DNA of 64,000 bases. Source: Candidatus Fermentithermobacillaceae bacterium. Its GTDB lineage: Bacteria > Bacillota > Sulfobacillia > Fermentithermobacillales > DUSS01. The notes beneath the pieces were generated by a model that did no database searches, had not been told where the DNA came from, and saw only the letters and a list, made by a program, of their open reading frames with translations. Location: positions 1-64,000 of the forward strand of contig DYEQ01000031.1 in the NCBI GenBank assembly GCA_020725645.1. Direction: 5' to 3'. The first letter of the stretch is position 1, and each line of letters opens with the position of its first letter. A program made the position numbers and the translations under genes. Of this stretch, positions 1-64,000 are shown piece by piece.

Positions 1-270
1 GAGTTTTCAGGTAGCGGAGGGACATAAACCCCCGGCTTTACTGGGGTGCGGACCGGCTGCTCGCCGGACGGGTCGGGTTCCCTCCATAAGGTATCCGGTG
101 AGCCGCCATAATCTGGGCCAGGTCTTTCCTGGGCGTAGCCTTTCCTGCTCTCGGCGATGCTGCTTTGAGGAGTTATCGGGTAAGCTGGAACTACCTGGAC
201 GCGGGACCCCCTGGCCCCCGCGCTCGTACAAGATGAGTTGCTTCAAATCTCGCCACCTCCACGTCAGGTC

Positions 271-320
271 AAAAAACCAGCCGGAGAGCGTCTTTGCGCC
301 GGGAAGAGCTCTCCGGCAGC
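271..320 (-). terminator. Rho-independent terminator
   Basis: Read on the minus strand, a 10-bp stem (GCCGGAGAGC pairing with GCTCTCCGGC, at 308-317 and 280-289) is followed by TGG and a run of six T. This is the classic intrinsic terminator form. It closes the minus-strand transcription unit whose last stop codon is at 344. Bases 1-270 hold no coding sequence that I can support. Confidence 0.85.
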
Positions 321-343
321 TTCTCTCGCATCAACCGTTGAGT

Positions 344-490
344 TTAGAACCCTATGGCGGAAACCAGGAGCGTCGCGAGGATCAGGATGATGCTTCCGCC
401 TATTCTGGAAGAATAGGCCGAGAACGGCATGAGAACCATCCGTTTGGCCGCGCCCAGCACCGCTATGTCTCCGGTCTGCGCCGTCTTCCC
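344..490 (-). pseudogene. C-terminal remnant of a membrane protein
   Basis: Directly after the TAG stop at 491-493 the same frame stays open for 48 more codons and ends in TAA at 344-346. The peptide contains a charged stretch (AAKRMVLMPF), then a hydrophobic segment of about 17 residues (SIILILATLLVSAIGF) at the extreme C-terminus. That is what the last transmembrane helix of a transporter looks like. There is no start codon with an SD and no N-terminal part nearby. A terminator follows within 30 bases, so a real gene probably once ended here. An alternative is that the TAG at 491 is itself a lesion and this is the tail of the ferredoxin gene. The transporter family is not identified. Confidence 0.4.
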
Positions 491-1151
491 CTACGGTGAA
501 ACGTCAAATCCCAGAGCTCGGAAGTAATCGAGCGTCGGGAAGTCACCGGAACGGCCACCGGCCATGAACATGGCCACCGAGAAGACCGTATCGACTTCTC
601 TGCCGACTTCCTTGAGGGCTTTTGCGATCTCGGGGATTTTTCTCTGGGAGCTACGCATTCGACGATGGCCGAAAGAACTCTCTCTTCCAGGACATCGTCT
701 CTGTGGTTTTGTCCGTCATCAGGTTGGTGATGGGTGTTTTCGGGGCAAACTCCACACCCACTTTCGCCAGAGCCATGGTGATCTTTTCGATGTCTTGCAT
801 GGATGCGGAGACCCCAGGCCTACCGGGCTCGACGGCGATTCCGACCTTTCCGTAGGTGACGAGGTTGGTCACGTCATTGGTCTTGACCTCTTCGGTCCCC
901 CTACCCATGTGCTGCGTTGATGGGTGCTTCCCGAAGGGGTCCGAAAACATGCTGCGGATGACCCGGGGCCAGGATAGCTCGTCCTGTTGTAAAGCGCCCG
1001 TAGGACACACCTCTGAACGCAAACACACGTGACACTCCACGCACTTGTCCAGGTCAAGCACAACAACCCCGTCCCGTTCGGACAGCGCTCCTACAGGACA
1101 GTACAGAACACATGCACCGCAATCTACGCGCAGGCCTTTATCGAGCTTCAT
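491..1151 (-). pseudogene. Frameshifted 4Fe-4S ferredoxin-domain protein
   Basis: The ATG at 1149-1151 follows a good SD (AAGGGGG). The first about 150 codons encode a two-cluster ferredoxin domain, with cysteine motifs at about residues 13-20 (CGACVLYCP) and 37-51 (CVECHVC...CP). The domain is followed by an unidentified region. The frame then stops at 651. The homologous-looking sequence continues in a second frame (LEERVLSAIVEC...) and, after a run of five A near 638, in a third (KIPEIAKALKEVGREVDTVF...) to a TAG at 491. One missing base near 703 and one in the A run would restore a single reading frame of about 220 codons. The first cluster also has Arg where its first cysteine is expected. 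Decay is likely; sequencing error is the alternative for the two indels. Confidence 0.65.
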
Positions 1152-1492
1152 GCCTTACCCCCTTCTCAAAGGCGCCTAAGTTCTTGCGAGCTTGTGAATC
1201 CCCCGGTACTCTGCGGTACTGCTCAGATGTTTCGCACCACAAATGGTCTACAAGATTGTACCCCACAAGTCCTTTGTGCAGGTAAGACAAAATATGGGGG
1301 CCACAATTGTGAGAAGTGCACGCATCCGTCATCGTCCCTCTGCGACGAGCACCGGGGGATAGAGGGATACGCCGTCGGCTCACACACCGCATCTCTAGCG
1401 CTAAGAAGTGACTGCTTGAGGCTATAACCGCTTATGAGAGTCGGAAATCGAACCGGGCCGGGTGGGAGAACCCCGAGAACGATCCAGATACG
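1152..1492. other. Intergenic region, no gene seen
   Basis: This 340-base gap lies between the end of the second chromate-transporter gene and the ferredoxin pseudogene. Short open frames occur on both strands but none has an SD, a recognisable domain or normal composition. A TACAAT hexamer on the minus strand near 1255 could be a -10 element for the pseudogene, without a clear -35. I see no convincing terminator for the transporter pair. Confidence 0.5.
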
Positions 1493-2020
1493 TCATCTGT
1501 ACACCACCGCCCCCATCAACCCCGCCAGCACCAGCAGGATGATGGGGTCCACGTTCAGGAAAGCCACCAGAATTATGACGATTACAGCTACTATCGCAGG
1601 TATAATGCCGGTTATGGATTCACTGAAGACCGATAGCGCAGCCGCGAAAATGAGGGCCACCACGACGGGCCTGATGCCACTGAACATGCTCTTTACTGCT
1701 TCAAGGTTTCTCCACCTCAAGAAAGCGAAGGTCAAAATGCTCATCACCAAGAAGGACGGTGCGACCACGCCGAGAGTGGCCATGACCGAGCCTATGAATC
1801 CTCCCATTTTGTAACCGATGAAGGTAGCGGAGTTGATGGCAATCGGTCCGGGCGTGCCCTGAGAAATGGCGATGAGGTCAATGAACTCGCCCATCGTCAC
1901 CCAAGCGTGTCTCCGGACGACTTCCCGCGAGATCAGAGGTATCATGGCGTAGCCGCCGCCAAAGCTGAACAACCCTATTTTGAAAAACGTCCCGAAAAGA
2001 CTAAGCCATATTCCTGCCAT
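1493..2020 (-). CDS. chrA2: Chromate transporter, half-size subunit
   Basis: This is a 175-residue membrane protein of the CHR (chromate ion transporter) family. The conserved N-terminal block FSFGGGYAMIPL and the block APGPIAI-like TPGPIAINSATFIGY are present, followed by four or five hydrophobic segments. Full-length ChrA has two such domains in one chain; here, as in many Firmicutes, each domain is a separate gene and the pair probably works as a heterodimer exporting chromate or a related oxyanion. I chose ATG at 2018-2020 because an SD (AAGGAG) sits ten bases upstream and the family sequence begins there. The start overlaps the end of the upstream half-gene by 20 bases, which points to translational coupling. 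The physiological substrate is not certain. Confidence 0.85.
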   Translation of the reverse strand: MAGIWLSLFGTFFKIGLFSFGGGYAMIPLISREVVRRHAWVTMGEFIDLIAISQGTPGPIAINSATFIGYKMGGFIGSVMATLGVVAPSFLVMSILTFAFLRWRNLEAVKSMFSGIRPVVVALIFAAALSVFSESITGIIPAIVAVIVIILVAFLNVDPIILLVLAGLMGAVVYR

Positions 2021-2864
2021 TTTCCGCCGTCTCCTTCGTGTCTGTCTGTTTCGACGGTCTACCGTCGCGGGATTCCGTCGCCCCCTCTTTGCCTTGGGAG
2101 ATGCCATCCGCACCAGCTTCCCGAGCACGCGACCTGCTGTTGGCGAATTTCTCATACAAGAGGCCGCCTGAAGCTGCGACCACCACGACGAGGATCGGAT
2201 GGGCGTTGAGAGCTAACAGGAGAAATGCCCCGACGGCAAAGAAGGCCAGGTCCCTCTTTCGCTTTATGGTCGTCTTCCCGACCTGCCAGACGGCAGCCGC
2301 CAGGATCCCGAAAATCGCAGGCCTCATTCCCTTGAACACTGCGGGAATGAGGGTGGAATTCTTGAAGTGCAGCACGAACGTGGCGACGAAGAGGATGATG
2401 ATAAACGACGGAAGGCTTGAACCCGCTGTCGCCGTAACTGCGCCTGCGACGCCAGCTATCTTGTAACCGCAGATTACCGACGTGTTTATAGCTATCGGTC
2501 CGGGAGCACTTTGAGCCACAGCCAGCGCATCGATGAACTCTTCATTGGCCATCCACTTGCGCCTCTCCACCAGCTCGCGCCTGATTAACGGCACCATGGC
2601 CCATCCGCCGCCGAACGTAAAAGCTCCGATCTTGAAAAAACTCCAGAACAGCTTGGGTAATAGTTCCATCGATGAGGACCTGGATTTCGCCGTACCGTGA
2701 GGATCCATCCCGATGCCCTGCGGGCCGGGTACCTGTGGTTGGGACGAGGCCGTCGATTTTACACCTCCGGTGATGTCTTCACAAACGTCACTTTTCCGGA
2801 GGGACCCGGTTTCTTCCGAATTGTACTGTTGATCGTCCTGAAAATGCGCATTCTCCGGCAACAA
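2001..2864 (-). CDS. chrA1: Chromate transporter, half-size subunit with N-terminal extension
   Basis: This second CHR-family half-transporter has 287 residues, with motifs FTFGGGWAMVPL (about 80-91) and SAPGPIAINTSVICGY (about 117-132) and then hydrophobic segments. The TTG start at 2862-2864 follows GGGAGGG at seven bases. It gives a polar extension of about 65 residues before the family core, which is unusual; a start at Met66 (2669) is possible but has a weaker SD. The C-terminal about 40 residues are also polar (basic and Gln/Glu-rich). It is first in a two-gene unit with the overlapping half-gene. A TATAAT hexamer about 65 bases upstream is a possible -10 element. Confidence 0.82.
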   Translation of the reverse strand: MLPENAHFQDDQQYNSEETGSLRKSDVCEDITGGVKSTASSQPQVPGPQGIGMDPHGTAKSRSSSMELLPKLFWSFFKIGAFTFGGGWAMVPLIRRELVERRKWMANEEFIDALAVAQSAPGPIAINTSVICGYKIAGVAGAVTATAGSSLPSFIIILFVATFVLHFKNSTLIPAVFKGMRPAIFGILAAAVWQVGKTTIKRKRDLAFFAVGAFLLLALNAHPILVVVVAASGGLLYEKFANSRSRAREAGADGISQGKEGATESRDGRPSKQTDTKETAENGRNMA

Positions 2865-2888
2865 TTAGATGCCCTCCCGATACCCATT

Positions 2889-2904
2889 CGGGCTTGCAAG
2901 CCCG
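2889..2904. repeat. Perfect 16-bp palindrome in the chromate-transporter leader
   Basis: CGGGCTTGCAAGCCCG is fully self-complementary and lies 25 bases upstream of the TTG start of the first transporter half-gene. It sits between a candidate -10 (TATAAT on the minus strand, 2926-2931) and the SD. It could be an operator bound by a dimeric repressor or a small hairpin in the leader. There is no T run for a terminator. Confidence 0.4.
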
Positions 2905-2945
2905 ATTGCTTCTAAACACGAACAATTATACACCAATCACCGAAG

Positions 2946-3124
2946 CTATCTGGATTCCGGGAGTTCTCTTCCGCATGCAGGGCAGAACCTGAATTCCGGC
3001 TGGTGATTCGCGACACCGGTATCATCCACAGGATTCCAATTATGATGCTAACTACCGATGCAACTCCACCCATGAACGATGGGCCTCGTCCTGGTTTGAT
3101 GCTGGTAACGCGCCGCCTGTCCAT
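2946..3124 (-). pseudogene. Frameshifted small membrane/zinc-ribbon protein
   Basis: From ATG at 3122-3124 the frame encodes a short basic stretch (RRRVTSIKPGRGPS) and a hydrophobic segment (GGVASVVSIIIGILWMI). In the next frame the sequence then continues as VANHQPEF and FCPACGRELPESR, ending in TAG at 2946-2948. A CPxCG knuckle at the C-terminus after a KPG-rich N-terminus and a membrane segment resembles a family of small Firmicute membrane zinc-ribbon proteins, but shortened. The total of 179 bases is not a multiple of three, so one indel breaks the gene. An SD-like GGAGGG lies upstream. Family assignment is my inference from the pattern. Confidence 0.45.
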
Positions 3125-3360
3125 CACACCTGCGTCCCTCCGCAAACCCATTGGGCAATCAGCTGCCGTCTTAGCCCGGGTCCTTTTCCTTGTTCCCAGT
3201 ATAATACAATGTCGCCCGCCCGGAGGATACAGCAACTCCCCACAGATGACAGGCCTCGCCAGAGCAAAGACGATATACTTAGGACCTAGAAAGGATTTCA
3301 GATCCGGTAGGCGGAAATCGATATATCGTTGGTATCCCACCTGAAAGGAGGAATCTTCCA
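3125..3360. other. Divergent intergenic region upstream of tldD
   Basis: This gap holds the promoter area for the plus-strand TldD/TldE pair. TATAAT occurs on the plus strand at 3200-3205 but lacks a good -35. A 10-bp palindrome, CGATATATCG at 3319-3328, lies just upstream of the SD (AAAGGAGG) of tldD. No protein-coding gene is seen. Confidence 0.4.
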
Positions 3361-4749
3361 TTGAAAGAGGATACGAAGGACCTCATGTGGAGAGCGCTCC
3401 GGCGTTCCACTGCCGAGTATTGCGAGGTCCGTATCGAAGAGACTGAAGAGACATCGGTGCGTTTTAGAGGGAAAGACATCGAACTCGTCGCGGAAAACGT
3501 CTCCGTAGGCGGGAACGTCAGGGCGTTGTACAGAGGAGGATGGGGTTTTGTATCCTTCAACCGCCTCGATGACCTCGACAGGAAGGTGGACGAAGCTTGC
3601 GCCCAGGCGAAAATCCTCGGCGAGAAGCTCAACAAGGACATCCGCCTCTACCCCGTGGATCCCGTGGTAGACCGCATAGCAGGCAACTTCAAAAGGGAAG
3701 CCTTCGCCGTGCCTCTCAAAGAAAAGATCAAGCTCCTCGAGGGGTATAACTTGCTCATCCTGGGATCTCCCGAAATCACCTCATCGTCGGTGTACTATTT
3801 CGACAGGCACACTCATCTCCATTTCGCCAATTCAGAGGGAACATACATCTATCAGGAAAAGATGGACGTGGGAGGCGCGCTCACGGCCATCGCCACGAAG
3901 GATAAGCTTACGACGCAGGAATCGGCGAGATTCGGCTCAAACCAGGATTACGATGTGGCAGTAGGGCTTGAGGAGGAAGTGAGGGACGCGGCGAAAGCGG
4001 CCAGAGAGATGCTTCATGCACCCGTCGTCGAAGCAGGCGAATACACGGTCATCCTCGACCCCGACATGGCGGGACTCTTCGTTCACGAAGCTTTCGGTCA
4101 TCTCAGCGAAGCTGACTCCCTCGATGAGGACGAGAGAATGAAAGAGCTCCTGAAGATCGGAACGAGGTATGGCTCGGACGAACTGAATATTTACGACAGC
4201 GGTGTGGAAGGACCCAACCGGGGCGAGTCCAAGTACGATGATGAGGGCGTGCCGATGCAGAAGACCTACCTCATCAAAGGCGGTGTCGTGGTCGGGCACC
4301 TCCATTGCAGGGAAAGCGCGGCGAAAATGAACGAGAGTCCGACGGGAAACGCCCGTGCCATCAACTACAGATTCCCGCCCATCGTCAGGATGCGGACGAC
4401 GTGCATCGCTCCGGGAAAAGCTACCTTCGATGAAATGCTTAAGGGGATTTCCCTTGGGGTTTACGTCCGGGGAGGTTACGGCGGTCAGACCAATGGCGAA
4501 ATGTTCACCTTCGCCGCGTCCAGGGCCTACATGATACGAAACGGCAGTATCGCCGAAATGGTCCGGGACGTAAACCTCACAGGTAACGTTTTTGCTACAC
4601 TCAGAAGCATCGACATGATCGGCAACGACTTCCAGTTCAAGAACGGCCCCGGAGGCTGCGGCAAGGGCGGGCAAAGTCCGCTTCCGGTCGCTCAGGGCTC
4701 GCCCCACATCCGCATTCAGAAAGTAGTCGTCGGAGGTGAGAAGAGATGA
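3361..4749 (+). CDS. tldD: TldD-type metalloprotease subunit (first pair)
   Basis: This 462-residue protein belongs to the TldD/PmbA family, whose TldD subunit is the catalytic zinc peptidase of a TldD-TldE heterodimer. The family degrades small or unfolded peptides and matures some modified peptides. The zinc-binding motif HEAFGH is at residues 242-247. The C-terminal glycine-rich GPGGCGKGGQSP segment, typical of the family, is at about 425-436. The start is TTG at 3361, eight to nine bases after AAAGGAGG. It overlaps the next gene by 4 bases (ATGA). A second, diverged TldD/TldE pair lies at 23.9-26.7 kb. The peptide substrate is unknown, and no small precursor-peptide gene is obvious next to it. 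Confidence 0.9.
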   Translation: MKEDTKDLMWRALRRSTAEYCEVRIEETEETSVRFRGKDIELVAENVSVGGNVRALYRGGWGFVSFNRLDDLDRKVDEACAQAKILGEKLNKDIRLYPVDPVVDRIAGNFKREAFAVPLKEKIKLLEGYNLLILGSPEITSSSVYYFDRHTHLHFANSEGTYIYQEKMDVGGALTAIATKDKLTTQESARFGSNQDYDVAVGLEEEVRDAAKAAREMLHAPVVEAGEYTVILDPDMAGLFVHEAFGHLSEADSLDEDERMKELLKIGTRYGSDELNIYDSGVEGPNRGESKYDDEGVPMQKTYLIKGGVVVGHLHCRESAAKMNESPTGNARAINYRFPPIVRMRTTCIAPGKATFDEMLKGISLGVYVRGGYGGQTNGEMFTFAASRAYMIRNGSIAEMVRDVNLTGNVFATLRSIDMIGNDFQFKNGPGGCGKGGQSPLPVAQGSPHIRIQKVVVGGEKR

Positions 4750-6035
4750 AGGCAGTTCTGGACGAGGCCCTCAAGAGAGGGGCGGAGGCCACTCTCATCT
4801 CATCGGAGTCGAGAAGAACCGAGGTTTCCTTCGACTTCAACCGTCTCAAGAATGTCGAGGATACCGAGAGTTTCGGACTCAGCTTACAGGTGATCAAGGA
4901 CGGTAAGCTCGGGATGGCTAACTCCACGAGGGCCGGAGGCGAGGAGGAACTCCTGGAAAAGGCCCTGAGCGTGGCGGAATTCGGCTCGGCAGTGAGCTAC
5001 GAATTTCCGGTGCCCGAACCCCACGCCAACCCCAGGATGTTCTACCCGGAGGTCACTGAGTTTCAACTCGACGACATGATCTCCGTGGGCGAGGAGCTCG
5101 TGGGATTCATCAAGACGCTGGACCCCGCCATAAACGGGTCCGCGGGCGTTTCCCGAAACATGATCCAGAAGACCATCGCGAACACCCGGGGTCTTGTGGC
5201 ATCCTGGAATAAGACGAGCTTCGCCGTATCGGCGGGATTCCAGTTCGTTGAGGGCCAGAACCTGCTTCAGTCCTGGGACTGGGACGTATCTTGCTCCGTG
5301 CGATATGACCTCGAGAAAATCAAGGCCAAAATCAAAGAAGATTTCGATCTGGGCCGGAAAAACGTCCCGGTAGAACCCGGCGTGTACGACATACTTTTCA
5401 CCCCTATGGGGTTCGCCAGCATCATCCATCCTATCCTGGCATGCCTCGACGGCCGTGCGGTGATGAGAGGGATCAGCCCCTTTAAGGATCGCATCGGTGA
5501 GGAGATATTCGCCCCGTCTTTCTCGCTGATAGAGGATGGGGCGCTCGACGACGGACTGGGCAGCCAGCTTTACGACGACCAGGGGGTCGCCTGCCGCAGG
5601 ACTCCCTTGATCGATAGGGGCGTTCTTCGGGAATATCTCGTGGATCTCGAGTCCGCCCGGAGACTGGGAAGAAAGCCTATCGGAACTGGAACGGCATCAG
5701 GCTCGAGACCCAACAACCTCCTGGTCATCCCGGGTGAGAAACCGTGGGAGGACCTTCTTAGGGGCATGAAGCGGGGCATCGTCATCGACCAGACCATGGG
5801 TGCCTGGGCGGGCAACCCTTATACGGGCACTGTGACGGGAAACGTCTCTCTCGGATTTCTGGTGATAGACGGTGAGAAAGTCGGGCGGGTGAAAGACTGC
5901 ATGTTCTCGCTGAACGTTTTCAGCCACCTCAAGTCCAATCTTTTGGCTTTGAGCAGGGAGACCAAGAACACGTGGCAAGCGATTCTGCCGTACTGCCTGG
6001 TCGGGGGGGTTTCCATAGCTACGCGGACTTCCTGA
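4746..6035 (+). CDS. tldE: TldE/PmbA-type subunit (first pair)
   Basis: This 429-residue protein is the non-catalytic partner of TldD. It has the family fold over its whole length (for example ADSxxR-like ESARRLGRKPIGTGTASGSRPNNL near 300-325 and a conserved MGAWAGNPYTGTVTGNVSLG stretch near 345-365). It has no HExxxH zinc motif, as expected for TldE. Its ATG overlaps the tldD stop, so the two subunits are translationally coupled. The two proteins should form a heterodimeric cytoplasmic peptidase. The length is normal for the family. Confidence 0.88.
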   Translation: MKAVLDEALKRGAEATLISSESRRTEVSFDFNRLKNVEDTESFGLSLQVIKDGKLGMANSTRAGGEEELLEKALSVAEFGSAVSYEFPVPEPHANPRMFYPEVTEFQLDDMISVGEELVGFIKTLDPAINGSAGVSRNMIQKTIANTRGLVASWNKTSFAVSAGFQFVEGQNLLQSWDWDVSCSVRYDLEKIKAKIKEDFDLGRKNVPVEPGVYDILFTPMGFASIIHPILACLDGRAVMRGISPFKDRIGEEIFAPSFSLIEDGALDDGLGSQLYDDQGVACRRTPLIDRGVLREYLVDLESARRLGRKPIGTGTASGSRPNNLLVIPGEKPWEDLLRGMKRGIVIDQTMGAWAGNPYTGTVTGNVSLGFLVIDGEKVGRVKDCMFSLNVFSHLKSNLLALSRETKNTWQAILPYCLVGGVSIATRTS

Positions 6036-6528
6036 TGGAGCGCTTTATCTGAATCTGCGTCTGCATCAGATGGAGCGGGCCGCCGAGCAGCTCTCCTAGT
6101 ATAAAAGGCAAGAACGGGGGTCAGCCGCCAACCGGAACAGCTGGAAACTCAGCTCGCCCGGTCGCACCTTGCGACGGGTCGTTGTAGGGTGAAGCTCCAG
6201 CTGACCCCCTTGTTCATGGTACCGGCGGGAGGATTCGCTCTGGCTACCTCCTGCCCGGATAGGTAGCTGCCCAGCGTCCCTTGTCTCAAGTTCTGGCGTT
6301 CGAATCTGCGGAAGACGAGTATACCGAGGCACAGCAGTAGAGCTGAGCAGCCCGCGAATAACCACAGCGGGATGCTGGTCGTACCGGCCGATTCCGGAAG
6401 GAGTGCGCGCGGAGTCCGTATGAGCCCTTGAGTGAATGGAAAGAACCTAAATAGCGTTCATCTCCAGCGAACTCGCAGCCGTCCGGAAGAAAGTTGCCTT
6501 GCCCTGATGAGTCGGCCGACCCCGTCCT
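6036..6528. other. Intergenic region between convergent tldE and rpoD
   Basis: This is 490 bases between two converging genes. After tldE a weak stem (ATCTGA pairing with TCAGAT, 6047-6072) could be a terminator, but it lacks a T run. The only coding signal is the short minus-strand remnant at 6149-6450. No intact gene is seen. Confidence 0.5.
6149..6450 (-). pseudogene. Remnant of a surface protein with an LPxTG-like C-terminal anchor
   Basis: On the minus strand an open stretch without a start codon encodes LPESAGTTSIPLW, a hydrophobic segment of about 20 residues (LFAGCSALLLCLGILVF) and then RRFER. This order (LPxxx motif, hydrophobic helix, basic stop-transfer residues) is that of a sortase-type or membrane-anchored surface protein C-terminus. 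It is followed by about 45 further residues to a TGA at 6149-6151. Nothing upstream belongs to such a protein: a stop near 6452 and then the end of rpoD. It is best read as a decayed fragment, though chance is possible. Confidence 0.35.
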
Positions 6529-7686
6529 TCACACGAGGTAATCTTTCAATTTCCTCGACCTTACCGGGTGCCTGAGCTTCCTCAACGCTTTGGCCTCGAT
6601 TTGCCGTATCCTCTCCCTGGTGACTCCGAACTCCCGACCCACCTCTTCGAGAGTCCGCGCCCGTCCGTCGTCGAGGCCGAAACGCAGCCTCAAGACCTTC
6701 TGCTCCCTGGGGTTCAGCGTGTCGAGAACCTCCTCGATTTGTTCCCTCAACAGGAGAAAGGACGCCGCGTCGGCCGGTGCCGGCGCGTCTTCATCTTCTA
6801 TGAAGTCTCCAAGGTGGCTGTCTTCCTCTTCACCGATGGGCGTCTCGAGAGACACGGGCTCCTGCGCCACTTTCAGGATCTCCCTTACCTTCTCCGCGGA
6901 AATCCCCATTTCCTCTCCGATCTCTTCGGGGGTTGGCTCCCGCCCGAGCTGCTGCAAAAGATGTCTGGAAGTCCTCACCAGTTTGTTTATGGTCTCGACC
7001 ATGTGCACCGGAATCCTGATGGTCCGGGCCTGGTCTGCAATCGCCCTGGTGATGGCCTGCCGGATCCACCACGTTGCATATGTGCTGAGCTTGTACCCTT
7101 TCCGGTAATCGAACTTTTCCACGGCTTTGATGAGACCCATGTTGCCTTCCTGAATTAGATCCAGGAACAACATACCCCGTCCCACGTACCTCTTGGCGAT
7201 AGACACCACCAGCCTCAGGTTGGATTCGATAAGGCGCTTCTTCGCCTCTTCGTCTCCAGCTTCCATCCGCTTGGCAAGCTCCACTTCTTCCTCGGGTGTG
7301 AGGAGGGGAATCCGTCCGATCTCTTTGAGATACATTCGAACGGGGTCGTCCAGGGCGATACCTTCGGGAACGGTGAGGTCTACCGTATCATCCGAAAGCT
7401 CCACTTCAACAGCGTCTTCGTCCCTCACTGCCTGCGCCGAAAGAGCGGACCTCCCCTTGGCGCGGATCGTCTCCGAACGAGTCTTTTCCGGCGCCTCGAT
7501 TGCTTCGTCCACGACAGTGATGCCCATGTCATGTAGAGCTGCGTAAACGTCGTCCACCTGCTCCGGGGTAAGATCGGCCTTTTCCAGAGCGTCAATAACC
7601 TGCTGGTAGGTAAGAACCCCGCTGTTCTTGCCCTGCTCGATCAAGTTCTTCAGTTGCTCCATACCAGGTAGTGCTTCTTTCAACAC
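6529..7686 (-). CDS. rpoD: RNA polymerase primary sigma factor
   Basis: This 385-residue sigma-70 (SigA/RpoD) directs RNA polymerase to housekeeping promoters. Region 1.1 is at the N-terminus (about 10-60). Region 1.2 begins [17 protein letters not shown]. Region 2 contains [14 protein letters not shown] for -10 recognition and melting. Region 4 has the helix-turn-helix [18 protein letters not shown] for -35 recognition. The start is GTG at 7686, about seven bases after AGGAGG. It is the last gene of the dnaG-rpoD unit, 37 bases after dnaG, a very common arrangement. Length matches Gram-positive SigA. Confidence 0.97.
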
Positions 7687-7723
7687 TTCCCCCTCCTGCG
7701 GGACCGCGCCCTTTCAGCCGGTC

Positions 7724-9649
7724 TCAACCAAGGCCCCTTCTAAGCTCCTGGATTTCCTTGAGAAGCAGCGCCTGCCTCTCCACGTCGCGGGAAGCTTCGC
7801 ACTTTTTGAGCTCAACTTCGAGTTCCAAGCTTCTCGCCTTCTTGATAGTCTTTACGTAATCTCTGACCAGACGTTCGCGAGGGCCCGGAAGCTCCTCCCC
7901 GACCAGAAGCGCTGCTATCCTGGCCCTGGCTTCTTCGTCGTCTATAGAATCGTTTACGAAATTCAACAGCGTTGCCGGCTTGATGCCGGGTCTCTCCCGG
8001 CTTTTCTTTTCAACACCCTTTTCCACCAATTCGAAGATTATCTCCAGCGTCCGTCTGTACACCGGATCCTTAACCATTTCCGGAGCGATGCATTCTCGCA
8101 CTTCGACCGCGAGGTCTGGTTCCTCGAGAAGAGCTCGAACCAGCCCTTGCTCCGCCTTTTCGCGTCCTGCGATTTGCCTATTTAAGAGCCCTTCACCGGA
8201 AACCGTACTGCGTTTGGCTCGAGCGCCGTATTCGGTTGTGCTTTGTTCGGTGGTACTGCCGGCTCGGATGATGGAATTGCCGGCGATACCAGGTCTACCC
8301 GTCACGCCATGTTGGGTAGTATTTCTGTTTTCAGACTTTTTATACTCATACCGAGTTTTAGCATTCTTTTTCTGATAGGATTCGACGTCCGCTCTAAGAT
8401 CCCCCTCCAGAACACCCATAGCCGAGGCGATCTCCTTTACAAACTCTCCCATTTCGACCTTGCTTTCGAGGGATCCTAGAACTGGTACGATTTTCTCTTT
8501 GATGGCCACCCGGTCCCCGCCGCATTCCCGGGCGTATTTCCCGTATAGGAACATGATATCCGGTCGAGCTTTTTCGAGTTCCCGCTCAAACGTTTCTCTG
8601 CCTCTCGACCGTATGTACTCGTCCGGGTCCTTTCCTTCCTCGAAGGAAGCTACCTTAACCCTGCCCCCAGCTTCTCGAAAGACCGTTATCGCCCGTTCCA
8701 CCGCCTGCATCCCCGCGGCGTCGCTGTCGTAAGCCAGCACCACCTCGCTGCCGAGCAGGAACAACGCGCGAGCCTGGTCCGCCGTGAGGGCGGTCCCCAT
8801 TCCCGCCACGGCGTTGTCGAGACCGTACTGGTGGCACGCGATCACATCCATGTAGCCCTCCATGACGACGGCCCTACCCGTCCGCCTTATGCCTTCTCTG
8901 GCCAGGTGCAGCGCGTACCAGTGTTTCCCTTTGTGAAACAGCGCCGTATCGGGGCTGTTCAGGTACTTCGGCTCCCCCTCCTTCAAGACCCTCCCTGCGA
9001 AGCCGACGACTCTCCCCATTCCGTCCCAGATGGGAAAAATCACCCTGTCCCGGAAGCGGTCGTAAAAGCCCCCCCCGGACCTCCTGGTCAAGAGACCCGC
9101 TTCCGCCAGCGCTTCCTCGGAAATCCCGTCGTTGTGCGCCGCCCTCAAAAGAAAATCCCAGAACGGCGGCGCGTATCCCAACCGGAAACGGGAGATCACT
9201 TCCTGGGTAAGACCCCGGGACCGGAGGTATTCCATGCACTCCTTTCCAAGGTCGCTCCCGAGGACGGACCGGAACTTTTCTTCTGCCCATTCCAGCGCCT
9301 TCCGCATTTCCTGAAGTTTTTGAGCTGACCCCGTTTCCGCGGCCATCCTGCTGAGCTTCACTCCCACGCGGTCCGCCAGGACGCGGAGAGCTTCCCCGAA
9401 AGTCAGGTTCTCCTTCATCATCAGGAAAGAGAACACGTCCCCGCCCTTACCGCATCCGAAACAGTAAAACATCTGTCTGTCGGGCGAAACGGTGAAGGAC
9501 GGGGTTCGCTCCTGGTGGAAAGGACAGAGGCCCACGAAGTTTTTCCCGGCCTTTCTGAGAGACACGTACTCGGAGATGACCGAGACTATGTCCGTCCTGG
9601 ACCTAACCTCTTCCACCCCTTCGCGACCGGCGAAGAGTTCCCTTGACAT
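7724..9649 (-). CDS. dnaG: DNA primase
   Basis: This 641-residue primase synthesises RNA primers at the replication fork. The N-terminal CHC2 zinc-binding domain (CPFHQERTPSF ... CFGCGKGG) lies at about 40-70. The catalytic core and TOPRIM domain include VVMEGYMDVIA at about 260-270 and the acidic LAYDSDAAG motif at about 305-313. The C-terminal helicase-interaction region follows a Ser/Thr/Gly-rich linker near 435-490. ATG at 9649 is preceded by GGGGCGG. It stands directly before rpoD, as in the macromolecular-synthesis operons of many bacteria, though rpsU is about 14 kb away in this same gene run. Confidence 0.96.
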   Translation of the reverse strand: MSRELFAGREGVEEVRSRTDIVSVISEYVSLRKAGKNFVGLCPFHQERTPSFTVSPDRQMFYCFGCGKGGDVFSFLMMKENLTFGEALRVLADRVGVKLSRMAAETGSAQKLQEMRKALEWAEEKFRSVLGSDLGKECMEYLRSRGLTQEVISRFRLGYAPPFWDFLLRAAHNDGISEEALAEAGLLTRRSGGGFYDRFRDRVIFPIWDGMGRVVGFAGRVLKEGEPKYLNSPDTALFHKGKHWYALHLAREGIRRTGRAVVMEGYMDVIACHQYGLDNAVAGMGTALTADQARALFLLGSEVVLAYDSDAAGMQAVERAITVFREAGGRVKVASFEEGKDPDEYIRSRGRETFERELEKARPDIMFLYGKYARECGGDRVAIKEKIVPVLGSLESKVEMGEFVKEIASAMGVLEGDLRADVESYQKKNAKTRYEYKKSENRNTTQHGVTGRPGIAGNSIIRAGSTTEQSTTEYGARAKRSTVSGEGLLNRQIAGREKAEQGLVRALLEEPDLAVEVRECIAPEMVKDPVYRRTLEIIFELVEKGVEKKSRERPGIKPATLLNFVNDSIDDEEARARIAALLVGEELPGPRERLVRDYVKTIKKARSLELEVELKKCEASRDVERQALLLKEIQELRRGLG

Positions 9650-9776
9650 AACACCGCCCCGAGGCTGCGTACATTCTCACTACAGGGTAACCTTGACGTC
9701 ATTCGCCGCGACTTCCCGAATTCCTTCCGGTGGAACGTCGAATCGACATGGCATATTATGCAAGCAAACCGTCCCC

Positions 9777-12422
9777 TCATTTTCCTTCGAAAATCGCGGC
9801 GTGAGCTGCGGCCAGCCTCGCCACGGGCACCCGGTACGGAGAGCACGATACGTAGTCGAGTCCCGCCTTATGACAGAACCGGATGGACTCGGGGTCTCCC
9901 CCATGCTCGCCGCATATCCCGATGACCAGCGAGGGTCTGGTCTTACGCCCCAGTTCGACGGCCATTCTAATGAGCTTTCCGACCCCATCGCCATCGAGAA
10001 CCTGGAATGGATTCTCCTTAAGGATCTTCGCTCCCAGGTACTTATGCAGGAACTTGGCCTCGGCATCGTCCCGGGAGAAGCCAAAAGTAGTCTGGGTCAG
10101 ATCGTTGGTGCCGAACGAGAAGAATTCGGCGTACTCCGCGATTTCGTCTGCGACCAGGGCAGCCCTGGGCACTTCGATCATAGTGCCGATGACCGGCTTG
10201 AGGTCGACCCCCATCTCCTGAGATACCTCCCGGGCCGCCTTCTCCGTCATCTCCCGGAGGATCCTCATCTCCTCCTTGTGTCCGACAAGAGGCATCATCA
10301 CTTCTGGATGCACGTCGGTTACCCCATCTTTTAAGAGGCGAGCGGTGGCGCGAAAGATAGCTTTGCACTGCATTTCGTATATTTCAGGGTACACGATCCC
10401 GAGCCTGCATCCCCTCATCCCGAGCATGGGGTTGAGCTCCTGAAGCGCCCGAGCTTTCCTCAAAACGTCCTCGATTCTTTTGATCTCTTCGGAAGGCGCT
10501 CCAGTCCTGCGCTTTTCCGCGAGCTCCAGGACCAGTTCCTCGACGTCTGGCAGAAACTCATGAAGCGGCGGGTCGAGAAGTCGGATCGTCACAGGATATC
10601 CCCTCATAGCCTTGAGGATCTCATAAAAGTCCTGCTCCTGCATGGGAAGGATTTTGTCCAGCGCCGCCTGCCTTTCCTCGGGCGTTTCCGCCAGGATCAT
10701 CTCCTGCACCACCGGGAGTCTGTCCGAGGCCATGAACATGTGCTCCGTCCGGCACAATCCTATTCCCCGCGCCGCGAATTCTCTGGCTCTCCTGGCATCC
10801 TCGGGTGTATCGGCGTTGGCCTTCACGCTCAACCGGGCGAATTCGTCCGCCCATTCCAGGATCTTGAGCATGGATTCGCTCATCGATGGCTCCACCAGGG
10901 GAACTTCTCCGAGATACACGTTGCCGGATGCTCCGTCTACGGACACTACGTCCTTTTCCCGCAGGACGAGCTCACCTACGCGAGCTTCTCTCTTCTCCGG
11001 GTCGATCTTAAGAGCGTCACAACCTACCACGGCGGGTTTCCCCATCCCTCTAGCCACTATAGCTGCGTGACACGTCATGCCGCCCCTCGAGGTGAGGATG
11101 CCCTGGGCGTAAACGATACCGTGCATATCATCGGGAGTGGTCTCCGTCCTGACCAGGATGACCTTCTCGCCTTTCTGGCCCAGGGCCTCGGCGGTGTCCG
11201 CGTCGAAGACGACCCCTCCTGTGGCCGCTCCGGGCGAGGCCGGAAGGCCGACCGCCACGGGGCTCATCTTCAGAGACGGGTCGATGCCGCGATGTAGAAG
11301 CCTGGCGATTTCATCGGGCGAAACCCGTGCAACCGCTTCTCTTTTGTCGATCATCCCTTCTTCCGCCATCGAGCGGGCTATCTCGACGGATGCTTTCGCA
11401 GTACGCTTTCCGGACCTGGTTTGAAGTACGTAGACCTTCCCCCGTTCGATGGTGAACTCTATGTCCTGCATGTCCCGGTAGTGCTTTTCCAGAATCTCCT
11501 TCACCCTCAGGAGCTCGCGGTAGGCGCCGGGGAGCTCTTGTTCCATTTCCCGGATGGGTCTGGGCGTCCTGAGGCCGGCTACCACGTCCTCCCCTTGGGC
11601 ATTGACCAGGTATTCACCGTAAAGCTCCCTTTCGCCGGTGGACGGGTTTCTTGTGAACATCACACCGGTGGCGGAGTCCGGTCCCATGTTTCCGAACACC
11701 ATCGCCTGGACGTTGCACGCGGTACCGAGGTCGTCGGGGATCTTATGTATTTTCCTGTAGACCTGCGCCCTTTCGTTGTTCCATGATTCGAATACAGCTT
11801 TGACCGCCATCAGAAGCTGCACACGAGGATCGTCGGGAAACTCCTTCCCCGTTTCCGCCCGGACGATGGACTTGAACTCATTGGAAAGGTCGCGAAGAGA
11901 CTCCCACGGAATCTCGTAATCGTTCCGGACCCCCAGGAGCTCCTTCCTCCGGCCCAGCGCGTGCTCGAAACGATCGTGGGGAATGTGCAATACCACGTTA
12001 CCGAACATCTGGATGAAGCGGCGATAGCAGTCGAAGGCGTGCCTTTTATCCCCGGTGGCCCGGGCGAGACCTTCCACCGTGTCGGGGTTGAGCCCCAGGT
12101 TGAGGATGGTGTCCATCATTCCTGGCATGGAAATGGCGGCTCCCGACCGGACCGACACCAAAAGTGGGTTTTCCCGTCCACCGAACTTCTTGCCCGTCTT
12201 CTTCTCCAGCCCGGACATGTATTGCATTATGTCTTCTTCAAGGCCATCCGGAAGCTCTCCGTATCCTACGTATTCGAGACAGGCCTCTGTAGTGATGGTA
12301 AAGCCCGGAGGCACCGGAAGACCGATACGGGTCATTTCGGCAAGACCGGCCCCCTTGCCTCCCAAAAGCGATCTCTTGTCCTCTCCTCCCTCTTCAAACC
12401 AATAGATAAACTTACGAGGCAT
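9777..12422 (-). CDS. ppdK: Pyruvate, phosphate dikinase
   Basis: This 881-residue enzyme interconverts pyruvate + ATP + Pi with phosphoenolpyruvate + AMP + PPi. The N-terminal ATP-grasp domain starts with LLGGKGAGLAEM. The swivelling phosphohistidine domain has GGMTCHAAIVARGMGKPA (catalytic His about 456). The C-terminal PEP-binding TIM barrel ends in FGTNDLTQTTFG and ICGEHGGDP. Length is standard. It overlaps by 11 bases with its regulator gene upstream, so the enzyme and its regulatory kinase/phosphorylase are co-expressed. In an anaerobe it likely serves PPi-linked glycolysis or PEP synthesis. Confidence 0.96.
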   Translation of the reverse strand: MPRKFIYWFEEGGEDKRSLLGGKGAGLAEMTRIGLPVPPGFTITTEACLEYVGYGELPDGLEEDIMQYMSGLEKKTGKKFGGRENPLLVSVRSGAAISMPGMMDTILNLGLNPDTVEGLARATGDKRHAFDCYRRFIQMFGNVVLHIPHDRFEHALGRRKELLGVRNDYEIPWESLRDLSNEFKSIVRAETGKEFPDDPRVQLLMAVKAVFESWNNERAQVYRKIHKIPDDLGTACNVQAMVFGNMGPDSATGVMFTRNPSTGERELYGEYLVNAQGEDVVAGLRTPRPIREMEQELPGAYRELLRVKEILEKHYRDMQDIEFTIERGKVYVLQTRSGKRTAKASVEIARSMAEEGMIDKREAVARVSPDEIARLLHRGIDPSLKMSPVAVGLPASPGAATGGVVFDADTAEALGQKGEKVILVRTETTPDDMHGIVYAQGILTSRGGMTCHAAIVARGMGKPAVVGCDALKIDPEKREARVGELVLREKDVVSVDGASGNVYLGEVPLVEPSMSESMLKILEWADEFARLSVKANADTPEDARRAREFAARGIGLCRTEHMFMASDRLPVVQEMILAETPEERQAALDKILPMQEQDFYEILKAMRGYPVTIRLLDPPLHEFLPDVEELVLELAEKRRTGAPSEEIKRIEDVLRKARALQELNPMLGMRGCRLGIVYPEIYEMQCKAIFRATARLLKDGVTDVHPEVMMPLVGHKEEMRILREMTEKAAREVSQEMGVDLKPVIGTMIEVPRAALVADEIAEYAEFFSFGTNDLTQTTFGFSRDDAEAKFLHKYLGAKILKENPFQVLDGDGVGKLIRMAVELGRKTRPSLVIGICGEHGGDPESIRFCHKAGLDYVSCSPYRVPVARLAAAHAAIFEGK

Positions 12423-13239
12423 CTTTTCCCCGGCCCCCCTCGATGATTTGAATGACGGTGGCGGCGGTTTCCTCCACCGCCTTTTCAGTGACGTCGATTA
12501 CGGCACAACCGAGTTTCTTGAATACTTCCTCGGCGAAAGCGACCTCCTCCAAAATCCGCCCCAGGTCGGCGTAGGTGGAGTTTTCGTCGAGCCCCAGGGA
12601 TTTCAACCTCTCCTTCCTCACCTTGGACAGCCTCTCGGGCGCCAGGGTCAGGCCGATCAGTTTTTCTCTGGAAAGCGCGAAGAGCTCCGCAGGAGGCTCT
12701 ATCTCTGGCACCAACGGTACGTTGGCGACCTTGTACGTCCTTTGCGCGAGATACAGCGACAGCGGCGTTTTGGACGTCCTCGACACCCCCACCAGAACCA
12801 CGTCAGCCAGGGGAAGCGACCGCAAATCCTTGCCGTCGTCGCATTTTACCGCGAACTCAACCGCCTCGACGCGGCGGAAGTACTGCTCATCCATGCGATG
12901 AACTAAGCCCGGTTTGAGTTTGGGTCGAGCTCTCATAACGCTGGACAGAGCTTCGAGCATCGGTCCCATGATGTCGACGGCCACGAGCCCAGCTTCCCTT
13001 GCCCTTCTGGAAACGTGTTCACGGAGTTCCGGAATAACCAGGGTGTATACGAGGACTCCTTCGGACCGGGTCGCTTCGTCGATGACCCTGTCCGCCGCCT
13101 CGCGGGTTAAGATGTAACCGAACTTCCTGAGGTCCACTCCCCCTGCGTTGAACTGAGAAGCAGCGGCTCTTACAACGAGTTCGGCGGTCTCACCCAGGGA
13201 ATCCGACAACACGTAAACCACCGGCTTCTCCTCCTCCAT
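12412..13239 (-). CDS. ppsR: Pyruvate, phosphate dikinase regulatory protein (DUF299)
   Basis: This 275-residue bifunctional ADP-dependent kinase and Pi-dependent phosphorylase reversibly inactivates PPDK on the Thr next to its catalytic His. The N-terminal VYVLSDSLGETAE and the P-loop VGVSRTSKTPLSLYLA (about 151-166) are diagnostic. The overlap with ppdK supports this target over PEP synthase. ATG at 13239 follows a GGGGGG-type SD. It is separated from glyS by 95 bases. Confidence 0.94.
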   Translation of the reverse strand: MEEEKPVVYVLSDSLGETAELVVRAAASQFNAGGVDLRKFGYILTREAADRVIDEATRSEGVLVYTLVIPELREHVSRRAREAGLVAVDIMGPMLEALSSVMRARPKLKPGLVHRMDEQYFRRVEAVEFAVKCDDGKDLRSLPLADVVLVGVSRTSKTPLSLYLAQRTYKVANVPLVPEIEPPAELFALSREKLIGLTLAPERLSKVRKERLKSLGLDENSTYADLGRILEEVAFAEEVFKKLGCAVIDVTEKAVEETAATVIQIIEGGRGKDAS

Positions 13240-13334
13240 CTCGCTTTATCCCCCCTTAGGCGTCAGAAACGCTACTCTGCTGCATCCCGTCATCTCCCGT
13301 ACCAGTGTCACCTTTTGTTCCGCCGCAAACTCCG

Positions 13335-15467
13335 TCAAGAAACGGTCTCAAGCGGCAGGACATGGGAGAAATCGCCATAAAGCGAGAACAGCGCGGACAC
13401 TCTGTTCAAAAGGGCAAGCCTGTTTTCCCTCAGCTTCTCGTCATCCGTCATAATAAGGACCTCGTCAAGGCACTTGTCGATGGCAGGTCTCAGCGACGCG
13501 AGAAACTCGAGGTACCCCCGGAAATCCCCTTTCTCGAACAAGAGACGACCCGCCGCCTCCTTTCGTTCCAGTTCGTCGTAGAGAGCTATCTCCGCGGGCT
13601 CGGTGAGGAGATCGCGGGAGACTTGAGTACTTCGCGCATTTTTCGCGAGCACGCTTGAACGCCTGAAACCGACGATTAGGTCCCCGAATAGGGGGAGCGT
13701 GACAAACTCTGACAACGCCTTGGCCTTCTCCAGGGCCGCGGTAAGGTCCCTAAGGGCACCTTCCAGAACCGTCCGGATGACCTCTACTTTGAACCCTCTT
13801 TCAGACAGATAAGTCTCAAACCTCGATGCCATAAAAGCCCTAAGCTCGTCTTTTGCGTCTTCCTTCGGGTTGGGGACAGCTTCTTCGGCAAGGCCAAGGC
13901 AAAACTCCAGCGCCCGGTCGAGATCGACCCGCATTTCGTGCCCGGTTATTATCGCCACGGCTCCGGAACCGAACCTCCTGAGCCCGTACGGGTCTTGCGA
14001 ACCGCTGGGCGATATCCCCAAAGCGAAAGCTACCGCCAGCGTGTCGAGTTTATCAGCTAGAGCTACCAGCGACGGAATACCCGGGTCCGGAAGAGGATCG
14101 CCGGCGCCCCGGGGCAGGTACTGGCAGGACAGTGCGCGACACACTTCCCTGGGATAGCCTTGGGACTCGGCGTAGTGTCCGCCCATCACCCCCTCGAGCT
14201 CGGGAAGCTCCCTCACCATCGCGGTGGTGAGATCGCATTTGGAGAGCGTGGAAGCGAGGTTCGCCCGCTCCCGCTCCTCTTCGGACAGTTTGAGTTCGCC
14301 GGCCAGATAACCCACGATCTTCTCGAGCCTCAGAGTCTTGTCGTAAAGCGTCCCCGCCCCTCTCAGGAAATAGACCCCTTTGAGGGATTCAAGCCTCTCA
14401 ACCAGGGGTACTTTTAAATCCTCCCGGTAAAAGAACACCGCATCCTCGAGCCGCGCCCGCAGCACCCACTCGTTTCCTTCCCTGACCGTCTGGATCCCCT
14501 CGACCGGATCGCCGTCCCTCACCCCCACGAAATGCGGTAGGAGTTTTCCCGGGGAGTCCTCCACCGGGAAGAACCGTTGATGATGCTTCATGACGGTGGA
14601 CAGAACCTCCACGGGAAGGACCAGGAACTCCCGGTCGAAGCTCCCGAGGAACGGGGCGGGGTGCTCCGAAAGGCAAGTGACCTCCTCCAGGAGTGCATCA
14701 TCCTTTACCGGGTGACCGCCGGCGGTGGCGGCGACCTCTCGAGCCCGGCGGAGGATGATCTCCCTTCTCTCGGCTATGCTCGGAACCACCCCCATATCCC
14801 TCGCGACGGCGAAATACTCTCCCGCAGTCGGTACATCCCGCGAGCCGGGGTGGAGGGTCCGGTGGCCCCACGTAGTCCTGCCGGCCCGGACTCCCGCTAT
14901 TTCCACCGGGACTACGTCTTCCCCGTACAGGCAGACCACCCACCTTATTGGCCGGAAGAAACGGTGACCATTCCAGCGAAGAGGACGGGGGCAGGTCAGT
15001 CCCAGCACGACGCCGGGTAGGGTTTCTCGAAGAGCTTCCGCTACGGGGATTCCAGGGTTAACTTTCACTGCGTAGACGTATTCGCCGGACCTGTCAGCCT
15101 CCACCACGACCTGGTCGGGAGACACCCCCTGTGACTTGCAAAAGCCCAGGAGAGCCCGGGTGGGCGCACCCGACTGGTCGTAGGCCACTTTTTTGGACGG
15201 GCCCCTCACTTTGACTTCCACGGGCCTCGTCAAAGGTTGAACGTCGTAGGCATATAGGACGAGCCTCCTTGGGGTACCGAAGGTCGCCAAAGTACCGGAG
15301 ACAATCCTCGAAGTCAAAAAGGCCTCTTTTGCTCTCTCACCAAGTTCTTCGACGGCGCCAGGCAGGTACCTGGCAGGAATTTCTTCGACCCCTACCTCCA
15401 GCAGGAGATCCCGGGGGAGGTCCGGCTGACCAGCCGGTTTCCTCATCTCGTCGCGCTCTGGACTCAC
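13335..15467 (-). CDS. glyS: Glycyl-tRNA synthetase beta subunit
   Basis: This about 710-residue subunit of the alpha2beta2 glycyl-tRNA synthetase recognises tRNA-Gly. The N-terminal [15 protein letters not shown] is the family signature. The HD-like and B3/B4-type regions follow, and a DALR-type anticodon-binding domain ends the chain. I place the start at the GTG (15465-15467) that overlaps the glyQ stop as GTGA with an AAGGTGG SD; ATG at 15446 is the alternative but lacks an SD. It is co-transcribed with glyQ. No glycine T-box is visible upstream of glyQ. Confidence 0.93.
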
Positions 15468-16351
15468 GAAACTCGACCACCTTTCAAGAGGGGAAAGCCC
15501 GTCGACTCCCTCCAGGCCAGGTACTTTTCGGCGCATTTCCGCGTCAGGGCTCTCACCCGGGCGATGTATCTCTGTCTTTCCGCCACCGACAACGCGCCCC
15601 GGGAATCCAACAAGTTAAAAACGTGAGAGCACTTTAATGCATAATCGTACGCCGGCATAACGAGGTCCTTTTCGATTATCCTCGTACACTCTCCTTCATA
15701 CGAATCGAATAAGTTTCTCAGAAGCTCTACGTCAGCCAGCTCGAAACCGTAAATGGACTGTTCCTTTTCTGAGTGCTTGAAGAGCTCGGCGTACGTTATC
15801 CCCGGCGCAACCTCGAGGTCCCAGACGTTGTCGAGCTTCTGAACATAAGCAGCGAGCCGCTCGAGGCCGTAGGTGATTTCGCAGGACACCGGGTCGAGCT
15901 CGATTCCTCCCATCTCCTGAAAGTAGGTGAACTGGGTTATCTCCTGTCCGTCGAGCCATACTTCCCAACCAAGCCCCGAAGCTCCCAAGGTCGGCGACTC
16001 CCAGTTATCCTCCACCAGCCGGATGTCGTGATCCTTTCGCTCTATCCCCAGGGCCTCGAGGGAGTGAATGTAGGTCTCGATGATGTCGGGAGGAACGGGC
16101 TTCAAGATGACCTGGAACTGGAAGTAGTACCCCATACGGTTGGGGTTTTCCCCGTATCTCGCGTCCTGCGGCCTTCTCGAAGGCTCCACGTATGCCACTT
16201 TCCAGGGTTCGGGCCCGAGCACCCTGAAGAAAGTCATCGGGTTCATGGTACCGGCACCCTTTTCCACATCGTAAGGTTGGGCCACGTAACACCCTTGCTG
16301 CGCCCAGAAATCCTGGAGTTTGAATATAAGATTCGTCAAATCGAGTACCAA
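15464..16351 (-). CDS. glyQ: Glycyl-tRNA synthetase alpha subunit
   Basis: This class II catalytic subunit activates glycine in the alpha2beta2 enzyme. Characteristic stretches are [49 protein letters not shown] and the FTYFQEMGG segment. The TTG at 16349-16351 is chosen because AAGGGGG lies nine bases upstream and the resulting 295 residues match the family. A GTG at 16435 would add 28 residues without an SD. It is coupled to glyS by a 4-base overlap. Confidence 0.94.
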
Positions 16352-16435
16352 GTCATCGATCCCCCTTGCGTGTTTCCGTGCTTGTCCAATGGCAAAGTTT
16401 AAAACCCTGGAGGAGCGGATCCCGCCGGCATTCAC

Positions 16436-16843
16436 CTAACCGCCGGTTCCCCCGGGAGAAGCGGTTTCTTCCAGCTTCTTCGGAGCGTGTACGTCCACAG
16501 TGAGACAGCCCATCATGATGGCCAAACACGACAGGGCGCACAACCAGGGAGACATGACCGAGCTCACTACGCAAAGGGTAACGGGGATCTCCATGAGCGC
16601 TTCCCCATCTTTGGAAATCACCACTTTGCTTTGGTTGCCCTTGTTTATCAGCTCGGCTAACTGCCGGAGACCTCCGGCCAGGCCGCGGGCGATGGCGTCT
16701 CGCCGCGATACCCTCGTTTCCTCCAGCTTGATGAGGGCCGCTACCACGTCACCCCCGCACGCATCTAAAGCTTCCTTAGCCTCCTTGTAGCTCGAGCGGG
16801 TGCGCCTTCTCAGGGCATCTATTTTCTCCAGCGTTTCGTCCAT
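16436..16843 (-). CDS. DUF4342 domain protein
   Basis: This 135-residue protein begins with a short UBA/TS-N-like helical domain (LEKIDALRRRTRSSYKEAKEALDACGGDVVAALIKLE). It is followed by the DUF4342 core (VVISKDGEALMEIPVTLCVV) and a hydrophobic stretch (SPWLCALSCLAIMMGCLTV) that may be membrane-associated. The function is unknown. ATG at 16843 is eight bases after GGAGGTG; a GTG at 16852 overlapping the recO stop is the alternative. It sits between recO and glyQ. Confidence 0.8.
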   Translation of the reverse strand: MDETLEKIDALRRRTRSSYKEAKEALDACGGDVVAALIKLEETRVSRRDAIARGLAGGLRQLAELINKGNQSKVVISKDGEALMEIPVTLCVVSSVMSPWLCALSCLAIMMGCLTVDVHAPKKLEETASPGGTGG

Positions 16844-16848
16844 GTCCT

Positions 16849-17628
16849 TCACCTCCGGGACCGAGACCGCGCTCTTTCCTCCAGCTTCTCCACGAGTGCC
16901 GCCGATTTGGGCCTCGATCCCAGTACATACGCGATGTACCTCCTCAAGAGTTTTCCCACTTCATCCCTGACAGAACCCTGCGCATTCACGCGGTGGATGT
17001 CCGCCAGGGGCGAATTTCTGAGGTGAAGCACGGTTTTCCTGGAGCCCGGCGATACCGGGTAAGTTTCCCCTGCCGCGACCTCGACGGTCCCCGCGCACTT
17101 CGGGCACAGAATACCTCCGAGCCCGGGGGAAAACGTCGCTTCGCCCGGGACTTCCTTGCCGCATACCACACATTCCGCGAGAACCGGAAAGAGCCCGGCG
17201 AATTCGAGGATGCCTATTTCGGCGCGTCTGGCCGGAGACCAGCAGTCATCTGCGGTTTCCAGGACCTGCAAAGTCGAGATGAAAAACCAGAATGCTTTCG
17301 GTGCCGGATCCCGCTGAGAAGAAAAAAGCATCTCGAGTTCGCACAGGTACGCAGCATAAATCAGCCTGGGGTAGCTTTCGCTCATGCGGGGGAAAGACGA
17401 CCTGAGTTCGCACCCGGTGACCCTGTCTTGAGTTTTCCCCCGGAAGAGCTCGAAGAGGCCCCATGACAGGGGTTCGGTGAGAGGCCCGAGTTTCGACCCG
17501 GGCCGGAGGGCCCCTTTCACCAGGGCGTGAACCAGCCCATCGCTTTCGGTGAGCAGTACGATGGTCTTGTCGTACTCTCCTGCAGGTCTTTTATGGAGGA
17601 CCACGCCTTCGGTTTGGTAGAGTCCCAT
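16849..17628 (-). CDS. recO: DNA repair protein RecO
   Basis: This 259-residue RecFOR-pathway protein anneals ssDNA and helps load RecA. The N-terminal OB-fold begins YQTEGVVLHKRPAGEYDKTIVLLTES. A zinc-binding four-cysteine motif (CVVCG ... CPKC) lies at about 156-182, and a helical C-terminal domain follows. Normal length. In many Firmicutes era lies immediately upstream of recO; here dgkA is only 6 bases away and era is absent. Confidence 0.93.
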   Translation of the reverse strand: MGLYQTEGVVLHKRPAGEYDKTIVLLTESDGLVHALVKGALRPGSKLGPLTEPLSWGLFELFRGKTQDRVTGCELRSSFPRMSESYPRLIYAAYLCELEMLFSSQRDPAPKAFWFFISTLQVLETADDCWSPARRAEIGILEFAGLFPVLAECVVCGKEVPGEATFSPGLGGILCPKCAGTVEVAAGETYPVSPGSRKTVLHLRNSPLADIHRVNAQGSVRDEVGKLLRRYIAYVLGSRPKSAALVEKLEERARSRSRR

Positions 17629-17634
17629 GGGGTG

Positions 17635-18174
17635 TTATCTCTTTCTCTTTCCACCTTTCGCCGGAAGAAAAAGCCCGATTAAAGCGGGAAGCACGAGCAC
17701 TATTAAAGCGGGAACGGCCCGGGGTAGTCGCCGGCTTAAGTCGGCCACGACAACGCCCCATTCCATTCTAAGGAGTCCGCCTAGTGCCGGAACGAACACG
17801 GCGAAGCCCGTAATCACGGAAAAGACGGAAGCTAATAGCACTCCTCCGGCGGCCACATCCTTTACTACCTTCGCCATGGGAGCATAATCCGGGGTAAGCA
17901 GATCCACCAGAGCTTCGGCCAAGGTGTTCAGGACCTCTGCGGAAAGGACCAGGGTTATGGCGAACACCACTAAAAGAAAGTCCACCCTGTCGAGCCCCAG
18001 TAAAAGCGCGGCGGAAACCACAAGCGACCCGGCCAGAGCGTGAATCCTCATGTTGCGCTGGGTAGTCCAGACGTAAGAAAGTCCCTCCCAGGCATATCCG
18101 AAGCTCGCTCTGAGAGACCTCGCCCTGAAGGAGCTAGAATTCCTTTCCACGGTCGCACCGTGGCCCTGCCTCAT
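17635..18174 (-). CDS. dgkA: Diacylglycerol/undecaprenol kinase family protein
   Basis: This membrane kinase of the DgkA family phosphorylates undecaprenol in Gram-positives, recycling the lipid carrier. The core has an amphipathic N-terminus (SLRASFGYAWEGLSYV), three transmembrane helices and the signature LSAEVLNTLAEALVDL followed by PMAKVVKDVAAGGVL. A fourth hydrophobic segment and a basic tail (KGGKRKR) follow. ATG at 18174 overlaps the ybeY stop by 4 bases (ATGA) and has AAAGGTC upstream. The resulting length of 179 is a little above usual owing to the C-terminal helix. Confidence 0.9.
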   Translation of the reverse strand: MRQGHGATVERNSSSFRARSLRASFGYAWEGLSYVWTTQRNMRIHALAGSLVVSAALLLGLDRVDFLLVVFAITLVLSAEVLNTLAEALVDLLTPDYAPMAKVVKDVAAGGVLLASVFSVITGFAVFVPALGGLLRMEWGVVVADLSRRLPRAVPALIVLVLPALIGLFLPAKGGKRKR

Positions 18175-18665
18175 CTGTGACCTTTTATCGTTTTTCGCAA
18201 TAGGTCCAACGCGGTTTCTTGCTTTCGCCACATTATCGCCTCTTCACCGGGGTCATCGTGGTCGTAACCTAGAAGGTGCAGGCAACCGTGAATGAGGAGG
18301 AGTCCTACCTCCTCCCGGAGGGAAACCCCTCTCTCCTTCGCCTGCCTTTCGGCGGTATCCAGGGATATCACTATGTCGCCCAGTACCTCTGGAAAGCCGG
18401 AGGCGATATCCATCTCCTCCGGGGACATCATGGGAAACGAGAGTACGTCGGTGGCGCTGTCCTCACCCCGGTACTGACCGTTGAGCTCTCTGATGAAACC
18501 GTCGTCGGTGTAGAGCACCGATACTTCGTACATCTCCTTACTTTTTCCGTCCATATCCAGAACGATGGATACCGCCCGGTCCGCCAGCGACCTTAGCGCG
18601 TTCTCCTCCTGCTCATCGATTTGCCGGGGCAACATGAAATCAACTTCGACGCTCATGATCATCAC
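18171..18665 (-). CDS. ybeY: Endoribonuclease YbeY
   Basis: This 164-residue zinc-dependent rRNA maturation factor acts in 16S rRNA processing and ribosome quality control. The metal-binding motif HGCLHLLGYDH places His126, His130 and His136. The conserved SATDVLSFPM precedes it. The start GTG overlaps the end of pgpH by 4 bases; an in-frame ATG lies one codon on. The neighbourhood phoH-pgpH-ybeY-dgkA is a conserved Firmicute order. Confidence 0.95.
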   Translation of the reverse strand: MMIMSVEVDFMLPRQIDEQEENALRSLADRAVSIVLDMDGKSKEMYEVSVLYTDDGFIRELNGQYRGEDSATDVLSFPMMSPEEMDIASGFPEVLGDIVISLDTAERQAKERGVSLREEVGLLLIHGCLHLLGYDHDDPGEEAIMWRKQETALDLLRKTIKGHR

Positions 18666-20938
18666 CAGCCGTCTCCTGATTCGTTGGTACCGCCTGTCGT
18701 ACTCCCTTTGCCTGCCGTCCCGCTATCTTTTGACCTACATCCGGACCCGGTCTCATCTTTGGATATCGAGTCCCGGTTGGAAGATCCGTTCTTTTCCGGA
18801 TAATCCCTGGTTAGCGTCAGCTTATCCGGAGAAGGATACTCTATCCGCGTGTGGAATACGCCGGTCAGGACCCGGGTAAAAGTGGCGGCGATGATGTCTA
18901 AATCTTTTAAGGTCAAATCTGATCGGTCCAGCTGGTGGTCGATCAGCCTGTCCTGAATGATCTTCCTCACCACCGACTCGATCCGGGCGGGCGTAGGTCG
19001 GGAAAGCGCCCTGGTAGCAGCTTCGACACCGTCGGCCAGCATTACGATAGCTGACTCCCTGGTGGAAGGACGCGGTCCTTCGTAACGGAAATCCCACTCA
19101 GGTGGCGGACGGTTTTCCTTTTCCTTGGCGTCTTCCGAAGCTTTCGTGAAGAAATACGATACCAGCGTGGTTCCGTGGTGTTCGGCAATGAAACGCCGGA
19201 TATCCTCGGGAATTCTGGCCTGTTCCGCCAGTTCCAGTCCATCTTTGACGTGCGCGATTATCACCGATGCCGAGAGCCCCGGGTTCATCCTATCATGAGG
19301 GTTCTCAAGCCCGGGAACCTGATTTTCCACGAACATGTACGGACGTTTTACCTTGCCTACGTCGTGATAATAGGACCCAACCCTCGTGAGCAAGCTATCG
19401 GCACCCACCGCCTGTGCCGCCGCTTCAGCCAGGTTTCCCACCATAATGCTGTGGTGATATGTGCCCGGGGCCTCCAGAAGCAATCGGTGAAGCAACGGGT
19501 GTTCGGGGTTGGAAAGCTCGATTAATCTTATCGGGGTCAGGATGTCGAACACCGCCTCAAAAAAGGGCAGCGACCCTATGGCCAGAATGGCCGAAAGCGG
19601 GCCGTTAAAGAAGAGCCACATGTAATCGTGGAGAACCTTGAGATCCCATTGAGCTACGCCCCCCGAAAGGCCAAGGCCCAGGAAAGAAAAGATGTTGGCA
19701 GCGGAGACCGCTGCACCAGCCCTCATCAGATGGGAACGTTGAAAGGTCTTAGTTATCGCGAGAACTGCGGCGACGCTCGAAGTCAAAAACACCACCACGT
19801 ACCTGACGTCGAAACCGGTAAACACCGCCAGGAGCATCGTCACGGAAAAACCGAAAACCACACCGAAGCGCCGGTCCACCAGCGTCGCGGATAACATTAC
19901 ACCAGCTGCAACCGGCGCCAGGTAGGGCGATACCGCCGAAAAGCCCCGTACCAGGAGAGCTGTAAGAACGGCTACGGAGGCGATTAGGGGCGCTCCCCTT
20001 TGCCTTTTGGTTTCGGGTACGAATACGCTCAGGTACCCTTGAGGCAAGGCGACCACCAGGGCCCCCATCAAGACGGCACCACCCACGTCGGAAGGTCTCA
20101 CGCCCGGACCCAGCATACCCAGTTTACCCAGGAGAGCTATGTGTTCTCGGGTGACGGTTTCCCCTGCTTTCAGGACGATTTGCCCTCGCCTTATCCGGAC
20201 GGGCTCCACCGAAGCTCTCGCTTCCGCCATCCTTCGTTCCGTCTCTTCCTGGTTGTAAATGAGGTTGGGACGAAGGTTTTGCCGGAAATACGCTACGAGG
20301 AACGGAGAGAACGAGCTCGGTATCGCTGGGTCGTTCCTTACCATGCCCTCCACTTCAGCGATGGCACCTTTGAGGTCCTCCTCTCTTACACCGCGGGTCA
20401 GGACCTGCCTGGCTATGTCCTTAGCCCTTCCAATGGCCGCATCCGCCGACGGAGACGAAGTGGCGGCAGCTGATACGATATCCGAGTTGGAAAGCTCAGA
20501 GCCGACGTACGGTCGCAGAGTAGCCACTATTTTCTCGGTCGTGAGATCGGCCGTGCTCCTCAGAGATTCGAGATCAGCCCGGATGGCGTCCAGCCGGGCC
20601 AGGATATCCTGAAGCACTTTGGGATCGTTGTCGACAACTTTCGACACGGCTCTTGCCTTCTCTTCCCTAAGCTTTTCCGTCTGAGCTTCATCGATGATCT
20701 CCTGAGGGGCCCTTACATCCACGGGCGAGATATCCCCCTCTTTCAGGGATAGCGTCATGGGCTTCAAAGAAAGATATATGAGCACGACCACCACCAGGTA
20801 GGTCAGCCCCGCCCAAAAGAGCCCACCTTTCGGAGAGTCGTGCAAAAACGGGATGGCCGGGAAGAGAACTTTCGCTGTCTTGGATTTCCGCCCGTTTTCT
20901 TTATCTGCTTTGCCCCCGTTTTGCTCCTTCGACGGCAA
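18662..20938 (-). CDS. pgpH: 7TMR-HD family cyclic-di-AMP phosphodiesterase
   Basis: This 758-residue membrane protein resembles PgpH/YqfF, which hydrolyses c-di-AMP. An N-terminal helix (about 38-56) is followed by an extracellular 7TMR-HDED domain (about 60-280). Seven transmembrane helices (about 285-480) and a cytoplasmic HD domain with HHSIMVGNLAE ... YYHDVGKVKRP (about 495-545) come next. A later HH pair lies in AEHHGT. The TTG at 20938 has AAAGGG upstream and lies 38 bases inside phoH. The C-terminal about 60 residues are Ser/Gly-rich and probably disordered. Confidence 0.9.
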   Translation of the reverse strand: MPSKEQNGGKADKENGRKSKTAKVLFPAIPFLHDSPKGGLFWAGLTYLVVVVLIYLSLKPMTLSLKEGDISPVDVRAPQEIIDEAQTEKLREEKARAVSKVVDNDPKVLQDILARLDAIRADLESLRSTADLTTEKIVATLRPYVGSELSNSDIVSAAATSSPSADAAIGRAKDIARQVLTRGVREEDLKGAIAEVEGMVRNDPAIPSSFSPFLVAYFRQNLRPNLIYNQEETERRMAEARASVEPVRIRRGQIVLKAGETVTREHIALLGKLGMLGPGVRPSDVGGAVLMGALVVALPQGYLSVFVPETKRQRGAPLIASVAVLTALLVRGFSAVSPYLAPVAAGVMLSATLVDRRFGVVFGFSVTMLLAVFTGFDVRYVVVFLTSSVAAVLAITKTFQRSHLMRAGAAVSAANIFSFLGLGLSGGVAQWDLKVLHDYMWLFFNGPLSAILAIGSLPFFEAVFDILTPIRLIELSNPEHPLLHRLLLEAPGTYHHSIMVGNLAEAAAQAVGADSLLTRVGSYYHDVGKVKRPYMFVENQVPGLENPHDRMNPGLSASVIIAHVKDGLELAEQARIPEDIRRFIAEHHGTTLVSYFFTKASEDAKEKENRPPPEWDFRYEGPRPSTRESAIVMLADGVEAATRALSRPTPARIESVVRKIIQDRLIDHQLDRSDLTLKDLDIIAATFTRVLTGVFHTRIEYPSPDKLTLTRDYPEKNGSSNRDSISKDETGSGCRSKDSGTAGKGSTTGGTNESGDGW

Positions 20939-21908
20939 TACGGTCCCTTTCTCCTTTCTCGATCGCTTCGAAACGCTCGTACGCCTTGACTATCCTGGAA
21001 ACCAGCTCGTGACGAACTACGTCCCGCTCGGTGAGATACACGAACTTCACTCCTTCGACGCCCTTCAAGACGACCCGCACTTGCTCAAGCCCTGAGTACA
21101 CCCCTTTTGGCAGGTCGATCTGGGTGATATCCCCCGTCACGACCGCCTTCGAGTTCACACCGAGTCTTGTAAGGAACATCTTCATCTGTTCGGGAGTGGT
21201 GTTCTGAGCTTCGTCCAGTATGACGAAGCAGGACTCAAGCGTTCGTCCGCGCATGTAAGCTAAGGGCGCCACCTCGATAAGTCCCTTCTGCATGTACTTC
21301 TCAAACGCCTCGAGACCGATCATATCAAAGAGCGCATCATACAGGGGCCTCAAGTACGGATTTACCTTCTCCTGTATATCACCGGGAAGGAAGCCAAGAC
21401 GCTCTCCGGCCTCCACCGCCGGCCGGGTCAGGATTATCCTCTCGACTTCTTTGCGCCTAAAAGCTCTAACCGCCATAGCGACCGCCAAATACGTCTTGCC
21501 GGTCCCGGCCGGCCCGATCCCGAATGTGAGCGGGTTTTCGGCGATGGCTTTCACGTATTCCTTCTGCCCGTGCGTCCTAGGTCCGATGATCTTCCCCCGG
21601 ATTCCGGTGAGGATTTGCTCCCCTGGATCTTCCAGCTTCTCCCCGGCGCTCACAATGCGCAAGGCGTAGCGCAGGTCCTGGGCAGTGACGTTCCTGCCGC
21701 TGCGCACCTGCTCCATCAGATGGTTTATCACTTCCTCGGCCTTGGCCACCTCTTCATCGGGTCCCGAGATCAAAAGGTCTTTGCCCCTGGCCACCAACTT
21801 TACATCGAGGGCATCTTCGAGAAGAGTCAGGTTTTGATCGTAAGAACCGAACAACCGGAAAGCTTCGTCGTTGGAAGCGAGAACGAACAGTTTCTCCGAG
21901 TTTGCCAA
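20901..21908 (-). CDS. phoH: PhoH family ATPase
   Basis: This 335-residue PhoH-like (YbeZ) ATPase has a Walker A at GPAGTGKTYLA (about 140-150) and a Walker B-like CFVILDEAQNTTPEQMKMFLTR near 230-250. It carries an N-terminal KH-like region. It is probably an RNA-linked NTPase acting with YbeY, whose gene is two downstream. TTG at 21908 follows GGAGG at about 12 bases. The gap to yqfD is 83 bases and the 3' end overlaps pgpH by 38 bases. Confidence 0.92.
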   Translation of the reverse strand: MANSEKLFVLASNDEAFRLFGSYDQNLTLLEDALDVKLVARGKDLLISGPDEEVAKAEEVINHLMEQVRSGRNVTAQDLRYALRIVSAGEKLEDPGEQILTGIRGKIIGPRTHGQKEYVKAIAENPLTFGIGPAGTGKTYLAVAMAVRAFRRKEVERIILTRPAVEAGERLGFLPGDIQEKVNPYLRPLYDALFDMIGLEAFEKYMQKGLIEVAPLAYMRGRTLESCFVILDEAQNTTPEQMKMFLTRLGVNSKAVVTGDITQIDLPKGVYSGLEQVRVVLKGVEGVKFVYLTERDVVRHELVSRIVKAYERFEAIEKGERDRIAVEGAKRGQSR

Positions 21909-21991
21909 AGCCCTGCAGATACCTCCATTTCTGCGCCAGCGCCGGATTCATGGAGTTCGTCAAGACCGGGAGGGTGAAGACCTTTCCCTCT

Positions 21992-23149
21992 TCACTGAGG
22001 CCACGGTTTCACCACGGCGATGTTCTCTTCCGCCTGGGCAAGGCCCGTCGCTGTCAGGACCCCACGGTCCGGCGCTATCTTCACCTCTATACTAAAGTCT
22101 ATCAATTTTACAGAAGGAGGCAACTGCCTGCGAACGATATCCTCCAGGCGCTTCCGTGCCAAATCCTCCGCTTCAGCCGGACTTCTCTCTACTTCAACCC
22201 ACGTAAGTTCGTAGTACGTGCGGGTTATAACGGAAATCGTCGTTTTAGGACTTTGTCTCACACCACCTCCGCTGTCTTCTATTTCATACCATTGAAACGG
22301 AATGGCCTTGGACCCAAACAGCGGGAGGAGATTTCCTTCCACGTTCAATAACCGGACTTCGACTTTCCGCCCGGTCCTCCGCGGCTGGATCTCGCGCAAG
22401 GGAACTTCCAGAGAAGCTTTGTACCAAGTGCTCGCCACCACCTCGCCCCTGGCCCCTCCCGAAGGGGACGACGGATCCCCAGCTATGAGGATATCCCCAG
22501 CTTTTACGGTGTCGCCGGCCTTCACCAAAGGATGACCGGAGAGGACGAGGACGGATTTGACCAGCCCATCTCTTCTGGCCACCATATCACCGGGACGCTC
22601 CAAAGGGTGATCGACCTTCTCCCTTACCTCGATCAGGGCCACGGTTCCATGGATGCTGGTGTAAACCCATCCCAGCTCCGGTATGTCCCGGATTATGGAG
22701 GCGTCGATGAACTCAGTGGAAACCACAGCTTTCCTAACGCCTTTGTAAAGCCCGGCTTTTAGAGCTGCCGCGAGGATGCGTTCCCGGGATACCCGGTTAT
22801 TTCCGCGCACGTCGATAGCCCAAATCGAACCGGACAGATAGTAAAAGACCCCGGAAAGGGCGAGGACTGTAGCGACCAACGCCTGCCTCTTTCGGGCCTT
22901 CGACCACAAAAACCAGACACCGCTCCGGCCGATGACTTCCGGCTTCGAACGGGTTTTGAAGGCGAGCGGTCTCAATTCCCGGTACCGCCAGGGGAGGGTG
23001 TAAAAGGTGACATCGCCGTCTTCCTCGCGTATGCCCGAGACGGGGATTCCCGAGGAGACGCACAGGTTCAAGAACCTGGCAGGGTTCGGGCCTCGAACCC
23101 GCACCTTCACTGCGCCTATGAGGTTCCAGAAAAAAGATGCTGCTCCCAT
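21992..23149 (-). CDS. yqfD: Sporulation protein YqfD
   Basis: This 385-residue stage IV sporulation-type membrane protein is the YqfD family member. It has an N-terminal cytoplasmic part (VKVRVRGPNPARFLNLCVSSGIPV), one transmembrane segment (about 90-110, VATVLALSGVFYYLSGSIW) and the conserved outer part beginning IDVRGNNRVSRERIL. ATG at 23149 overlaps the yqfC stop as TAATG. The YqfC/YqfD pair is mother-cell expressed in Bacillus; its presence supports an endospore former. Confidence 0.93.
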   Translation of the reverse strand: MGAASFFWNLIGAVKVRVRGPNPARFLNLCVSSGIPVSGIREEDGDVTFYTLPWRYRELRPLAFKTRSKPEVIGRSGVWFLWSKARKRQALVATVLALSGVFYYLSGSIWAIDVRGNNRVSRERILAAALKAGLYKGVRKAVVSTEFIDASIIRDIPELGWVYTSIHGTVALIEVREKVDHPLERPGDMVARRDGLVKSVLVLSGHPLVKAGDTVKAGDILIAGDPSSPSGGARGEVVASTWYKASLEVPLREIQPRRTGRKVEVRLLNVEGNLLPLFGSKAIPFQWYEIEDSGGGVRQSPKTTISVITRTYYELTWVEVERSPAEAEDLARKRLEDIVRRQLPPSVKLIDFSIEVKIAPDRGVLTATGLAQAEENIAVVKPWPQ

Positions 23150-23427
23150 TAGGTCTCCATGTGCACGGAACGGATGACCCCTTTTACGGCCATGTCTTCC
23201 GGGCCGATCTCCTGGATCTCTAGATCCTCGCCGTCCACGACGACCTGGCCGCCCCCTACCCCGGCGACCAATTTCGTTTTGCTGTACTGTATGAGACCTC
23301 TGTGGTTCAGTATGATGACCTGCACGGCTCCTACCACGATTACTCGCGGGAGGTCCAGAGCGAGGTCGACGGGGAGGCCGAGGCTTTCGGCCATCGCTCG
23401 ATAGATTTCCTTCGTCCTGGAACGCAA
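23149..23427 (-). CDS. yqfC: Sporulation protein YqfC
   Basis: This 92-residue YabP/YqfC-family sporulation protein contains LGLPVDLALDLPRVIVVGAV and the segment LNHRGLIQYSKTKL. TTG at 23425-23427 is chosen because AGGAGGG lies six to seven bases upstream and the length then equals that of known YqfC. The open frame continues upstream by 57 codons without family similarity. It is coupled to yqfD by a one-base overlap. Confidence 0.9.
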   Translation of the reverse strand: MRSRTKEIYRAMAESLGLPVDLALDLPRVIVVGAVQVIILNHRGLIQYSKTKLVAGVGGGQVVVDGEDLEIQEIGPEDMAVKGVIRSVHMET

Positions 23428-23600
23428 CGAAAACCCTCCTCGCGATACGCCCATCCCGATGAATTCTATGAGACAAAACCGCCGGGCAGTAAAAGGTAGC
23501 TCGCGCCGGATTACCTCGGTGACGGATGCGACGGTTTGAGAAAAACGAAAGGCGGCCCGGAACATCTCCCGGGCCGCAGGGGCGTCAAGGCCAGGCAACG

Positions 23601-23780
23601 CTAGGTTCGGTATCTTCTCCTTCTTGCCGCCTGCGACTTCTTCTTCCGCTTTACGCTTGGACTTTCGTAATGCTCCCTCTTCCGCAGTTCAGCTAGGATA
23701 CCTTCTCTCTGGCATTCCCGTTTAAAGCGGCGCAGGGCCTTGTCGAACGGTTCGTTCTTGTCTATCCTTACCTCCGGCAA
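23601..23780 (-). CDS. rpsU: 30S ribosomal protein bS21
   Basis: This 59-residue protein of the small subunit has the typical [19 protein letters not shown] start and the basic tail [19 protein letters not shown] at 23778-23780 sits ten bases after GGAGGGAGG and gives the normal bS21 length; an upstream extension in the same frame lacks an SD. It heads the long minus-strand run towards rpoD. In many Firmicutes gatB/yqeY-like follows rpsU, but here yqfC follows directly. Confidence 0.93.
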
Positions 23781-23890
23781 CTCCCGAATCCCTCCCTCCG
23801 CCGCAGTCTTCAGTCCCCGAACAATGGCAATTTTACATCCACCGGAGCTCGAGGTCAACGGAATCCGAAAACCATTCCCGGAGGCTGTGC

Positions 23891-25225
23891 TCAGAACTCG
23901 GTTACCCCTGTGAAGTTGAATGCGGGAACTCGAATGGCCGGGACTACGGTCCTTTCCACTCTCACCGTTTCCCGACCTATCATGTCCAGGGTGGAAAATA
24001 CTCTCAGGGCGCTTTCGGTGAACCGGAAGTTCTTAACAGCTTTCGTGATGTACCCATCTTCTATGAGGAAAGTACCATCCCTGGTCATGCCCGTAATCAA
24101 TACCTTCAAGGGGTGCGCCATGTTCGTGTAGTGGAATCTCGTCACGAGAATGCCTCGTTTTGTGGAACGGATCATCTCCTCAAGGGTGGCGGTACCTTCG
24201 CCCATGAACAGGTTCACCGGCATCGGCCCCCATCCCCTGAAGCCGCCGTGACCAGTGGATTTTCTGCCTTCCTTCTTCGCCGTGTTGTAGTCATAGACGA
24301 GCTCTTTCGCCACGCCGTTTTCCACCAGCGTGACTTTGCGCTTGGGAACGCCCTCCAGATCAAAGGGAATGGGGAATCCGCGGGGGTCGAGCCCGTCATC
24401 CCACATGTTGAACTTCTCGTCGAAAAGCTTCTGCCCCAGTCTCCCTGTGAGGAAGCTTCTACCTTCGCGGACCGCGAGAGCTGAGAACCCGGCCCTACCG
24501 AGATAACTTAGGAGCATCGCCACCGCGAGGGGCTCGAGGACGACCTCATATTCGCCGGCGGCTATGGACACGGGATTTTGCGCCATCGCACACTTGTCCC
24601 GAGCTATCCGGGCCACCTCTCCCGGCCGGATTTCGCGAACATCCCGCCCCGACGCTTCGGCGTAACCGCTCCCGTCGGCGCCCATCATTACGGTGCTCAA
24701 AGCTGCGTACGTGGAAACGTTATAGGCCCTTACACCCCTCGAGTTACCCACGGCAAGTTCCATGGTGCCGGTGGAAAACGCGCCGGAAGCTTCAAACCCG
24801 CGTTCCTTTGCCACCTCCACAACTTCCTTAACGGCCAGAGCTCTCGACTTTGCCGAGAAGGAGTCGGTTTCGGGAACGAAGCAGTCTACGTCGGGCAAGG
24901 GCTCCGGCTCGGGAAGCCCTTCGAACTCCTCGTTGGGGGGCTGGAGCTTGGCGATCGCCGCTGCGTCCTCCACAGCTTCCTTCAGGGAATCGTCATGCAG
25001 AAAATTCGTTGTAACCGACCCAATCTTCTTTCCGAAAATCACCCGGACCGTCACCGTATAGTCCCTTTCGGCGACGTTTTGGTGGATGTAGTTCTTGGTG
25101 AACCGGGTGAGAGCCGTCGAGTCGGACCTCAGGACCACCTCGGTTAGATCCCCGGGCGACCAGTGGATGAGTTTATCGATCACCTCGAGGGCATTTTCCC
25201 TGCCCAACGGTTTTTTATCTACCAT
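23891..25225 (-). CDS. TldE/PmbA-type subunit (second pair)
   Basis: This 444-residue TldE-like subunit has no HExxxH motif. It shows the family layout, with [11 protein letters not shown] near 65, a [22 protein letters not shown] centre and a C-terminal [18 protein letters not shown] stretch. It is only distantly similar to the first TldE in this window. It overlaps the upstream TldD-like gene by 7 bases. Together they should form a second heterodimeric peptidase with its own substrate. Confidence 0.88.
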
Positions 25226-26667
25226 TTGCCCACACCCACCTTAACGCGGCGGAATCTTGCGGGGCTCGCCCCGTGCCCGACATGGGCGACCTGTCCGGGC
25301 TCACCCTTGCCGCAATTGGGAAGCCCCCAGAGTTCCCACTCGTCTTTCCCGGCGATGGCATCGCAGGACCGCCAAAACTCATAGGTGATCCCCGTGTACG
25401 TCGGATTCTTCAGCATGGCACCGAGGGAACCGTCTTTGATCTCCCAAGCGATCTCGGTTCCAAACTGGAAGTTAAGACGCTTGTCGTCAATGGACCAGGA
25501 CTTGTTCGTCGCCACCAAAATCCCGTCTTTCGTGTCCTTGATCATCTCATCGAGAGTCCAGTCCCCCGGCTCGAGGCTGATATTGGTCATGCGGATGATG
25601 GGTATCCTGTTCCAGCCGTCCGCCCTCATCGCTCCGTTGGAGACCTGCCCCAACTCGTGGGCGGTTTCCCGCGACGTGAGGTAGTTCTTAAAGATGCCCT
25701 TATCGACGATGGTGACGCGCTGGGCGGGAACCCCCTCGTCATCGAAGCCGAAGCTTCCGAGACCTCCCGGCAGCGTGGCATCAGCAGTTATGGTAACCTC
25801 TTCCGACCCATACTGGAAAGTTCCGAGCTTTTCAGTAGTGAGAAAACTGGTCCCGGCGAAGCTTGCCTCCTGTCCGAACACCCGGTCGAGTTCAATGGGG
25901 TGGCCGCAGGATTCGTGAATCTGAAGGGCAAGCTGGCTCGAATCTATGATGAGATCCATGACTCCGCTCGGGCACTGCTTGGCGGAGAGAAGTTCCACGG
26001 CCTCCCGGGATACCCTCTCGGCGTGGTCAAGGAGCTTCATCTTCTCGACTATCTCGTATCCGGCCGTAGCCCAATTGCCTCCAAAAGAAGTGGGATACGA
26101 ACGACGCTGGAGTTCGCCCCGGTCAGCTGCGGTAGCTTCAATGCCCGCTCCCGTTTCGACCTTGGTTTGCTCGATGTAACTACCCTCGGTGGATGCGAAG
26201 ATCTTGTCCTCGCGCTGGCAGGCCATGCTTCCTATACGCACTTTCACTTCTTTACGGTCGGCCATGAGCTTGTCAGCTTCGAGCAAGAGGGCGACCTTGT
26301 CCTCCGTCTTGACCGAAAATGGATCGATCTTCACCGGCGATGTCCACCTGGACACCACCGGTTTCACGGGGGATAGTACCACGTCTTTATCCCTTTTCAC
26401 GGTAGCCGAAGCTTTGGCTATTTCCACCGCTTCTCTGGCAACCTTGACTACCTCGTCCTCGGTTAGAGTGGAGCTGGATGAAAACCCCCACGCGCCATCG
26501 TAAAGAGCTCGAATTCCAAACCCCTTCGACCGGGAAGAACTGAGCGCATCTACGTTTCCGTTTTTCGTCCTGATCGTCTGCGTTCTGGTCTCCACGATCC
26601 TGATATCGCCGTAAGACGCTCCGAGCTCCTTCAGTACATCGAGGGCCTTTTGGGTAAGCTCCTTCAC
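25219..26667 (-). CDS. TldD-type metalloprotease subunit (second pair)
   Basis: This 482-residue catalytic subunit has zinc motif HESCGH at 251-256, followed by PIELDRVFGQEASFAG. That motif and the C-terminal PNCGKGEPGQVAHVGHGASPARF differ from the first TldD (HEAFGH), so the two pairs belong to different branches. I chose GTG at 26665-26667, eight bases after AAGGAGGTG; the longer TTG start overlaps that SD. Expression starts from the 360-base divergent region shared with the XPB helicase. Confidence 0.9.
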   Translation of the reverse strand: MKELTQKALDVLKELGASYGDIRIVETRTQTIRTKNGNVDALSSSRSKGFGIRALYDGAWGFSSSSTLTEDEVVKVAREAVEIAKASATVKRDKDVVLSPVKPVVSRWTSPVKIDPFSVKTEDKVALLLEADKLMADRKEVKVRIGSMACQREDKIFASTEGSYIEQTKVETGAGIEATAADRGELQRRSYPTSFGGNWATAGYEIVEKMKLLDHAERVSREAVELLSAKQCPSGVMDLIIDSSQLALQIHESCGHPIELDRVFGQEASFAGTSFLTTEKLGTFQYGSEEVTITADATLPGGLGSFGFDDEGVPAQRVTIVDKGIFKNYLTSRETAHELGQVSNGAMRADGWNRIPIIRMTNISLEPGDWTLDEMIKDTKDGILVATNKSWSIDDKRLNFQFGTEIAWEIKDGSLGAMLKNPTYTGITYEFWRSCDAIAGKDEWELWGLPNCGKGEPGQVAHVGHGASPARFRRVKVGVGKW

Positions 26668-27030
26668 CCTTTCACACCTCCTTTTCAAGTTTTTGGCAGG
26701 TACCCGCGCTTATGTACATGAGCGTAGGTTTTCGCGGCAGCACGCGGCGGAACGTCATGCACGCGCGCGCAAGGTACCTGTAGTTAGCTGCATAACCGTA
26801 TTATTCTCTTCTCCTTGCGGCATTCCTCCTTGGCAAGCTCAAATCCTACGTATTCCGAAGTATTTGACGAAAAACAGGACTTTTGAGACTAAACGACGAA
26901 TGATCGTGAATTTAAGGCGGTTTTTGAGGGCGACGTGGTGCAACGTTAACCGTTGAAGCGGCGGCAAGCCCGGTACAACGGAGCATTTATAGCTAAGCAT
27001 TCATAAAAGAACTCAGCGGGAGGAATGTAC
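26668..27030. promoter_or_regulatory. Divergent promoter region between tldD-like gene and XPB helicase
   Basis: About 360 bases without a gene. An inverted repeat CAGGTACC (26697-26704) / GGTACCTG (26773-26780) brackets a GC-alternating stretch (CGCGCGCGC) in the leader of the second tldD. On the plus strand TTGACG near 26868 is a possible -35 element for the helicase genes, but the -10 partner is weak. Towards the helicase, GGGAGG serves as the SD. No riboswitch class is recognised. Confidence 0.4.
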
Positions 27031-28797
27031 TTGGCTTCACCTCTTCCAGCGGTGGTCCAGAGCGACGGGACGGTCTTTCTAGAGGTGCATAACCCCCTCT
27101 TCGAGAGAGCCAGGGATTGCTTCATGAGGTTTTCGGACCTGGTGAAGAGTCCCGAGCACGTGTACACTTACAGGATATCACCTCTGTCCTTGTGGAACGC
27201 AGCTGCCTGCGGCCTTGGTGCGGAACAGATAATCCGCGACATGGAGGCGTTCTCCAGATACTCCGTTCCCGAAAGCGTAAAGGACATGATCCGAACCACC
27301 GTGGAGAGGTACGGGATTCTGAAGATATCCATGCAAGACGGGAATCTCGTCCTTTCTTCAACAGATCCCATGGTGTTCCTGGAAGTCACCTCCAGCGAAA
27401 GACTCGCCCCTTACATAGAGGCGAAACACCGGGAAAACACGGTCATCCTCAAGCCCAATTGCAGGGGACTCGTCAAACAAGCTCTCATCAAGATGGGATA
27501 TCCCGCTGAGGATCTGGCCGGTTACGTTGACGGCGACCCCCTTGAGGTCCGTCTTCGGAATGTGACCAGACGCGGCGTCCCGTTTTCCCTCCGTCCGTAT
27601 CAAATTGAGGCGTCCAACGCGTTTTACGCGGGCGGGCACCCCGCGGGAGGTAGCGGGGTGATCGTGCTCCCCTGTGGAGCTGGAAAGACCGTAGTTGGGC
27701 TCGACGTCATGGCCAAACTCTGCACACAGACCCTGATCCTCACCACCAATGTGGTAGCTTTGCGCCAGTGGATAGACGAGATCCTGGACAAGACGGACCT
27801 CAAGGAAGACCAGATCGCCGAGTACAGCGGCGAAAAGAAAGAACTGGCCCCGGTTACGGTCAGCACCTATCAAATGCTTACTTACAGGAAGAGAGGCGCC
27901 GTCCAATACCCTCACTTCTCCATATTCAACGAACGGAACTGGGGACTTATCATTTACGATGAGGTGCACCTTTTGCCCGCTCCCGTTTTCCGGATAACCG
28001 CCGACCTTCAAGCTAAGAGAAGGCTCGGCCTTACAGCAACCCTTCTGAGAGAAGATGGCAGGGAGGACGACGTTTTTTCCCTCATAGGCCCGAAGAAGTT
28101 CGATAAGCCGTGGAAGGAACTGGAGGCCGAGAGCTGGATCGCACAGGCGGAATGTCATGAAATCAGAGTCGATCTCGACCAGAAAGACAGACTCGAATAC
28201 GCGCTGGCCTGCGAAAAGGAAAAGTACAGGGTGGCCGCGGTGAATCGACGCAAGCTCCCGGTGGTGAGGGCGATAGTGGAAGCTTTGCGGGACGAAAGGA
28301 TTCTCATCATTGGGCAATACATCGACCAGCTTTCGGAGGTCGCCTCGATGCTGGGTGCTCCGTTCGTTTCGGGGCAGGCCCGCAACTCGGAGCGCCAGGC
28401 GCTTTACGACGCCTTCAAGCGGGGCGAGCTGAAGGTGCTGGTAGCTTCGAAGATAGCTAACTTCGCGGTGGATATTCCCGAAGCCAGCGTGGCGATCCAG
28501 ATCTCCGGAACGTTCGGTTCCCGGCAGGAAGAAGCGCAGCGCCTGGGGAGGATCCTTAGGCCGAAGTCTTCGGGAAGACCGGCGCGGTTTTACTCCATCG
28601 TATCCAGAAACACGAAGGAGCAATTATTCGCCCAGCACAGGCAGCTTTTCCTGACGGAACAGGGCTACAGATACACGATTTGGGAAGAAAACGCGTTCAT
28701 ACAGGCCATCACGAAAACTCCCACCGGAGACGCTCCGCGCGCGTCCAGCTCCTCGGACGTCTTGACGAATACCGGTGGAAACGCGCCGGGGAGGTGA
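27031..28797 (+). CDS. XPB-type superfamily 2 DNA helicase
   Basis: This 588-residue protein resembles bacterial and archaeal XPB, a 3'-5' helicase of nucleotide excision repair. After an N-terminal domain of about 185 residues, motif I reads PCGAGKT (about 213-219), motif II DEVH, and motif III TATL, which runs directly into the XPB-specific RED motif (LLREDGRED). Motif VI is QRLGRILRP. I prefer the TTG at 27031, which lies seven bases after GGGAGGA; the ATG at 27025 is too close to that SD. A long partner gene follows after 7 bases. Role in repair or in transcription coupling is inferred from family only. Confidence 0.9.
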   Translation: MASPLPAVVQSDGTVFLEVHNPLFERARDCFMRFSDLVKSPEHVYTYRISPLSLWNAAACGLGAEQIIRDMEAFSRYSVPESVKDMIRTTVERYGILKISMQDGNLVLSSTDPMVFLEVTSSERLAPYIEAKHRENTVILKPNCRGLVKQALIKMGYPAEDLAGYVDGDPLEVRLRNVTRRGVPFSLRPYQIEASNAFYAGGHPAGGSGVIVLPCGAGKTVVGLDVMAKLCTQTLILTTNVVALRQWIDEILDKTDLKEDQIAEYSGEKKELAPVTVSTYQMLTYRKRGAVQYPHFSIFNERNWGLIIYDEVHLLPAPVFRITADLQAKRRLGLTATLLREDGREDDVFSLIGPKKFDKPWKELEAESWIAQAECHEIRVDLDQKDRLEYALACEKEKYRVAAVNRRKLPVVRAIVEALRDERILIIGQYIDQLSEVASMLGAPFVSGQARNSERQALYDAFKRGELKVLVASKIANFAVDIPEASVAIQISGTFGSRQEEAQRLGRILRPKSSGRPARFYSIVSRNTKEQLFAQHRQLFLTEQGYRYTIWEENAFIQAITKTPTGDAPRASSSSDVLTNTGGNAPGR

Positions 28798-28804
28798 CGT
28801 ATTT

Positions 28805-30583
28805 TTGAACCTCCGCGAGTCCCTTTCTTCTCTGCCCCCGGAGAGGCTCGAGGAAATCGCAGCTTTTTACGGCCTTAGGGTTTGCGAGGAAGTTCAAAGT
28901 AATACGTTCCGGGCGGGCGAGTCAGGCTTATCCGGCGATCCGCGTGTACCGGGTGAGCGCGGCGTCCCTGATGGGCATTTCTCCGAGCTGGTCATGAAAA
29001 TCACAAGACACCTCCTTGTCCCGGCTAATCTCATGGTCGTGGTAAAGGGACTTGACGAAGAAGAACTCACAGCCGTACGGCTCATCACCTTGAGCCGGAA
29101 CGGGGCAGGTGTTGTGATGGAACAGTGTCATCAGCGCCTGAACCAGATCTCGAGAAAGTGGCGGCGAAACGGGGCCAGGGTGATCGAGGGACTTCTTAAA
29201 CGCGGACTCGTTTTCACGGAAAAACAGGGTTACCGCCAGGCCTACTACGTACCGGAGGACTTGAGGTCGATTCTTACCGGCTGGTTTCTCGAAGAGCTAT
29301 ATGCTCAGGCGATGCAACCCGATCCGCCGGGTCGCCATTTTTCCGATCCCAATGCCTGCCTCAGGCACGTGTTTCTGTTTCTGTCGTACGTGCGAAAGAA
29401 CGGGTGTAAGCTCACCCAGAACGGCACTCTGTTCAAAAGAACCCAACAGGAGCTGGAAGTCTTCTTGGGTGGGGACGAAACCGTGGACGACGCCCTGTTC
29501 CCGGTGAGATATCCGCCCCGCCTGGCCTTTATCGTGTTCTTCGCCAAGTCGCGGGCTCTGGTTAAAGAGCAAGACAGCATGCTCGTCCTCGGACCGAAGG
29601 CTGCTGAGTGGAGGGCTCAAGACGTCAAGGCCCTGCGCCAAGACTTGTTTGACTACTGGGTGCAAACGTTCATGGCCCACGATGCGGACCTTACCACCCT
29701 GTTCTGGATAATGATGCGCTCTCCGGAAGGTTCGTGGCTTTCCCTGGAAAGCTTGCTCGGGCAAATGGAAAACCTCACTTTAAACCAAGCCCCCAACGGA
29801 TTCAGCATCAGAGCCGAGAAGAACCTGGTGGGCGATCTGGAATACCTGGGTGTCCTGGACGTGTCGAGGAGTTTCGGTAGCACTTCGGTCAGGGTGACTC
29901 CCCTTGGTCGAGCTCTGGTTGGCCTCGGTCCCTGGCCTGAAGAAAAGTTCGAAGATAAGATTTACGTGGAACCTAACTTCGAAGTGATGGTGCCATGCGG
30001 CATCCACCCGGCGGTCCTGTGGGACATCGATTTCGTGGCGGACCTGGTCCGGGCCGACCAGATGATGATATTCAAACTCAGCCGCTCCTCCGTATACCGG
30101 GCCGTCCAGCATGGAATCGACCCGTCTTCCATGGTGCGTTTTCTCCAGGCACGTGCGGGATCGGCTTTGCCCCAAAACGTCGCATACAGCATCGCCCACT
30201 GGGCGGGCGCCTACGGGCGCGTCGAGCTCATCGACGCCCTCATCATCAAATGCGATAGCCCGGAACTGGCCGATGAACTGTCCGTTTCAAGGAAGCTCGG
30301 GCCGTACGTGATCGAGCGTCTCGGCCCCCTCTGCCTCAGGATCGACAGATCGGCCTTTGCCGAGGTGTCACGAGCTCTCGTGGATGAAGGATACATGCCG
30401 AAGATTCCGGAAGAGCTCCGGGCATCACGCGAGGTCGCGTTCCTCAGAGAACACGAGAGGTCTGGCGACGGGCAGAAACCGCCCCTCTCTCCTGGACTTT
30501 CTGTCTATGGCGACGACCGCGCCGAAAGAGAAGGCGAGTCCGAGCAGGGCGAAAAGGCCGGTCAGGAACCCGGGGCTTTCTAA
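28805..30583 (+). CDS. XPB-partner protein with helicase XPB/Ssl2-like N-terminal domain
   Basis: This 592-residue protein follows the XPB helicase in the same operon. Its second half (from about residue 370, KIYVEPNFEVMVPCGIHPAVLWDI) resembles the PF13625 'helicase XPB/Ssl2 N-terminal' domain found in stand-alone proteins. It has no ATPase motifs, so it is probably a structural or DNA-binding partner of the helicase. TTG at 28805 is nine bases after GGGAGGTG. The C-terminal about 50 residues are acidic, low in complexity and encoded antisense to rseC. The first third (residues 1-130) includes a winged-helix-like stretch. Partnership is inferred from adjacency. Confidence 0.75.
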   Translation: MNLRESLSSLPPERLEEIAAFYGLRVCEEVQSNTFRAGESGLSGDPRVPGERGVPDGHFSELVMKITRHLLVPANLMVVVKGLDEEELTAVRLITLSRNGAGVVMEQCHQRLNQISRKWRRNGARVIEGLLKRGLVFTEKQGYRQAYYVPEDLRSILTGWFLEELYAQAMQPDPPGRHFSDPNACLRHVFLFLSYVRKNGCKLTQNGTLFKRTQQELEVFLGGDETVDDALFPVRYPPRLAFIVFFAKSRALVKEQDSMLVLGPKAAEWRAQDVKALRQDLFDYWVQTFMAHDADLTTLFWIMMRSPEGSWLSLESLLGQMENLTLNQAPNGFSIRAEKNLVGDLEYLGVLDVSRSFGSTSVRVTPLGRALVGLGPWPEEKFEDKIYVEPNFEVMVPCGIHPAVLWDIDFVADLVRADQMMIFKLSRSSVYRAVQHGIDPSSMVRFLQARAGSALPQNVAYSIAHWAGAYGRVELIDALIIKCDSPELADELSVSRKLGPYVIERLGPLCLRIDRSAFAEVSRALVDEGYMPKIPEELRASREVAFLREHERSGDGQKPPLSPGLSVYGDDRAEREGESEQGEKAGQEPGAF

Positions 30584-30865
30584 AAGAGTCCCTAGACCGT
30601 ATCCCGCCAGTCCGGCCGCTCCTGCTCCCAGAAGAGGCATTATGTACATGAGAAAACTGAGGGTTAAAAAGTCCCTATCCCGGAGCTCGAGTTCGACAAC
30701 GTCCCCGACTTTCATGGTTCCAGCAGGTCTCGCTTCCACGATAAGGGTGGGATTGGCAAGGGAAAAATGACCGCACCTTCCGCACCGGCCGCATTGCTCA
30801 GTCCGTCTGACCTCTACCTCGACCAGCCCGTTCCGAAAACCGACCACCTTACCAGTTTCCTTCAC
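30425..30865 (-). CDS. rseC: RseC/SoxR-reducing family membrane protein
   Basis: This 146-residue protein of the RseC/MucC family has an N-terminal cytoplasmic domain with a cysteine motif (CGRCGRC at about 25-31) and two transmembrane segments (about 71-90 and 97-117). In Proteobacteria RseC works with Rnf-like electron transfer on SoxR; in Firmicutes it occurs near rnf genes or, as here, near shape genes. An Rnf operon lies 10 kb away. GTG at 30865 follows GAGGGAG. Its last 53 codons overlap the opposite-strand XPB partner gene. Confidence 0.85.
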   Translation of the reverse strand: MKETGKVVGFRNGLVEVEVRRTEQCGRCGRCGHFSLANPTLIVEARPAGTMKVGDVVELELRDRDFLTLSFLMYIMPLLGAGAAGLAGYGLGTLLESPGFLTGLFALLGLAFSFGAVVAIDRKSRREGRFLPVARPLVFSEERDLA

Positions 30866-30928
30866 GGCGCGTTCTCTCCCTCGTCAAATATACTTCATTC
30901 GCCCGTTTGAACCCAACCTGAAGGACTG

Positions 30929-32008
30929 CTAGAACAGTATCTTCTGTCTTGTCCAACCCACATTGAGAACGAGACCTATTGCGAATGAGTTCACTATGAG
31001 GGCCGAACCTCCGTAGCTTAAGAAGGGCAAGGGCACACCCGTTACCGGCATGATGCCGATGGTCATCCCGACGTTGACGAAAATGTGGAACAGGAGCATG
31101 GAGAAAACCCCCCCGGCCACGATCGTCCCCCTTCTCGTCGGAGCTTTTGACGCAGCCAGGATGCAACGGTATAGAAGGAGACCGTAACAGCTCAGTATCG
31201 CGACGCTTCCGGCGAAACCCAGCTCTTCGCCGGCTACGGAAAATATGAAGTCCGTGTGCTGTTCGGGGATAAAGCCCAGCCGGTTCTGGGTCCCTTTGGC
31301 CAGCCCTTTGCCCCACCACGTCCCGGACCCGATAGCTATTATCGACTGATTCACCTGGTACCTCGAACCCAGCGGATCTCGTTGGGGATCGAATACCGAT
31401 AGGATCCTGTTGATCTGATAGTCCTCCAGGGGCAACTTGAGACCCGCGTAAAAGTGTAGCAAAAGAAGACAAACCCCCGTAGCCGCGACGATGGTGAGGA
31501 ACCTCAGAAGGACCTTCTCGGGTGCGCCCGCAAAGTACACACAGCCCGTGGCCACCGCGAAAAGCACCAGAGCTGTACCGAGGTCCGGCTGGAGGAGGAT
31601 GAGGACGGCTGGTGGCGCACAGACGGCGTAAAAGAAGCTCACATCCCAAAAAGTCCCGGGGGTTCGTTCCCGCCTATCGGCCATATAGGCGAGGAACAAG
31701 ATCATCGCGAGCTTTGCGACTTCCGAGGGCTGAAAATCGAACACACCCAGGGGGATCCAACGGGTCGACCCCATGACCGATTTTCCCACCACGAAGACGG
31801 CAGCAAGCAGGAGCATGTTCCCCCCATATAAATACCAGCCCAATCCCACCAAGTCATCGAGGTTGACGAACGTGCCCGCCACCAAAGCTCCTATGGCGAG
31901 ACCTGTGAGCAGAATCTGCTTCTTTAGGTAATAATGACCAGGTACATCTCGAGTAGCGCTGTCAATGAGGGCCAGCGAGAGGAGGTACAGGACGACCGTG
32001 CAGCCCAC
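30929..32008 (-). CDS. rodA: Rod-shape peptidoglycan polymerase RodA
   Basis: This SEDS-family membrane glycosyltransferase polymerises lipid II with PBP2 during elongation. About ten transmembrane helices are visible, with SEDS signatures QPSEVAKLAMILFLA, LLQPDLGTALVLFA and GVPLPFLSYGGSAL. The first ordinary start is GTG at 32008, but the frame upstream encodes FDRRVVKYLDYYIVGC, which looks like the true N-terminus. No ATG, GTG or TTG occurs in that frame before a TAA stop near 32098, so a CTG (32023) or ATA start is possible. It is the last shape gene after minE. Confidence 0.9.
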   Translation of the reverse strand: MGCTVVLYLLSLALIDSATRDVPGHYYLKKQILLTGLAIGALVAGTFVNLDDLVGLGWYLYGGNMLLLAAVFVVGKSVMGSTRWIPLGVFDFQPSEVAKLAMILFLAYMADRRERTPGTFWDVSFFYAVCAPPAVLILLQPDLGTALVLFAVATGCVYFAGAPEKVLLRFLTIVAATGVCLLLLHFYAGLKLPLEDYQINRILSVFDPQRDPLGSRYQVNQSIIAIGSGTWWGKGLAKGTQNRLGFIPEQHTDFIFSVAGEELGFAGSVAILSCYGLLLYRCILAASKAPTRRGTIVAGGVFSMLLFHIFVNVGMTIGIMPVTGVPLPFLSYGGSALIVNSFAIGLVLNVGWTRQKILF

Positions 32009-32054
32009 GATGTAGTAATCCAGGTATTTGACGACCCTTCTATCAAAGTGCCCG

Positions 32055-32321
32055 CTAGGAAGCTCTATCGTCTGACGCGACGCCCCTTTTAACCGATCTT
32101 ACAGGGATATTCGCTACGAGGGCCGGCTCGCCACCGGTTCGTCGCCACTCCACCTCTATTTTACCCCTGTCCACGTCGACGTAACGGGAAATCACGTCGA
32201 CGAGATCTTCTTTCATCCTCTCCATTAACTGGGGGGCAAGAGAGATCCTGTCTTGCATGAGCACGATACGAAGGCGTTCCCGGGCCACATCACCCGAGTT
32301 GCTCCTTCGAAACAGGGACAT
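32055..32321 (-). CDS. minE: Cell-division topological specificity factor MinE
   Basis: This 88-residue protein stimulates MinD ATPase and drives pole-to-pole Min oscillation. The N-terminal LFRRSNSG membrane-binding and MinD-contact segment (RERLRIVLMQDRISLAPQ) is clear, followed by the dimerisation domain (DVISRYVDVDRGKIEVEW). ATG at 32321 is eight bases after AGGGGG; a GTG three codons earlier is possible. A Min system with MinE occurs in many Clostridia but not in Bacillus. Confidence 0.93.
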   Translation of the reverse strand: MSLFRRSNSGDVARERLRIVLMQDRISLAPQLMERMKEDLVDVISRYVDVDRGKIEVEWRRTGGEPALVANIPVRSVKRGVASDDRAS

Positions 32322-32333
32322 GTTCTGCACCCC

Positions 32334-33128
32334 CTACTCGAGACCGACGAACTTCCGCAACCGGCCCCATAATCCCTGAACTTCCGCCAGGTTCATGAAG
32401 GGAACCTCTTCCCCTCTCAATCTTCTGGCGATGTTACGAAAAGCTTGGCCCGCCCTGGAGGAACCGTTAAACACGGCTGGTTCTCCCCTGTTCGTAGAGA
32501 CGAGTATGGTTTCATCTTCGGGTACCACGCCGATCAGGTCTATAGCTAGAACGTCCAGTATATCGCCGATATCCATCATATCACCGCGATCCACCATCTT
32601 CGGCTTTATTCTGTTAACGACCAAAAGCGGCCCCTCAAAACCGGCGGACTCGAGAAGCCCTATGACCCTGTCGGCATCCCTTACCGAAGATACGTCTGGC
32701 GTCGTTATAACTATAGCTCTATCCGCACCCGCCACGGCGTTTCTGAACCCCTGCTCGATTCCGGCGGGACAGTCCACGATGACGTAATCGAACTCCTCTT
32801 TGAGCTGTCCGACCAGATTCTTCATTTGCTCGGGTGTAACCGCCGTCTTCTCCCTGGTTTGGGCGGCCGGCAAAAGATACAGCCCTTCTACACGTTTGTC
32901 CTTGATCAAAGCTTGCTTGAGCTTGCAGAATCCTTCCACCACATCGACCAAATCATACACGATTCGATTTTCCAGCCCCATGACGACATCGAGGTTCCGC
33001 AACCCGATGTCCGCATCAACCAGCACGACCTTCTGATTCATCATGGCCAAAGCTGCGCCGATGTTGGCGGTGGCCGTAGTCTTGCCTACTCCACCCTTGC
33101 CCGAGGTGATTACCAGAGATTCCCCCAC
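32334..33128 (-). CDS. minD: Septum-site determining ATPase MinD
   Basis: This 264-residue ParA/MinD-family ATPase has the deviant Walker A GKGGVGKTT (about 10-18), DADIGLRNLDVVMGLENR and a C-terminal amphipathic membrane-targeting helix (GRLRKFVGL). GTG at 33128 follows GGAAGGGGAGG by six bases and matches the family N-terminus (ESLVITSGKGGVGKTT); the frame is open 19 codons further upstream without similarity. It lies between minC (16-base gap) and minE. Confidence 0.95.
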   Translation of the reverse strand: MGESLVITSGKGGVGKTTATANIGAALAMMNQKVVLVDADIGLRNLDVVMGLENRIVYDLVDVVEGFCKLKQALIKDKRVEGLYLLPAAQTREKTAVTPEQMKNLVGQLKEEFDYVIVDCPAGIEQGFRNAVAGADRAIVITTPDVSSVRDADRVIGLLESAGFEGPLLVVNRIKPKMVDRGDMMDIGDILDVLAIDLIGVVPEDETILVSTNRGEPAVFNGSSRAGQAFRNIARRLRGEEVPFMNLAEVQGLWGRLRKFVGLE

Positions 33129-33144
33129 AGGGTTCCTCCCCTTC

Positions 33145-34077
33145 CTATTTCGTGTTATCCATCGCTTCGATGATGATGGCCCCATCCTTTAGACGGGCCG
33201 TCTCCGGGCCTTTCCACGGTCCTCGCTCCTCGCCCTCGGGAGGCCTTCCTATGACGTTAGCGATCCTTATCTGGGTCGGCTCGAGCTTCAAAGCGTAAAT
33301 CGCGGAGTCCACGTCTCCTCCCGCCCCTGCGTGAGCTATGCCCCGCAACGCCCCCATGACCACTATGTCCCCTCCCGCCTGTACTAGGCCCCCCGGGTTC
33401 ACGTCACCGAGGATCACAAGGTTCCCGGGATGGTAAACCCTCTGCCCTGAGCGAACGGTACCGCGATAGAGCAGGGTTTCGACAACCGGCCGGGGCTCTC
33501 CGACCCGAAGCTCGGATCCGGAGACCTGTCGCCGCTCGGCCGAAACGCTCGTACGGCTTTGATTCCCCGCCCCCTCCAAAAGCTTTCGGGAGACCTCGCG
33601 GTAAAGGGCTTCCTTACGCCTGGCATCCATGAACCTACCAGGTCCAGGCATCAAACGTTCTGTCCGGGAGCTGGTGTCAGATTCGGGCCCCGGGACATAA
33701 CCTTCTGAAACCCGGGCGGAGCTTCGGGCTTGCAGGCTCGCGGAAGCTTGGATTTGGGATGCGCTTCCCCAATCTCCCGGCGTCTGCGACGAACCAGCTT
33801 TACGCCGGAGCGCGCCGCATCTATCACCGTGGACGACCTTCTTGATTTTCAAGCCATACGGACTGAAGACGGCATTCTGAATATCCAGGATCTCATCGGT
33901 ATCGAGATTCATGCCACCGATATCTAGGATCACCTGCGCGCCCTGAAAGAAGAGCTCCGATTTCTCCAGGTGAGACTTGATCTTCTCCTTCAGCACCTTG
34001 AGATCTTGCCGGTCGTTCAGGACGAGATACAGCCCATCCTTGGTCCCCGTAAATATTACATCCTGCTTTTCGGACAC
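33145..34077 (-). CDS. minC: Septum-site determining protein MinC, long linker
   Basis: This FtsZ polymerisation inhibitor has 310 residues, against about 220-230 for most MinC. The N-terminal domain (about 1-95) ends in GLKIKKVVHGD. The C-terminal beta-helical domain (about 203-300) contains TVRSGQRVYHPGNLVILGDVNPGGLVQAGGDIVVMG. The two are joined by an unusual Ser/Arg/Gln-rich linker of about 105 residues. The gene precedes minD and follows mrdA, the usual clostridial order. Confidence 0.92.
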   Translation of the reverse strand: MSEKQDVIFTGTKDGLYLVLNDRQDLKVLKEKIKSHLEKSELFFQGAQVILDIGGMNLDTDEILDIQNAVFSPYGLKIKKVVHGDRCGALRRKAGSSQTPGDWGSASQIQASASLQARSSARVSEGYVPGPESDTSSRTERLMPGPGRFMDARRKEALYREVSRKLLEGAGNQSRTSVSAERRQVSGSELRVGEPRPVVETLLYRGTVRSGQRVYHPGNLVILGDVNPGGLVQAGGDIVVMGALRGIAHAGAGGDVDSAIYALKLEPTQIRIANVIGRPPEGEERGPWKGPETARLKDGAIIIEAMDNTK

Positions 34078-34082
34078 CGCGG

Positions 34083-35942
34083 CTACCTCCCCTGAGGAGG
34101 GGTCACCTTAAAATACTCCTGGAAAATCGCCCTAGCTACGGGTGCCGCCACCTCCGAACCGCCGCCGCCCTGGTCTATCAGGACGGCCACGGCGATCTCC
34201 GGCGATTCGTAGGGAGCAAACCCGATGAACCAGGCATGTGTCTCTCCCAGGGGATTCTCCGCAGTCCCCGTTTTCCCTGCAACTGCCACGGGAAAATCGT
34301 AAAAGCTCCAGTACGCGGTGCCGCCCTTCTGCGTTACCTTCAGCATTCCCTTCTTGACCTCGGCTATCACCTGTGCGGGCAAATTCAGGTTTTCCGCGAC
34401 TTCAGGGGGAAACTCCTTCACAATCCGGCCTTCGGCGTCGAGGATGGCCTTGACCATACGGGGTTTCATCCTGACTCCGTCGTTGGCTATGGTTTGTGCC
34501 ACGACGGCCATTTGAAGGGGAGTGTACATATGAAATACCTGTCCCATGGCGACCATCATGTGCTCGGACAGGAGGAATTCCGGCTCGCTCGCCCTTCCCT
34601 CGGAGTAAGCTTTCTCTTTCCACGCGCTCGTAGGAACCGTTCCCGTCGCCTCGCCGAAGAGGTCGATGCCGGTCTTCTGCCCAAGCCCCATTTGAAAGGC
34701 GTACTTAGCTATGGCGTCAGTTCCAAGCCGTCTCCCTAGCTCGTAAAAGAATACGTTGCAGGATTGTCCCAGGGCATCCTCGAGGTTAACCCTGCCGTGA
34801 CCTCTTTTTTGCCAGCATCCAAGAGTGGGCGCCATGGGGTGATAACCCTCACAGACGAAGGTCTCTGCCGGGCTAACCTTGCCTTCCTGCAAGGCAGCTA
34901 CGGACGTCACCACTTTGAAACAGGAGCCGGGCGGATATAAACCTGATATAGCCAGGTTGAGAAAACGCCATTTTCCCGTGGACAAAAGCTCCGTCAATTC
35001 CCTGTAACTCATTCCTTGGATGAGGCGGTTGGGATCGAAACCGGGTACGGAAGCCATGGCGAGGACTCCCCCCGTCTTGACGTCGAGCACCACGGCAACA
35101 CCGGCTTTGGCCTTCGGCTTCTTCTCCAGAGCTTGCATGAGAGCTTCCTCACATACCTTCTGGAGGGATGTGCTCATTTCCAAAACCAAGGTCTTGCCAG
35201 GTTCGGGAGGTACGCCGGGTCCTACGTTCCCCGTGGGCCTGCCCCGGTAATCCACCTCCACCTGGTAACCACCGGGTGTCCCTTTGAGATATGACTCATA
35301 GTAAGATTCGAGCCCTTCCTGCCCGACCACGTCCCCGATCTTGTAACCCTTAAAACGTTCGGATTTCAGCTGGGACGAAGTGATTTCTCCCACATGCCCG
35401 AGGATTGGGGCAGCTAACGTGCCCCCAGGGTAGTAACGAACGGGTTGGACGTCGATGAACACGCCGGGTATCTCGGGGGCGTGCTCAGCTACCTTCACGC
35501 ACTGCTCCGGCGAGATGTCCTTGACCAAAAGAATCGGCTCGAAGTACCTTCCCGAGTAATCTCGAATCCTCTTCTGGAGAACGCTCGGGTCCATACCGAG
35601 GATCCCCGCAAGCCGGTTAAGCGTCTCGTGAGCTTCGGAGGGATTCACGTACCAGTATAAAACGTTATAACACGGCCTGGACGTTACGAGGACTTCCCCA
35701 TCCCGGTCGACGATCTCCCCCCGGGGAGCTGGTATCGGGGTGATCATCAGGCAGTTTCGCTTGGAAAGTTCAAGGAATCTCTCTCCTTTTACCACCTGGA
35801 GGTTGAAGAGCTGTCCCACGAGGATGGCCAACAAGATGAAAAGGACCAGGCCGGCGATCTTCCTGCGCCTATCGAGTTCTCTGGCGGGAAGATTGGTCCG
35901 TTCTTCCCGGTCCTGATATATGGTCCTTGCGCTTCTCCTCAT
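34083..35942 (-). CDS. mrdA: Penicillin-binding protein 2 (elongasome transpeptidase)
   Basis: This 619-residue class B PBP cross-links peptidoglycan with RodA during rod elongation. One N-terminal transmembrane helix (about 29-49) is followed by the dimerisation domain (PAPRGEIVDRDGEVL). The transpeptidase has catalytic motif SCFK in YPPGSCFKVVT (about 370), SCN in GQSCNVFFYELG and KTG in VAGKTGTAENP. ATG at 35942 overlaps the mreD stop by 4 bases. The frame extends 110 codons upstream, antisense-free but inside mreD, and is not used. Confidence 0.95.
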   Translation of the reverse strand: MRRSARTIYQDREERTNLPARELDRRRKIAGLVLFILLAILVGQLFNLQVVKGERFLELSKRNCLMITPIPAPRGEIVDRDGEVLVTSRPCYNVLYWYVNPSEAHETLNRLAGILGMDPSVLQKRIRDYSGRYFEPILLVKDISPEQCVKVAEHAPEIPGVFIDVQPVRYYPGGTLAAPILGHVGEITSSQLKSERFKGYKIGDVVGQEGLESYYESYLKGTPGGYQVEVDYRGRPTGNVGPGVPPEPGKTLVLEMSTSLQKVCEEALMQALEKKPKAKAGVAVVLDVKTGGVLAMASVPGFDPNRLIQGMSYRELTELLSTGKWRFLNLAISGLYPPGSCFKVVTSVAALQEGKVSPAETFVCEGYHPMAPTLGCWQKRGHGRVNLEDALGQSCNVFFYELGRRLGTDAIAKYAFQMGLGQKTGIDLFGEATGTVPTSAWKEKAYSEGRASEPEFLLSEHMMVAMGQVFHMYTPLQMAVVAQTIANDGVRMKPRMVKAILDAEGRIVKEFPPEVAENLNLPAQVIAEVKKGMLKVTQKGGTAYWSFYDFPVAVAGKTGTAENPLGETHAWFIGFAPYESPEIAVAVLIDQGGGGSEVAAPVARAIFQEYFKVTPPQGR

Positions 35943-36475
35943 CCCCTGGTCCCCAGTCTCGCGGCTGGCCGTCGTCTTACCGCCCAGGCGTACTGCCTGA
36001 CGATGAGGTTTAAGAGAGCATCGGCGGGAAGCACCAACAAGGCGCCGGAAAGCGCCTGATACGGAAGGATTTGAGTAATGAGAAACCGCGGGCTTAAACG
36101 GAGGTTCTGAACCCACAGCGACGCGTAAGTAGCTACATCCCCCGTCACGCACGCGACCGCCCCAATGAAGCTCATAGAGAAAAAGGCGTCCCTTTCGATT
36201 ACTTTCCGCAAACCTCCAGAGACCAGGCCGGTCACGGCCAGACCGACCGCCCGGTGTCCGATAAAGCGACAAACCAGGCAGTCTTCAAGGAGCCCGAGAC
36301 ACATACCAGAAGCGAAACCGGCGACGCTTCCCCAGTGCCACCCTATTGCCGAAACCAGGGCGGCAAGGGGATCGGCCCATGCGTGACCTGCAGACTGCGC
36401 AGGCAGTATCGACATTTCCAGGGCGAATACGCCCAGGAGCGACAAGACGCAGGAAAGGACCACCGTCCATATCAT
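35939..36475 (-). CDS. mreD: Rod-shape determining protein MreD
   Basis: This 178-residue membrane protein of about five helices belongs to the elongasome. Sequence conservation in the family is low; the call rests on hydrophobicity, length and position between mreC and mrdA with 4-base overlaps on both sides. The basic C-terminus (AVRRRPAARLGTRG) is cytoplasmic by the positive-inside rule. Confidence 0.88.
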   Translation of the reverse strand: MIWTVVLSCVLSLLGVFALEMSILPAQSAGHAWADPLAALVSAIGWHWGSVAGFASGMCLGLLEDCLVCRFIGHRAVGLAVTGLVSGGLRKVIERDAFFSMSFIGAVACVTGDVATYASLWVQNLRLSPRFLITQILPYQALSGALLVLPADALLNLIVRQYAWAVRRRPAARLGTRG

Positions 36476-37290
36476 CGCGGACCCACCGCCACGAGGACTT
36501 CCTCCAGATGGTCGAAATCCGTTGCCGGTCTCACCCTGGCCACTTTCACCAGTCCTGGCTTAGGAAGGGACACCGATTCTACCTCGCCTATGAGGATTCC
36601 TGCCGGGTAAAAGCTCCCCATGCCCGAGGTGACCACCTTATCCCCTGGTTTGACCTGTGCGTCACGGGAGAAGAACTGCATCGACAGAAAGGGTCTTGAC
36701 GAACCACCCGAGACTATGCCATGGTCCCTGGAACCAGCTACAACCGCTCCGACGCTTGACTCGGGATCCGTCAAGAGGAGCACAACGGACCAGTCGTCTG
36801 CGACGGATATAACTCGCCCGACCAGGCCGCTTCTGGAGATGACGGGAGCGTTGGGATATACCCCCTGCCCTTTTCCGACGGACACAACGAGAGTGGAAAA
36901 CCACTTGCTAGGCGTCCTTCCCGTCACTCTGGCCGCGACGTACTTTTCTGAGGTCTGCTCTTGGAAATCTAGAAGCTTTTTTAACCTGCTCACTTCAGCT
37001 TCGAGTTCGTTGATCCTCGCTTCGAGGCTGTCAATTATGGAAAGCTCCTGCTTAAGTCTTTTGTTCTCTTCGAAGAGATTTTGCTTTGAAGAAAAACCGG
37101 ATACCAGCGATTCGCCCCAGGAATAAGCAGCATCAAAGGCCAGTGAAACACGGCTCACCAGGGAGAGCCATATGCGCTCCCAAAAGGACAGCCCCTGACG
37201 CGGACGGCCGGTAATGTTCATTAAAGAAACCGACACTAGTACCGCGACCAGACAAAGAACCATCAATTTATAGGGAAGAGACCGCCTCAC
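36472..37290 (-). CDS. mreC: Rod-shape determining protein MreC
   Basis: This 272-residue protein has a single N-terminal membrane anchor (about 8-26), a coiled coil (about 72-115, ENKRLKQELSIIDSLEARI...) and the double beta-barrel MreC domain (ARVTGRTPSKWFSTLVVSVGKGQGV, GLVGRVISV). It links MreB filaments to the periplasmic-face PBPs. It follows mreB by 90 bases and overlaps mreD by 4. Confidence 0.94.
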   Translation of the reverse strand: MRRSLPYKLMVLCLVAVLVSVSLMNITGRPRQGLSFWERIWLSLVSRVSLAFDAAYSWGESLVSGFSSKQNLFEENKRLKQELSIIDSLEARINELEAEVSRLKKLLDFQEQTSEKYVAARVTGRTPSKWFSTLVVSVGKGQGVYPNAPVISRSGLVGRVISVADDWSVVLLLTDPESSVGAVVAGSRDHGIVSGGSSRPFLSMQFFSRDAQVKPGDKVVTSGMGSFYPAGILIGEVESVSLPKPGLVKVARVRPATDFDHLEEVLVAVGPR

Positions 37291-37380
37291 CCTTCCTCGC
37301 CTTCCCCTCCCCGGGACGCGTCTATATCATCATGAGTTCCCGCCGGAAAGACCGGATTCCTCTGGAGCCCCGTGGCTTCT

Positions 37381-38418
37381 TCAGGACTTCTTTCCCGACG
37401 TAAGAACGCGCTTCAACGTGTCTATCTCATCCAGGATCTTGCCGGCACCTCTGACGACGGCGTAGAGGGGCTCGTCCACCAGGTGAACGGGCATCCCCGT
37501 CTCGTGGCTGATCCGCTTATCCAGTCCCTTTAGCATGGAGCTGCCGCCGGTCAACATTATTCCCCTATCCATCACGTCGGCGGCGAGCTCCGGAGGGGTA
37601 TTCTCCAGGGTTTCCCTGATAGCTTCGACTATCGCCGCCACCGGCTCGGCGAGCGCCTTTCTGACCTCGGAGGACGTCACCGATATCGTCCTGGGGAGAC
37701 CCGACACGAGGTCCCTTCCCCGGACTTCCATGCTCCCTTCTTCTCCCACGTCAAAAGCTGTTCCTATCTTTATCTTCACTTCCTCCGCGGTGCGCTCACC
37801 CACCAGAAGGTTATAGGCCCGCTTGATATAACTGGCGATGGCCTCGTCCATCTCGTCGCCGGCGACCCGGATCGATTTGGACGTCACGATTCCTCCCAGG
37901 GATATTACGGCTACCTCGCAAGTGCCTCCGCCGATATCCACGATCAGGTTGCCGGTGGGGTCGTTGACGGGGAGTCCAGAGCCTATAGCTGCAGCCATCG
38001 GCTCCTCCACTGTATAAGCTTCCCGTGCGCCAGCCTGAAGTGCAGCATCCAGCACCGCTCTTCGCTCCACTTCGGTGCAACCCGAAGGCACGGCTACGAT
38101 CACCCGGGGCTTAAGGAGTCCTCGCCTATAAGCTTTGCGGATGAAGTACCTGAGCATTGTCTGAGTGATATCGAAGTCTGCGATAACCCCGTCTTTCATC
38201 GGCCTTATGGCGATGATGTTCCCGGGGGTGCGGCCTATCATCTTCTTCGCTTCGGAGCCCACCGCCAGGACTTCCTTGGTTTCCGAGTGTATGGCGACGA
38301 CCGAGGGCTCCATCAGGACGATCCCTTTGCCCCTGACGTGGACCAGGGTATTGGCCGTCCCCAGGTCTATTCCCATGTCCCGGGTCAGGTAGTTCATAAG
38401 ACCCTGCACCGTAGCCAC
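37381..38418 (-). CDS. mreB: Rod-shape determining actin homologue MreB
   Basis: This 345-residue actin-like ATPase forms membrane filaments that orient cell-wall synthesis. Phosphate-binding motifs [12 protein letters not shown] (about 15-26) and [13 protein letters not shown] (about 160-172), and the adenosine motif [14 protein letters not shown] (about 288-301), are present. GTG at 38418 is very close to an AAGGGAG SD; the GTG three codons on is an alternative start. It is first of the mreBCD unit. Confidence 0.96.
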
Positions 38419-38461
38419 TTCTCCCTTCCATTGCCGGTTAGTTTACGTTGACCTCATGCGC

Positions 38462-39175
38462 CTAACTGAATAACGCCGGTGACCCGCTTTCGCGCAAGCT
38501 CGAGTACCGGCCCTTTCCGACTATTACGTGGTCCAAGACTGTGATCCCCAGAAGCTTCCCCCCTTCCGAGAGCCTCCTGGTGATCTCCAGGTCCTCGCCG
38601 CTGGGAGTAGGGTCTCCCGACGGGTGGTTGTGCACCAAGATGACCGACGCCGCGCTTCTCTTTATGCAGTTCTTAAATATCTCCCTCGGATGAACTATGG
38701 CCGAGTCGAGGCATCCGATGGAAACCACCTCGCGCCTGAGCACCTGGTTTCTGGCGTTGAGCATCAGTATACAAAAGTGCTCCCTATCCAGGGACTCCAT
38801 ATCGCCTCTAACCAACCTGTAAACGTCCATCGCATTTCTCACACAGACCAGTGGCTCTTCGACGCACGCACCCAAACGCCGCCCCAGTTCCACCGCGGCC
38901 TTGATGCGGGCAGCTTTGGCCAGGCCGAGTCCCCGTACCCGTATGAGCTCCTCCACGGAACTTTCTGCCAGGAGTTTCAGCCCCGAACCGTACTCCCTTT
39001 CTCCCGCTGCTAAGATGCGCTTGGCCTGATCGACAGCTGTCTCGCCGGCGCTCCCCGAGCCGAGCAGGATGGCAACCACCTCCGCATCGGAAAGCGCCCC
39101 CGGCCCGATCCGGATTAGCCGCTCCCGAGGCTTTTCCGCATCGGGCCAGTCCTTTATCGTTAATCTATCCTTCAT
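38462..39175 (-). CDS. radC: RadC family JAMM/MPN protein
   Basis: This 237-residue protein has an N-terminal helix-hairpin-helix (LIRVRGLGLAKAARIKAAVELG) and the MPN domain with the metal-binding JAMM motif HNHPSGDPTPSGED near residues 175-188. The old name implies DNA repair, but the biochemical role is unsettled. The position before mreB is conserved in Clostridia. The maf gene, often next to it, is absent here. Confidence 0.92.
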   Translation of the reverse strand: MKDRLTIKDWPDAEKPRERLIRIGPGALSDAEVVAILLGSGSAGETAVDQAKRILAAGEREYGSGLKLLAESSVEELIRVRGLGLAKAARIKAAVELGRRLGACVEEPLVCVRNAMDVYRLVRGDMESLDREHFCILMLNARNQVLRREVVSIGCLDSAIVHPREIFKNCIKRSAASVILVHNHPSGDPTPSGEDLEITRRLSEGGKLLGITVLDHVIVGKGRYSSLRESGSPALFS

Positions 39176-39238
39176 CAGCTGAATAACGACCTGTGTCCCT
39201 CACCCCGGCGCCCTTTATCATCCTGGGGGAAGGAAAGC

Positions 39239-39493
39239 TTACCTCCCGAGCCACAAAAGCAACAGGAGGACCACTATTCCACCCAGCACATTTAGGTGGA
39301 GGCTGAACCCGAACGTGATCGCGAGAACGTTGAGGTCCAGGGTAAACGGAGGGGTGACCCCGACCCTGAATCCTTTGGCCAGAATACCAAGGTTGGGCCA
39401 GGTATTGCCCACGATTTCCCCGATGATACTGCCTACAATCGCCCCCGCCGTCAGCAGCAAGACTAAAAGCCATAACCGGGAATTCCTTCTCAT
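39239..39493 (-). CDS. DUF4321 small membrane protein
   Basis: This 84-residue protein has two hydrophobic segments (about 7-26 and 58-82) around GNTWPNLGILAKGFRVGVTPPFTLDLNVL, which matches the DUF4321 pattern. Its function is unknown; the family is commonly encoded just before radC-mreB in Clostridia. ATG at 39493 is well placed after AGGAGG. Confidence 0.85.
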   Translation of the reverse strand: MRRNSRLWLLVLLLTAGAIVGSIIGEIVGNTWPNLGILAKGFRVGVTPPFTLDLNVLAITFGFSLHLNVLGGIVVLLLLLWLGR

Positions 39494-39556
39494 GTCATTG
39501 CCTCCTAAATTATACCATATACTACTCCTTACGGAACATACGGCGAGGGACCACCC

Positions 39557-40681
39557 TCACCTCTGAAGCTCGACCCTGCCTTTCAGGTTCGGTGTCATCT
39601 CAATGCTCCCGTCCGCTTTTACAAAAATGGCCTCCACTCCGGGAAACCCGGACAATAGCTCTTTCCCTTTATCGACGCCCAGTACAAACAGGGTCGTCGA
39701 CAAGCCGTCACAGTCCGTAGACGATACTCCTATTACGGTAGTTCCTCTGAGATTTTTCGCAGGATATCCCGTCTTTGGGTCGAGAATATGGTGGTAGCGG
39801 ACACCGCCCACTTCGAAGTATCTTTGATAATCGCCGGAACTAACTACGGAAATGTCCGTCCCCGTGAAAATCCCGAGATATCTCTCGGTTCCGGAGGGGT
39901 CTGCGAGGGGATCGGTAATCCCCACCCGCCACAAGGTCCCCCCGGGCTTCTTTCCGCCCACGTAAACATTTCCGCCGGCGTTCACCAAAAAGGAATTCAC
40001 GCCGTTCCGCCGGAGCACCGATACGACTTTGTCCACAGCGTACCCCTTAGCTATTGCGCCGAGGTCAAGGCCCATACCGGGAGCTTCCAGGAAGATAGTA
40101 GAGTGCTCGCTGTCTACCAGCACCTTCGTATAATCCACCAGGGCAAGCGCACTGCGGATCTCTTCTTCCGATGGCACCCTCGGGTTTTCGGCACCCACAT
40201 TCCAGAGTTTCGCCAGCGGCAGCACCGTAGGGTCAAAAGCCCCTCCGGAAATACGGGCGAAGTAGAGCGCACGTTCCACAACCTCGAGGGTTTCAGAGGT
40301 CACCTTTACAGGTGCCCTGCCGGCGTTCGAGTTCACTTTGGAGATTTCGGAATTCGGGTCATAGGCGTTAAACAGGTTGTGAAGGCGGGCAAGTTCGTCG
40401 AAAGCCCGGTCCACGCCCGTTTTGGCGTTCCTTCCGTAAGCGCGGATTTCGATTCTCGTATCGAATAGACCGAGTTCTTCCCGGGATACAGGCTCTTCGG
40501 AGGAGGGGCAACCCGAGGAAAGGACCACGATTGACAGGATGATCAGCGCCGGGACGGCGATCAAGGCGTGGGGACGGGAAAAACCCGCGAGAAGCCTCCT
40601 GACATAATCCCTGCGACGACCCTTTCCATCCCTCAGCAACGTACTTCTTCTCCTTCGCGACACCTGAGAGTTTCGCGACAT
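39557..40681 (-). CDS. apbE: FAD:protein FMN transferase (ApbE), lipoprotein
   Basis: This enzyme attaches FMN covalently to Thr in target proteins such as RnfG and RnfD. From ATG at 40681 (SD AAGGTG) it has 374 residues. A basic N-terminus is followed by a hydrophobic segment ending in VVLSSGC, a lipobox-like site, so the mature protein is probably an outer-face lipoprotein. The core shows FDTRIEIRAYG, GAFDPTVLPL, LDLGAIAKGYAVD and the metal-binding TDCDGLSTTLFVLG. Placed directly after rnfB, it most likely flavinylates the Rnf complex. Confidence 0.93.
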   Translation of the reverse strand: MSRNSQVSRRRRSTLLRDGKGRRRDYVRRLLAGFSRPHALIAVPALIILSIVVLSSGCPSSEEPVSREELGLFDTRIEIRAYGRNAKTGVDRAFDELARLHNLFNAYDPNSEISKVNSNAGRAPVKVTSETLEVVERALYFARISGGAFDPTVLPLAKLWNVGAENPRVPSEEEIRSALALVDYTKVLVDSEHSTIFLEAPGMGLDLGAIAKGYAVDKVVSVLRRNGVNSFLVNAGGNVYVGGKKPGGTLWRVGITDPLADPSGTERYLGIFTGTDISVVSSGDYQRYFEVGGVRYHHILDPKTGYPAKNLRGTTVIGVSSTDCDGLSTTLFVLGVDKGKELLSGFPGVEAIFVKADGSIEMTPNLKGRVELQR

Positions 40682-40720
40682 CTGACACCTTAGTTTATCA
40701 GCATTTTGGTGCCGGTACAA

Positions 40721-40760
40721 TGACGCCCGCCGCAAAAACCCCTGCATACGGCGGGCGTCA
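40721..40760. repeat. Perfect inverted repeat between rnfB and apbE
   Basis: TGACGCCCGCCG (40721-40732) is the exact reverse complement of CGGCGGGCGTCA (40749-40760), with a 16-base loop. In the mRNA this is a 12-bp, GC-rich stem about 50 bases after the rnfB stop. There is no T run directly after it on the minus strand. It may act as a partial terminator or an mRNA 3'-end stabiliser between rnf and apbE. Confidence 0.7.
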
Positions 40761-40808
40761 CGATCCTCTAAAATGCCCCCTGATCTTTTCAACGTTGCCG
40801 CCCCATTG

Positions 40809-41618
40809 TCAGGATACGGCCTTCTCCTCCCTCAACTTGTACGAAACGATGGTCTTCACCGGGCATTTGGACACGCAAATCTCACAGTTATCGCACAACG
40901 AGTAATCGATACGGGCAAGCGTGCCCCTGTCCATGGAAATCGCCTTCAGCGGGCACGCCCTGACGCAAGCCTGACATGCTATGCAGCCCACTTTGCAGTA
41001 TTTCCGAACTACCGGGCCTTTGTCGTAAGACCTGCATAAAATGTGAACTTGCTTATCCGCGGGGACGAGCTCGATGAGCTTTCTCGGGCAGGCCTTGACG
41101 CAGGCACCGCAACCCGTGCATTTCTCCCTGATAACCACAGGTATCCCCTGAGAGCTCATGTACATCGCCCCGAACTTGCACGCTTTCACGCAGCTTCCCA
41201 GGCCGAGACACCCGTAGGGACACCCCTTAACGCCGCCGAGCTGGTCCAACGCCCGGCAGGCTTCGATTCCGACGTATTCGGCCCTCGGCTCCGCGACGTC
41301 CCGGGAGCCCTGGCAGTAGACCATGGCCACCCTGGCTGTAACCGCCGAAGCCTGGACCCCCATTATCCCGGCGACCTTCTCAGCTACGGTGTTCCCCCCG
41401 ACGGTGCACGCATTCACGGGAGCCTGCCCCGCAACGATAGCTGCGGCCAATCCCGAACATCCCGGATAGCCGCACCCGCCGCAGTTGGCCCCCGGAAGGA
41501 CTTCGATTATCCTGGATACCCTGGGGTCCTGCTCCACTCTGAACTTTCTGGCAGCGACCCCCAAGAGAACCCCGAAGGCCAGTCCGCTTATCCCCATTGT
41601 CAGGATAGCTTCGATCAT
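40809..41618 (-). CDS. rnfB: Rnf complex ferredoxin-type subunit B
   Basis: This 269-residue subunit accepts electrons from ferredoxin for the Rnf ion-pumping complex. It has an N-terminal membrane helix (about 3-22), the [4Fe-4S] motif CGGCGYPGC (about 46-54), and further ferredoxin clusters CTGCGACVKACP, CIACQACVRACP and CDNCEICVSKCP. ATG at 41618 follows AGAGGTG. It is the last rnf gene. Confidence 0.95.
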   Translation of the reverse strand: MIEAILTMGISGLAFGVLLGVAARKFRVEQDPRVSRIIEVLPGANCGGCGYPGCSGLAAAIVAGQAPVNACTVGGNTVAEKVAGIMGVQASAVTARVAMVYCQGSRDVAEPRAEYVGIEACRALDQLGGVKGCPYGCLGLGSCVKACKFGAMYMSSQGIPVVIREKCTGCGACVKACPRKLIELVPADKQVHILCRSYDKGPVVRKYCKVGCIACQACVRACPLKAISMDRGTLARIDYSLCDNCEICVSKCPVKTIVSYKLREEKAVS

Positions 41619-41648
41619 AACGTTTCACCTCTGAACCATTTATCGTTC

Positions 41649-42236
41649 TCAGTGGAATGCCGCCTTGAAAAGGTTCTGAAATCCCAGGAACGCAAGGGAC
41701 ATGAGCCCTGTGGAAATCAGAGCGAGCGGAAATCCCTCGAGAGTTTTGGGGATATCCATCAGGCGCCACCTCTCGCGAATGCCCGCGAAGATGATGATGG
41801 CGAGGCTCCATCCCAGAGCGCCTGCCAGACCGTTCAGGGTGGATAGAAGAATACCGTACGAACGCCTAACGTTAAGCATCGTTACTCCTAGCACGGCGCA
41901 GTTCGTCGTTATCAGTGGAAGGTAGATGCCGAGAGCTTTGTACAGACCGGGCGCCGCCTTCTTCATGAATATCTCGACCAGCTGTACGAACGAGGCGATC
42001 ACCAGAATGTAGGCGATAGTCCTGAGATACCCGAGGCCCAACGGCGCCAGCACATAAATCTCGAGAGCCGCCGTGACCGCAGAAGCCATGGTCATGACGA
42101 AGACCACCGCACCCGACATCCCCAGCGCTGTTTCCAGCTGCCTCGATACTCCCACGAAGGGGCAGAGGCCAAGGTACTGCATGAACACGAAGTTGTTTAT
42201 CAGCACACCGCCTAAGATGATGGCGATTATCTCCAA
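41649..42236 (-). CDS. rnfA: Rnf complex membrane subunit A
   Basis: This 195-residue integral membrane subunit has about six helices and typical blocks NNFVFMQYLGLCPFVGVS near the start and TNCAVLGVTMLN. The cysteines in LGLCPF and TNCA are those that hold a membrane iron-sulfur centre between RnfA and RnfE. TTG at 42236 follows GGAGGAGGGG. It forms a pseudo-symmetric pair with RnfE. Confidence 0.95.
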   Translation of the reverse strand: MEIIAIILGGVLINNFVFMQYLGLCPFVGVSRQLETALGMSGAVVFVMTMASAVTAALEIYVLAPLGLGYLRTIAYILVIASFVQLVEIFMKKAAPGLYKALGIYLPLITTNCAVLGVTMLNVRRSYGILLSTLNGLAGALGWSLAIIIFAGIRERWRLMDIPKTLEGFPLALISTGLMSLAFLGFQNLFKAAFH

Positions 42237-42279
42237 AGACGACCCCTCCTCCAGTACCCTTCAAACTCAATTGACCCCA

Positions 42280-42912
42280 TTAAACCGCCTGAGCTTTCAT
42301 CTTGCGCTCCCGCCGGGCCAGGAGGACGTTGAGGATCGCCATGAGTAATCCAAGACAGATGAATCCCCCTGGAGGGGTCAACATGACGGCCGCCGGCTCA
42401 AATAGCGGAGCTTGCGGGAAGCGGAAGCTTCCAACGGTTATTTGACCGGTTCCAAGGAATTCCCTTATAGCTGATATGAGAATGAGGTTTGCGGTAAATC
42501 CCGAACCTATCCCCAGTCCGTCGGCGAAGGAATTCAGCACCGGATGCTTAAACGCAAAGGCTTCAGCTCTTGCGATGATGATGCAGTTCACCACGATGAG
42601 GGGGACGAATATCCCGAGGATTTCGTACATGGCCGGCAAGTACGCCTTCATGACCAGTTCGACGATGACCACGGGCGTCGCTATCAATATCACGAACACG
42701 GGAAGTCTGATCTCGTCGGGCGTGACCTTCCTCAGCAGGGAAACGAACACATTGGCGAAGACCAGAACGAATATGACGCTCAGCCCCATCCAAAATCCGT
42801 TTACTACGCTGGTGGTCACCGCTAAGGTCGGGCACATCCCGATAACAAGCCTAAACGTCGGGTTTTCCTCGATAAAACCCTTGATGAAATCATAAAATAC
42901 GCTTCTTTTCAA
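42280..42912 (-). CDS. rnfE: Rnf complex membrane subunit E
   Basis: This 210-residue subunit has about six helices and motifs NPTFRLVIGMCPTLAVT (about 15-31) and VNCIIIARAEAFA (about 108-120). Both cysteines (GMCP, VNCI) match those expected to bind the shared membrane [2Fe-2S] cluster. The TTG start at 42912 lies only 19 bases after the rnfD stop. rnfG, which normally separates rnfD and rnfE, is not there. Confidence 0.94.
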   Translation of the reverse strand: MKRSVFYDFIKGFIEENPTFRLVIGMCPTLAVTTSVVNGFWMGLSVIFVLVFANVFVSLLRKVTPDEIRLPVFVILIATPVVIVELVMKAYLPAMYEILGIFVPLIVVNCIIIARAEAFAFKHPVLNSFADGLGIGSGFTANLILISAIREFLGTGQITVGSFRFPQAPLFEPAAVMLTPPGGFICLGLLMAILNVLLARRERKMKAQAV

Positions 42913-42931
42913 GACCCTCGCCTCGCTTTCA

Positions 42932-43915
42932 TTAGAGAGTCTTTTCCTTCCGGGCTTCGTGCTTCCATCCGTAGTACCTGGGTACCATCGCCCTGTCGAT
43001 CAGGGGCGTCACCAGGTTCATGAGGAGAATCGAATAGGAAACCCCTTCGGGGTACCCTCCCCACAGCCTGATGAGAACCGTTATCACTCCGCAGCCTATA
43101 CCCATCAACAGCCTTCCCTTGGACGTCACCGGGCTCGTAACGTAATCGGTGGCCATGAAGAAGGCACCGAGGAAAAGCCCGCCCGACAGGATGTGGTATA
43201 TGGCGTTCCCCTGGAATAAGGCGCCGGGCTTTCCGAATACCCAGGTAAGAACGAACACAGTTCCAATGAAGCCCAGGGGGATCCTCGGGTCGATAACTTC
43301 TTTCCAGATGAGGTAGATACCCCCCATCAGGATAGCGATGACGCTCGTCTCCCCGAGACAACCGGCGCGATTCCCCAGGAGCATATCCCAGATCCCCGGC
43401 AGGGTCCCGCCGGGCGCACCCTTGAGGACTGCTAGAGGCGTCGCTGAAGATGTCGCGTCCACGCCCCCGAAGAACCCGGGTGCCAACCAGTCCCTGGTCA
43501 TGTGAAGGGGCCACGCTGCCATCAAAAACGCCCTACCGGCGAGGGCGGGATTCACGAAGTTGTAGCCGAGACCGCCGAAGATCTGCTTCGCCACCACGAT
43601 GGCGAAAGCTGAGCCTATGGCGGGCATCCACAAGGGTACTCCCGGGGGCATGTTCATGGCCAGGAGTATCCCGGTGATCACCGCAGAATAGTCTTTTATC
43701 GTAACCTCCCGCTTGACCGCCTTTTCGTAGACAGCCTCGGAAATCACAGCCGACGACACCGAAGTCAGGATGATGGTAAGAGCTCTCCACCCGAAAAATA
43801 CCACGGAAGCTAGAACCGCGGGCATGAGAGCCACAACTACGTCGAGCATGAGACCGGATACTGTCTTATCCGTCTTCCAGTGCGGCGACGGCGACACCAC
43901 CAACCGTTCCGTCAT
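42932..43915 (-). CDS. rnfD: Rnf complex membrane subunit D
   Basis: This 327-residue subunit of about nine to ten helices carries the flavinylation site DATSSATPLAV, with Thr159 as the expected FMN acceptor. Other family blocks are GGLGYNFVNPALAGRAFL and FFMATDYVTSPVTSKGR. ATG at 43915 follows GGAGG. It lies 55 bases after rnfC and is followed directly by rnfE. Confidence 0.95.
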   Translation of the reverse strand: MTERLVVSPSPHWKTDKTVSGLMLDVVVALMPAVLASVVFFGWRALTIILTSVSSAVISEAVYEKAVKREVTIKDYSAVITGILLAMNMPPGVPLWMPAIGSAFAIVVAKQIFGGLGYNFVNPALAGRAFLMAAWPLHMTRDWLAPGFFGGVDATSSATPLAVLKGAPGGTLPGIWDMLLGNRAGCLGETSVIAILMGGIYLIWKEVIDPRIPLGFIGTVFVLTWVFGKPGALFQGNAIYHILSGGLFLGAFFMATDYVTSPVTSKGRLLMGIGCGVITVLIRLWGGYPEGVSYSILLMNLVTPLIDRAMVPRYYGWKHEARKEKTL

Positions 43916-43970
43916 ATATCGCTACCTCCGTCCCTGAGCTCTCAAGAGATCATTTCGCTCCCGGTTGCGT

Positions 43971-45317
43971 TCAACCGGAAACCTTTTGCGCCCGGGCCCT
44001 GCGCTCTTCCATGATCGCCTGCTTGGCCAGCCTGACGGATTGCACTAAAGGCCGCCGGGAGGGACACCTGTAGGCGCATACGCCGCATTCGCAGCAGTCG
44101 AGAGCCCTGTATTTTTCAGCTTCTTCGTACATGCCTCTATCCGAGTATGCCGCTATCCATACGGGCAGGAGTCTCAACGGACAGGAATCCACACAGCGCC
44201 CGCACCGGATACACGGAAGCGGCTTATCCAGGTTTACTTCGTCTTTAGTCATCACGACGATGCCGGTAGTACCCTTCAGCACGGGCACATCCGTCCGGGG
44301 AAGGGACACTCCCATCATCGGGCCTCCCATGATGACCTTGCCGGGTTCACCGGTGTACCCGCCGGCCTTCTCGATCAAGAACGAAACCTGTGTCCCCAAA
44401 AGAACCCGGAAATTAGAAGGCGACCCAACGGCGCCGGTCACCGTGACGACTCTATCCACGAGAGGCATGCCCGTTCGGAGGGCCTTTGCCAGAGAGTACG
44501 CGGTACCCACGTTCGACACCACGACACCCACATCAAAAGGCAGTCCCGGAGGGGGAGGAACCTCCCGCCCTAAAACCACCTGGATCAACTGCTTTTCGCC
44601 GCCCTGCGGGTATCTGGTTTTCAGAACGCAAAGCTCGATACCGGGCTTCCCCGAGATAGCTTTTTCCATGGCCATGATAGCTTCGGGCTTGTTGTCTTCG
44701 ATACAGACGATCCCTCTAGGAGCACCGACCGCTTTCATCATGGCCGTGAACCCGAATACTATTTCATCCGCTTCTTCCACCATGAGCCTGGCGTCGCAGG
44801 TGAGGTAAGGCTCGCATTCCGCTCCGTTTAAAAGATAAACGTCGATCGGCTTGTCCTTCGGGGGGGAAAGCTTAACTGCGGTCGGAAAAGCTGCCCCTCC
44901 CAACCCGACGAGACCGGCGTTTCTCGCGATCTTGATGATGTCTTCCGGAGATAAAGTGGATATATCGTCAGACCCTGGAGCTACACCTTCCCATATCTCG
45001 CCCTTGCCGTCGGGCTCGATCACCACCGCCGTCGACGGCTTCGCGAGAATGGGATGATACCGGTCTTCCACAGCTTTTACAGTTCCGGAAGTGGAAGCGT
45101 GAACCGAAGCTGAAACAAAAGACTGTGCCTCGCCCACGACCTGACCCGCCAGCACATGGTCTCCTGCTTTTACCACGGGCTTTGCCGGAGCACCGGTGTG
45201 CTGCGACATGAACAGAACTATCTCCGGCGGGATACCTGCAAACTCCACAGGTTTCCCTGAAGAGATTTTCCTGTCGTCGAGATGGACCCCTCCCGACAAT
45301 GCTCTCGTCCTTATCAC
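43971..45317 (-). CDS. rnfC: Rnf complex NADH-binding subunit C
   Basis: This about 448-residue peripheral subunit passes electrons to NAD+. The N-terminal GGVHLDDRKISSGKPVEF, the NADH/FMN domain with GLVGLGGAAFPTAVKL, a SLBB region and two [4Fe-4S] motifs, CIRCGRCVDSCP and CCECGVCAYRCP (near the C-terminus), are all present. I prefer the GTG at 45317, six bases after GAGGTG; the GTG at 45326 overlaps that SD. A consensus promoter lies 120 bases upstream, so this is the first gene of the operon. Confidence 0.94.
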   Translation of the reverse strand: MIRTRALSGGVHLDDRKISSGKPVEFAGIPPEIVLFMSQHTGAPAKPVVKAGDHVLAGQVVGEAQSFVSASVHASTSGTVKAVEDRYHPILAKPSTAVVIEPDGKGEIWEGVAPGSDDISTLSPEDIIKIARNAGLVGLGGAAFPTAVKLSPPKDKPIDVYLLNGAECEPYLTCDARLMVEEADEIVFGFTAMMKAVGAPRGIVCIEDNKPEAIMAMEKAISGKPGIELCVLKTRYPQGGEKQLIQVVLGREVPPPPGLPFDVGVVVSNVGTAYSLAKALRTGMPLVDRVVTVTGAVGSPSNFRVLLGTQVSFLIEKAGGYTGEPGKVIMGGPMMGVSLPRTDVPVLKGTTGIVVMTKDEVNLDKPLPCIRCGRCVDSCPLRLLPVWIAAYSDRGMYEEAEKYRALDCCECGVCAYRCPSRRPLVQSVRLAKQAIMEERRARAQKVSG

Positions 45318-45413
45318 CAGCACCACCTCGTATGAAACCGTATGCTACCGCTGACCTGATAACCTGACCACTCGTCAACCCCAATCGAAATCCCCGTTAA
45401 CCTCAAAACTTAA

Positions 45414-45430
45414 CCCCTGCATAGCAGGGG
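45414..45430 (-). promoter_or_regulatory. Hairpin at the 5' end of the rnf mRNA
   Basis: CCCCTGC and GCAGGGG (7-bp arms, ATA/TAT loop) begin about five bases after the predicted rnf transcription start and are followed on the minus strand by TTAAGTTTTG. A hairpin so close to the 5' end is typical of mRNA-stabilising elements; it could also act as an attenuator. Confidence 0.55.
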
Positions 45431-45442
45431 CGCACACTTTAG

Positions 45443-45472
45443 ATTGTATTCTCAAGATACATAACAGGTCAA
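45443..45472 (-). promoter_or_regulatory. SigA promoter of the rnf operon
   Basis: On the minus strand TTGACC (45467-45472) and TACAAT (45443-45448) are separated by 18 bases. Both match the consensus in five of six positions. The predicted start is near 45436, giving a leader of about 120 bases before rnfC. The rest of the region 45473-45658 holds an imperfect stem (TGCCGGCT / AGCCGGCA, 45502-45533) that may end the upstream SPOR-gene transcript. Confidence 0.75.
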
Positions 45473-45658
45473 CCGGACAAGCTCCCAGTCAAAATGTACA
45501 CTGCCGGCTCCCCTTCGAAAAAGACAGCCGGCATCCGCTCAAACCGTACAAACGCCGGTTCGTACGATGCACAGTACAGCTCAGCTGCTGTTCCAACGGA
45601 TAAGCCACCGTTACTTCAGGACAAGCCCTTGACATCGCTCCGGCGTTCGTCCGCCGCG

Positions 45659-46501
45659 TCACTTGCCGAAGCTCGCCAGGATGTCCACTACCTTCATGAA
45701 TTCCGTCATAGCTTCGGGTCCCTTAGAAGCATCCCCGCCGTAGATTGCTTCGGCGCCGGCAAGAGCCTTCGACAACGACTCAAGGGCGGCCACGCAGGCA
45801 GAATGGGTGCTCCTCAGGTTTTCCGGAGGCTGGACCGCTTTCAAAGCTTCCAAGGCAGAAGCTACGTCCCGGGCAATGGACCTCACGTCCACCGGGGCGG
45901 TCTTCAGGTAGTACGAATCCCAGAAACCAAGGAGCGCCTGTATCGCCGGACCGGCCTTTTTCACTGCCCCCTCCAGCGCGGACACGTACTTCTTATCACC
46001 CGAAACCGACACCTGGATGGCCGGGACATCGAGGGTGCCGATGTAAGGCTTATCTTCTGCGGCAATGACCGTCCCCGATATCTTCGCCATTACGTCCTGC
46101 GCCATCTTCTCAGCTGCCTGTCTGGACGCCAGGACTCCGCAGTAGACCTTATGAAGGGGATCGGGCGCCATAACGTATGCCGGCGCACCCTTGGCAAAAC
46201 ACGCCTGGGCAAGCTTCGTAGCATTGTCCTTGTTGGAGAAGGCGCCCACCTGGATCCTATATACCGTGAACGCATCCACGGATATGGTCGCAGTCATGGT
46301 TTCCGGCGCGCTACCACCCTTGTCTTTCCCGGGAAGACCGCTGACTGGCGCACCGGGGGGTCTGGATAGAATGGACGAAAGGACGAACCGTCCCAGAAGA
46401 TAGCCGGCGCCCACCAGGGCCACAGCGACCAGGACGAAGACGAACAACGCCGAAAGACGCGATGATATCCCTCTCGGTCTCGACATTCGGGTTCTGCGCA
46501 C
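45659..46501 (-). CDS. SPOR-domain membrane protein
   Basis: This 280-residue protein has a basic N-terminus, one transmembrane helix (about 18-42), a Pro/Gly-rich linker and a SPOR domain (VYRIQVGAFSNKDNATKLAQACFAKGAPAYV, about 81-110), which binds denuded peptidoglycan at septa or in spore cortex. The C-terminal about 130 residues are helical and unassigned. GTG at 46501 is eight bases after AAAGGAGGG. It ends the valS-folC-PrcB-like run and is just upstream of the rnf promoter. Confidence 0.85.
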   Translation of the reverse strand: MRRTRMSRPRGISSRLSALFVFVLVAVALVGAGYLLGRFVLSSILSRPPGAPVSGLPGKDKGGSAPETMTATISVDAFTVYRIQVGAFSNKDNATKLAQACFAKGAPAYVMAPDPLHKVYCGVLASRQAAEKMAQDVMAKISGTVIAAEDKPYIGTLDVPAIQVSVSGDKKYVSALEGAVKKAGPAIQALLGFWDSYYLKTAPVDVRSIARDVASALEALKAVQPPENLRSTHSACVAALESLSKALAGAEAIYGGDASKGPEAMTEFMKVVDILASFGK

Positions 46502-46502
46502 G

Positions 46503-46952
46503 TCAAACCCTCCTTTCGGGCGTCTTTTGCCCGTACCGGGGCTTCTCTTCGGCCAGTTTCTCTCCCGTGGGAAGGTAGAAGGTGAATCTCAGCTCGACCC
46601 TGGAGTCTATCTTCGGAACCAGGACGAACGCCCTCGGGGTTGTCATCGCCAGCGTTACAAATTCCCCGGGCCTGGGAGTCCTGAAGCTGAGGATGACCCG
46701 GATCTCCCGGTCCTGAAGGAGTACGGCGTGAATCTTGACCCCGTGCCCTCCCGTAGGGCAAAGTCCTTGATGGACCGCGACCAGGTAATTCCTTTCGAAG
46801 TTCACCGCCGGTTTGTAAGAGGTTGCGCCGTAGGTGAGTTTCAGCGATTCTTCGTCGCCGAATACCATGAACATCCTTCGCTCCAAAAGTTCGGGCCAGG
46901 GTTGGATGTCGAGATCCACCTGTAACCATTGGAGCTCTCGCGGTCCGGCCAA
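46503..46952 (-). CDS. PrcB-like domain protein
   Basis: This 149-residue protein contains NFERNYLVAVHQGLCPTGGHGVKIHAV, the pattern of the PrcB C-terminal domain (a strand, then GxxPTGGY-like turn), followed by beta strands. No signal peptide or membrane segment is seen. The function is unknown; in Treponema PrcB is part of a protease complex. TTG at 46952 is well placed after GGGGGAGG. It is one base upstream of the SPOR gene, so the two are probably co-translated. Confidence 0.6.
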   Translation of the reverse strand: MAGPRELQWLQVDLDIQPWPELLERRMFMVFGDEESLKLTYGATSYKPAVNFERNYLVAVHQGLCPTGGHGVKIHAVLLQDREIRVILSFRTPRPGEFVTLAMTTPRAFVLVPKIDSRVELRFTFYLPTGEKLAEEKPRYGQKTPERRV

Positions 46953-46981
46953 AGATACCTCCCCCGATACGTCTCTAAATG

Positions 46982-48298
46982 CTATTCGTCCTCGTCCGAA
47001 AGAATGCCAAGCTTCTCCCTCAGCAAGGTCCTGGCGGCACCCACCAGATAAAGAGAACCCCAGATGAGTATCGCGTCTTCGGGAGAAGCTCGACGAAGCG
47101 AAAGTTCAAGAGCGTCTTTCAAGTCTCCTGCCACCGTTACGTCGGAACAGTACTTTCGAGCTTCCTTCGCCAGCACCTCCGCATCGAGAGCTCTTTCGGA
47201 CACCGGGGACGTCGCCACCACCACATTGCAGAAAGGCAACACCTGTGAAAGCACTTGCCTGTAATCCTTGTCTTTCAACATTCCCACAACGGATACGAGC
47301 TTCCGCCGGGGAATAAGCGGCAGGGAACGGACCAGTGCCGTTGCCCCTCCCGGATTGTGGGCCCCGTCCAGGATAATCAAGGGTCTTTCGGATACGACTT
47401 CGAGCCTTCCCGGCCACCTGGTGCGAGCGATCCCAGTCTTCACTGCATCCCAGGGGACTTTAACCCCCGACTCCCCCAACACTCTCGCCACCGCCACGGC
47501 CGTCGCCGCGTTTGTGGCCTGATGAGGCCCGGCTAGCGGAACAGAGATGCGCCCCAGTTCAGTCCCCCCGGCCGACACTTGAATCTCCTGACCGCGAATG
47601 GACTCAGCTTCCACCCGCCACGTTATGTCTTTTCCCACCAGCACCACCCTGCACCCTAGCTCACACGCTCTGTCCAAGATTACCGTGAGCGCCTCGAGCT
47701 CCTGCGGCGCTGCCACCACCGGAACACCGGGCTTTATGATCCCAGCTTTTTCGAAAGCTATCTCCCCCAGGGTGTTTCCAAGCCTGTCCGTGTGGTCAAG
47801 TGACACAGGCGTTATCACCGAGACCGCTGGGGTAACAACGTTGGTTGCGTCGAACCTGCCGCCGAGGCCCACCTCGAGAGATACCCAATCGCACCCGGAT
47901 TCCTCGAAATACACAAACGCCATGGCCGTCACTATTTCGAACTCGGTCGGATGAGGATATCCTAAGCTCGTCATCCTTTCAACCTGAGCTTTTACCCGAG
48001 GGACGAGCCCGGCTACCTCTTCCTTCCCGATCTTCCTGCCATCCAGGCGAATTCGTTCCCGGAAATCTTCAAGGTGGGGCGAAGTATAAGTCCCCGTTCG
48101 ATACCCGGCCTCCTTGAGGATGGAGGCCACCATCGCCGTGACCGAACCCTTGCCGTTCGTGCCGGCGATATGGACGAACCGACCTGAGTCGTGTGGTCGC
48201 CCCAGGAAGTCCAGGAGTACGCTTATCCGCTCGAGGCCGAGTTGCGACCCGAACCTGTACGCCGAATGAATCCAGTTGAGCGCTTCGTCGTAGTCCAC
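46982..48298 (-). CDS. folC: Folylpolyglutamate synthase / dihydrofolate synthase
   Basis: This 438-residue Mur-ligase-family enzyme adds glutamates to folates and may also make dihydrofolate. The P-loop GTNGKGSVTAM (about 44-54), the SPHLEDFRERI segment, the substrate-binding SLDHTDRLGNTLGEIAFEKAGIIK and the DGAHNPGGA motif are clear. GTG at 48298 follows AAGGAG. It is 75 bases after valS, the usual clostridial order valS-folC. Confidence 0.95.
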   Translation of the reverse strand: MDYDEALNWIHSAYRFGSQLGLERISVLLDFLGRPHDSGRFVHIAGTNGKGSVTAMVASILKEAGYRTGTYTSPHLEDFRERIRLDGRKIGKEEVAGLVPRVKAQVERMTSLGYPHPTEFEIVTAMAFVYFEESGCDWVSLEVGLGGRFDATNVVTPAVSVITPVSLDHTDRLGNTLGEIAFEKAGIIKPGVPVVAAPQELEALTVILDRACELGCRVVLVGKDITWRVEAESIRGQEIQVSAGGTELGRISVPLAGPHQATNAATAVAVARVLGESGVKVPWDAVKTGIARTRWPGRLEVVSERPLIILDGAHNPGGATALVRSLPLIPRRKLVSVVGMLKDKDYRQVLSQVLPFCNVVVATSPVSERALDAEVLAKEARKYCSDVTVAGDLKDALELSLRRASPEDAILIWGSLYLVGAARTLLREKLGILSDEDE

Positions 48299-48373
48299 GT
48301 TCCTTGCTCCTTGTGTACAAAGCGTGCCTATCTAGATCTACTCAATTTCCAACCGGTGTCCAACCGGGACCGC

Positions 48374-51112
48374 TTAACCCACGTGCCGTCCGATACCTTG
48401 GCCGGAGCCCTGCTCATTTTGACCTTCACCAGAGGCGGGTATCTCCGCGCCCAGTGCCTTCAGACGTTCCTCCAGCCTGGCGAGCTTTGCCTGGAGATCT
48501 TCAAGCTTAGTTCTTTCCTTCTCGACCACCTCGGCAGGAGCTTTTTCCAGAAAAGCGCCGTCGGACAGTTTGGTTCGGGAGCGCTCGATCTCGGAAGAGA
48601 TCGACTTCACCTGCTTACTAAGACGAGAGATCTCGTTTTCGAGGTCCACGATTCCGGCCAAGGGCAGGTAGATCTCCGCACCCGAGATGACCGCGGCCAG
48701 CGCTTGCCTGGGCCGCTCTTTGCCGAGTTCGAGAGGATTCGCCCAGGCCAGTCGCTTTATATACGGAAGGAGCGGTTCCCACTTTGCGGGGTCGCCCACC
48801 AGTACGACTCTAGCTTCCTTACCCGTGGGGACGGAGACCTCAGCCCTGAGATTCCGGATGGCCCTCGTAGCTTCTATCATCATCGAGATGGACTCCTCAG
48901 CTTCCTCATACCTGGGGAACTCTCCTCTCGCAGGATAAGGGGCCACCATGATGCTCTCGGGCACCGCTCGATCTTCACCGCGGCCGTGGGCCAGCTCACC
49001 CGCTGCAGTGCCGGCGGGTTTAGGCAGAGCTTGCCAGATCTCCTCGGTGATGAACGGGATGAACGGGTGCAAAAGCCTCAGGGAGGTCTCCAGCGTCTTC
49101 CAGAGAATGTACCGGGTTTCTTCCGATGCCTCCAGGTCTTTCAGACTCGCTTTTGAGATTTCGATGTACCAGTCGCAGAACTCGTCCCATACGAAGGCGG
49201 TTATGATATCGATGCCTTCGCCGGGCTCGAACCTCTCCATGGCGTCGATGACCCGGTCGATGGTATGGGAAAGTCGCGAGAGAATCCATTGACCTTCGAG
49301 GGTCCGCGGAGAAACGGGCTTGGCCGGCGGAGACCAGCCCTCGATGTTCATGAGGATGAACCGGCCGGCATTCCACAGTTTGTTGCAGAAGTTCCGGGAG
49401 CCTTCTACCTTTTCCCAGTAGAACCTCATATCGTTCCCCATGGTCACCCCCGAGGTCAGCGATATCCTCAGCGCGTCCGCGCCGTACTTTTCCACCACCT
49501 CGAGGGGATCGATGCCGTTCCCCAGGGACTTGGACATCTTTCGGCCCAGCGCGTCCCTGACAAGGCCGTGGATGAGGACGTCTTTGAAAGGTTCCCTTCC
49601 CGTGAACTCCAGGGAGGAGAATATCATCCTCGCCACCCAGAAGAAGATGATGTCATAGCCAGTCACCAGTATATCCGTGGGGAAAAAGTAATCGAGGTCA
49701 GCCGTTTTCTCCGGCCAGCCCAGGGTGGAAAAAGGCCACAGGGCCGAAGAAAACCAGGTATCAAGCACGTCTTCGTCCTGTCTGACCTCTCCTCCGCATT
49801 CGGGACAACCGGACGGCGCCTCGCGGGCCACTATCACTTTCCCGCAGTTCTGGCAGTACCACGCCGGTATCCGGTGACCCCACCAAAGCTGCCGCGATAT
49901 GCACCAGTCCCTGACGTTCTCCATCCAATTCAGATATATCTTGGTGAACCGTTCGGGCACGAATCGCACGATCCCATCTTTAACCACCTGGATGGCAGGA
50001 CCCTTCAATGGCTCCATCTTCACGAACCACTGCTCGGAGATGAGCGGTTCGACGGGGGAGTCGCACCGGTGACATCTGCCCTGAGCGAACCGGTACGGCT
50101 CGGTCTTCACCAGGTAACCGCCGGCTTCAAGGTCCCTCAACACAGCTTGCCGGGCTTCGTACCTATCAAGTCCCCGGTACTTTCCTGCTTCCTCCGTCAT
50201 CTTGCCGCCGGTATCGATGACCGTCACGAAATCCAGGTTGTGCCGCCGGGCCATCTCGAAGTCATCGGAGTCATGAGAAGGAGTCACTTTGACAGCGCCG
50301 GTACCGAAGTCCGGCTTGACCGCTTCGTCGGCGATGATCGGAAGGCGCCTTCCCACCAGCGGAAGCACTGCAAACCGGCCTATCAGATGCCGGTACCTTT
50401 CATCGGCGGGATTCACGGCCACCGCGGTGTCCCCCAGCATCGTTTCGGGCCGCGTGGTGGCCACCTGGATTTCGCCGCCGCCTTCGAGGGGATACCGCAG
50501 GTACCACAGGTACCCGTCGACCTCTTCGTGTTCGACCTCGATGTCGGATATGACCGTGCGACAGCCGGGGCAGAAGTTCACCATGTATTTACCCCTGTAA
50601 ATGAGGCCCTTTTCATACAAACGCACGAAGACCTCGGTGACCGCACGGGAGCACCCTTCGTCCATGGTGAAACGCTCTCTCGACCAGTCACACGAAGCTC
50701 CCAGGCGCTTTAGCTGGTCCGTGATGATGTGCCCGTACTTCTCCTTCCAGGCCCATGCTCTTTCCAGGAACTTCTCCCGCCCCAGCTCCCATCTGGAGGT
50801 GCCCTCCTCCGCCAGCACCTCCTCGATCTTGGCATGAGTGGCTATGGACGCATGGTCGGTCCCGGGCAGCCATAGGGTTTCGTACCCTTGCATTCTCCTG
50901 TATCTAACGAACACGTCCTGAAGCGTAGTATCCAGCGCGTGGCCCATATGAAGAGCACCCGTGACGTTGGGGGGCGGTATTACGATTGAAAAACGCTTTT
51001 TACCCCGGCGGACGTGAGCTTTGAAGAAGCCCTTTTCCAGCCACCACTTGTACCACCTGGTTTCGAACTGGGCGGGATCGTATGCGGTCGGAAGCGAAGC
51101 TCTCTCGGCCAT
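48374..51112 (-). CDS. valS: Valyl-tRNA synthetase
   Basis: This 912-residue class I synthetase charges tRNA-Val. The HIGH-type motif is in PPNVTGALHMGHALD and the KMSKS loop is GRKMSKSLGNGIDP. The CP1 editing domain (TTRPETMLGDTAVAV, GTGAVKVTPSHD) and a C-terminal coiled-coil arm are present. ATG at 51110-51112 follows GGAGGAAGGAGAG. The frame is open far upstream but that part is the T-box leader. Expression should respond to uncharged tRNA-Val. Confidence 0.97.
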   Translation of the reverse strand: MAERASLPTAYDPAQFETRWYKWWLEKGFFKAHVRRGKKRFSIVIPPPNVTGALHMGHALDTTLQDVFVRYRRMQGYETLWLPGTDHASIATHAKIEEVLAEEGTSRWELGREKFLERAWAWKEKYGHIITDQLKRLGASCDWSRERFTMDEGCSRAVTEVFVRLYEKGLIYRGKYMVNFCPGCRTVISDIEVEHEEVDGYLWYLRYPLEGGGEIQVATTRPETMLGDTAVAVNPADERYRHLIGRFAVLPLVGRRLPIIADEAVKPDFGTGAVKVTPSHDSDDFEMARRHNLDFVTVIDTGGKMTEEAGKYRGLDRYEARQAVLRDLEAGGYLVKTEPYRFAQGRCHRCDSPVEPLISEQWFVKMEPLKGPAIQVVKDGIVRFVPERFTKIYLNWMENVRDWCISRQLWWGHRIPAWYCQNCGKVIVAREAPSGCPECGGEVRQDEDVLDTWFSSALWPFSTLGWPEKTADLDYFFPTDILVTGYDIIFFWVARMIFSSLEFTGREPFKDVLIHGLVRDALGRKMSKSLGNGIDPLEVVEKYGADALRISLTSGVTMGNDMRFYWEKVEGSRNFCNKLWNAGRFILMNIEGWSPPAKPVSPRTLEGQWILSRLSHTIDRVIDAMERFEPGEGIDIITAFVWDEFCDWYIEISKASLKDLEASEETRYILWKTLETSLRLLHPFIPFITEEIWQALPKPAGTAAGELAHGRGEDRAVPESIMVAPYPARGEFPRYEEAEESISMMIEATRAIRNLRAEVSVPTGKEARVVLVGDPAKWEPLLPYIKRLAWANPLELGKERPRQALAAVISGAEIYLPLAGIVDLENEISRLSKQVKSISSEIERSRTKLSDGAFLEKAPAEVVEKERTKLEDLQAKLARLEERLKALGAEIPASGEGQNEQGSGQGIGRHVG

Positions 51113-51146
51113 CGGACTCTCTCCTTCCTCCTGAATCTTGTTTCCA

Positions 51147-51651
51147 AATAGCAAGGCCCCTTCACAAGGACGAAGGGGCCGTTTTCGCGGTACCACCCTG
51201 CTTCCGGTCGCAACCATCCGCTCCGGTCCGGCCTTACCGTCGACCGGGCACATGCGACCCGGTTCGCCAAATCTGCCGAACCATTGGCCGCAGATGTGCT
51301 CAAGTCCAAACCTTCCGCAAACAGTTCCAAACTTCCCGAATCTCTCGGGCCGGTGGCCCTTAGGCACGAACCGGACCCTTGCAACCGGCACTCTCAGCTT
51401 TAACGGGCTCTCCCGTCCGGGCTTACTCTCTCTCACAACCCCGGGGTTCTGTTCTATCCGCCCTCCCGACACTGCCCGTTTTTCCGAGGCAGAGCCCGGA
51501 TGCGGCGATAAAACTACAATGACCCTGGATTTCAGCCCAGAACCTCGGGGGCGACCTTCGGCGGTCCTGCGCGGACGGAACTCGCACCAATGCGTCCCGC
51601 TCTCTGGCCGGCGTCTCCGCCTACTCCTCCCCGTCATCGGTCATCTCGTTT
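51147..51651 (-). ncRNA. T-box leader of valS
   Basis: On the minus strand the conserved T-box AGGGTGGTACCGCG is at 51186-51199, followed by a terminator stem (GGCCCCTTC ... GAAGGGGCC class, 51153-51180). Near the 5' end the stem I signatures GGAGGAGTAGG (AGTA motif), CCAGAGAGCGGG (AG bulge) and GGTGCGAG (apical loop) occur in order. A GTC at 51553-51555 in GAAGGTCGCC is a candidate Val specifier. The leader is about 500 bases, long for this class, with extra GC-rich stems between stem I and the antiterminator. Confidence 0.92.
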
Positions 51652-51657
51652 TCTCAG

Positions 51658-51686
51658 ATTATACACGGGGTGCGTACGACGCGCAA
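51658..51686 (-). promoter_or_regulatory. Promoter of the valS T-box leader
   Basis: Minus-strand TATAAT (51658-51663) is a perfect -10. TTGCGC lies 17 bases upstream as a four-of-six -35. The predicted start is about 51651, just before the T-box stem I. Bases 51687-51761 up to the yjbQ stop hold nothing clear. Confidence 0.75.
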
Positions 51687-51761
51687 ACAACCATAAACGT
51701 CAAAGCCGAAATCAGGTCAGCTGGCCGGCGCAACGTCTTTTTGCCCCCTCCACAGTAGCTC

Positions 51762-52196
51762 CTACTCACCGATAATCTTGACCACGACGCGCTTGGGGCG
51801 CCGGCCGTCCCATTCGCCGTAGAAAACCCGCTGCCAGGGGCCCAAGTCCATGCGTCCATTGGTGATGGGCACCAGCACCTGGTGGCCCACAGCCAGGCTG
51901 CGCAGATGCGCCGCGCCATTGTCTTCGCCGGTTTGATTGTGGAGGTAATCGTCTTTGCAGGCCGGGTGGTGATCCCAGGGTGCCACAACACCCTCCAGCC
52001 AGTCTTGGATGTCCTGCCAGAGCCCGGGCTCGTGGTCGTTCACAAATACCGACGCTGTGATGTGCATGGCGCTGACCAGCATCAGGCCTTCCTCGACGGG
52101 ACGCTCCCGCAAGAACTCTTCGAGCTGGTCTGTGATGTCGATGATCTCCTGCCGCTTGGTCGTGTTGAATGTGATGTACGTGGTGTACGATTTCAT
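51762..52196 (-). CDS. yjbQ: YjbQ/UPF0047 family protein
   Basis: This 144-residue UPF0047 protein has the family motifs GLMLVSAMHITASVFVNDHEPGL, HHPACKDDYLHNQTGEDNGAAHLRSLAVGHQVLVPITNGRMDLG and WQRVFYGEWDG. Members have weak thiamine-phosphate synthase activity in vitro; the cellular role is unsettled. ATG at 52194-52196 follows GGAGG by about seven bases. It follows the GNAT gene after a 50-base gap. Confidence 0.9.
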   Translation of the reverse strand: MKSYTTYITFNTTKRQEIIDITDQLEEFLRERPVEEGLMLVSAMHITASVFVNDHEPGLWQDIQDWLEGVVAPWDHHPACKDDYLHNQTGEDNGAAHLRSLAVGHQVLVPITNGRMDLGPWQRVFYGEWDGRRPKRVVVKIIGE

Positions 52197-52246
52197 GGCG
52201 CTTCCTCCCATCGGGCCCGGTTCTTGCGCCGTTGCCGGATCGCGTC

Positions 52247-52783
52247 CTAACTCCCGCATCTTGCGACATCCTCCGCCGCGATATCCATCAGAAGCAGCGG
52301 AGGGATGCCGTAGCGCGGCGAGAGTTTGACGATGCCCCGTCGTTGAAAGCCGCATTTGGTGTAGCATCTAATAGCTCGCTTATTGTCCTTGTTCACTCTC
52401 AGGAATATCTTTTTCAAGGGCAAAGCCCGGAATATGCCGTCGACGAACAGGGTCACGGCCTCCTGGCCCAGGCCCAAATCCCAGAGATTCTTCTCACCGA
52501 TGACTATCCTGAGCTCCCCCGTATGTAACCTCCAGGAGATGTTTAAAAGCTCCACTTCCCCGATGAGCTCGCCGGAGAGCGTCTCTATGGCCATGCTCAC
52601 TCTTGAGCCATTTCCATTGAAGTACCAATCTCTTACATCCCTCAGTCCGTCGAACTTCTTCCCGGACCATTTCACTATTTCATCATCGTTGTCCCATTTC
52701 ACGAAACTTTCCAGGTCTTCCGGCCTGACGGGTCGCACGCGAACGCGGCGCCCCTCGACCGGAAAGTACTTATTCAGCTCCAA
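52247..52783 (-). CDS. GNAT family acetyltransferase (RimJ/RimL-like)
   Basis: This 178-residue N-acetyltransferase has RVRVRPVRPEDLESFVKW at the start and the acetyl-CoA-binding strand-loop IGEKNLWDLGLGQEAVTLFVDGIF, then KIFLRVNKDNKRAIRCYTKCGFQRRG. The loop carries GLGQEA in place of the usual R/QxxGxG/A signature. TTG at 52781-52783 is eight bases after GAAGGTG and gives a normal length; the frame runs 58 codons further upstream without an SD. The substrate is unknown. Confidence 0.85.
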   Translation of the reverse strand: MELNKYFPVEGRRVRVRPVRPEDLESFVKWDNDDEIVKWSGKKFDGLRDVRDWYFNGNGSRVSMAIETLSGELIGEVELLNISWRLHTGELRIVIGEKNLWDLGLGQEAVTLFVDGIFRALPLKKIFLRVNKDNKRAIRCYTKCGFQRRGIVKLSPRYGIPPLLLMDIAAEDVARCGS

Positions 52784-53086
52784 TTCATCGTCACCTTCTG
52801 CCGTTGTCCCTCCAGGCTTGAGCCTTGCTCTTACCTGTGCCTTGCGGGAGGACCATCCCGAGTCGGACTTAACCAAAACCCACAAGCTGTGCCCGGAAAC
52901 CCGGTGCTCTTCGCCCCCGGACGGCCGGCGAGGCGGCACCGGGCCGCTCACTCCCATTTCTATGCGATGGGATTCAAAACGAGCGCGCCAGGCGCGTGCG
53001 CTTTCGGGGTCAATGAACGGCTATTTCGATGCGCCGGGGAAGAAAACCTCTAGTGAACGGCGATGTAAATGTTGCGCGAAAGTGAA

Positions 53087-53108
53087 AGAGCTCCCTTCCG
53101 GGAGCTCT
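53087..53108 (-). terminator. Terminator hairpin after the ddl-like gene
   Basis: AGAGCTCCC and GGGAGCTCT form a 9-bp stem with a four-base loop. On the minus strand it is followed by TTCACTTTC, a weak T-rich tail. It lies about 135 bases after the ddl-like stop at 53244, in the gap before the GNAT gene. The rest of 52784-53243 shows no gene. Confidence 0.6.
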
Positions 53109-53243
53109 TCGTGAAACTGCCTGCGCTCGGTCGTCAGACTATACCGAAACCGTTCCGGGTGTAACCGAGGCACCGGAACCATCGCCCGGCTACACACAGT
53201 CTGTCTTTCAACCTCGGCTATCCGGGGTCAACCCGATCCCGAC

Positions 53244-54278
53244 TCACGCTATCCGCCGTGCAAGAACCGCCTCGGAACTGAGAAGGTGTTCGAGCCCGTA
53301 GCGTTTAAGGGCACACCCGAGGATCGTGTTGACGAGTTCGACGTAACTGAAGCCACCCTTCTCAGCGATCCTGGGAAAGTCCGAAAACCCCGGCGTCAAC
53401 CCGGGGAGAGGGTTAACCTCCATCACGTTGGGGACGCCGTTCCGGTCGAGCCTCATGTCGATCCTGGCCATATCCCTGCACCCTAGAGCCCGGTACGTCC
53501 TTAACGCCAAATCCTCTATCGCCCGTTTCAACTCATCGTCGATGGGAGCAGGGCACAGGTAGAACTCGTCCTGGTACCATTCGACTTTAAACTGTCTCGA
53601 GTAGACCTTTCCGTGTTCTGCGGGACACGGGTTGAAGTTGATCTCCATGACCGGAAGCACCAGCGGGTTCGCGTTACCGAGAATTCCTACGGTAAATTCC
53701 CGACCCGGCAGAAACTCCTCGACGAGAGCGGGCTGCTTGTACATCTTAGTCAGCCGCGAAACCTCGCGCTCCAGGTCGGCGACGCTCGATACGATGGAAC
53801 TGGAACCCACACCCATGCTCGAGCCCTCGTGCAGGGGCTTGACGAAAAGGGGAAACTCCAGTCCCGTTACGTCCACCGGTTCCCCGGCGTCGAAGACTTT
53901 GAAGGGAGCGGTGGGAATGCCGTGATACGCCAGCACCTTTTTGGTAAGAGCTTTGTCGAGCGTGAGGGCAAGCGTCAGCACCCCGGAACCTGTATAGGGG
54001 ATCCCGAGCATTTCCAGGATCGCGGGGATGTGACTTTCACGGGATTCACCTCTCAATCCCTCGCACATGTTGAAGACGATGTCTACCGGTTTTTCGAGGA
54101 GCCTGAGATAAGCGACGTCGTTTCCTTCGATGAGCACTACTTCGTGGCCCCCGGCTCTCAGAGCCTCGGCCACCGCCATTACCGTGGTTTCCGAATCCAG
54201 TTCGGCACCAAGGTCCGGAGGTTCCCCGTCATCCGGAGGTTCCCCCTTAAGGTTGTACATCAGGCCAACAGTGGCCAT
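53244..54278 (-). CDS. D-alanine-D-alanine ligase-like ATP-grasp protein
   Basis: This 344-residue ATP-grasp enzyme resembles D-Ala-D-Ala ligases: FNMCEGLRGESRESHIPAILEMLGIPYTGSG, LDKALTKKVLAYHGIPTAP, PLFVKPLHEGSSMGVGSSS, ALVEEFLPGREFTVGIL and the metal-binding MEVNPLPGLTPG. It is not next to other cell-wall genes and has its own regulated-looking promoter, so it may be a ligase for another dipeptide rather than the main Ddl. ATG at 54278 is about 11 bases after AAAGGAGGAG. The polar PPDDGEPPDLG insert near residue 15 is unusual. Confidence 0.85.
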   Translation of the reverse strand: MATVGLMYNLKGEPPDDGEPPDLGAELDSETTVMAVAEALRAGGHEVVLIEGNDVAYLRLLEKPVDIVFNMCEGLRGESRESHIPAILEMLGIPYTGSGVLTLALTLDKALTKKVLAYHGIPTAPFKVFDAGEPVDVTGLEFPLFVKPLHEGSSMGVGSSSIVSSVADLEREVSRLTKMYKQPALVEEFLPGREFTVGILGNANPLVLPVMEINFNPCPAEHGKVYSRQFKVEWYQDEFYLCPAPIDDELKRAIEDLALRTYRALGCRDMARIDMRLDRNGVPNVMEVNPLPGLTPGFSDFPRIAEKGGFSYVELVNTILGCALKRYGLEHLLSSEAVLARRIA

Positions 54279-54316
54279 GCTCCCATCGACTCCTCCTTTG
54301 ATTGATGGTCAGGGGT

Positions 54317-54345
54317 ATTATGGCACGGTGCCATAAAGGGGTCAA
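54317..54345 (-). promoter_or_regulatory. Promoter of the ddl-like gene with palindromic operator
   Basis: Minus-strand TTGACC (54340-54345) and CATAAT (54317-54322) are exactly 17 bases apart. The palindrome TATGGCACGGTGCCATA (54319-54335, 8-bp arms and one central base) fills most of the spacer and overlaps the -10. A repressor bound there would block RNA polymerase. The predicted start is about 54310, giving a leader of about 30 bases. Confidence 0.75.
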
Positions 54346-54376
54346 TGAGAATTTGGACCCATGGCAAGCTGGCACA

Positions 54377-56758
54377 TTAGCTCATAACCTGGGGCTGCTG
54401 ACTGACCTGGCGCTCCGAAGGCATGTACTCCACCGTGCTTTCGGCGGCATCGACCATCACGTTCTCCAGCACCTGGTCCATGTGGTCCACCAAGATGATC
54501 CGGAGTTCTTTCCTGATATGCTCGGGGATTTCTTCTACGTCCTTCTCGTTCTCAGACGGAAGAACCACTTTGTAGATGCCCGCACGATGAGCTGCGAGGA
54601 CCTTCTCCTTGACACCGCCGATGGGAAGCACCCGGCCTCTGAGGGTAATCTCCCCTGTCATGGCCAGGTCGTGCCTCACAGCTCGCCCCGTGAGAGCTGA
54701 GGCAATAGCTGAGGCCATCGTAATCCCCGCGGAAGGACCGTCCTTGGGGATGGATCCTTCGGGAACGTGAACGTGAATGTCATTGTGCTCGTAAAAGTCA
54801 TCGTCGAGCCCGAGCTCCCGGGACCGCGATCTGAGGTAGCTCAGCGCCGCCTGAGCTGACTCTTTCATCACGTCGCCGAGCTGCCCGGTGAGGATGAGAT
54901 TGCCCTTACCTTTTACCACCGAGACCTCGACTGCCATAACTTCGCCTCCGGCCTCGGTTACCGCCAGAGCGAGAGCTACGCCGATCTGGTTTTCCCTTTC
55001 GATGTACTCCCGGTGGAACCTGGGAATTCCAAGGTACTTCTTGAGGGACTTGGAAGTAATCCGCCTCTTCTTGCACTTCCCGCTCACGATCTCCCTCGCG
55101 GTTTTCCGGCAAATCGTCGCGATTTGCCTCTCCAGGTTCCTGACCCCCGCTTCCCTGGTATAGGAACGTATCATCTCCCTAAAAGCTTCATCGCGAATGA
55201 TCAAGTTGTCCTGAGTAAGCCCGTGTTCTCTGAGCTCTTTCGGGTAGAGGAACCTCCTGGCTATTTCCATCTTCTCTTCCTCGGTGTAGCCCGGCAGGTT
55301 GATGACCTCCATCCTGTCGACCAGGGCCCGGGGAATGGTGTGAACCACATTGGCCGTGGTGATGAACATCACCTGGGATAGATCGAAGGGGATCTCGAGG
55401 TAGTGATCGGAAAAGCTCCAGTTCTGCTCAGGGTCGAGAACCTCGAGGAGCGCAGCGGCGGGATCTCCGCGGAAATCCGAAGCCATTTTGTCCACTTCAT
55501 CCATTAGAAATACGGGATTCTTGGAACCGGCGTTTTTCATACCCTGGATGATCCTGCCCGGCAGAGCACCCACGTACGTCCTTCGATGACCCCTGATCTC
55601 AGCTTCGTCCCTGACACCGCCCAGGGATATGCGGACGAACTTGCGTCCCAGTGCCCTGGCGATGGACTTGGCCAGCGAAGTCTTGCCTACTCCGGGTGGA
55701 CCCACGAAGCACAAAATCGGGCCCTTGGGTTTTTCCACCAGCTGCCTTATGGCCAGGTACTCAAGGATTCGTTCTTTGACCTCCGTCAGACCGTAGTGGT
55801 CCTCGTCGAGGATCTTCTGGGCGAGGTTCAGGTCGCGGCTGTCCTCGGTCACGGTTGTCCAGGGAAGAGAGAGAATCCAATCGAGATAGGTCCGTACTAC
55901 CACCGCTTCGGCTGCGGCGGGGGGCATCTTTTCGAGCCGGTCCACCTCGTGGAGAGCCTTGTCCGCTACTTCCTTGGGGAGTTTCGCCTCAGCTATTTTC
56001 TTTCTATATTCCTCCGCCTCGGATAACTCGTCGCCCGTATCCCCCAGCTCTTTTTGTATCGCTTTGAGCTGTTCTCTAAGCCAGTATTCCTTCTGCGTCC
56101 TTTCGATTTCTTTCTTTACGCGCATGTTGATCCGCTTTTCTAGGGACACGATCTCTATTTCCCTGGCCATTATGTCTAAAACCTTCTCCACCCGCTCCCT
56201 TACGGGAACGCATTCGAGAATGGCCTGCTTGTCCTCGAGGCCGACCCTGAGGTGAGAAGCTATGAAGTCGCACAGGTCACCGGGGTCGCTGATGGTGGCC
56301 AGCGAAATCAACACTTCCGCCGGGACTTTTTTCACCCGGATATACTCCTCATAATGCTCAACCAGGGCTTTAACCAATAGGTCCCTTTCCTTCTCGGACA
56401 CGGGAGCGCCCACCAGCTCACTGACGGAAACTACGTTGGCGGGCTCCCTTGAAACAGAAGCGGTGATTTCGACTCTGGTTTTCCCCTCCAGCATCACCCT
56501 GAGGTTCCCGGAAGCAGTCGTAGCAGCTTCTTTAATGAGAGCTAGGGTACCTACGGATTGCACTTCTTCAGGAGCGGGGTCGAGAACCTCCGCGTTCTTC
56601 TGCGAAGATGCAACGACTAGGGAGTCGCGGGAAAGCGCGACGTTTATAGCTTCCTTCGATTTGGGACGACCTATCTCCATAACCACGCTGGTCTTGGGAA
56701 AAAGGATCATATTTCTGAGAGGAAGCAAAGGATACGATTTCATCTGGGCATCCGTCAC
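54377..56758 (-). CDS. lonA: ATP-dependent protease LonA
   Basis: This 793-residue protease degrades misfolded and regulatory proteins. The N-terminal LON domain is at about 1-200. The AAA+ module has Walker [16 protein letters not shown] (about 355-369) and FLMDEVDKM. The protease domain has catalytic Ser in [10 protein letters not shown] and Lys in [17 protein letters not shown] at 56758 is eight bases after GGGAGGTG. It follows lonB in the tig-clpP-clpX-lonB-lonA run, about 310 bases downstream of the lonB stop. Confidence 0.97.
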
Positions 56759-57070
56759 CTAAGTCACCTCCCCTTTCATGGGGGCCACTTTCATGGTATT
56801 AAACCGGAACCGGTTATGACATGGCGAAATCCAGCGTGTACAAGTACAGTAGCTATTTCGATGTCGAAAGCGGATTTCCTTTAGAAAGATTGACCCGGAA
56901 AGCGATCACAGAGCGGAAAGTAATGGATGTAGGGGTGACCGTCGCATCCAGAGACTGGAGCGGTATCGAACGTCACGGCGTCCGGCAAGGTGGTTCACGT
57001 TCGGTTTGTGGGCCAGGGCAGGACGGCACCAGTCTCGTCCGTCCCGGACGAAGCAGCGCGGGGACGGAAA
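56759..57070. promoter_or_regulatory. lonB-lonA intergenic region
   Basis: This gap of 312 bases precedes lonA. An inverted repeat AACCGG-AA-CCGGTT (56802-56815) and a doubled CTTTCATGG lie close upstream of lonA and may be regulatory. I see neither the CIRCE element (TTAGCACTC-N9-GAGTGCTAA) nor a CtsR heptad. A plus-strand open frame of 105 codons (56821-57138) has no SD or family pattern and runs into lonB, so I do not call it. Confidence 0.45.
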
Positions 57071-58786
57071 CTAGGCTTGGTCCGAAAAGCCCCGGGGCCG
57101 GGAAACTAGAGCGGTTTCGGAAGAAGCAGCCGCGCTAGCCGCGAATATCGCGGCTTTGGACCTGACCGGTGCCGGCCCATCAACGACCAGGGCAAGCGCT
57201 TCCTCCAGGGAGGAGACGGGTACCACCTCGATGCCCGCGGCCCGGACGAACCGCTCCTGCCAGTTGTCCCTGGGTATGAGGACACGGTTCAGTCCCGCTT
57301 CCCGCCCCGCTCTGATCTTCTCTTCTATCCCACCGACCGGTCTCACCGCACCGGTGATGGAGATCTCGCCGGTCATAGCGGTAGATGCCTCGAGAGGAAC
57401 CCTCTTAATCGCCGAATACACCGCCGCCGCTATCGCCAGCCCTGCTGACGGTCCGTCCACCGGAACCCCGCCAGGGAAATTCACGTGGATGTCATGGACA
57501 AAGGGATTTGCGTCGGTAACCACCCGCAACGCGGTCCTAACGTTTTCCACGGAAGCGTAGACCATGCTCTTCCGTCGCAGAGTTCGGCCGCGATGCCCGA
57601 GCTCTTCTTCTTCGATGATTCCCGTGACCGTGATGTCTCCCCTTTGGCCGCTCGCGGGAACGGACTGAGCTTCCACGTCGATGACCGAAGCGAGACCCGG
57701 CCCTAACACCGCAAGACCCAGAGCTACACCTATCGCCGGCTGCCCGAAGGATCTTTTCTTTTGCCTGGGCGCAAGCTGAGAGAACGAGATGACCCATTCA
57801 ACGTCCTCCGAGGTTACGTTGGTCCTCCCCTCGGACAGGGCGAGACCTGCGGCGATCTCCAGCATGTTCACGACTTCTCTCCCGTTGGACGCATAATCCC
57901 TGAGAAGGAGCTTGGCGCCCTCTTCTAAGGAGACGCCGGCTTTCCTGGCGGCGATTTCCGAAATGCGGGCGATCTCACCGGGTCCGAGAGCACGGAAGAA
58001 CACCTCGGCGCACCTGCACCTCAGCGCCTGAGGGATTTCCTCGGGAGGTCTCGTGGTGGCCGCGACCAGCCTAAAGTCTGCGGGCAATCCGTTTTGGAAG
58101 ATATCGTGGATGTAGGCGGGAATGCTCGAGTCATCCCTGGAGTAGTAGGCGCTTTCCAGAAACACTTTCCTGTCTTCAAGCACCTTCAGGAGCTTATTCA
58201 TCTGAACCGGATGAAGTTCCCCGATTTCGTCGATGAACAGTATTCCCCCGTGAGCTTTGGTCACCGCTCCGGGTTTGGGCTGAGGTATCCCGGCCATGCC
58301 CAGAGGCCCCGCTCCCTGGTAGATTGGATCGTGTACGGACCCTATAAGGGGATCAGCTATACCTCGTTCGTCGAAACGCAAGGTAGTGGCATCGATTTCT
58401 ACGAAGGCCGCTTCCGGGCCGAAGGGCGAGGCGGGGTTTTTCTTAGCCTCCTCCAGCACCAGCCTGGCGGCGGTGGTCTTCCCTACCCCTGGAGGCCCGT
58501 ACATGATAACGTGCTGGGGATTGGGTCCGCAAAGGCATGCTCGCAACGCCTTGATTCCGTCTTCCTGGCCGACTACGTCGGCGAAGGATGTGGGTCTGGT
58601 CTTCTCCGAAAGCGGCTCGGTGAGTTTGATTTGCCTGAGGTGTCTGAGCTTCTCGATCTCCCTTTGCGCCTCTTTGCCCATGGCCACACGCGGAGCTTCC
58701 CTGGTTCTTGTCGAATGAACCAGGTAGACGACGAGCGCCACGGCCAGGGCAAGCTGCAAATAGAAGACCCCATCCAAAGCGATCAC
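57071..58786 (-). CDS. lonB: Membrane-anchored sporulation protease LonB
   Basis: This 571-residue LonB-type protease has an N-terminal transmembrane helix (FYLQLALAVALVVYLV) in place of the LON substrate domain. The AAA+ module contains [15 protein letters not shown] (about 97-111) and ILFIDEIGELHPVQMNKLLKVLED. The Ser-Lys protease domain has DGPSAGLAIAAAV and GGIEEKIRAGREAG. In Bacillus LonB is forespore-expressed. The GTG start (58784-58786) lies in a strong hairpin. It is between clpX and lonA. Confidence 0.94.
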   Translation of the reverse strand: MIALDGVFYLQLALAVALVVYLVHSTRTREAPRVAMGKEAQREIEKLRHLRQIKLTEPLSEKTRPTSFADVVGQEDGIKALRACLCGPNPQHVIMYGPPGVGKTTAARLVLEEAKKNPASPFGPEAAFVEIDATTLRFDERGIADPLIGSVHDPIYQGAGPLGMAGIPQPKPGAVTKAHGGILFIDEIGELHPVQMNKLLKVLEDRKVFLESAYYSRDDSSIPAYIHDIFQNGLPADFRLVAATTRPPEEIPQALRCRCAEVFFRALGPGEIARISEIAARKAGVSLEEGAKLLLRDYASNGREVVNMLEIAAGLALSEGRTNVTSEDVEWVISFSQLAPRQKKRSFGQPAIGVALGLAVLGPGLASVIDVEAQSVPASGQRGDITVTGIIEEEELGHRGRTLRRKSMVYASVENVRTALRVVTDANPFVHDIHVNFPGGVPVDGPSAGLAIAAAVYSAIKRVPLEASTAMTGEISITGAVRPVGGIEEKIRAGREAGLNRVLIPRDNWQERFVRAAGIEVVPVSSLEEALALVVDGPAPVRSKAAIFAASAAASSETALVSRPRGFSDQA

Positions 58787-58814
58787 CCGGTGAAAGTTTG
58801 CGCCTCACCGGGTG
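58784..58814 (-). promoter_or_regulatory. Hairpin covering the lonB start
   Basis: On the minus strand CACCCGGTGA (58805-58814) pairs perfectly with TCACCGGGTG (58784-58793) across an 11-base loop. The GTG start codon of lonB is the last three bases of the 3' arm and any SD lies inside the stem or loop. No T run follows, so it is more likely a translational switch than a terminator for clpX. Confidence 0.6.
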
Positions 58815-58887
58815 GGTTTATAGCCGCACCGAGGCCCGGAAAAGCCCGGAACAAGCTCTTGCCGGACGAACCGCGTCTGGAGGGGGA

Positions 58888-60147
58888 CTACGCGGTTTCC
58901 TCCTTCTTACGCGGCTTCTTTTCGACACTCACCAGTATGGGCGGTTCACCTTTAAGAACGGTTTCCTTCGTTATGATGCACTTGGTCACATCACGCCTGC
59001 TTGGTAAGTCGTACATGATATCCAGCATCTTTTCCTCAAGAACCGCCCTCAGCCCGCGAGCCCCGGTCCCTCGCTTTATCGCCTCTTTCGCCACCGACCG
59101 GATGGCCTCATCGGTGAACTCCAAGTTGACCCCGTCCAAAGCAAACATCCTCTGATATTGTTTTATCAGGGCGTTTTTGGGCTCTACCAGGATTCGTACC
59201 AGGTCATCTTCGCTAAGAGCGTCGAATGTCACGATGACGGGGACGCGCCCGATGAACTCGGGGATCATCCCGAACTTCAACAGGTCCTGGGGGAGGATCT
59301 GCGACAGGATTTCGCCGACGTTGTACTCGGTCCTGGGCCTGACCTCGGCCTTGAATCCCAGTACTTTTTGGCCGATCCTCGCCTGGATGATCTTCTCGAT
59401 GGACTCAAAAGAACCGCCGCATATGAACAGGATGTTCGTGGTATCCACCTGAATGAACTCCTGGTGAGGGTGCTTGCGACCCCCTTGCGGCGGGACGTTG
59501 GCCACCGTACCCTCCAGTATTTTAAGGAGAGCTTGTTGGACGCCCTCGCCCGACACGTCCCTGGTTATGGACGGATTCTCCGACTTCCTGGCTATCTTGT
59601 CTATCTCATCGATGTAGACGATGCCCTTCTCCGCCTTCTCGATGTCGTAGTCGGCCGCCTGAACCAGCCTGAGAAGGATGTTCTCAACGTCCTCCCCGAC
59701 GTAGCCCGCTTCCGTCAGAGTCGTCGCATCGGCGATGGCGAACGGGACCTTCAGGAATCTCGCGAGGGTCTCGGCAAGGTACGTCTTGCCGCTACCGGTG
59801 GGCCCCAGCATCAGAATGTTGGACTTCTGGATCTCCACATCGTCAAAGTGACCCGCCCTGGCGATTCGCTTGTAATGGTTGTACACAGCTACAGAAAGGA
59901 TTTTCTTTGCCCGCTCCTGGCCGATGACGTACTGGTCGAGATAAGCTTTGATCTCCGCGGGCTTGGGTAGATCCCGGACCTCGAGCTCAGCTTCTTCAGC
60001 TAGTTCCTCCCCGATGATTTCCGAGCAAAGTTCGATGCACTCGTCGCAAATGTATACACCGGGCCCAGCTATGAGTCTCTTAACCTGGTCCTGATACTTC
60101 CCGCAAAATGAACACTTCAGGCCCTTTTGTTCCTCGAATTTAAACAT
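58888..60147 (-). CDS. clpX: ATP-dependent unfoldase ClpX
   Basis: This 419-residue AAA+ unfoldase feeds substrates to ClpP. The zinc-binding domain ([11 protein letters not shown] ... CDEC) is at about 10-36. Walker A is [15 protein letters not shown] (about 115-129), Walker [12 protein letters not shown], with sensor and IGF-type ClpP-contact loop region (KVLGFKAE near 275). ATG at 60147 follows GGGGTGG. It lies 71 bases after clpP. Confidence 0.97.
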
Positions 60148-60218
60148 GCTTCCACCCCGTTTGTGAATAAAGCCCGGCTATATCTACTCTTCCACTATCC
60201 CTCTATTCCTTTATCCCT

Positions 60219-60818
60219 CTATTCCTTCGCCTTAGCGACCGGCTGAAGAATCGCGTCGACAAGACCATACGCTTTCGCTTCTTCAGCGTTCATCCAGAAA
60301 TCCCTTTCGGTATCTTTTTCTATTTTCTCGATAGGCTGGCCTGTGTGCTTAGCCAGAATCCTGTTAATGAGCTCTTTGGTCCGGAGTATCTCTTTAGCTG
60401 CGATCTGAACCTCGGTGGCCTGACCCTGCACCCCTCCAAGAGGTTGATGAATCAGGGTCTTCGAGTTAGGCAGGCAAAACCTTCGACCTTTGGTCCCTCC
60501 GGCCAGAACGACCGCAGCTATGCTCGCCGCAAGACCCACGCAAATGGTGGAAACCGGCGGTCGAATGTGCTGGATGGTATCGTATATTGCGAGACCCGCC
60601 GTGACCGAACCCCCGGGGGAGTTGATATACAAGGATATCTCCTTGTCCGGATCTTCCGCTTGAAGGAAAAGAAGCTGGGCCACGACCAGGTTACCGACCT
60701 GGTCATCCACGGGGGTCCCCAGGAAGATTATCCGGTCTTTAAGAAGCCTCGAGTAGATATCGTAAGCTCTCTCCCCGCGACCGGTTTGTTCTATCACCAT
60801 AGGAATGAGATAACTCAT
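60219..60818 (-). CDS. clpP: ATP-dependent Clp protease proteolytic subunit
   Basis: This 199-residue serine protease forms the double heptamer core. The catalytic triad is Ser99 ([10 protein letters not shown]), His124 (LIHQPLGG) and Asp173 (TERDFW). The usual GMAASMGA around the serine reads GLAASIAA here, a mild change. ATG at 60818 follows GGGGAGGGG. It is 20 bases downstream of tig. Confidence 0.96.
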
Positions 60819-60838
60819 CTCTTTTCCCCTCCCCAGCC

Positions 60839-62422
60839 CTACATCTTTTCTGGTTCTCCTGTCACCTGAGACGGCCCTTGCTCCTCCTGAGCCCCTGTCT
60901 CCGGCACCCGTTGCCCCTGGTCCGCTTCCCCGGTACCTTTTACTTCAGTTGTTTTGGGGTTCACGATAGCTTCGGGTACGGGCTTTCCTGCTCTTTCCGC
61001 CGCCTCCAACGCTATCTTCCTCAAAGTTTGAGACCGGATCAACTCTCTCTTGACCCCGTCCATGACACCCCGCATTTCCAGAGTAGCTTTCACGCTATCT
61101 TCGTCTCTGCCGGTATCTTTAGCGATACCGGACACCACTGCCTTTACCTGCTCCTCGTCGGCCTGGATGCCTTCCCGTTCAGCGATGGCATCCAAGATGA
61201 GCTCGAGTTTGAGCTGCCTGTTCGCTCTCTCTTTCAAATCTGACACTATTGTTTCCCACGTGAGGCCCGTCCGCCTTAAGTAATCTTCTGGCTTGACTCC
61301 CATCTTCTCAAGGTCGCGAAGGAAATCATCCAGAAGAGTCCTGGTGCGGTTCTCGATCATGACTTCCGGTATTTCGACCAAGCCTTTTTCTAAGAGAGCG
61401 TCCTCAACCTTTCCGGTGTGAGCTCTCCAGGCGCGCTCGAGCTTTTGCGACTTGATGAAGGACTCTACGTCTTTTTCCATTTCTTCCATCGAAGGCTTGC
61501 CCACTTCTCCCAGGAACTCTTCGTCCGTTGGCATGTGCTTCGAATATGCCTCAAGGACTTTCACCTGGAACCTAGCCTCCACGGTCCTGGTTTCGCCTTC
61601 CGGGGTGACACCCTCAACGCCGGATTCAGCGTCTTGGGGTTTCTCGCCTTTTGGTTGGCCTTCGTGTTCGGGAGCCCCGGGCTCATCACCGGCAGTTGCT
61701 CCTTCACCGGCCGGCTCGACCTGGAGCTTTTCTTCAGACTTTTTCGCTCTTACAAGATATTTACCGGTGAATTCCCGGGATTCGCCCTTCTTCATCTCGA
61801 CCAGTGTAGCTGCAAGACCCGGGATGAGCGGATGCTCTTCGGAACCGACCTTAACCAGATCAAGGTCCCGATCTAACTCGACCGAGACCTCGCCTCCCTC
61901 AAGCCCCTTGACGTGAACTCGCGCATAGTCCCCTTCCTTTAAAGGCTGGTCAGCTGGAAGGATATCGAGGTGGGCAAGGCTTTCTCTGGTTCTCTTGATT
62001 CCCTCCTCCACTTCGTCCCGGCTGACGCTGACTTCCGGAAAGGGAATCGCTATGGATTCGTAGTCGCCCGGCTGCGCTTTCGGTCGTACGGGCACGACTG
62101 CTTTAAAACGAAGGGGTTGGCCCGGTTCGACAGTTATGTCTTTGAACTCGGGTTCTCCGACCACATCGAGGGATAGCTCCTCCTTAGCTTTCTCGTAAAG
62201 CTCCAGCACGGCATACCTCTCCGCTTCCTCGCACAGAGCACGCTTGCCCACGTGCCGTTCCAGGATGTGCCTTGGTGCCTTCCCCCTGCGCCACCCCGGT
62301 ACATCCACTCGCTTTACAAGACGCCGGTAAGCTTTATCAAGAGCTTCGCTTACGAACTCCGGCGTTTCTTCCACCGTGATCTCCACAAGTGATCCTGGCA
62401 GCTCTTGTTTTGAAACGTTCAC
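60839..62422 (-). CDS. tig: Trigger factor chaperone with acidic insertion
   Basis: This ribosome-bound chaperone and peptidyl-prolyl isomerase has about 527 residues, against 430-440 typically. The N-terminal ribosome-binding domain carries [15 protein letters not shown] (the GFRxGK-type signature). The FKBP domain is interrupted by about 60 acidic and Gly/Glu-rich residues (about 228-288), before [23 protein letters not shown] helical C-terminal domain and a Gln/Glu/Gly tail follow. GTG at 62422 lies six bases after GGAGGGG. It heads the tig-clpP-clpX run. Confidence 0.92.
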
Positions 62423-62662
62423 GAAAACCCCTCCGTTCACGTACCGGCTTTCCCGTGACCGTTATCGTCATCGCTTTTCCAGTACTTTGAGAACAGCTGC
62501 TTTCCTGCGAGTGTTTCAACCCAGGATATTCCAGGGTGCTACTTCCATGCTCGGCATCCCCGCTTCTTACCTGGAGTCCCGCACCGGGGCACACAAATGA
62601 ACATACACCAAAACCCGCACTGCGTGAAATGCTCCCTCTATGAGATATGCCCCCAGACATAC

Positions 62663-62685
62663 AAAAAAGCGGCTTGGCCGCTTTG
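62663..62685 (-). terminator. Terminator of the tRNA operon
   Basis: Minus-strand AAGCGGC-CAA-GCCGCTT followed by TTTT, starting three bases after the CCA end of tRNA-Leu. A textbook intrinsic terminator. Between it and tig (62423-62662) there is no gene; the tig promoter is not obvious there. Confidence 0.9.
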
Positions 62686-62687
62686 AC

Positions 62688-62772
62688 TGGTGCGAGGGAG
62701 GGGATTTGAACCCCTACGCCTTGCGGCACTGGATCCTAAGTCCAGCTCGTCTGCCAGTTCCGACACCCTCGC
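62688..62772 (-). tRNA. tRNA-Leu (TAG)
   Basis: This 85-base gene folds with acceptor GCGAGGG / CCCTCGC, anticodon loop CTTAGGA giving TAG, a long variable arm typical of leucine tRNA, T-loop GGTTCAAATCC and an encoded CCA. It is last of the seven tRNA genes and is followed by the terminator. Confidence 0.93.
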
Positions 62773-62808
62773 ATACACGCCAATTTGCGAAACGGCGAGA
62801 CAAAGAAC

Positions 62809-62883
62809 TGGTGGGCCATGATGGGATCGAACCATCGACTCCCCGCTTAAAAGGCGGGTGCTCTACCACTGAGCTAATGGCCC
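62809..62883 (-). tRNA. tRNA-Lys (TTT)
   Basis: 75 bases with acceptor GGGCCAT / ATGGCCC, D-arm TAGCTCAGTGGTAGAGCA, anticodon loop CTTTTAA giving TTT, T-loop GGTTCGATCC and encoded CCA. Confidence 0.95.
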
Positions 62884-62887
62884 ACAC

Positions 62888-62962
62888 TGGCTGGGGCGGC
62901 AGGATTCGAACCTGCGAATGTCAGCTCCAAAGGCTGATGCCTTTCCGCTTGGCGACGCCCCA
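62888..62962 (-). tRNA. tRNA-Gln (TTG)
   Basis: 75 bases with acceptor TGGGGCG / CGCCCCA-type pairing, anticodon loop CTTTGGA giving TTG, T-loop GGTTCGAATCC and encoded CCA. The U1-A72 start is typical of glutamine tRNA. Confidence 0.93.
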
Positions 62963-62965
62963 TCG

Positions 62966-63043
62966 TGGTGCGCCCGGCAGGACTCGAACCTGCAACCTTC
63001 AGATCCGAAGTCTGCAGCTCTGTCCAGATTGAGCTACGGGCGC
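62966..63043 (-). tRNA. tRNA-Arg (TCG)
   Basis: 78 bases with acceptor GCGCCCG / CGGGCGC, anticodon loop CTTCGGA giving TCG, T-loop GGTTCGAGTCC and encoded CCA. It reads CGA codons. Confidence 0.93.
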
Positions 63044-63103
63044 CTTCCAGACCAAGCAATGCGAGCTCCACAAGGGAGCTCTCACAAAGCTTATCAAAAA
63101 AGT

Positions 63104-63181
63104 TGGGGTGAATGAGGGGACTTGAACCCCCGACCTCCAGGGCCACAACCTGGCGCTCTAGCCGACTGAGCTACATCCACC
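63104..63181 (-). tRNA. tRNA-His (GTG)
   Basis: 78 bases including the extra 5' G (G-1) opposite C73, which is diagnostic of histidine tRNA. Anticodon loop TTGTGGC gives GTG. T-loop GGTTCAAGTCC and encoded CCA. A short stem (GAGCTCC / GGAGCTC, 63063-63081) lies in the spacer to the next tRNA and may guide processing. Confidence 0.93.
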
Positions 63182-63197
63182 ACTTTGTCCCGTTCAT

Positions 63198-63273
63198 TGG
63201 TGCGCCTGGCAGGATTCGAACCTGCGACTCCCTGCTTAGAAGGCAGGTGCTCTATCCCCTGAGCTACAGGCGC
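63198..63273 (-). tRNA. tRNA-Arg (TCT)
   Basis: 76 bases with acceptor GCGCCTG / CAGGCGC, D-arm TAGCTCAGGGGATAGAGCA, anticodon loop CTTCTAA giving TCT, T-loop GGTTCGAATCC and encoded CCA. It reads AGA codons. Confidence 0.95.
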
Positions 63274-63276
63274 ACA

Positions 63277-63350
<74 letters not shown>

Positions 63351-63432
63351 TCGCTGCCGTGCCCTCGGGTCTAGCTCGCTCCAAAAACACCACCGGGCGT
63401 GACCGGACCTGCGACCCTGTCAGGGCATTTCG

Positions 63433-63461
63433 ATTCTACAAGAAACATCAGCGAAGGTCAA
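63433..63461 (-). promoter_or_regulatory. SigA promoter of the tRNA operon
   Basis: Minus-strand TTGACC (63456-63461) and TAGAAT (63433-63438) with a 17-base spacer, each matching consensus in five of six positions. The predicted start near 63426 gives a 75-base leader to tRNA-Gly. That leader contains GGTCGCAGGT..CCGGTCACGCCCGGTGG, which resembles a T-arm and acceptor end of a decayed tRNA. Confidence 0.8.
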
Positions 63462-63588
63462 GAACGGGGACTTGCTGCGGACTTACTGCAGCTCGCTGTA
63501 TAAGGGACCTGTTACGAGCCCCTCGTCCGTGCCTTTTCGTCCGGTTCACCGGAATGAATAAGGGAACGAAGCTCAGGTTATACAACAT

Positions 63589-63622
63589 GTGGACGAGCTT
63601 ATAAGAGTTCTCACTCGTCCAC
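63589..63622. repeat. Inverted repeat upstream of the wzz-like gene
   Basis: GTGGACGAG (63589-63597) and CTCGTCCAC (63614-63622) are perfect 9-bp arms with a 16-base centre that contains TTATAAG. It lies 49 bases upstream of the plus-strand start codon. It could be an operator over the promoter of the polysaccharide gene or a leader hairpin. Confidence 0.6.
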
Positions 63623-63670
63623 CTGAAATGAACAGGGCAACGAAGAAGAAGAAACGGGGGAGAACGGAGC

Positions 63671-64000
63671 ATGGTGGAAGACGCTCGGACCGGTACGGAG
63701 GAACAGCTTCACGGGGCAAACGTTCGACCGGACGATGCCTCAGGGTTCCGCCCGCATAACGTAAGCGGAGCCGGTAACGAAGTAGACCTCGTCGCCATAA
63801 TACAGACGCTGGTGAAAAGACGGAAGATCGCGCTTGCTATTATCATCACCACGGTCATCACCACCCTGTTTGCCAGCATAGTGGCACCCAAACGTTACGA
63901 GGCGGTCACCACCGTCTTTATTCGAGACCTGCCTCAGGCCCGGGCCGCCGGCGTCAGTCCACAGACGCTCGCTGCTTTTGCCGTGAGCGACCGGGTTCTC
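63671..64000 (+). CDS. Wzz-type chain-length determinant / polysaccharide co-polymerase (partial)
   Basis: The gene starts at ATG 63671 after a purine-rich SD (GGGGGAGAACGGAGC) and stays open for all 110 codons to the window end. A polar N-terminus of about 38 residues is followed by EVDLVAIIQTLVKRRK, a transmembrane helix (about 55-72, IALAIIITTVITTLFASIVA), then PKRYEAVTTVFI. That order is typical of the Wzz domain in proteins that control exopolysaccharide or capsule chain length. An EPS cluster probably continues beyond the window. Whether a tyrosine-kinase domain follows cannot be seen. Confidence 0.8.
   Translation, partial: MVEDARTGTEEQLHGANVRPDDASGFRPHNVSGAGNEVDLVAIIQTLVKRRKIALAIIITTVITTLFASIVAPKRYEAVTTVFIRDLPQARAAGVSPQTLAAFAVSDRVL

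Follow-up and report, generated by a model that had tools for sequence, protein, structure and literature searches.

The window, the whole stretch of 64,000 nucleotides that was analysed, carries an XPB helicase gene and, after an intergenic gap of 7 bases, the gene of a p52-like partner protein (Table 1). The XPB gene starts at TTG 27031 and stops with TGA at 28797; a ribosome site GGGAGG lies 7 nt upstream of this TTG, and ATG 27025 was disfavoured as the start because it leaves no space for a ribosome site before it. XPB scored 830 bits against NF045503 (cut-off 610), which identifies it as a bacterial XPB, and contains GAGKT at amino acid 216, DEVH at 310, RED at 340/344 and QRLGRILR at 503.

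Table 1. Features of the XPB-partner locus, in window positions
Feature	Position	Strand	Basis or remark
XPB helicase, 588 aa	27031..28797	+	NF045503 830 bits, ERCC3_RAD25_C, ResIII, Helicase_C
XPB N-terminal domain and DRD-like domain (aa 8-160)	27052..27510	+	PF13625; hhalign to partner
Partner ribosome binding site GGAGG	28790..28794	+	within XPB 3' end; seen in sequence
p52-like partner, 592 aa	28805..30583	+	TTG start, TAA stop
Partner aa 56-168, N-terminal winged-helix domain	28970..29308	+	p52 NTD-like by fold; model
Partner aa 169-373, two winged-helix-like units matching p52 MD1	29309..29923	+	Foldseek, VIA
Partner aa 384-470, clutch domain (PF13625)	29954..30214	+	Pfam, profile, hhalign
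Partner aa 472-532, C-terminal domain (CTD), p8/Tfb5-type pattern	30218..30400	+	CTD-only profile
Partner aa 540-592, disordered tail	30422..30580	+	pLDDT <50 at 540-589

In the partner, PF13625 was found at 71 bits (cut-off 34.2) and Pfam Tfb2 (PF03849) weakly, at 20.7 bits, below its cut-off of 34.5; two NCBIfam XPB models also matched weakly, over the N-terminal part of the models only. No ATPase or nuclease family in Pfam or NCBIfam was matched at E<=1, and the strings GAGKT, DEVH, RED and QRLGRILR were all absent. The sequence-only reading had described an XPB with the RED motif followed 7 bases on by a 592-residue protein with an XPB-N-like domain and neither ATPase nor obvious nuclease, and the coordinates, motif positions and family searches bear this out. 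The partner frame is no chance frame, since 200 base-shuffles of the region gave shorter frames (longest open frame 146 codons on average, 253 at most) and homologues are conserved, with 16-85% identity over the alignment. Most of the sequence encoding the tail is antisense to a convergent ORF at 30425-30865.

Scanning the whole window for the SOS box CGAACNNNNGTTCG with <=2 mismatches gave 32 matches vs 39.7 expected, with none between 25889 and 29908. A promoter scan of 26500-30900 returned a single minus-strand site (30667), against 1.6 expected. The flanking genes are housekeeping-like (tldD-like, rodA-like) and syntenic in close relatives.

Profile and fold comparisons with TFIIH subunits

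In TFIIH, which in humans is a transcription and repair machine, p52 is the subunit that docks and regulates XPB, and the p52 CTD together with p8 is located against the second motor domain of XPB. A profile of 36 partner family members (A3) was run against 177,635 PDB sequences, and its top 18 sequences were all TFIIH XPB, p52/Tfb2 or Tfb5/p8. E-values started at 3e-8 for XPB and 3.1e-5 for p52/Tfb2, with Tfb5 at 0.043-0.058, weak alone; the alignments to Chaetomium and yeast p52 began well ahead of the clutch. When a profile of the CTD only was used, the first five PDB sequences were Tfb5, the TFIIH subunit p8 or TTDA (E 0.0026-0.0037), and the sixth (0.097) was 6trs_D, which we infer to be p8 of the p52-p8 crystal. 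Aligned with hhalign, partner residues 387-532 matched XPB 8-159 (prob 97.9, E 3.6e-13); the clutch thus shows the homology to the XPB N-terminal domain that marks p52, and, judged by sequence, clutch and CTD are a divergent copy of XPB's N-terminal 160 residues. Pfam Tfb2 was reached at E<=0.01 by 13/36 family members including the window's partner (best 5.8e-6) and not by the other 23/36, and was not matched by the window XPB at E<=1. The N-terminal part of the partner, searched alone against PDB and Pfam, found no p52 and gave only weak generic winged helices, at the level of chance matches. A C-terminal WYL domain was present in 2/36 family members, in L099 at 2.5e-15.

The partner was modelled with pLDDT 84.3 and pTM 0.78. 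All 40 Foldseek matches of this model in PDB at E<=1e-3 were chains of TFIIH entries, assigned to p52/Tfb2 or XPB from the length and label of each chain in a table that gives entry titles; the best p52 match reached 8e-13 over 558 columns. The p52 N-terminal half 6tru_D, which lacks the clutch, was matched at E 9.4e-4, just before the first non-TFIIH chain, and was aligned by VIA to model residues 169-373 (Z 9.0, rmsd 3.6 over 149 residues). VIA gave Z 7.8-10.5 for p52 chains, most of these alignments starting between model residues 62 and 88, and Z 9.8 for the XPB NTD and DRD (2.8 Å over 156 residues). The N-terminal winged helix also resembled ORC2, CED-4 and plant ADR1/resistosome chains (VIA Z 7.4-9.3). 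Superposition of the whole chain on p52 was poor (Foldseek TM 0.18-0.42, rmsd 12-25 Å) because domain orientations differ.

From sequence and prediction the partner is built like p52 (GTF2H4)/Tfb2, with a winged-helix N-terminal part, an MD1-like part, a clutch of the XPB N-terminal domain fold and a p8-type CTD. The p52 order of NTD, MD1, clutch and CTD was found, NTD and MD1 by fold only. Unlike eukaryotic p52, the partner is below the Pfam cut-off, and it is 7-16% identical to p52 in structural alignments. A search with the CTD profile found no separate p8-like gene in this genome; the sole other match, at E 0.14, lay inside XPB.

For a single-chain co-fold of XPB and partner, genome G200 was used, in which the two genes are in one frame, since they lie in different frames in the window; intervening stop codons were read as serine. 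Five alignments (A5-A9) were built: A5 had partner rows lying on the N-terminus of XPB, A6 was made without XPB-only rows, A7 with XPB cores only, and A9, with trimmed partner rows, brought no gain. A8 was judged usable and folded, with some scattered partner residues remaining in its XPB columns. The pTM of the resulting fold, 0.52, is too low to place the two proteins confidently, and no interface is claimed.

Occurrence of the pair in other genomes

XPB was over the cut-off in 23 of 348 Bacillota genomes, and the partner was present in 23/23, directly downstream of XPB in 21, directly upstream in 1 and on another contig in 1. A class-level co-occurrence test gave 7/7 vs 0/8. In all 10 bacterial PLSDB records examined, from four phyla, the partner (recognised by profile in 9 and by annotation in 1) was near XPB with gaps <=4.7 kb. 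The gene was seldom seen without XPB among the genomes searched; in one genome, G358, a partner-like gene was found and no XPB reached the cut-off. Like p52, the partner is a constant companion of XPB. The pcrA gene often adjoins the pair.

In Actinomyces, Tsukamurella, Deinococcus and Paenibacillus, XPB has next to it or nearby a protein annotated as 'Helicase-associated domain-containing protein'; these proteins belong to the family of the window's partner by profile (Tsukamurella judged by annotation only) and are longer, about 657-847 aa. In Deinococcus a separate small CTD-like protein is encoded between the XPB and partner genes. Alone against PDB, the Deinococcus small proteins gave no Tfb5 or other TFIIH match, and one of the three, against Pfam, gave no family.

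A probable p52-like regulator of bacterial XPB

We hold with high confidence that the partner is a distant homologue or analogue of p52, and the two genes probably encode the bacterial equivalent of TFIIH's XPB-p52 arm. A purely convergent likeness, in which a partner unrelated to p52 by descent arose from a duplicated XPB N-terminal module joined to generic bacterial winged helices, is unlikely: p52 shares the partner's domain order, the clutch-less 6tru_D was matched, the family profile aligns to p52 of Chaetomium and yeast from well ahead of the clutch, and Tfb2 was found in family members and not in the window XPB. Consistent with convergence are the location of the sequence signal in clutch and CTD, which are common to XPB, an N-terminal part that finds no p52 by sequence and a first winged helix that resembles many others. 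Winged-helix domains, and the WYL domain of some family members, would also suit a damage sensor or a transcription regulator that binds DNA and is encoded in the XPB operon but does not bind XPB; this is improbable, as the clutch copies the docking domain of XPB itself, and in the genomes searched the gene is rarely found where XPB is missing.

In archaea, XPB has as its working partner the nuclease Bax1 (portions of PMC7672443), which grips the XPB thumb and HD2 (portions of PMC13024598), and the bacterial XPB likewise has a dedicated partner. Unlike Bax1, this partner has no nuclease match in Pfam or NCBIfam up to E 1, and no chain named Bax1 appeared when PDB sequences were searched up to E 10, so that a Bax1-like helicase-nuclease pair has very little to recommend it; Bax1 was also absent from the Foldseek and VIA lists for the model, although absence from fold lists does not exclude it. 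An anti-phage defence module is just as far-fetched. The XPB motor weakly resembles defence-system helicases such as PbeA (6e-25), but the partner matched 0 PADLOC families at E<=0.1, no relative was found in 50,697 phage records or in one viral-contig scan, and the neighbours are housekeeping-like and syntenic in close relatives.

The likeness to Bax1 drawn in the sequence-only reading thus gave way to p52. Its proposal of a two-part machine is well supported, because both checks that it named came out in its favour: co-occurrence and adjacency are conserved (21/23 Bacillota genomes directly downstream), and the model is structurally akin to a known XPB partner, TFIIH p52; the repair or transcription-linked role it suggested is plausible. 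Most likely, the pair is an XPB motor with a p52-like regulator that would serve to repair or open DNA, and the partner is probably XPB's regulatory subunit. Excision repair as the main use is a tentative assignment, held at slightly under even chances.

By homology with TFIIH, the clutch and the XPB N-terminal domain are predicted to form a pseudo-symmetric dimer and the CTD would rest against the second motor domain, as p52-CTD and p8 do. The pair would thus form a cradle that enables XPB to hydrolyse ATP and at the same time limits how fast it does so; in eukaryotes p52/p8 both activate and limit the XPB ATPase (portions of PMC7708078). The winged-helix part may hold DNA or another factor, and the complex would act on duplex DNA by opening or twisting it, most probably during repair.

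A 2026 review still describes what XPB does in archaea and bacteria as elusive (portions of PMC13024598), and the only printed statement found on the point is that bacteria have no p52. If the partner is p52-like, the bacterial XPB purified in a 2012 study was assayed without its regulator, and the missing regulator could explain why this XPB needed a large molar excess over DNA to work. We lean slightly towards the XPB arm of TFIIH (XPB, p52, p8) being a prokaryotic module of ancient origin that bacteria still use, in which the clutch and p8-type motif were duplicated into the XPB N-terminus and the p52 C-terminus, the p8-type domain in Deinococcus is in addition encoded by itself within the operon (XPB, p8-like, p52-like), and eukaryotic TFIIH formed around an XPB-p52 pair that was already there. 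XPB is switched by p52, and this switch matters in human disease. If the proposed relationship is true, it would bear on TFIIH evolution, and that switch could be studied with two bacterial proteins.

Distribution of XPB and its partner in Bacillota

The gene pair lies in a 2.1-Mb draft genome that is closest, among named relatives, to Candidatus Fermentithermobacillaceae (Bacillota), its XPB passing NF045503 at 830 bits and separated from the partner by 7 bases (positions of this and related genes are tabulated below). The partner matched PF13625 at 71 bits and Pfam Tfb2 weakly (20.7 bits, under the cut-off of 34.5), and nothing else in Pfam up to E = 1; its NCBIfam matches were weak and to XPB models only. 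Across the genome, PF13625 matches (E ≤ 0.001) were confined to XPB and the partner. The end of a convergent ORF, whose product is a Cys-rich membrane protein resembling RseC by eye, overlaps the partner's disordered 3′ end antisense over 159 bases; a similar ORF lies downstream of the partner at locus L051.

XPB exceeded the cut-off in 23 of 348 genomes of the phylum, and a partner match distinct from XPB was present in all 23. It lies directly downstream of XPB in 21 (including G104, where contig ends split the XPB gene); G228 has it directly upstream, and G051 has it on a separate contig. Partner matches were found in 4 of the 325 genomes without XPB over the cut-off (Fisher p = 3e-32 for 23/23 vs 4/325, too small a value since the genomes are related). 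These four comprised a short remnant in G043, in which one frame fuses an XPB stretch, recognised by eye from its DEVH motif, to part of a partner C-terminal domain (CTD, partner residues 472-532); a partner adjoining an XPB piece close to a contig end (G245); a partner adjoining a divergent XPB of 365 bits (G270); and a partner-like gene in G358. The first search missed G045, whose XPB is divergent (397 bits); a larger profile found a partner adjacent to it. Weaker XPB-like matches occurred in G310 (166 bits) and G364 (136 bits). In a comparison of 15 of the 24 genomes of the same class, XPB exceeded the cut-off in 7/7 partner-bearing vs 0/8 partner-less genomes. In G024, XPB and partner are on separate contigs.

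In 22 loci from relatives, which overlap the 348-genome set, XPB was immediately upstream of the partner in 19 and 3 kb downstream in L051; no XPB was found within the DNA covered at L049 and L054. The commonest junction was a 4-base overlap (11 of 22 loci with the partner start set). A WYL domain, known in bacterial DNA-damage regulators, was matched by 2 of 36 members of the partner-family alignment (A3). A second, standalone protein of about 362-404 residues, encoded far from XPB in four genomes (6.4-7.3 Mb) of one family, matched the partner profile over its N-terminal part only and lacks the clutch (PF13625 domain) and CTD.

Positions of XPB, partner and related genes
Feature	Locus	Position	Strand	Remark
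XPB	window	27031-28797	+	588 aa
Partner	window	28805-30583	+	592 aa
Convergent ORF	window	30425-30865		
Similar convergent ORF	L051	6363-6773		
Orphan partner-like gene (G358)	L120	7330-8616		429 aa; clutch match, no CTD match
Short partner after divergent XPB (G045)	L118	2436-3599		388 aa; clutch-region match, no CTD match
Short partner after divergent XPB (G270)	L105	1157-2389		411 aa; clutch-region match, no CTD match
Deinococcus small CTD-like (p8-like) protein	L091	5741-6040		overlaps partner start by 4 bases
Deinococcus small CTD-like (p8-like) protein	L094	6238-6567		overlaps partner start by 4 bases
Deinococcus small CTD-like (p8-like) protein	L095	6234-6581		overlaps partner start by 4 bases
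Partner with C-terminal WYL domain (G114; L064 in A3)	L099	133-2079		WYL 2.5e-15
Standalone N-terminal-type protein (G105)	L102	1139-2350		
Standalone N-terminal-type protein (G061)	L103	1378-2463		
Standalone N-terminal-type protein (G369)	L084	1459-2589		
Standalone N-terminal-type protein	G256:C1	1696450-1697166		

Predicted fold and relation to TFIIH subunits

The partner model, built from a 36-sequence alignment (mean pLDDT 84.3, pTM 0.78), reads as winged-helix units to residue 364, the clutch at about 384-470, a strand-strand-helix-strand-strand-helix domain at 472-532 and a disordered stretch at 540-589. Each of the 40 Foldseek matches (E ≤ 1e-3) was a chain from a TFIIH entry. The matches carry entry titles; chains were assigned by length (264-461 residues, p52/Tfb2; 574-653, XPB), in agreement with PDB molecule names wherever the same chains recurred in sequence-profile searches. 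Whole-chain TM-scores were low because domain angles differ, and per-domain superposition was better; p52 is itself described as flexible (PMC7708078). With VIA, 149 residues superposed on the N-terminal half of p52 (6tru_D) at 3.6 Å and 156 on the XPB N-terminal and DRD domains at 2.8 Å; the first winged helix was unspecific, matching ORC2, CED-4 and plant ADR1 or resistosome chains at Z 7.4-9.3.

Against PDB, a 12-row partner profile found XPB (3.7e-5) and human p52 (2.7e-4). With 36 rows, the first 18 places among 177,635 sequences held XPB (from 3e-8), p52 of Chaetomium (3.1e-5) and human (7e-5), yeast Tfb2 (2.4e-4) and Tfb5 (0.043-0.058). The CTD alone (24 rows) was led by five Tfb5 sequences (0.0026-0.0037), followed by 6trs_D (0.097), labelled uncharacterized, which we infer to be p8 of the p52-p8 crystal. 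The N-terminal part alone (36 rows) did not find p52 in PDB or Pfam; therefore the sequence evidence for p52 comes from clutch and CTD, and that for the remainder from the fold.

Partner residues 387-532 aligned end to end with XPB 8-159 (hhalign, prob 97.9, E = 3.6e-13) and are, judged by sequence, two copies of one module. In TFIIH, the p52 clutch and XPB N-terminal domain are described as sharing a fold and pairing as a pseudo-symmetric dimer, and p8 as bound by the p52 CTD (PMC6422496); p8 and that CTD have a common fold (PMC7708078). Searches of an open-access library gave no paper naming a bacterial p52; an earlier report may exist elsewhere.

Pairs outside Bacillota and a small Deinococcus protein

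Other phyla were sampled through PLSDB only (30 matches, 11 bacterial, 10 of these examined). A partner lay near XPB in all ten, with gaps up to 4.7 kb and variable gene order and strand: Actinomyces, Nonomuraea, Nocardia, Arthrobacter, Tsukamurella (partner by annotation only), Gloeocapsopsis, Deinococcus (three) and Paenibacillus, itself of Bacillota. For Nonomuraea and Nocardia, no partner was present within 4 kb on each side and one was found on a wider stretch; around the single haloarchaeal plasmid XPB examined, the 4 kb on either side contained no partner.

A separate protein of 99-115 residues lies between XPB and partner in 3/3 Deinococcus records, an arrangement that recalls p8 beside p52 in TFIIH. 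These proteins matched the Bacillota CTD profile at E = 0.002-0.026 (1,366 ORFs) and a profile including Deinococcus partners at 1.5e-10 to 7.9e-8; alone against PDB they gave no Tfb5 match. The 99-residue protein between XPB and partner in Actinomyces is unlike them by eye.

Possible role of the pair

In 13 of the 22 loci (L035, L037-L039, L041, L043, L044, L047, L048, L051-L054) XPB or the partner has a divergent pcrA-like gene nearby; two of these, L051 and L054, are loci in which the partner does not adjoin XPB. A tldD-like gene takes this place in 7 loci, and the other 2 are cut off upstream. The window's own divergent neighbour is tldD-like and not pcrA. Fragments from 3 of the 13 had TIGR01073 as best model (554-577 bits, under the full-length cut-off). 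PcrA/UvrD acts in bacterial repair, so a role of the pair in repair is favoured; action at promoters or at stalled polymerase is possible.

In eukaryotes, p52 recruits XPB via the clutch, and p52/p8 serves as both activator and speed limiter of the XPB ATPase (PMC6422496, PMC7708078). By homology, the bacterial partner would hold the XPB N-terminal domain and cradle the motor.
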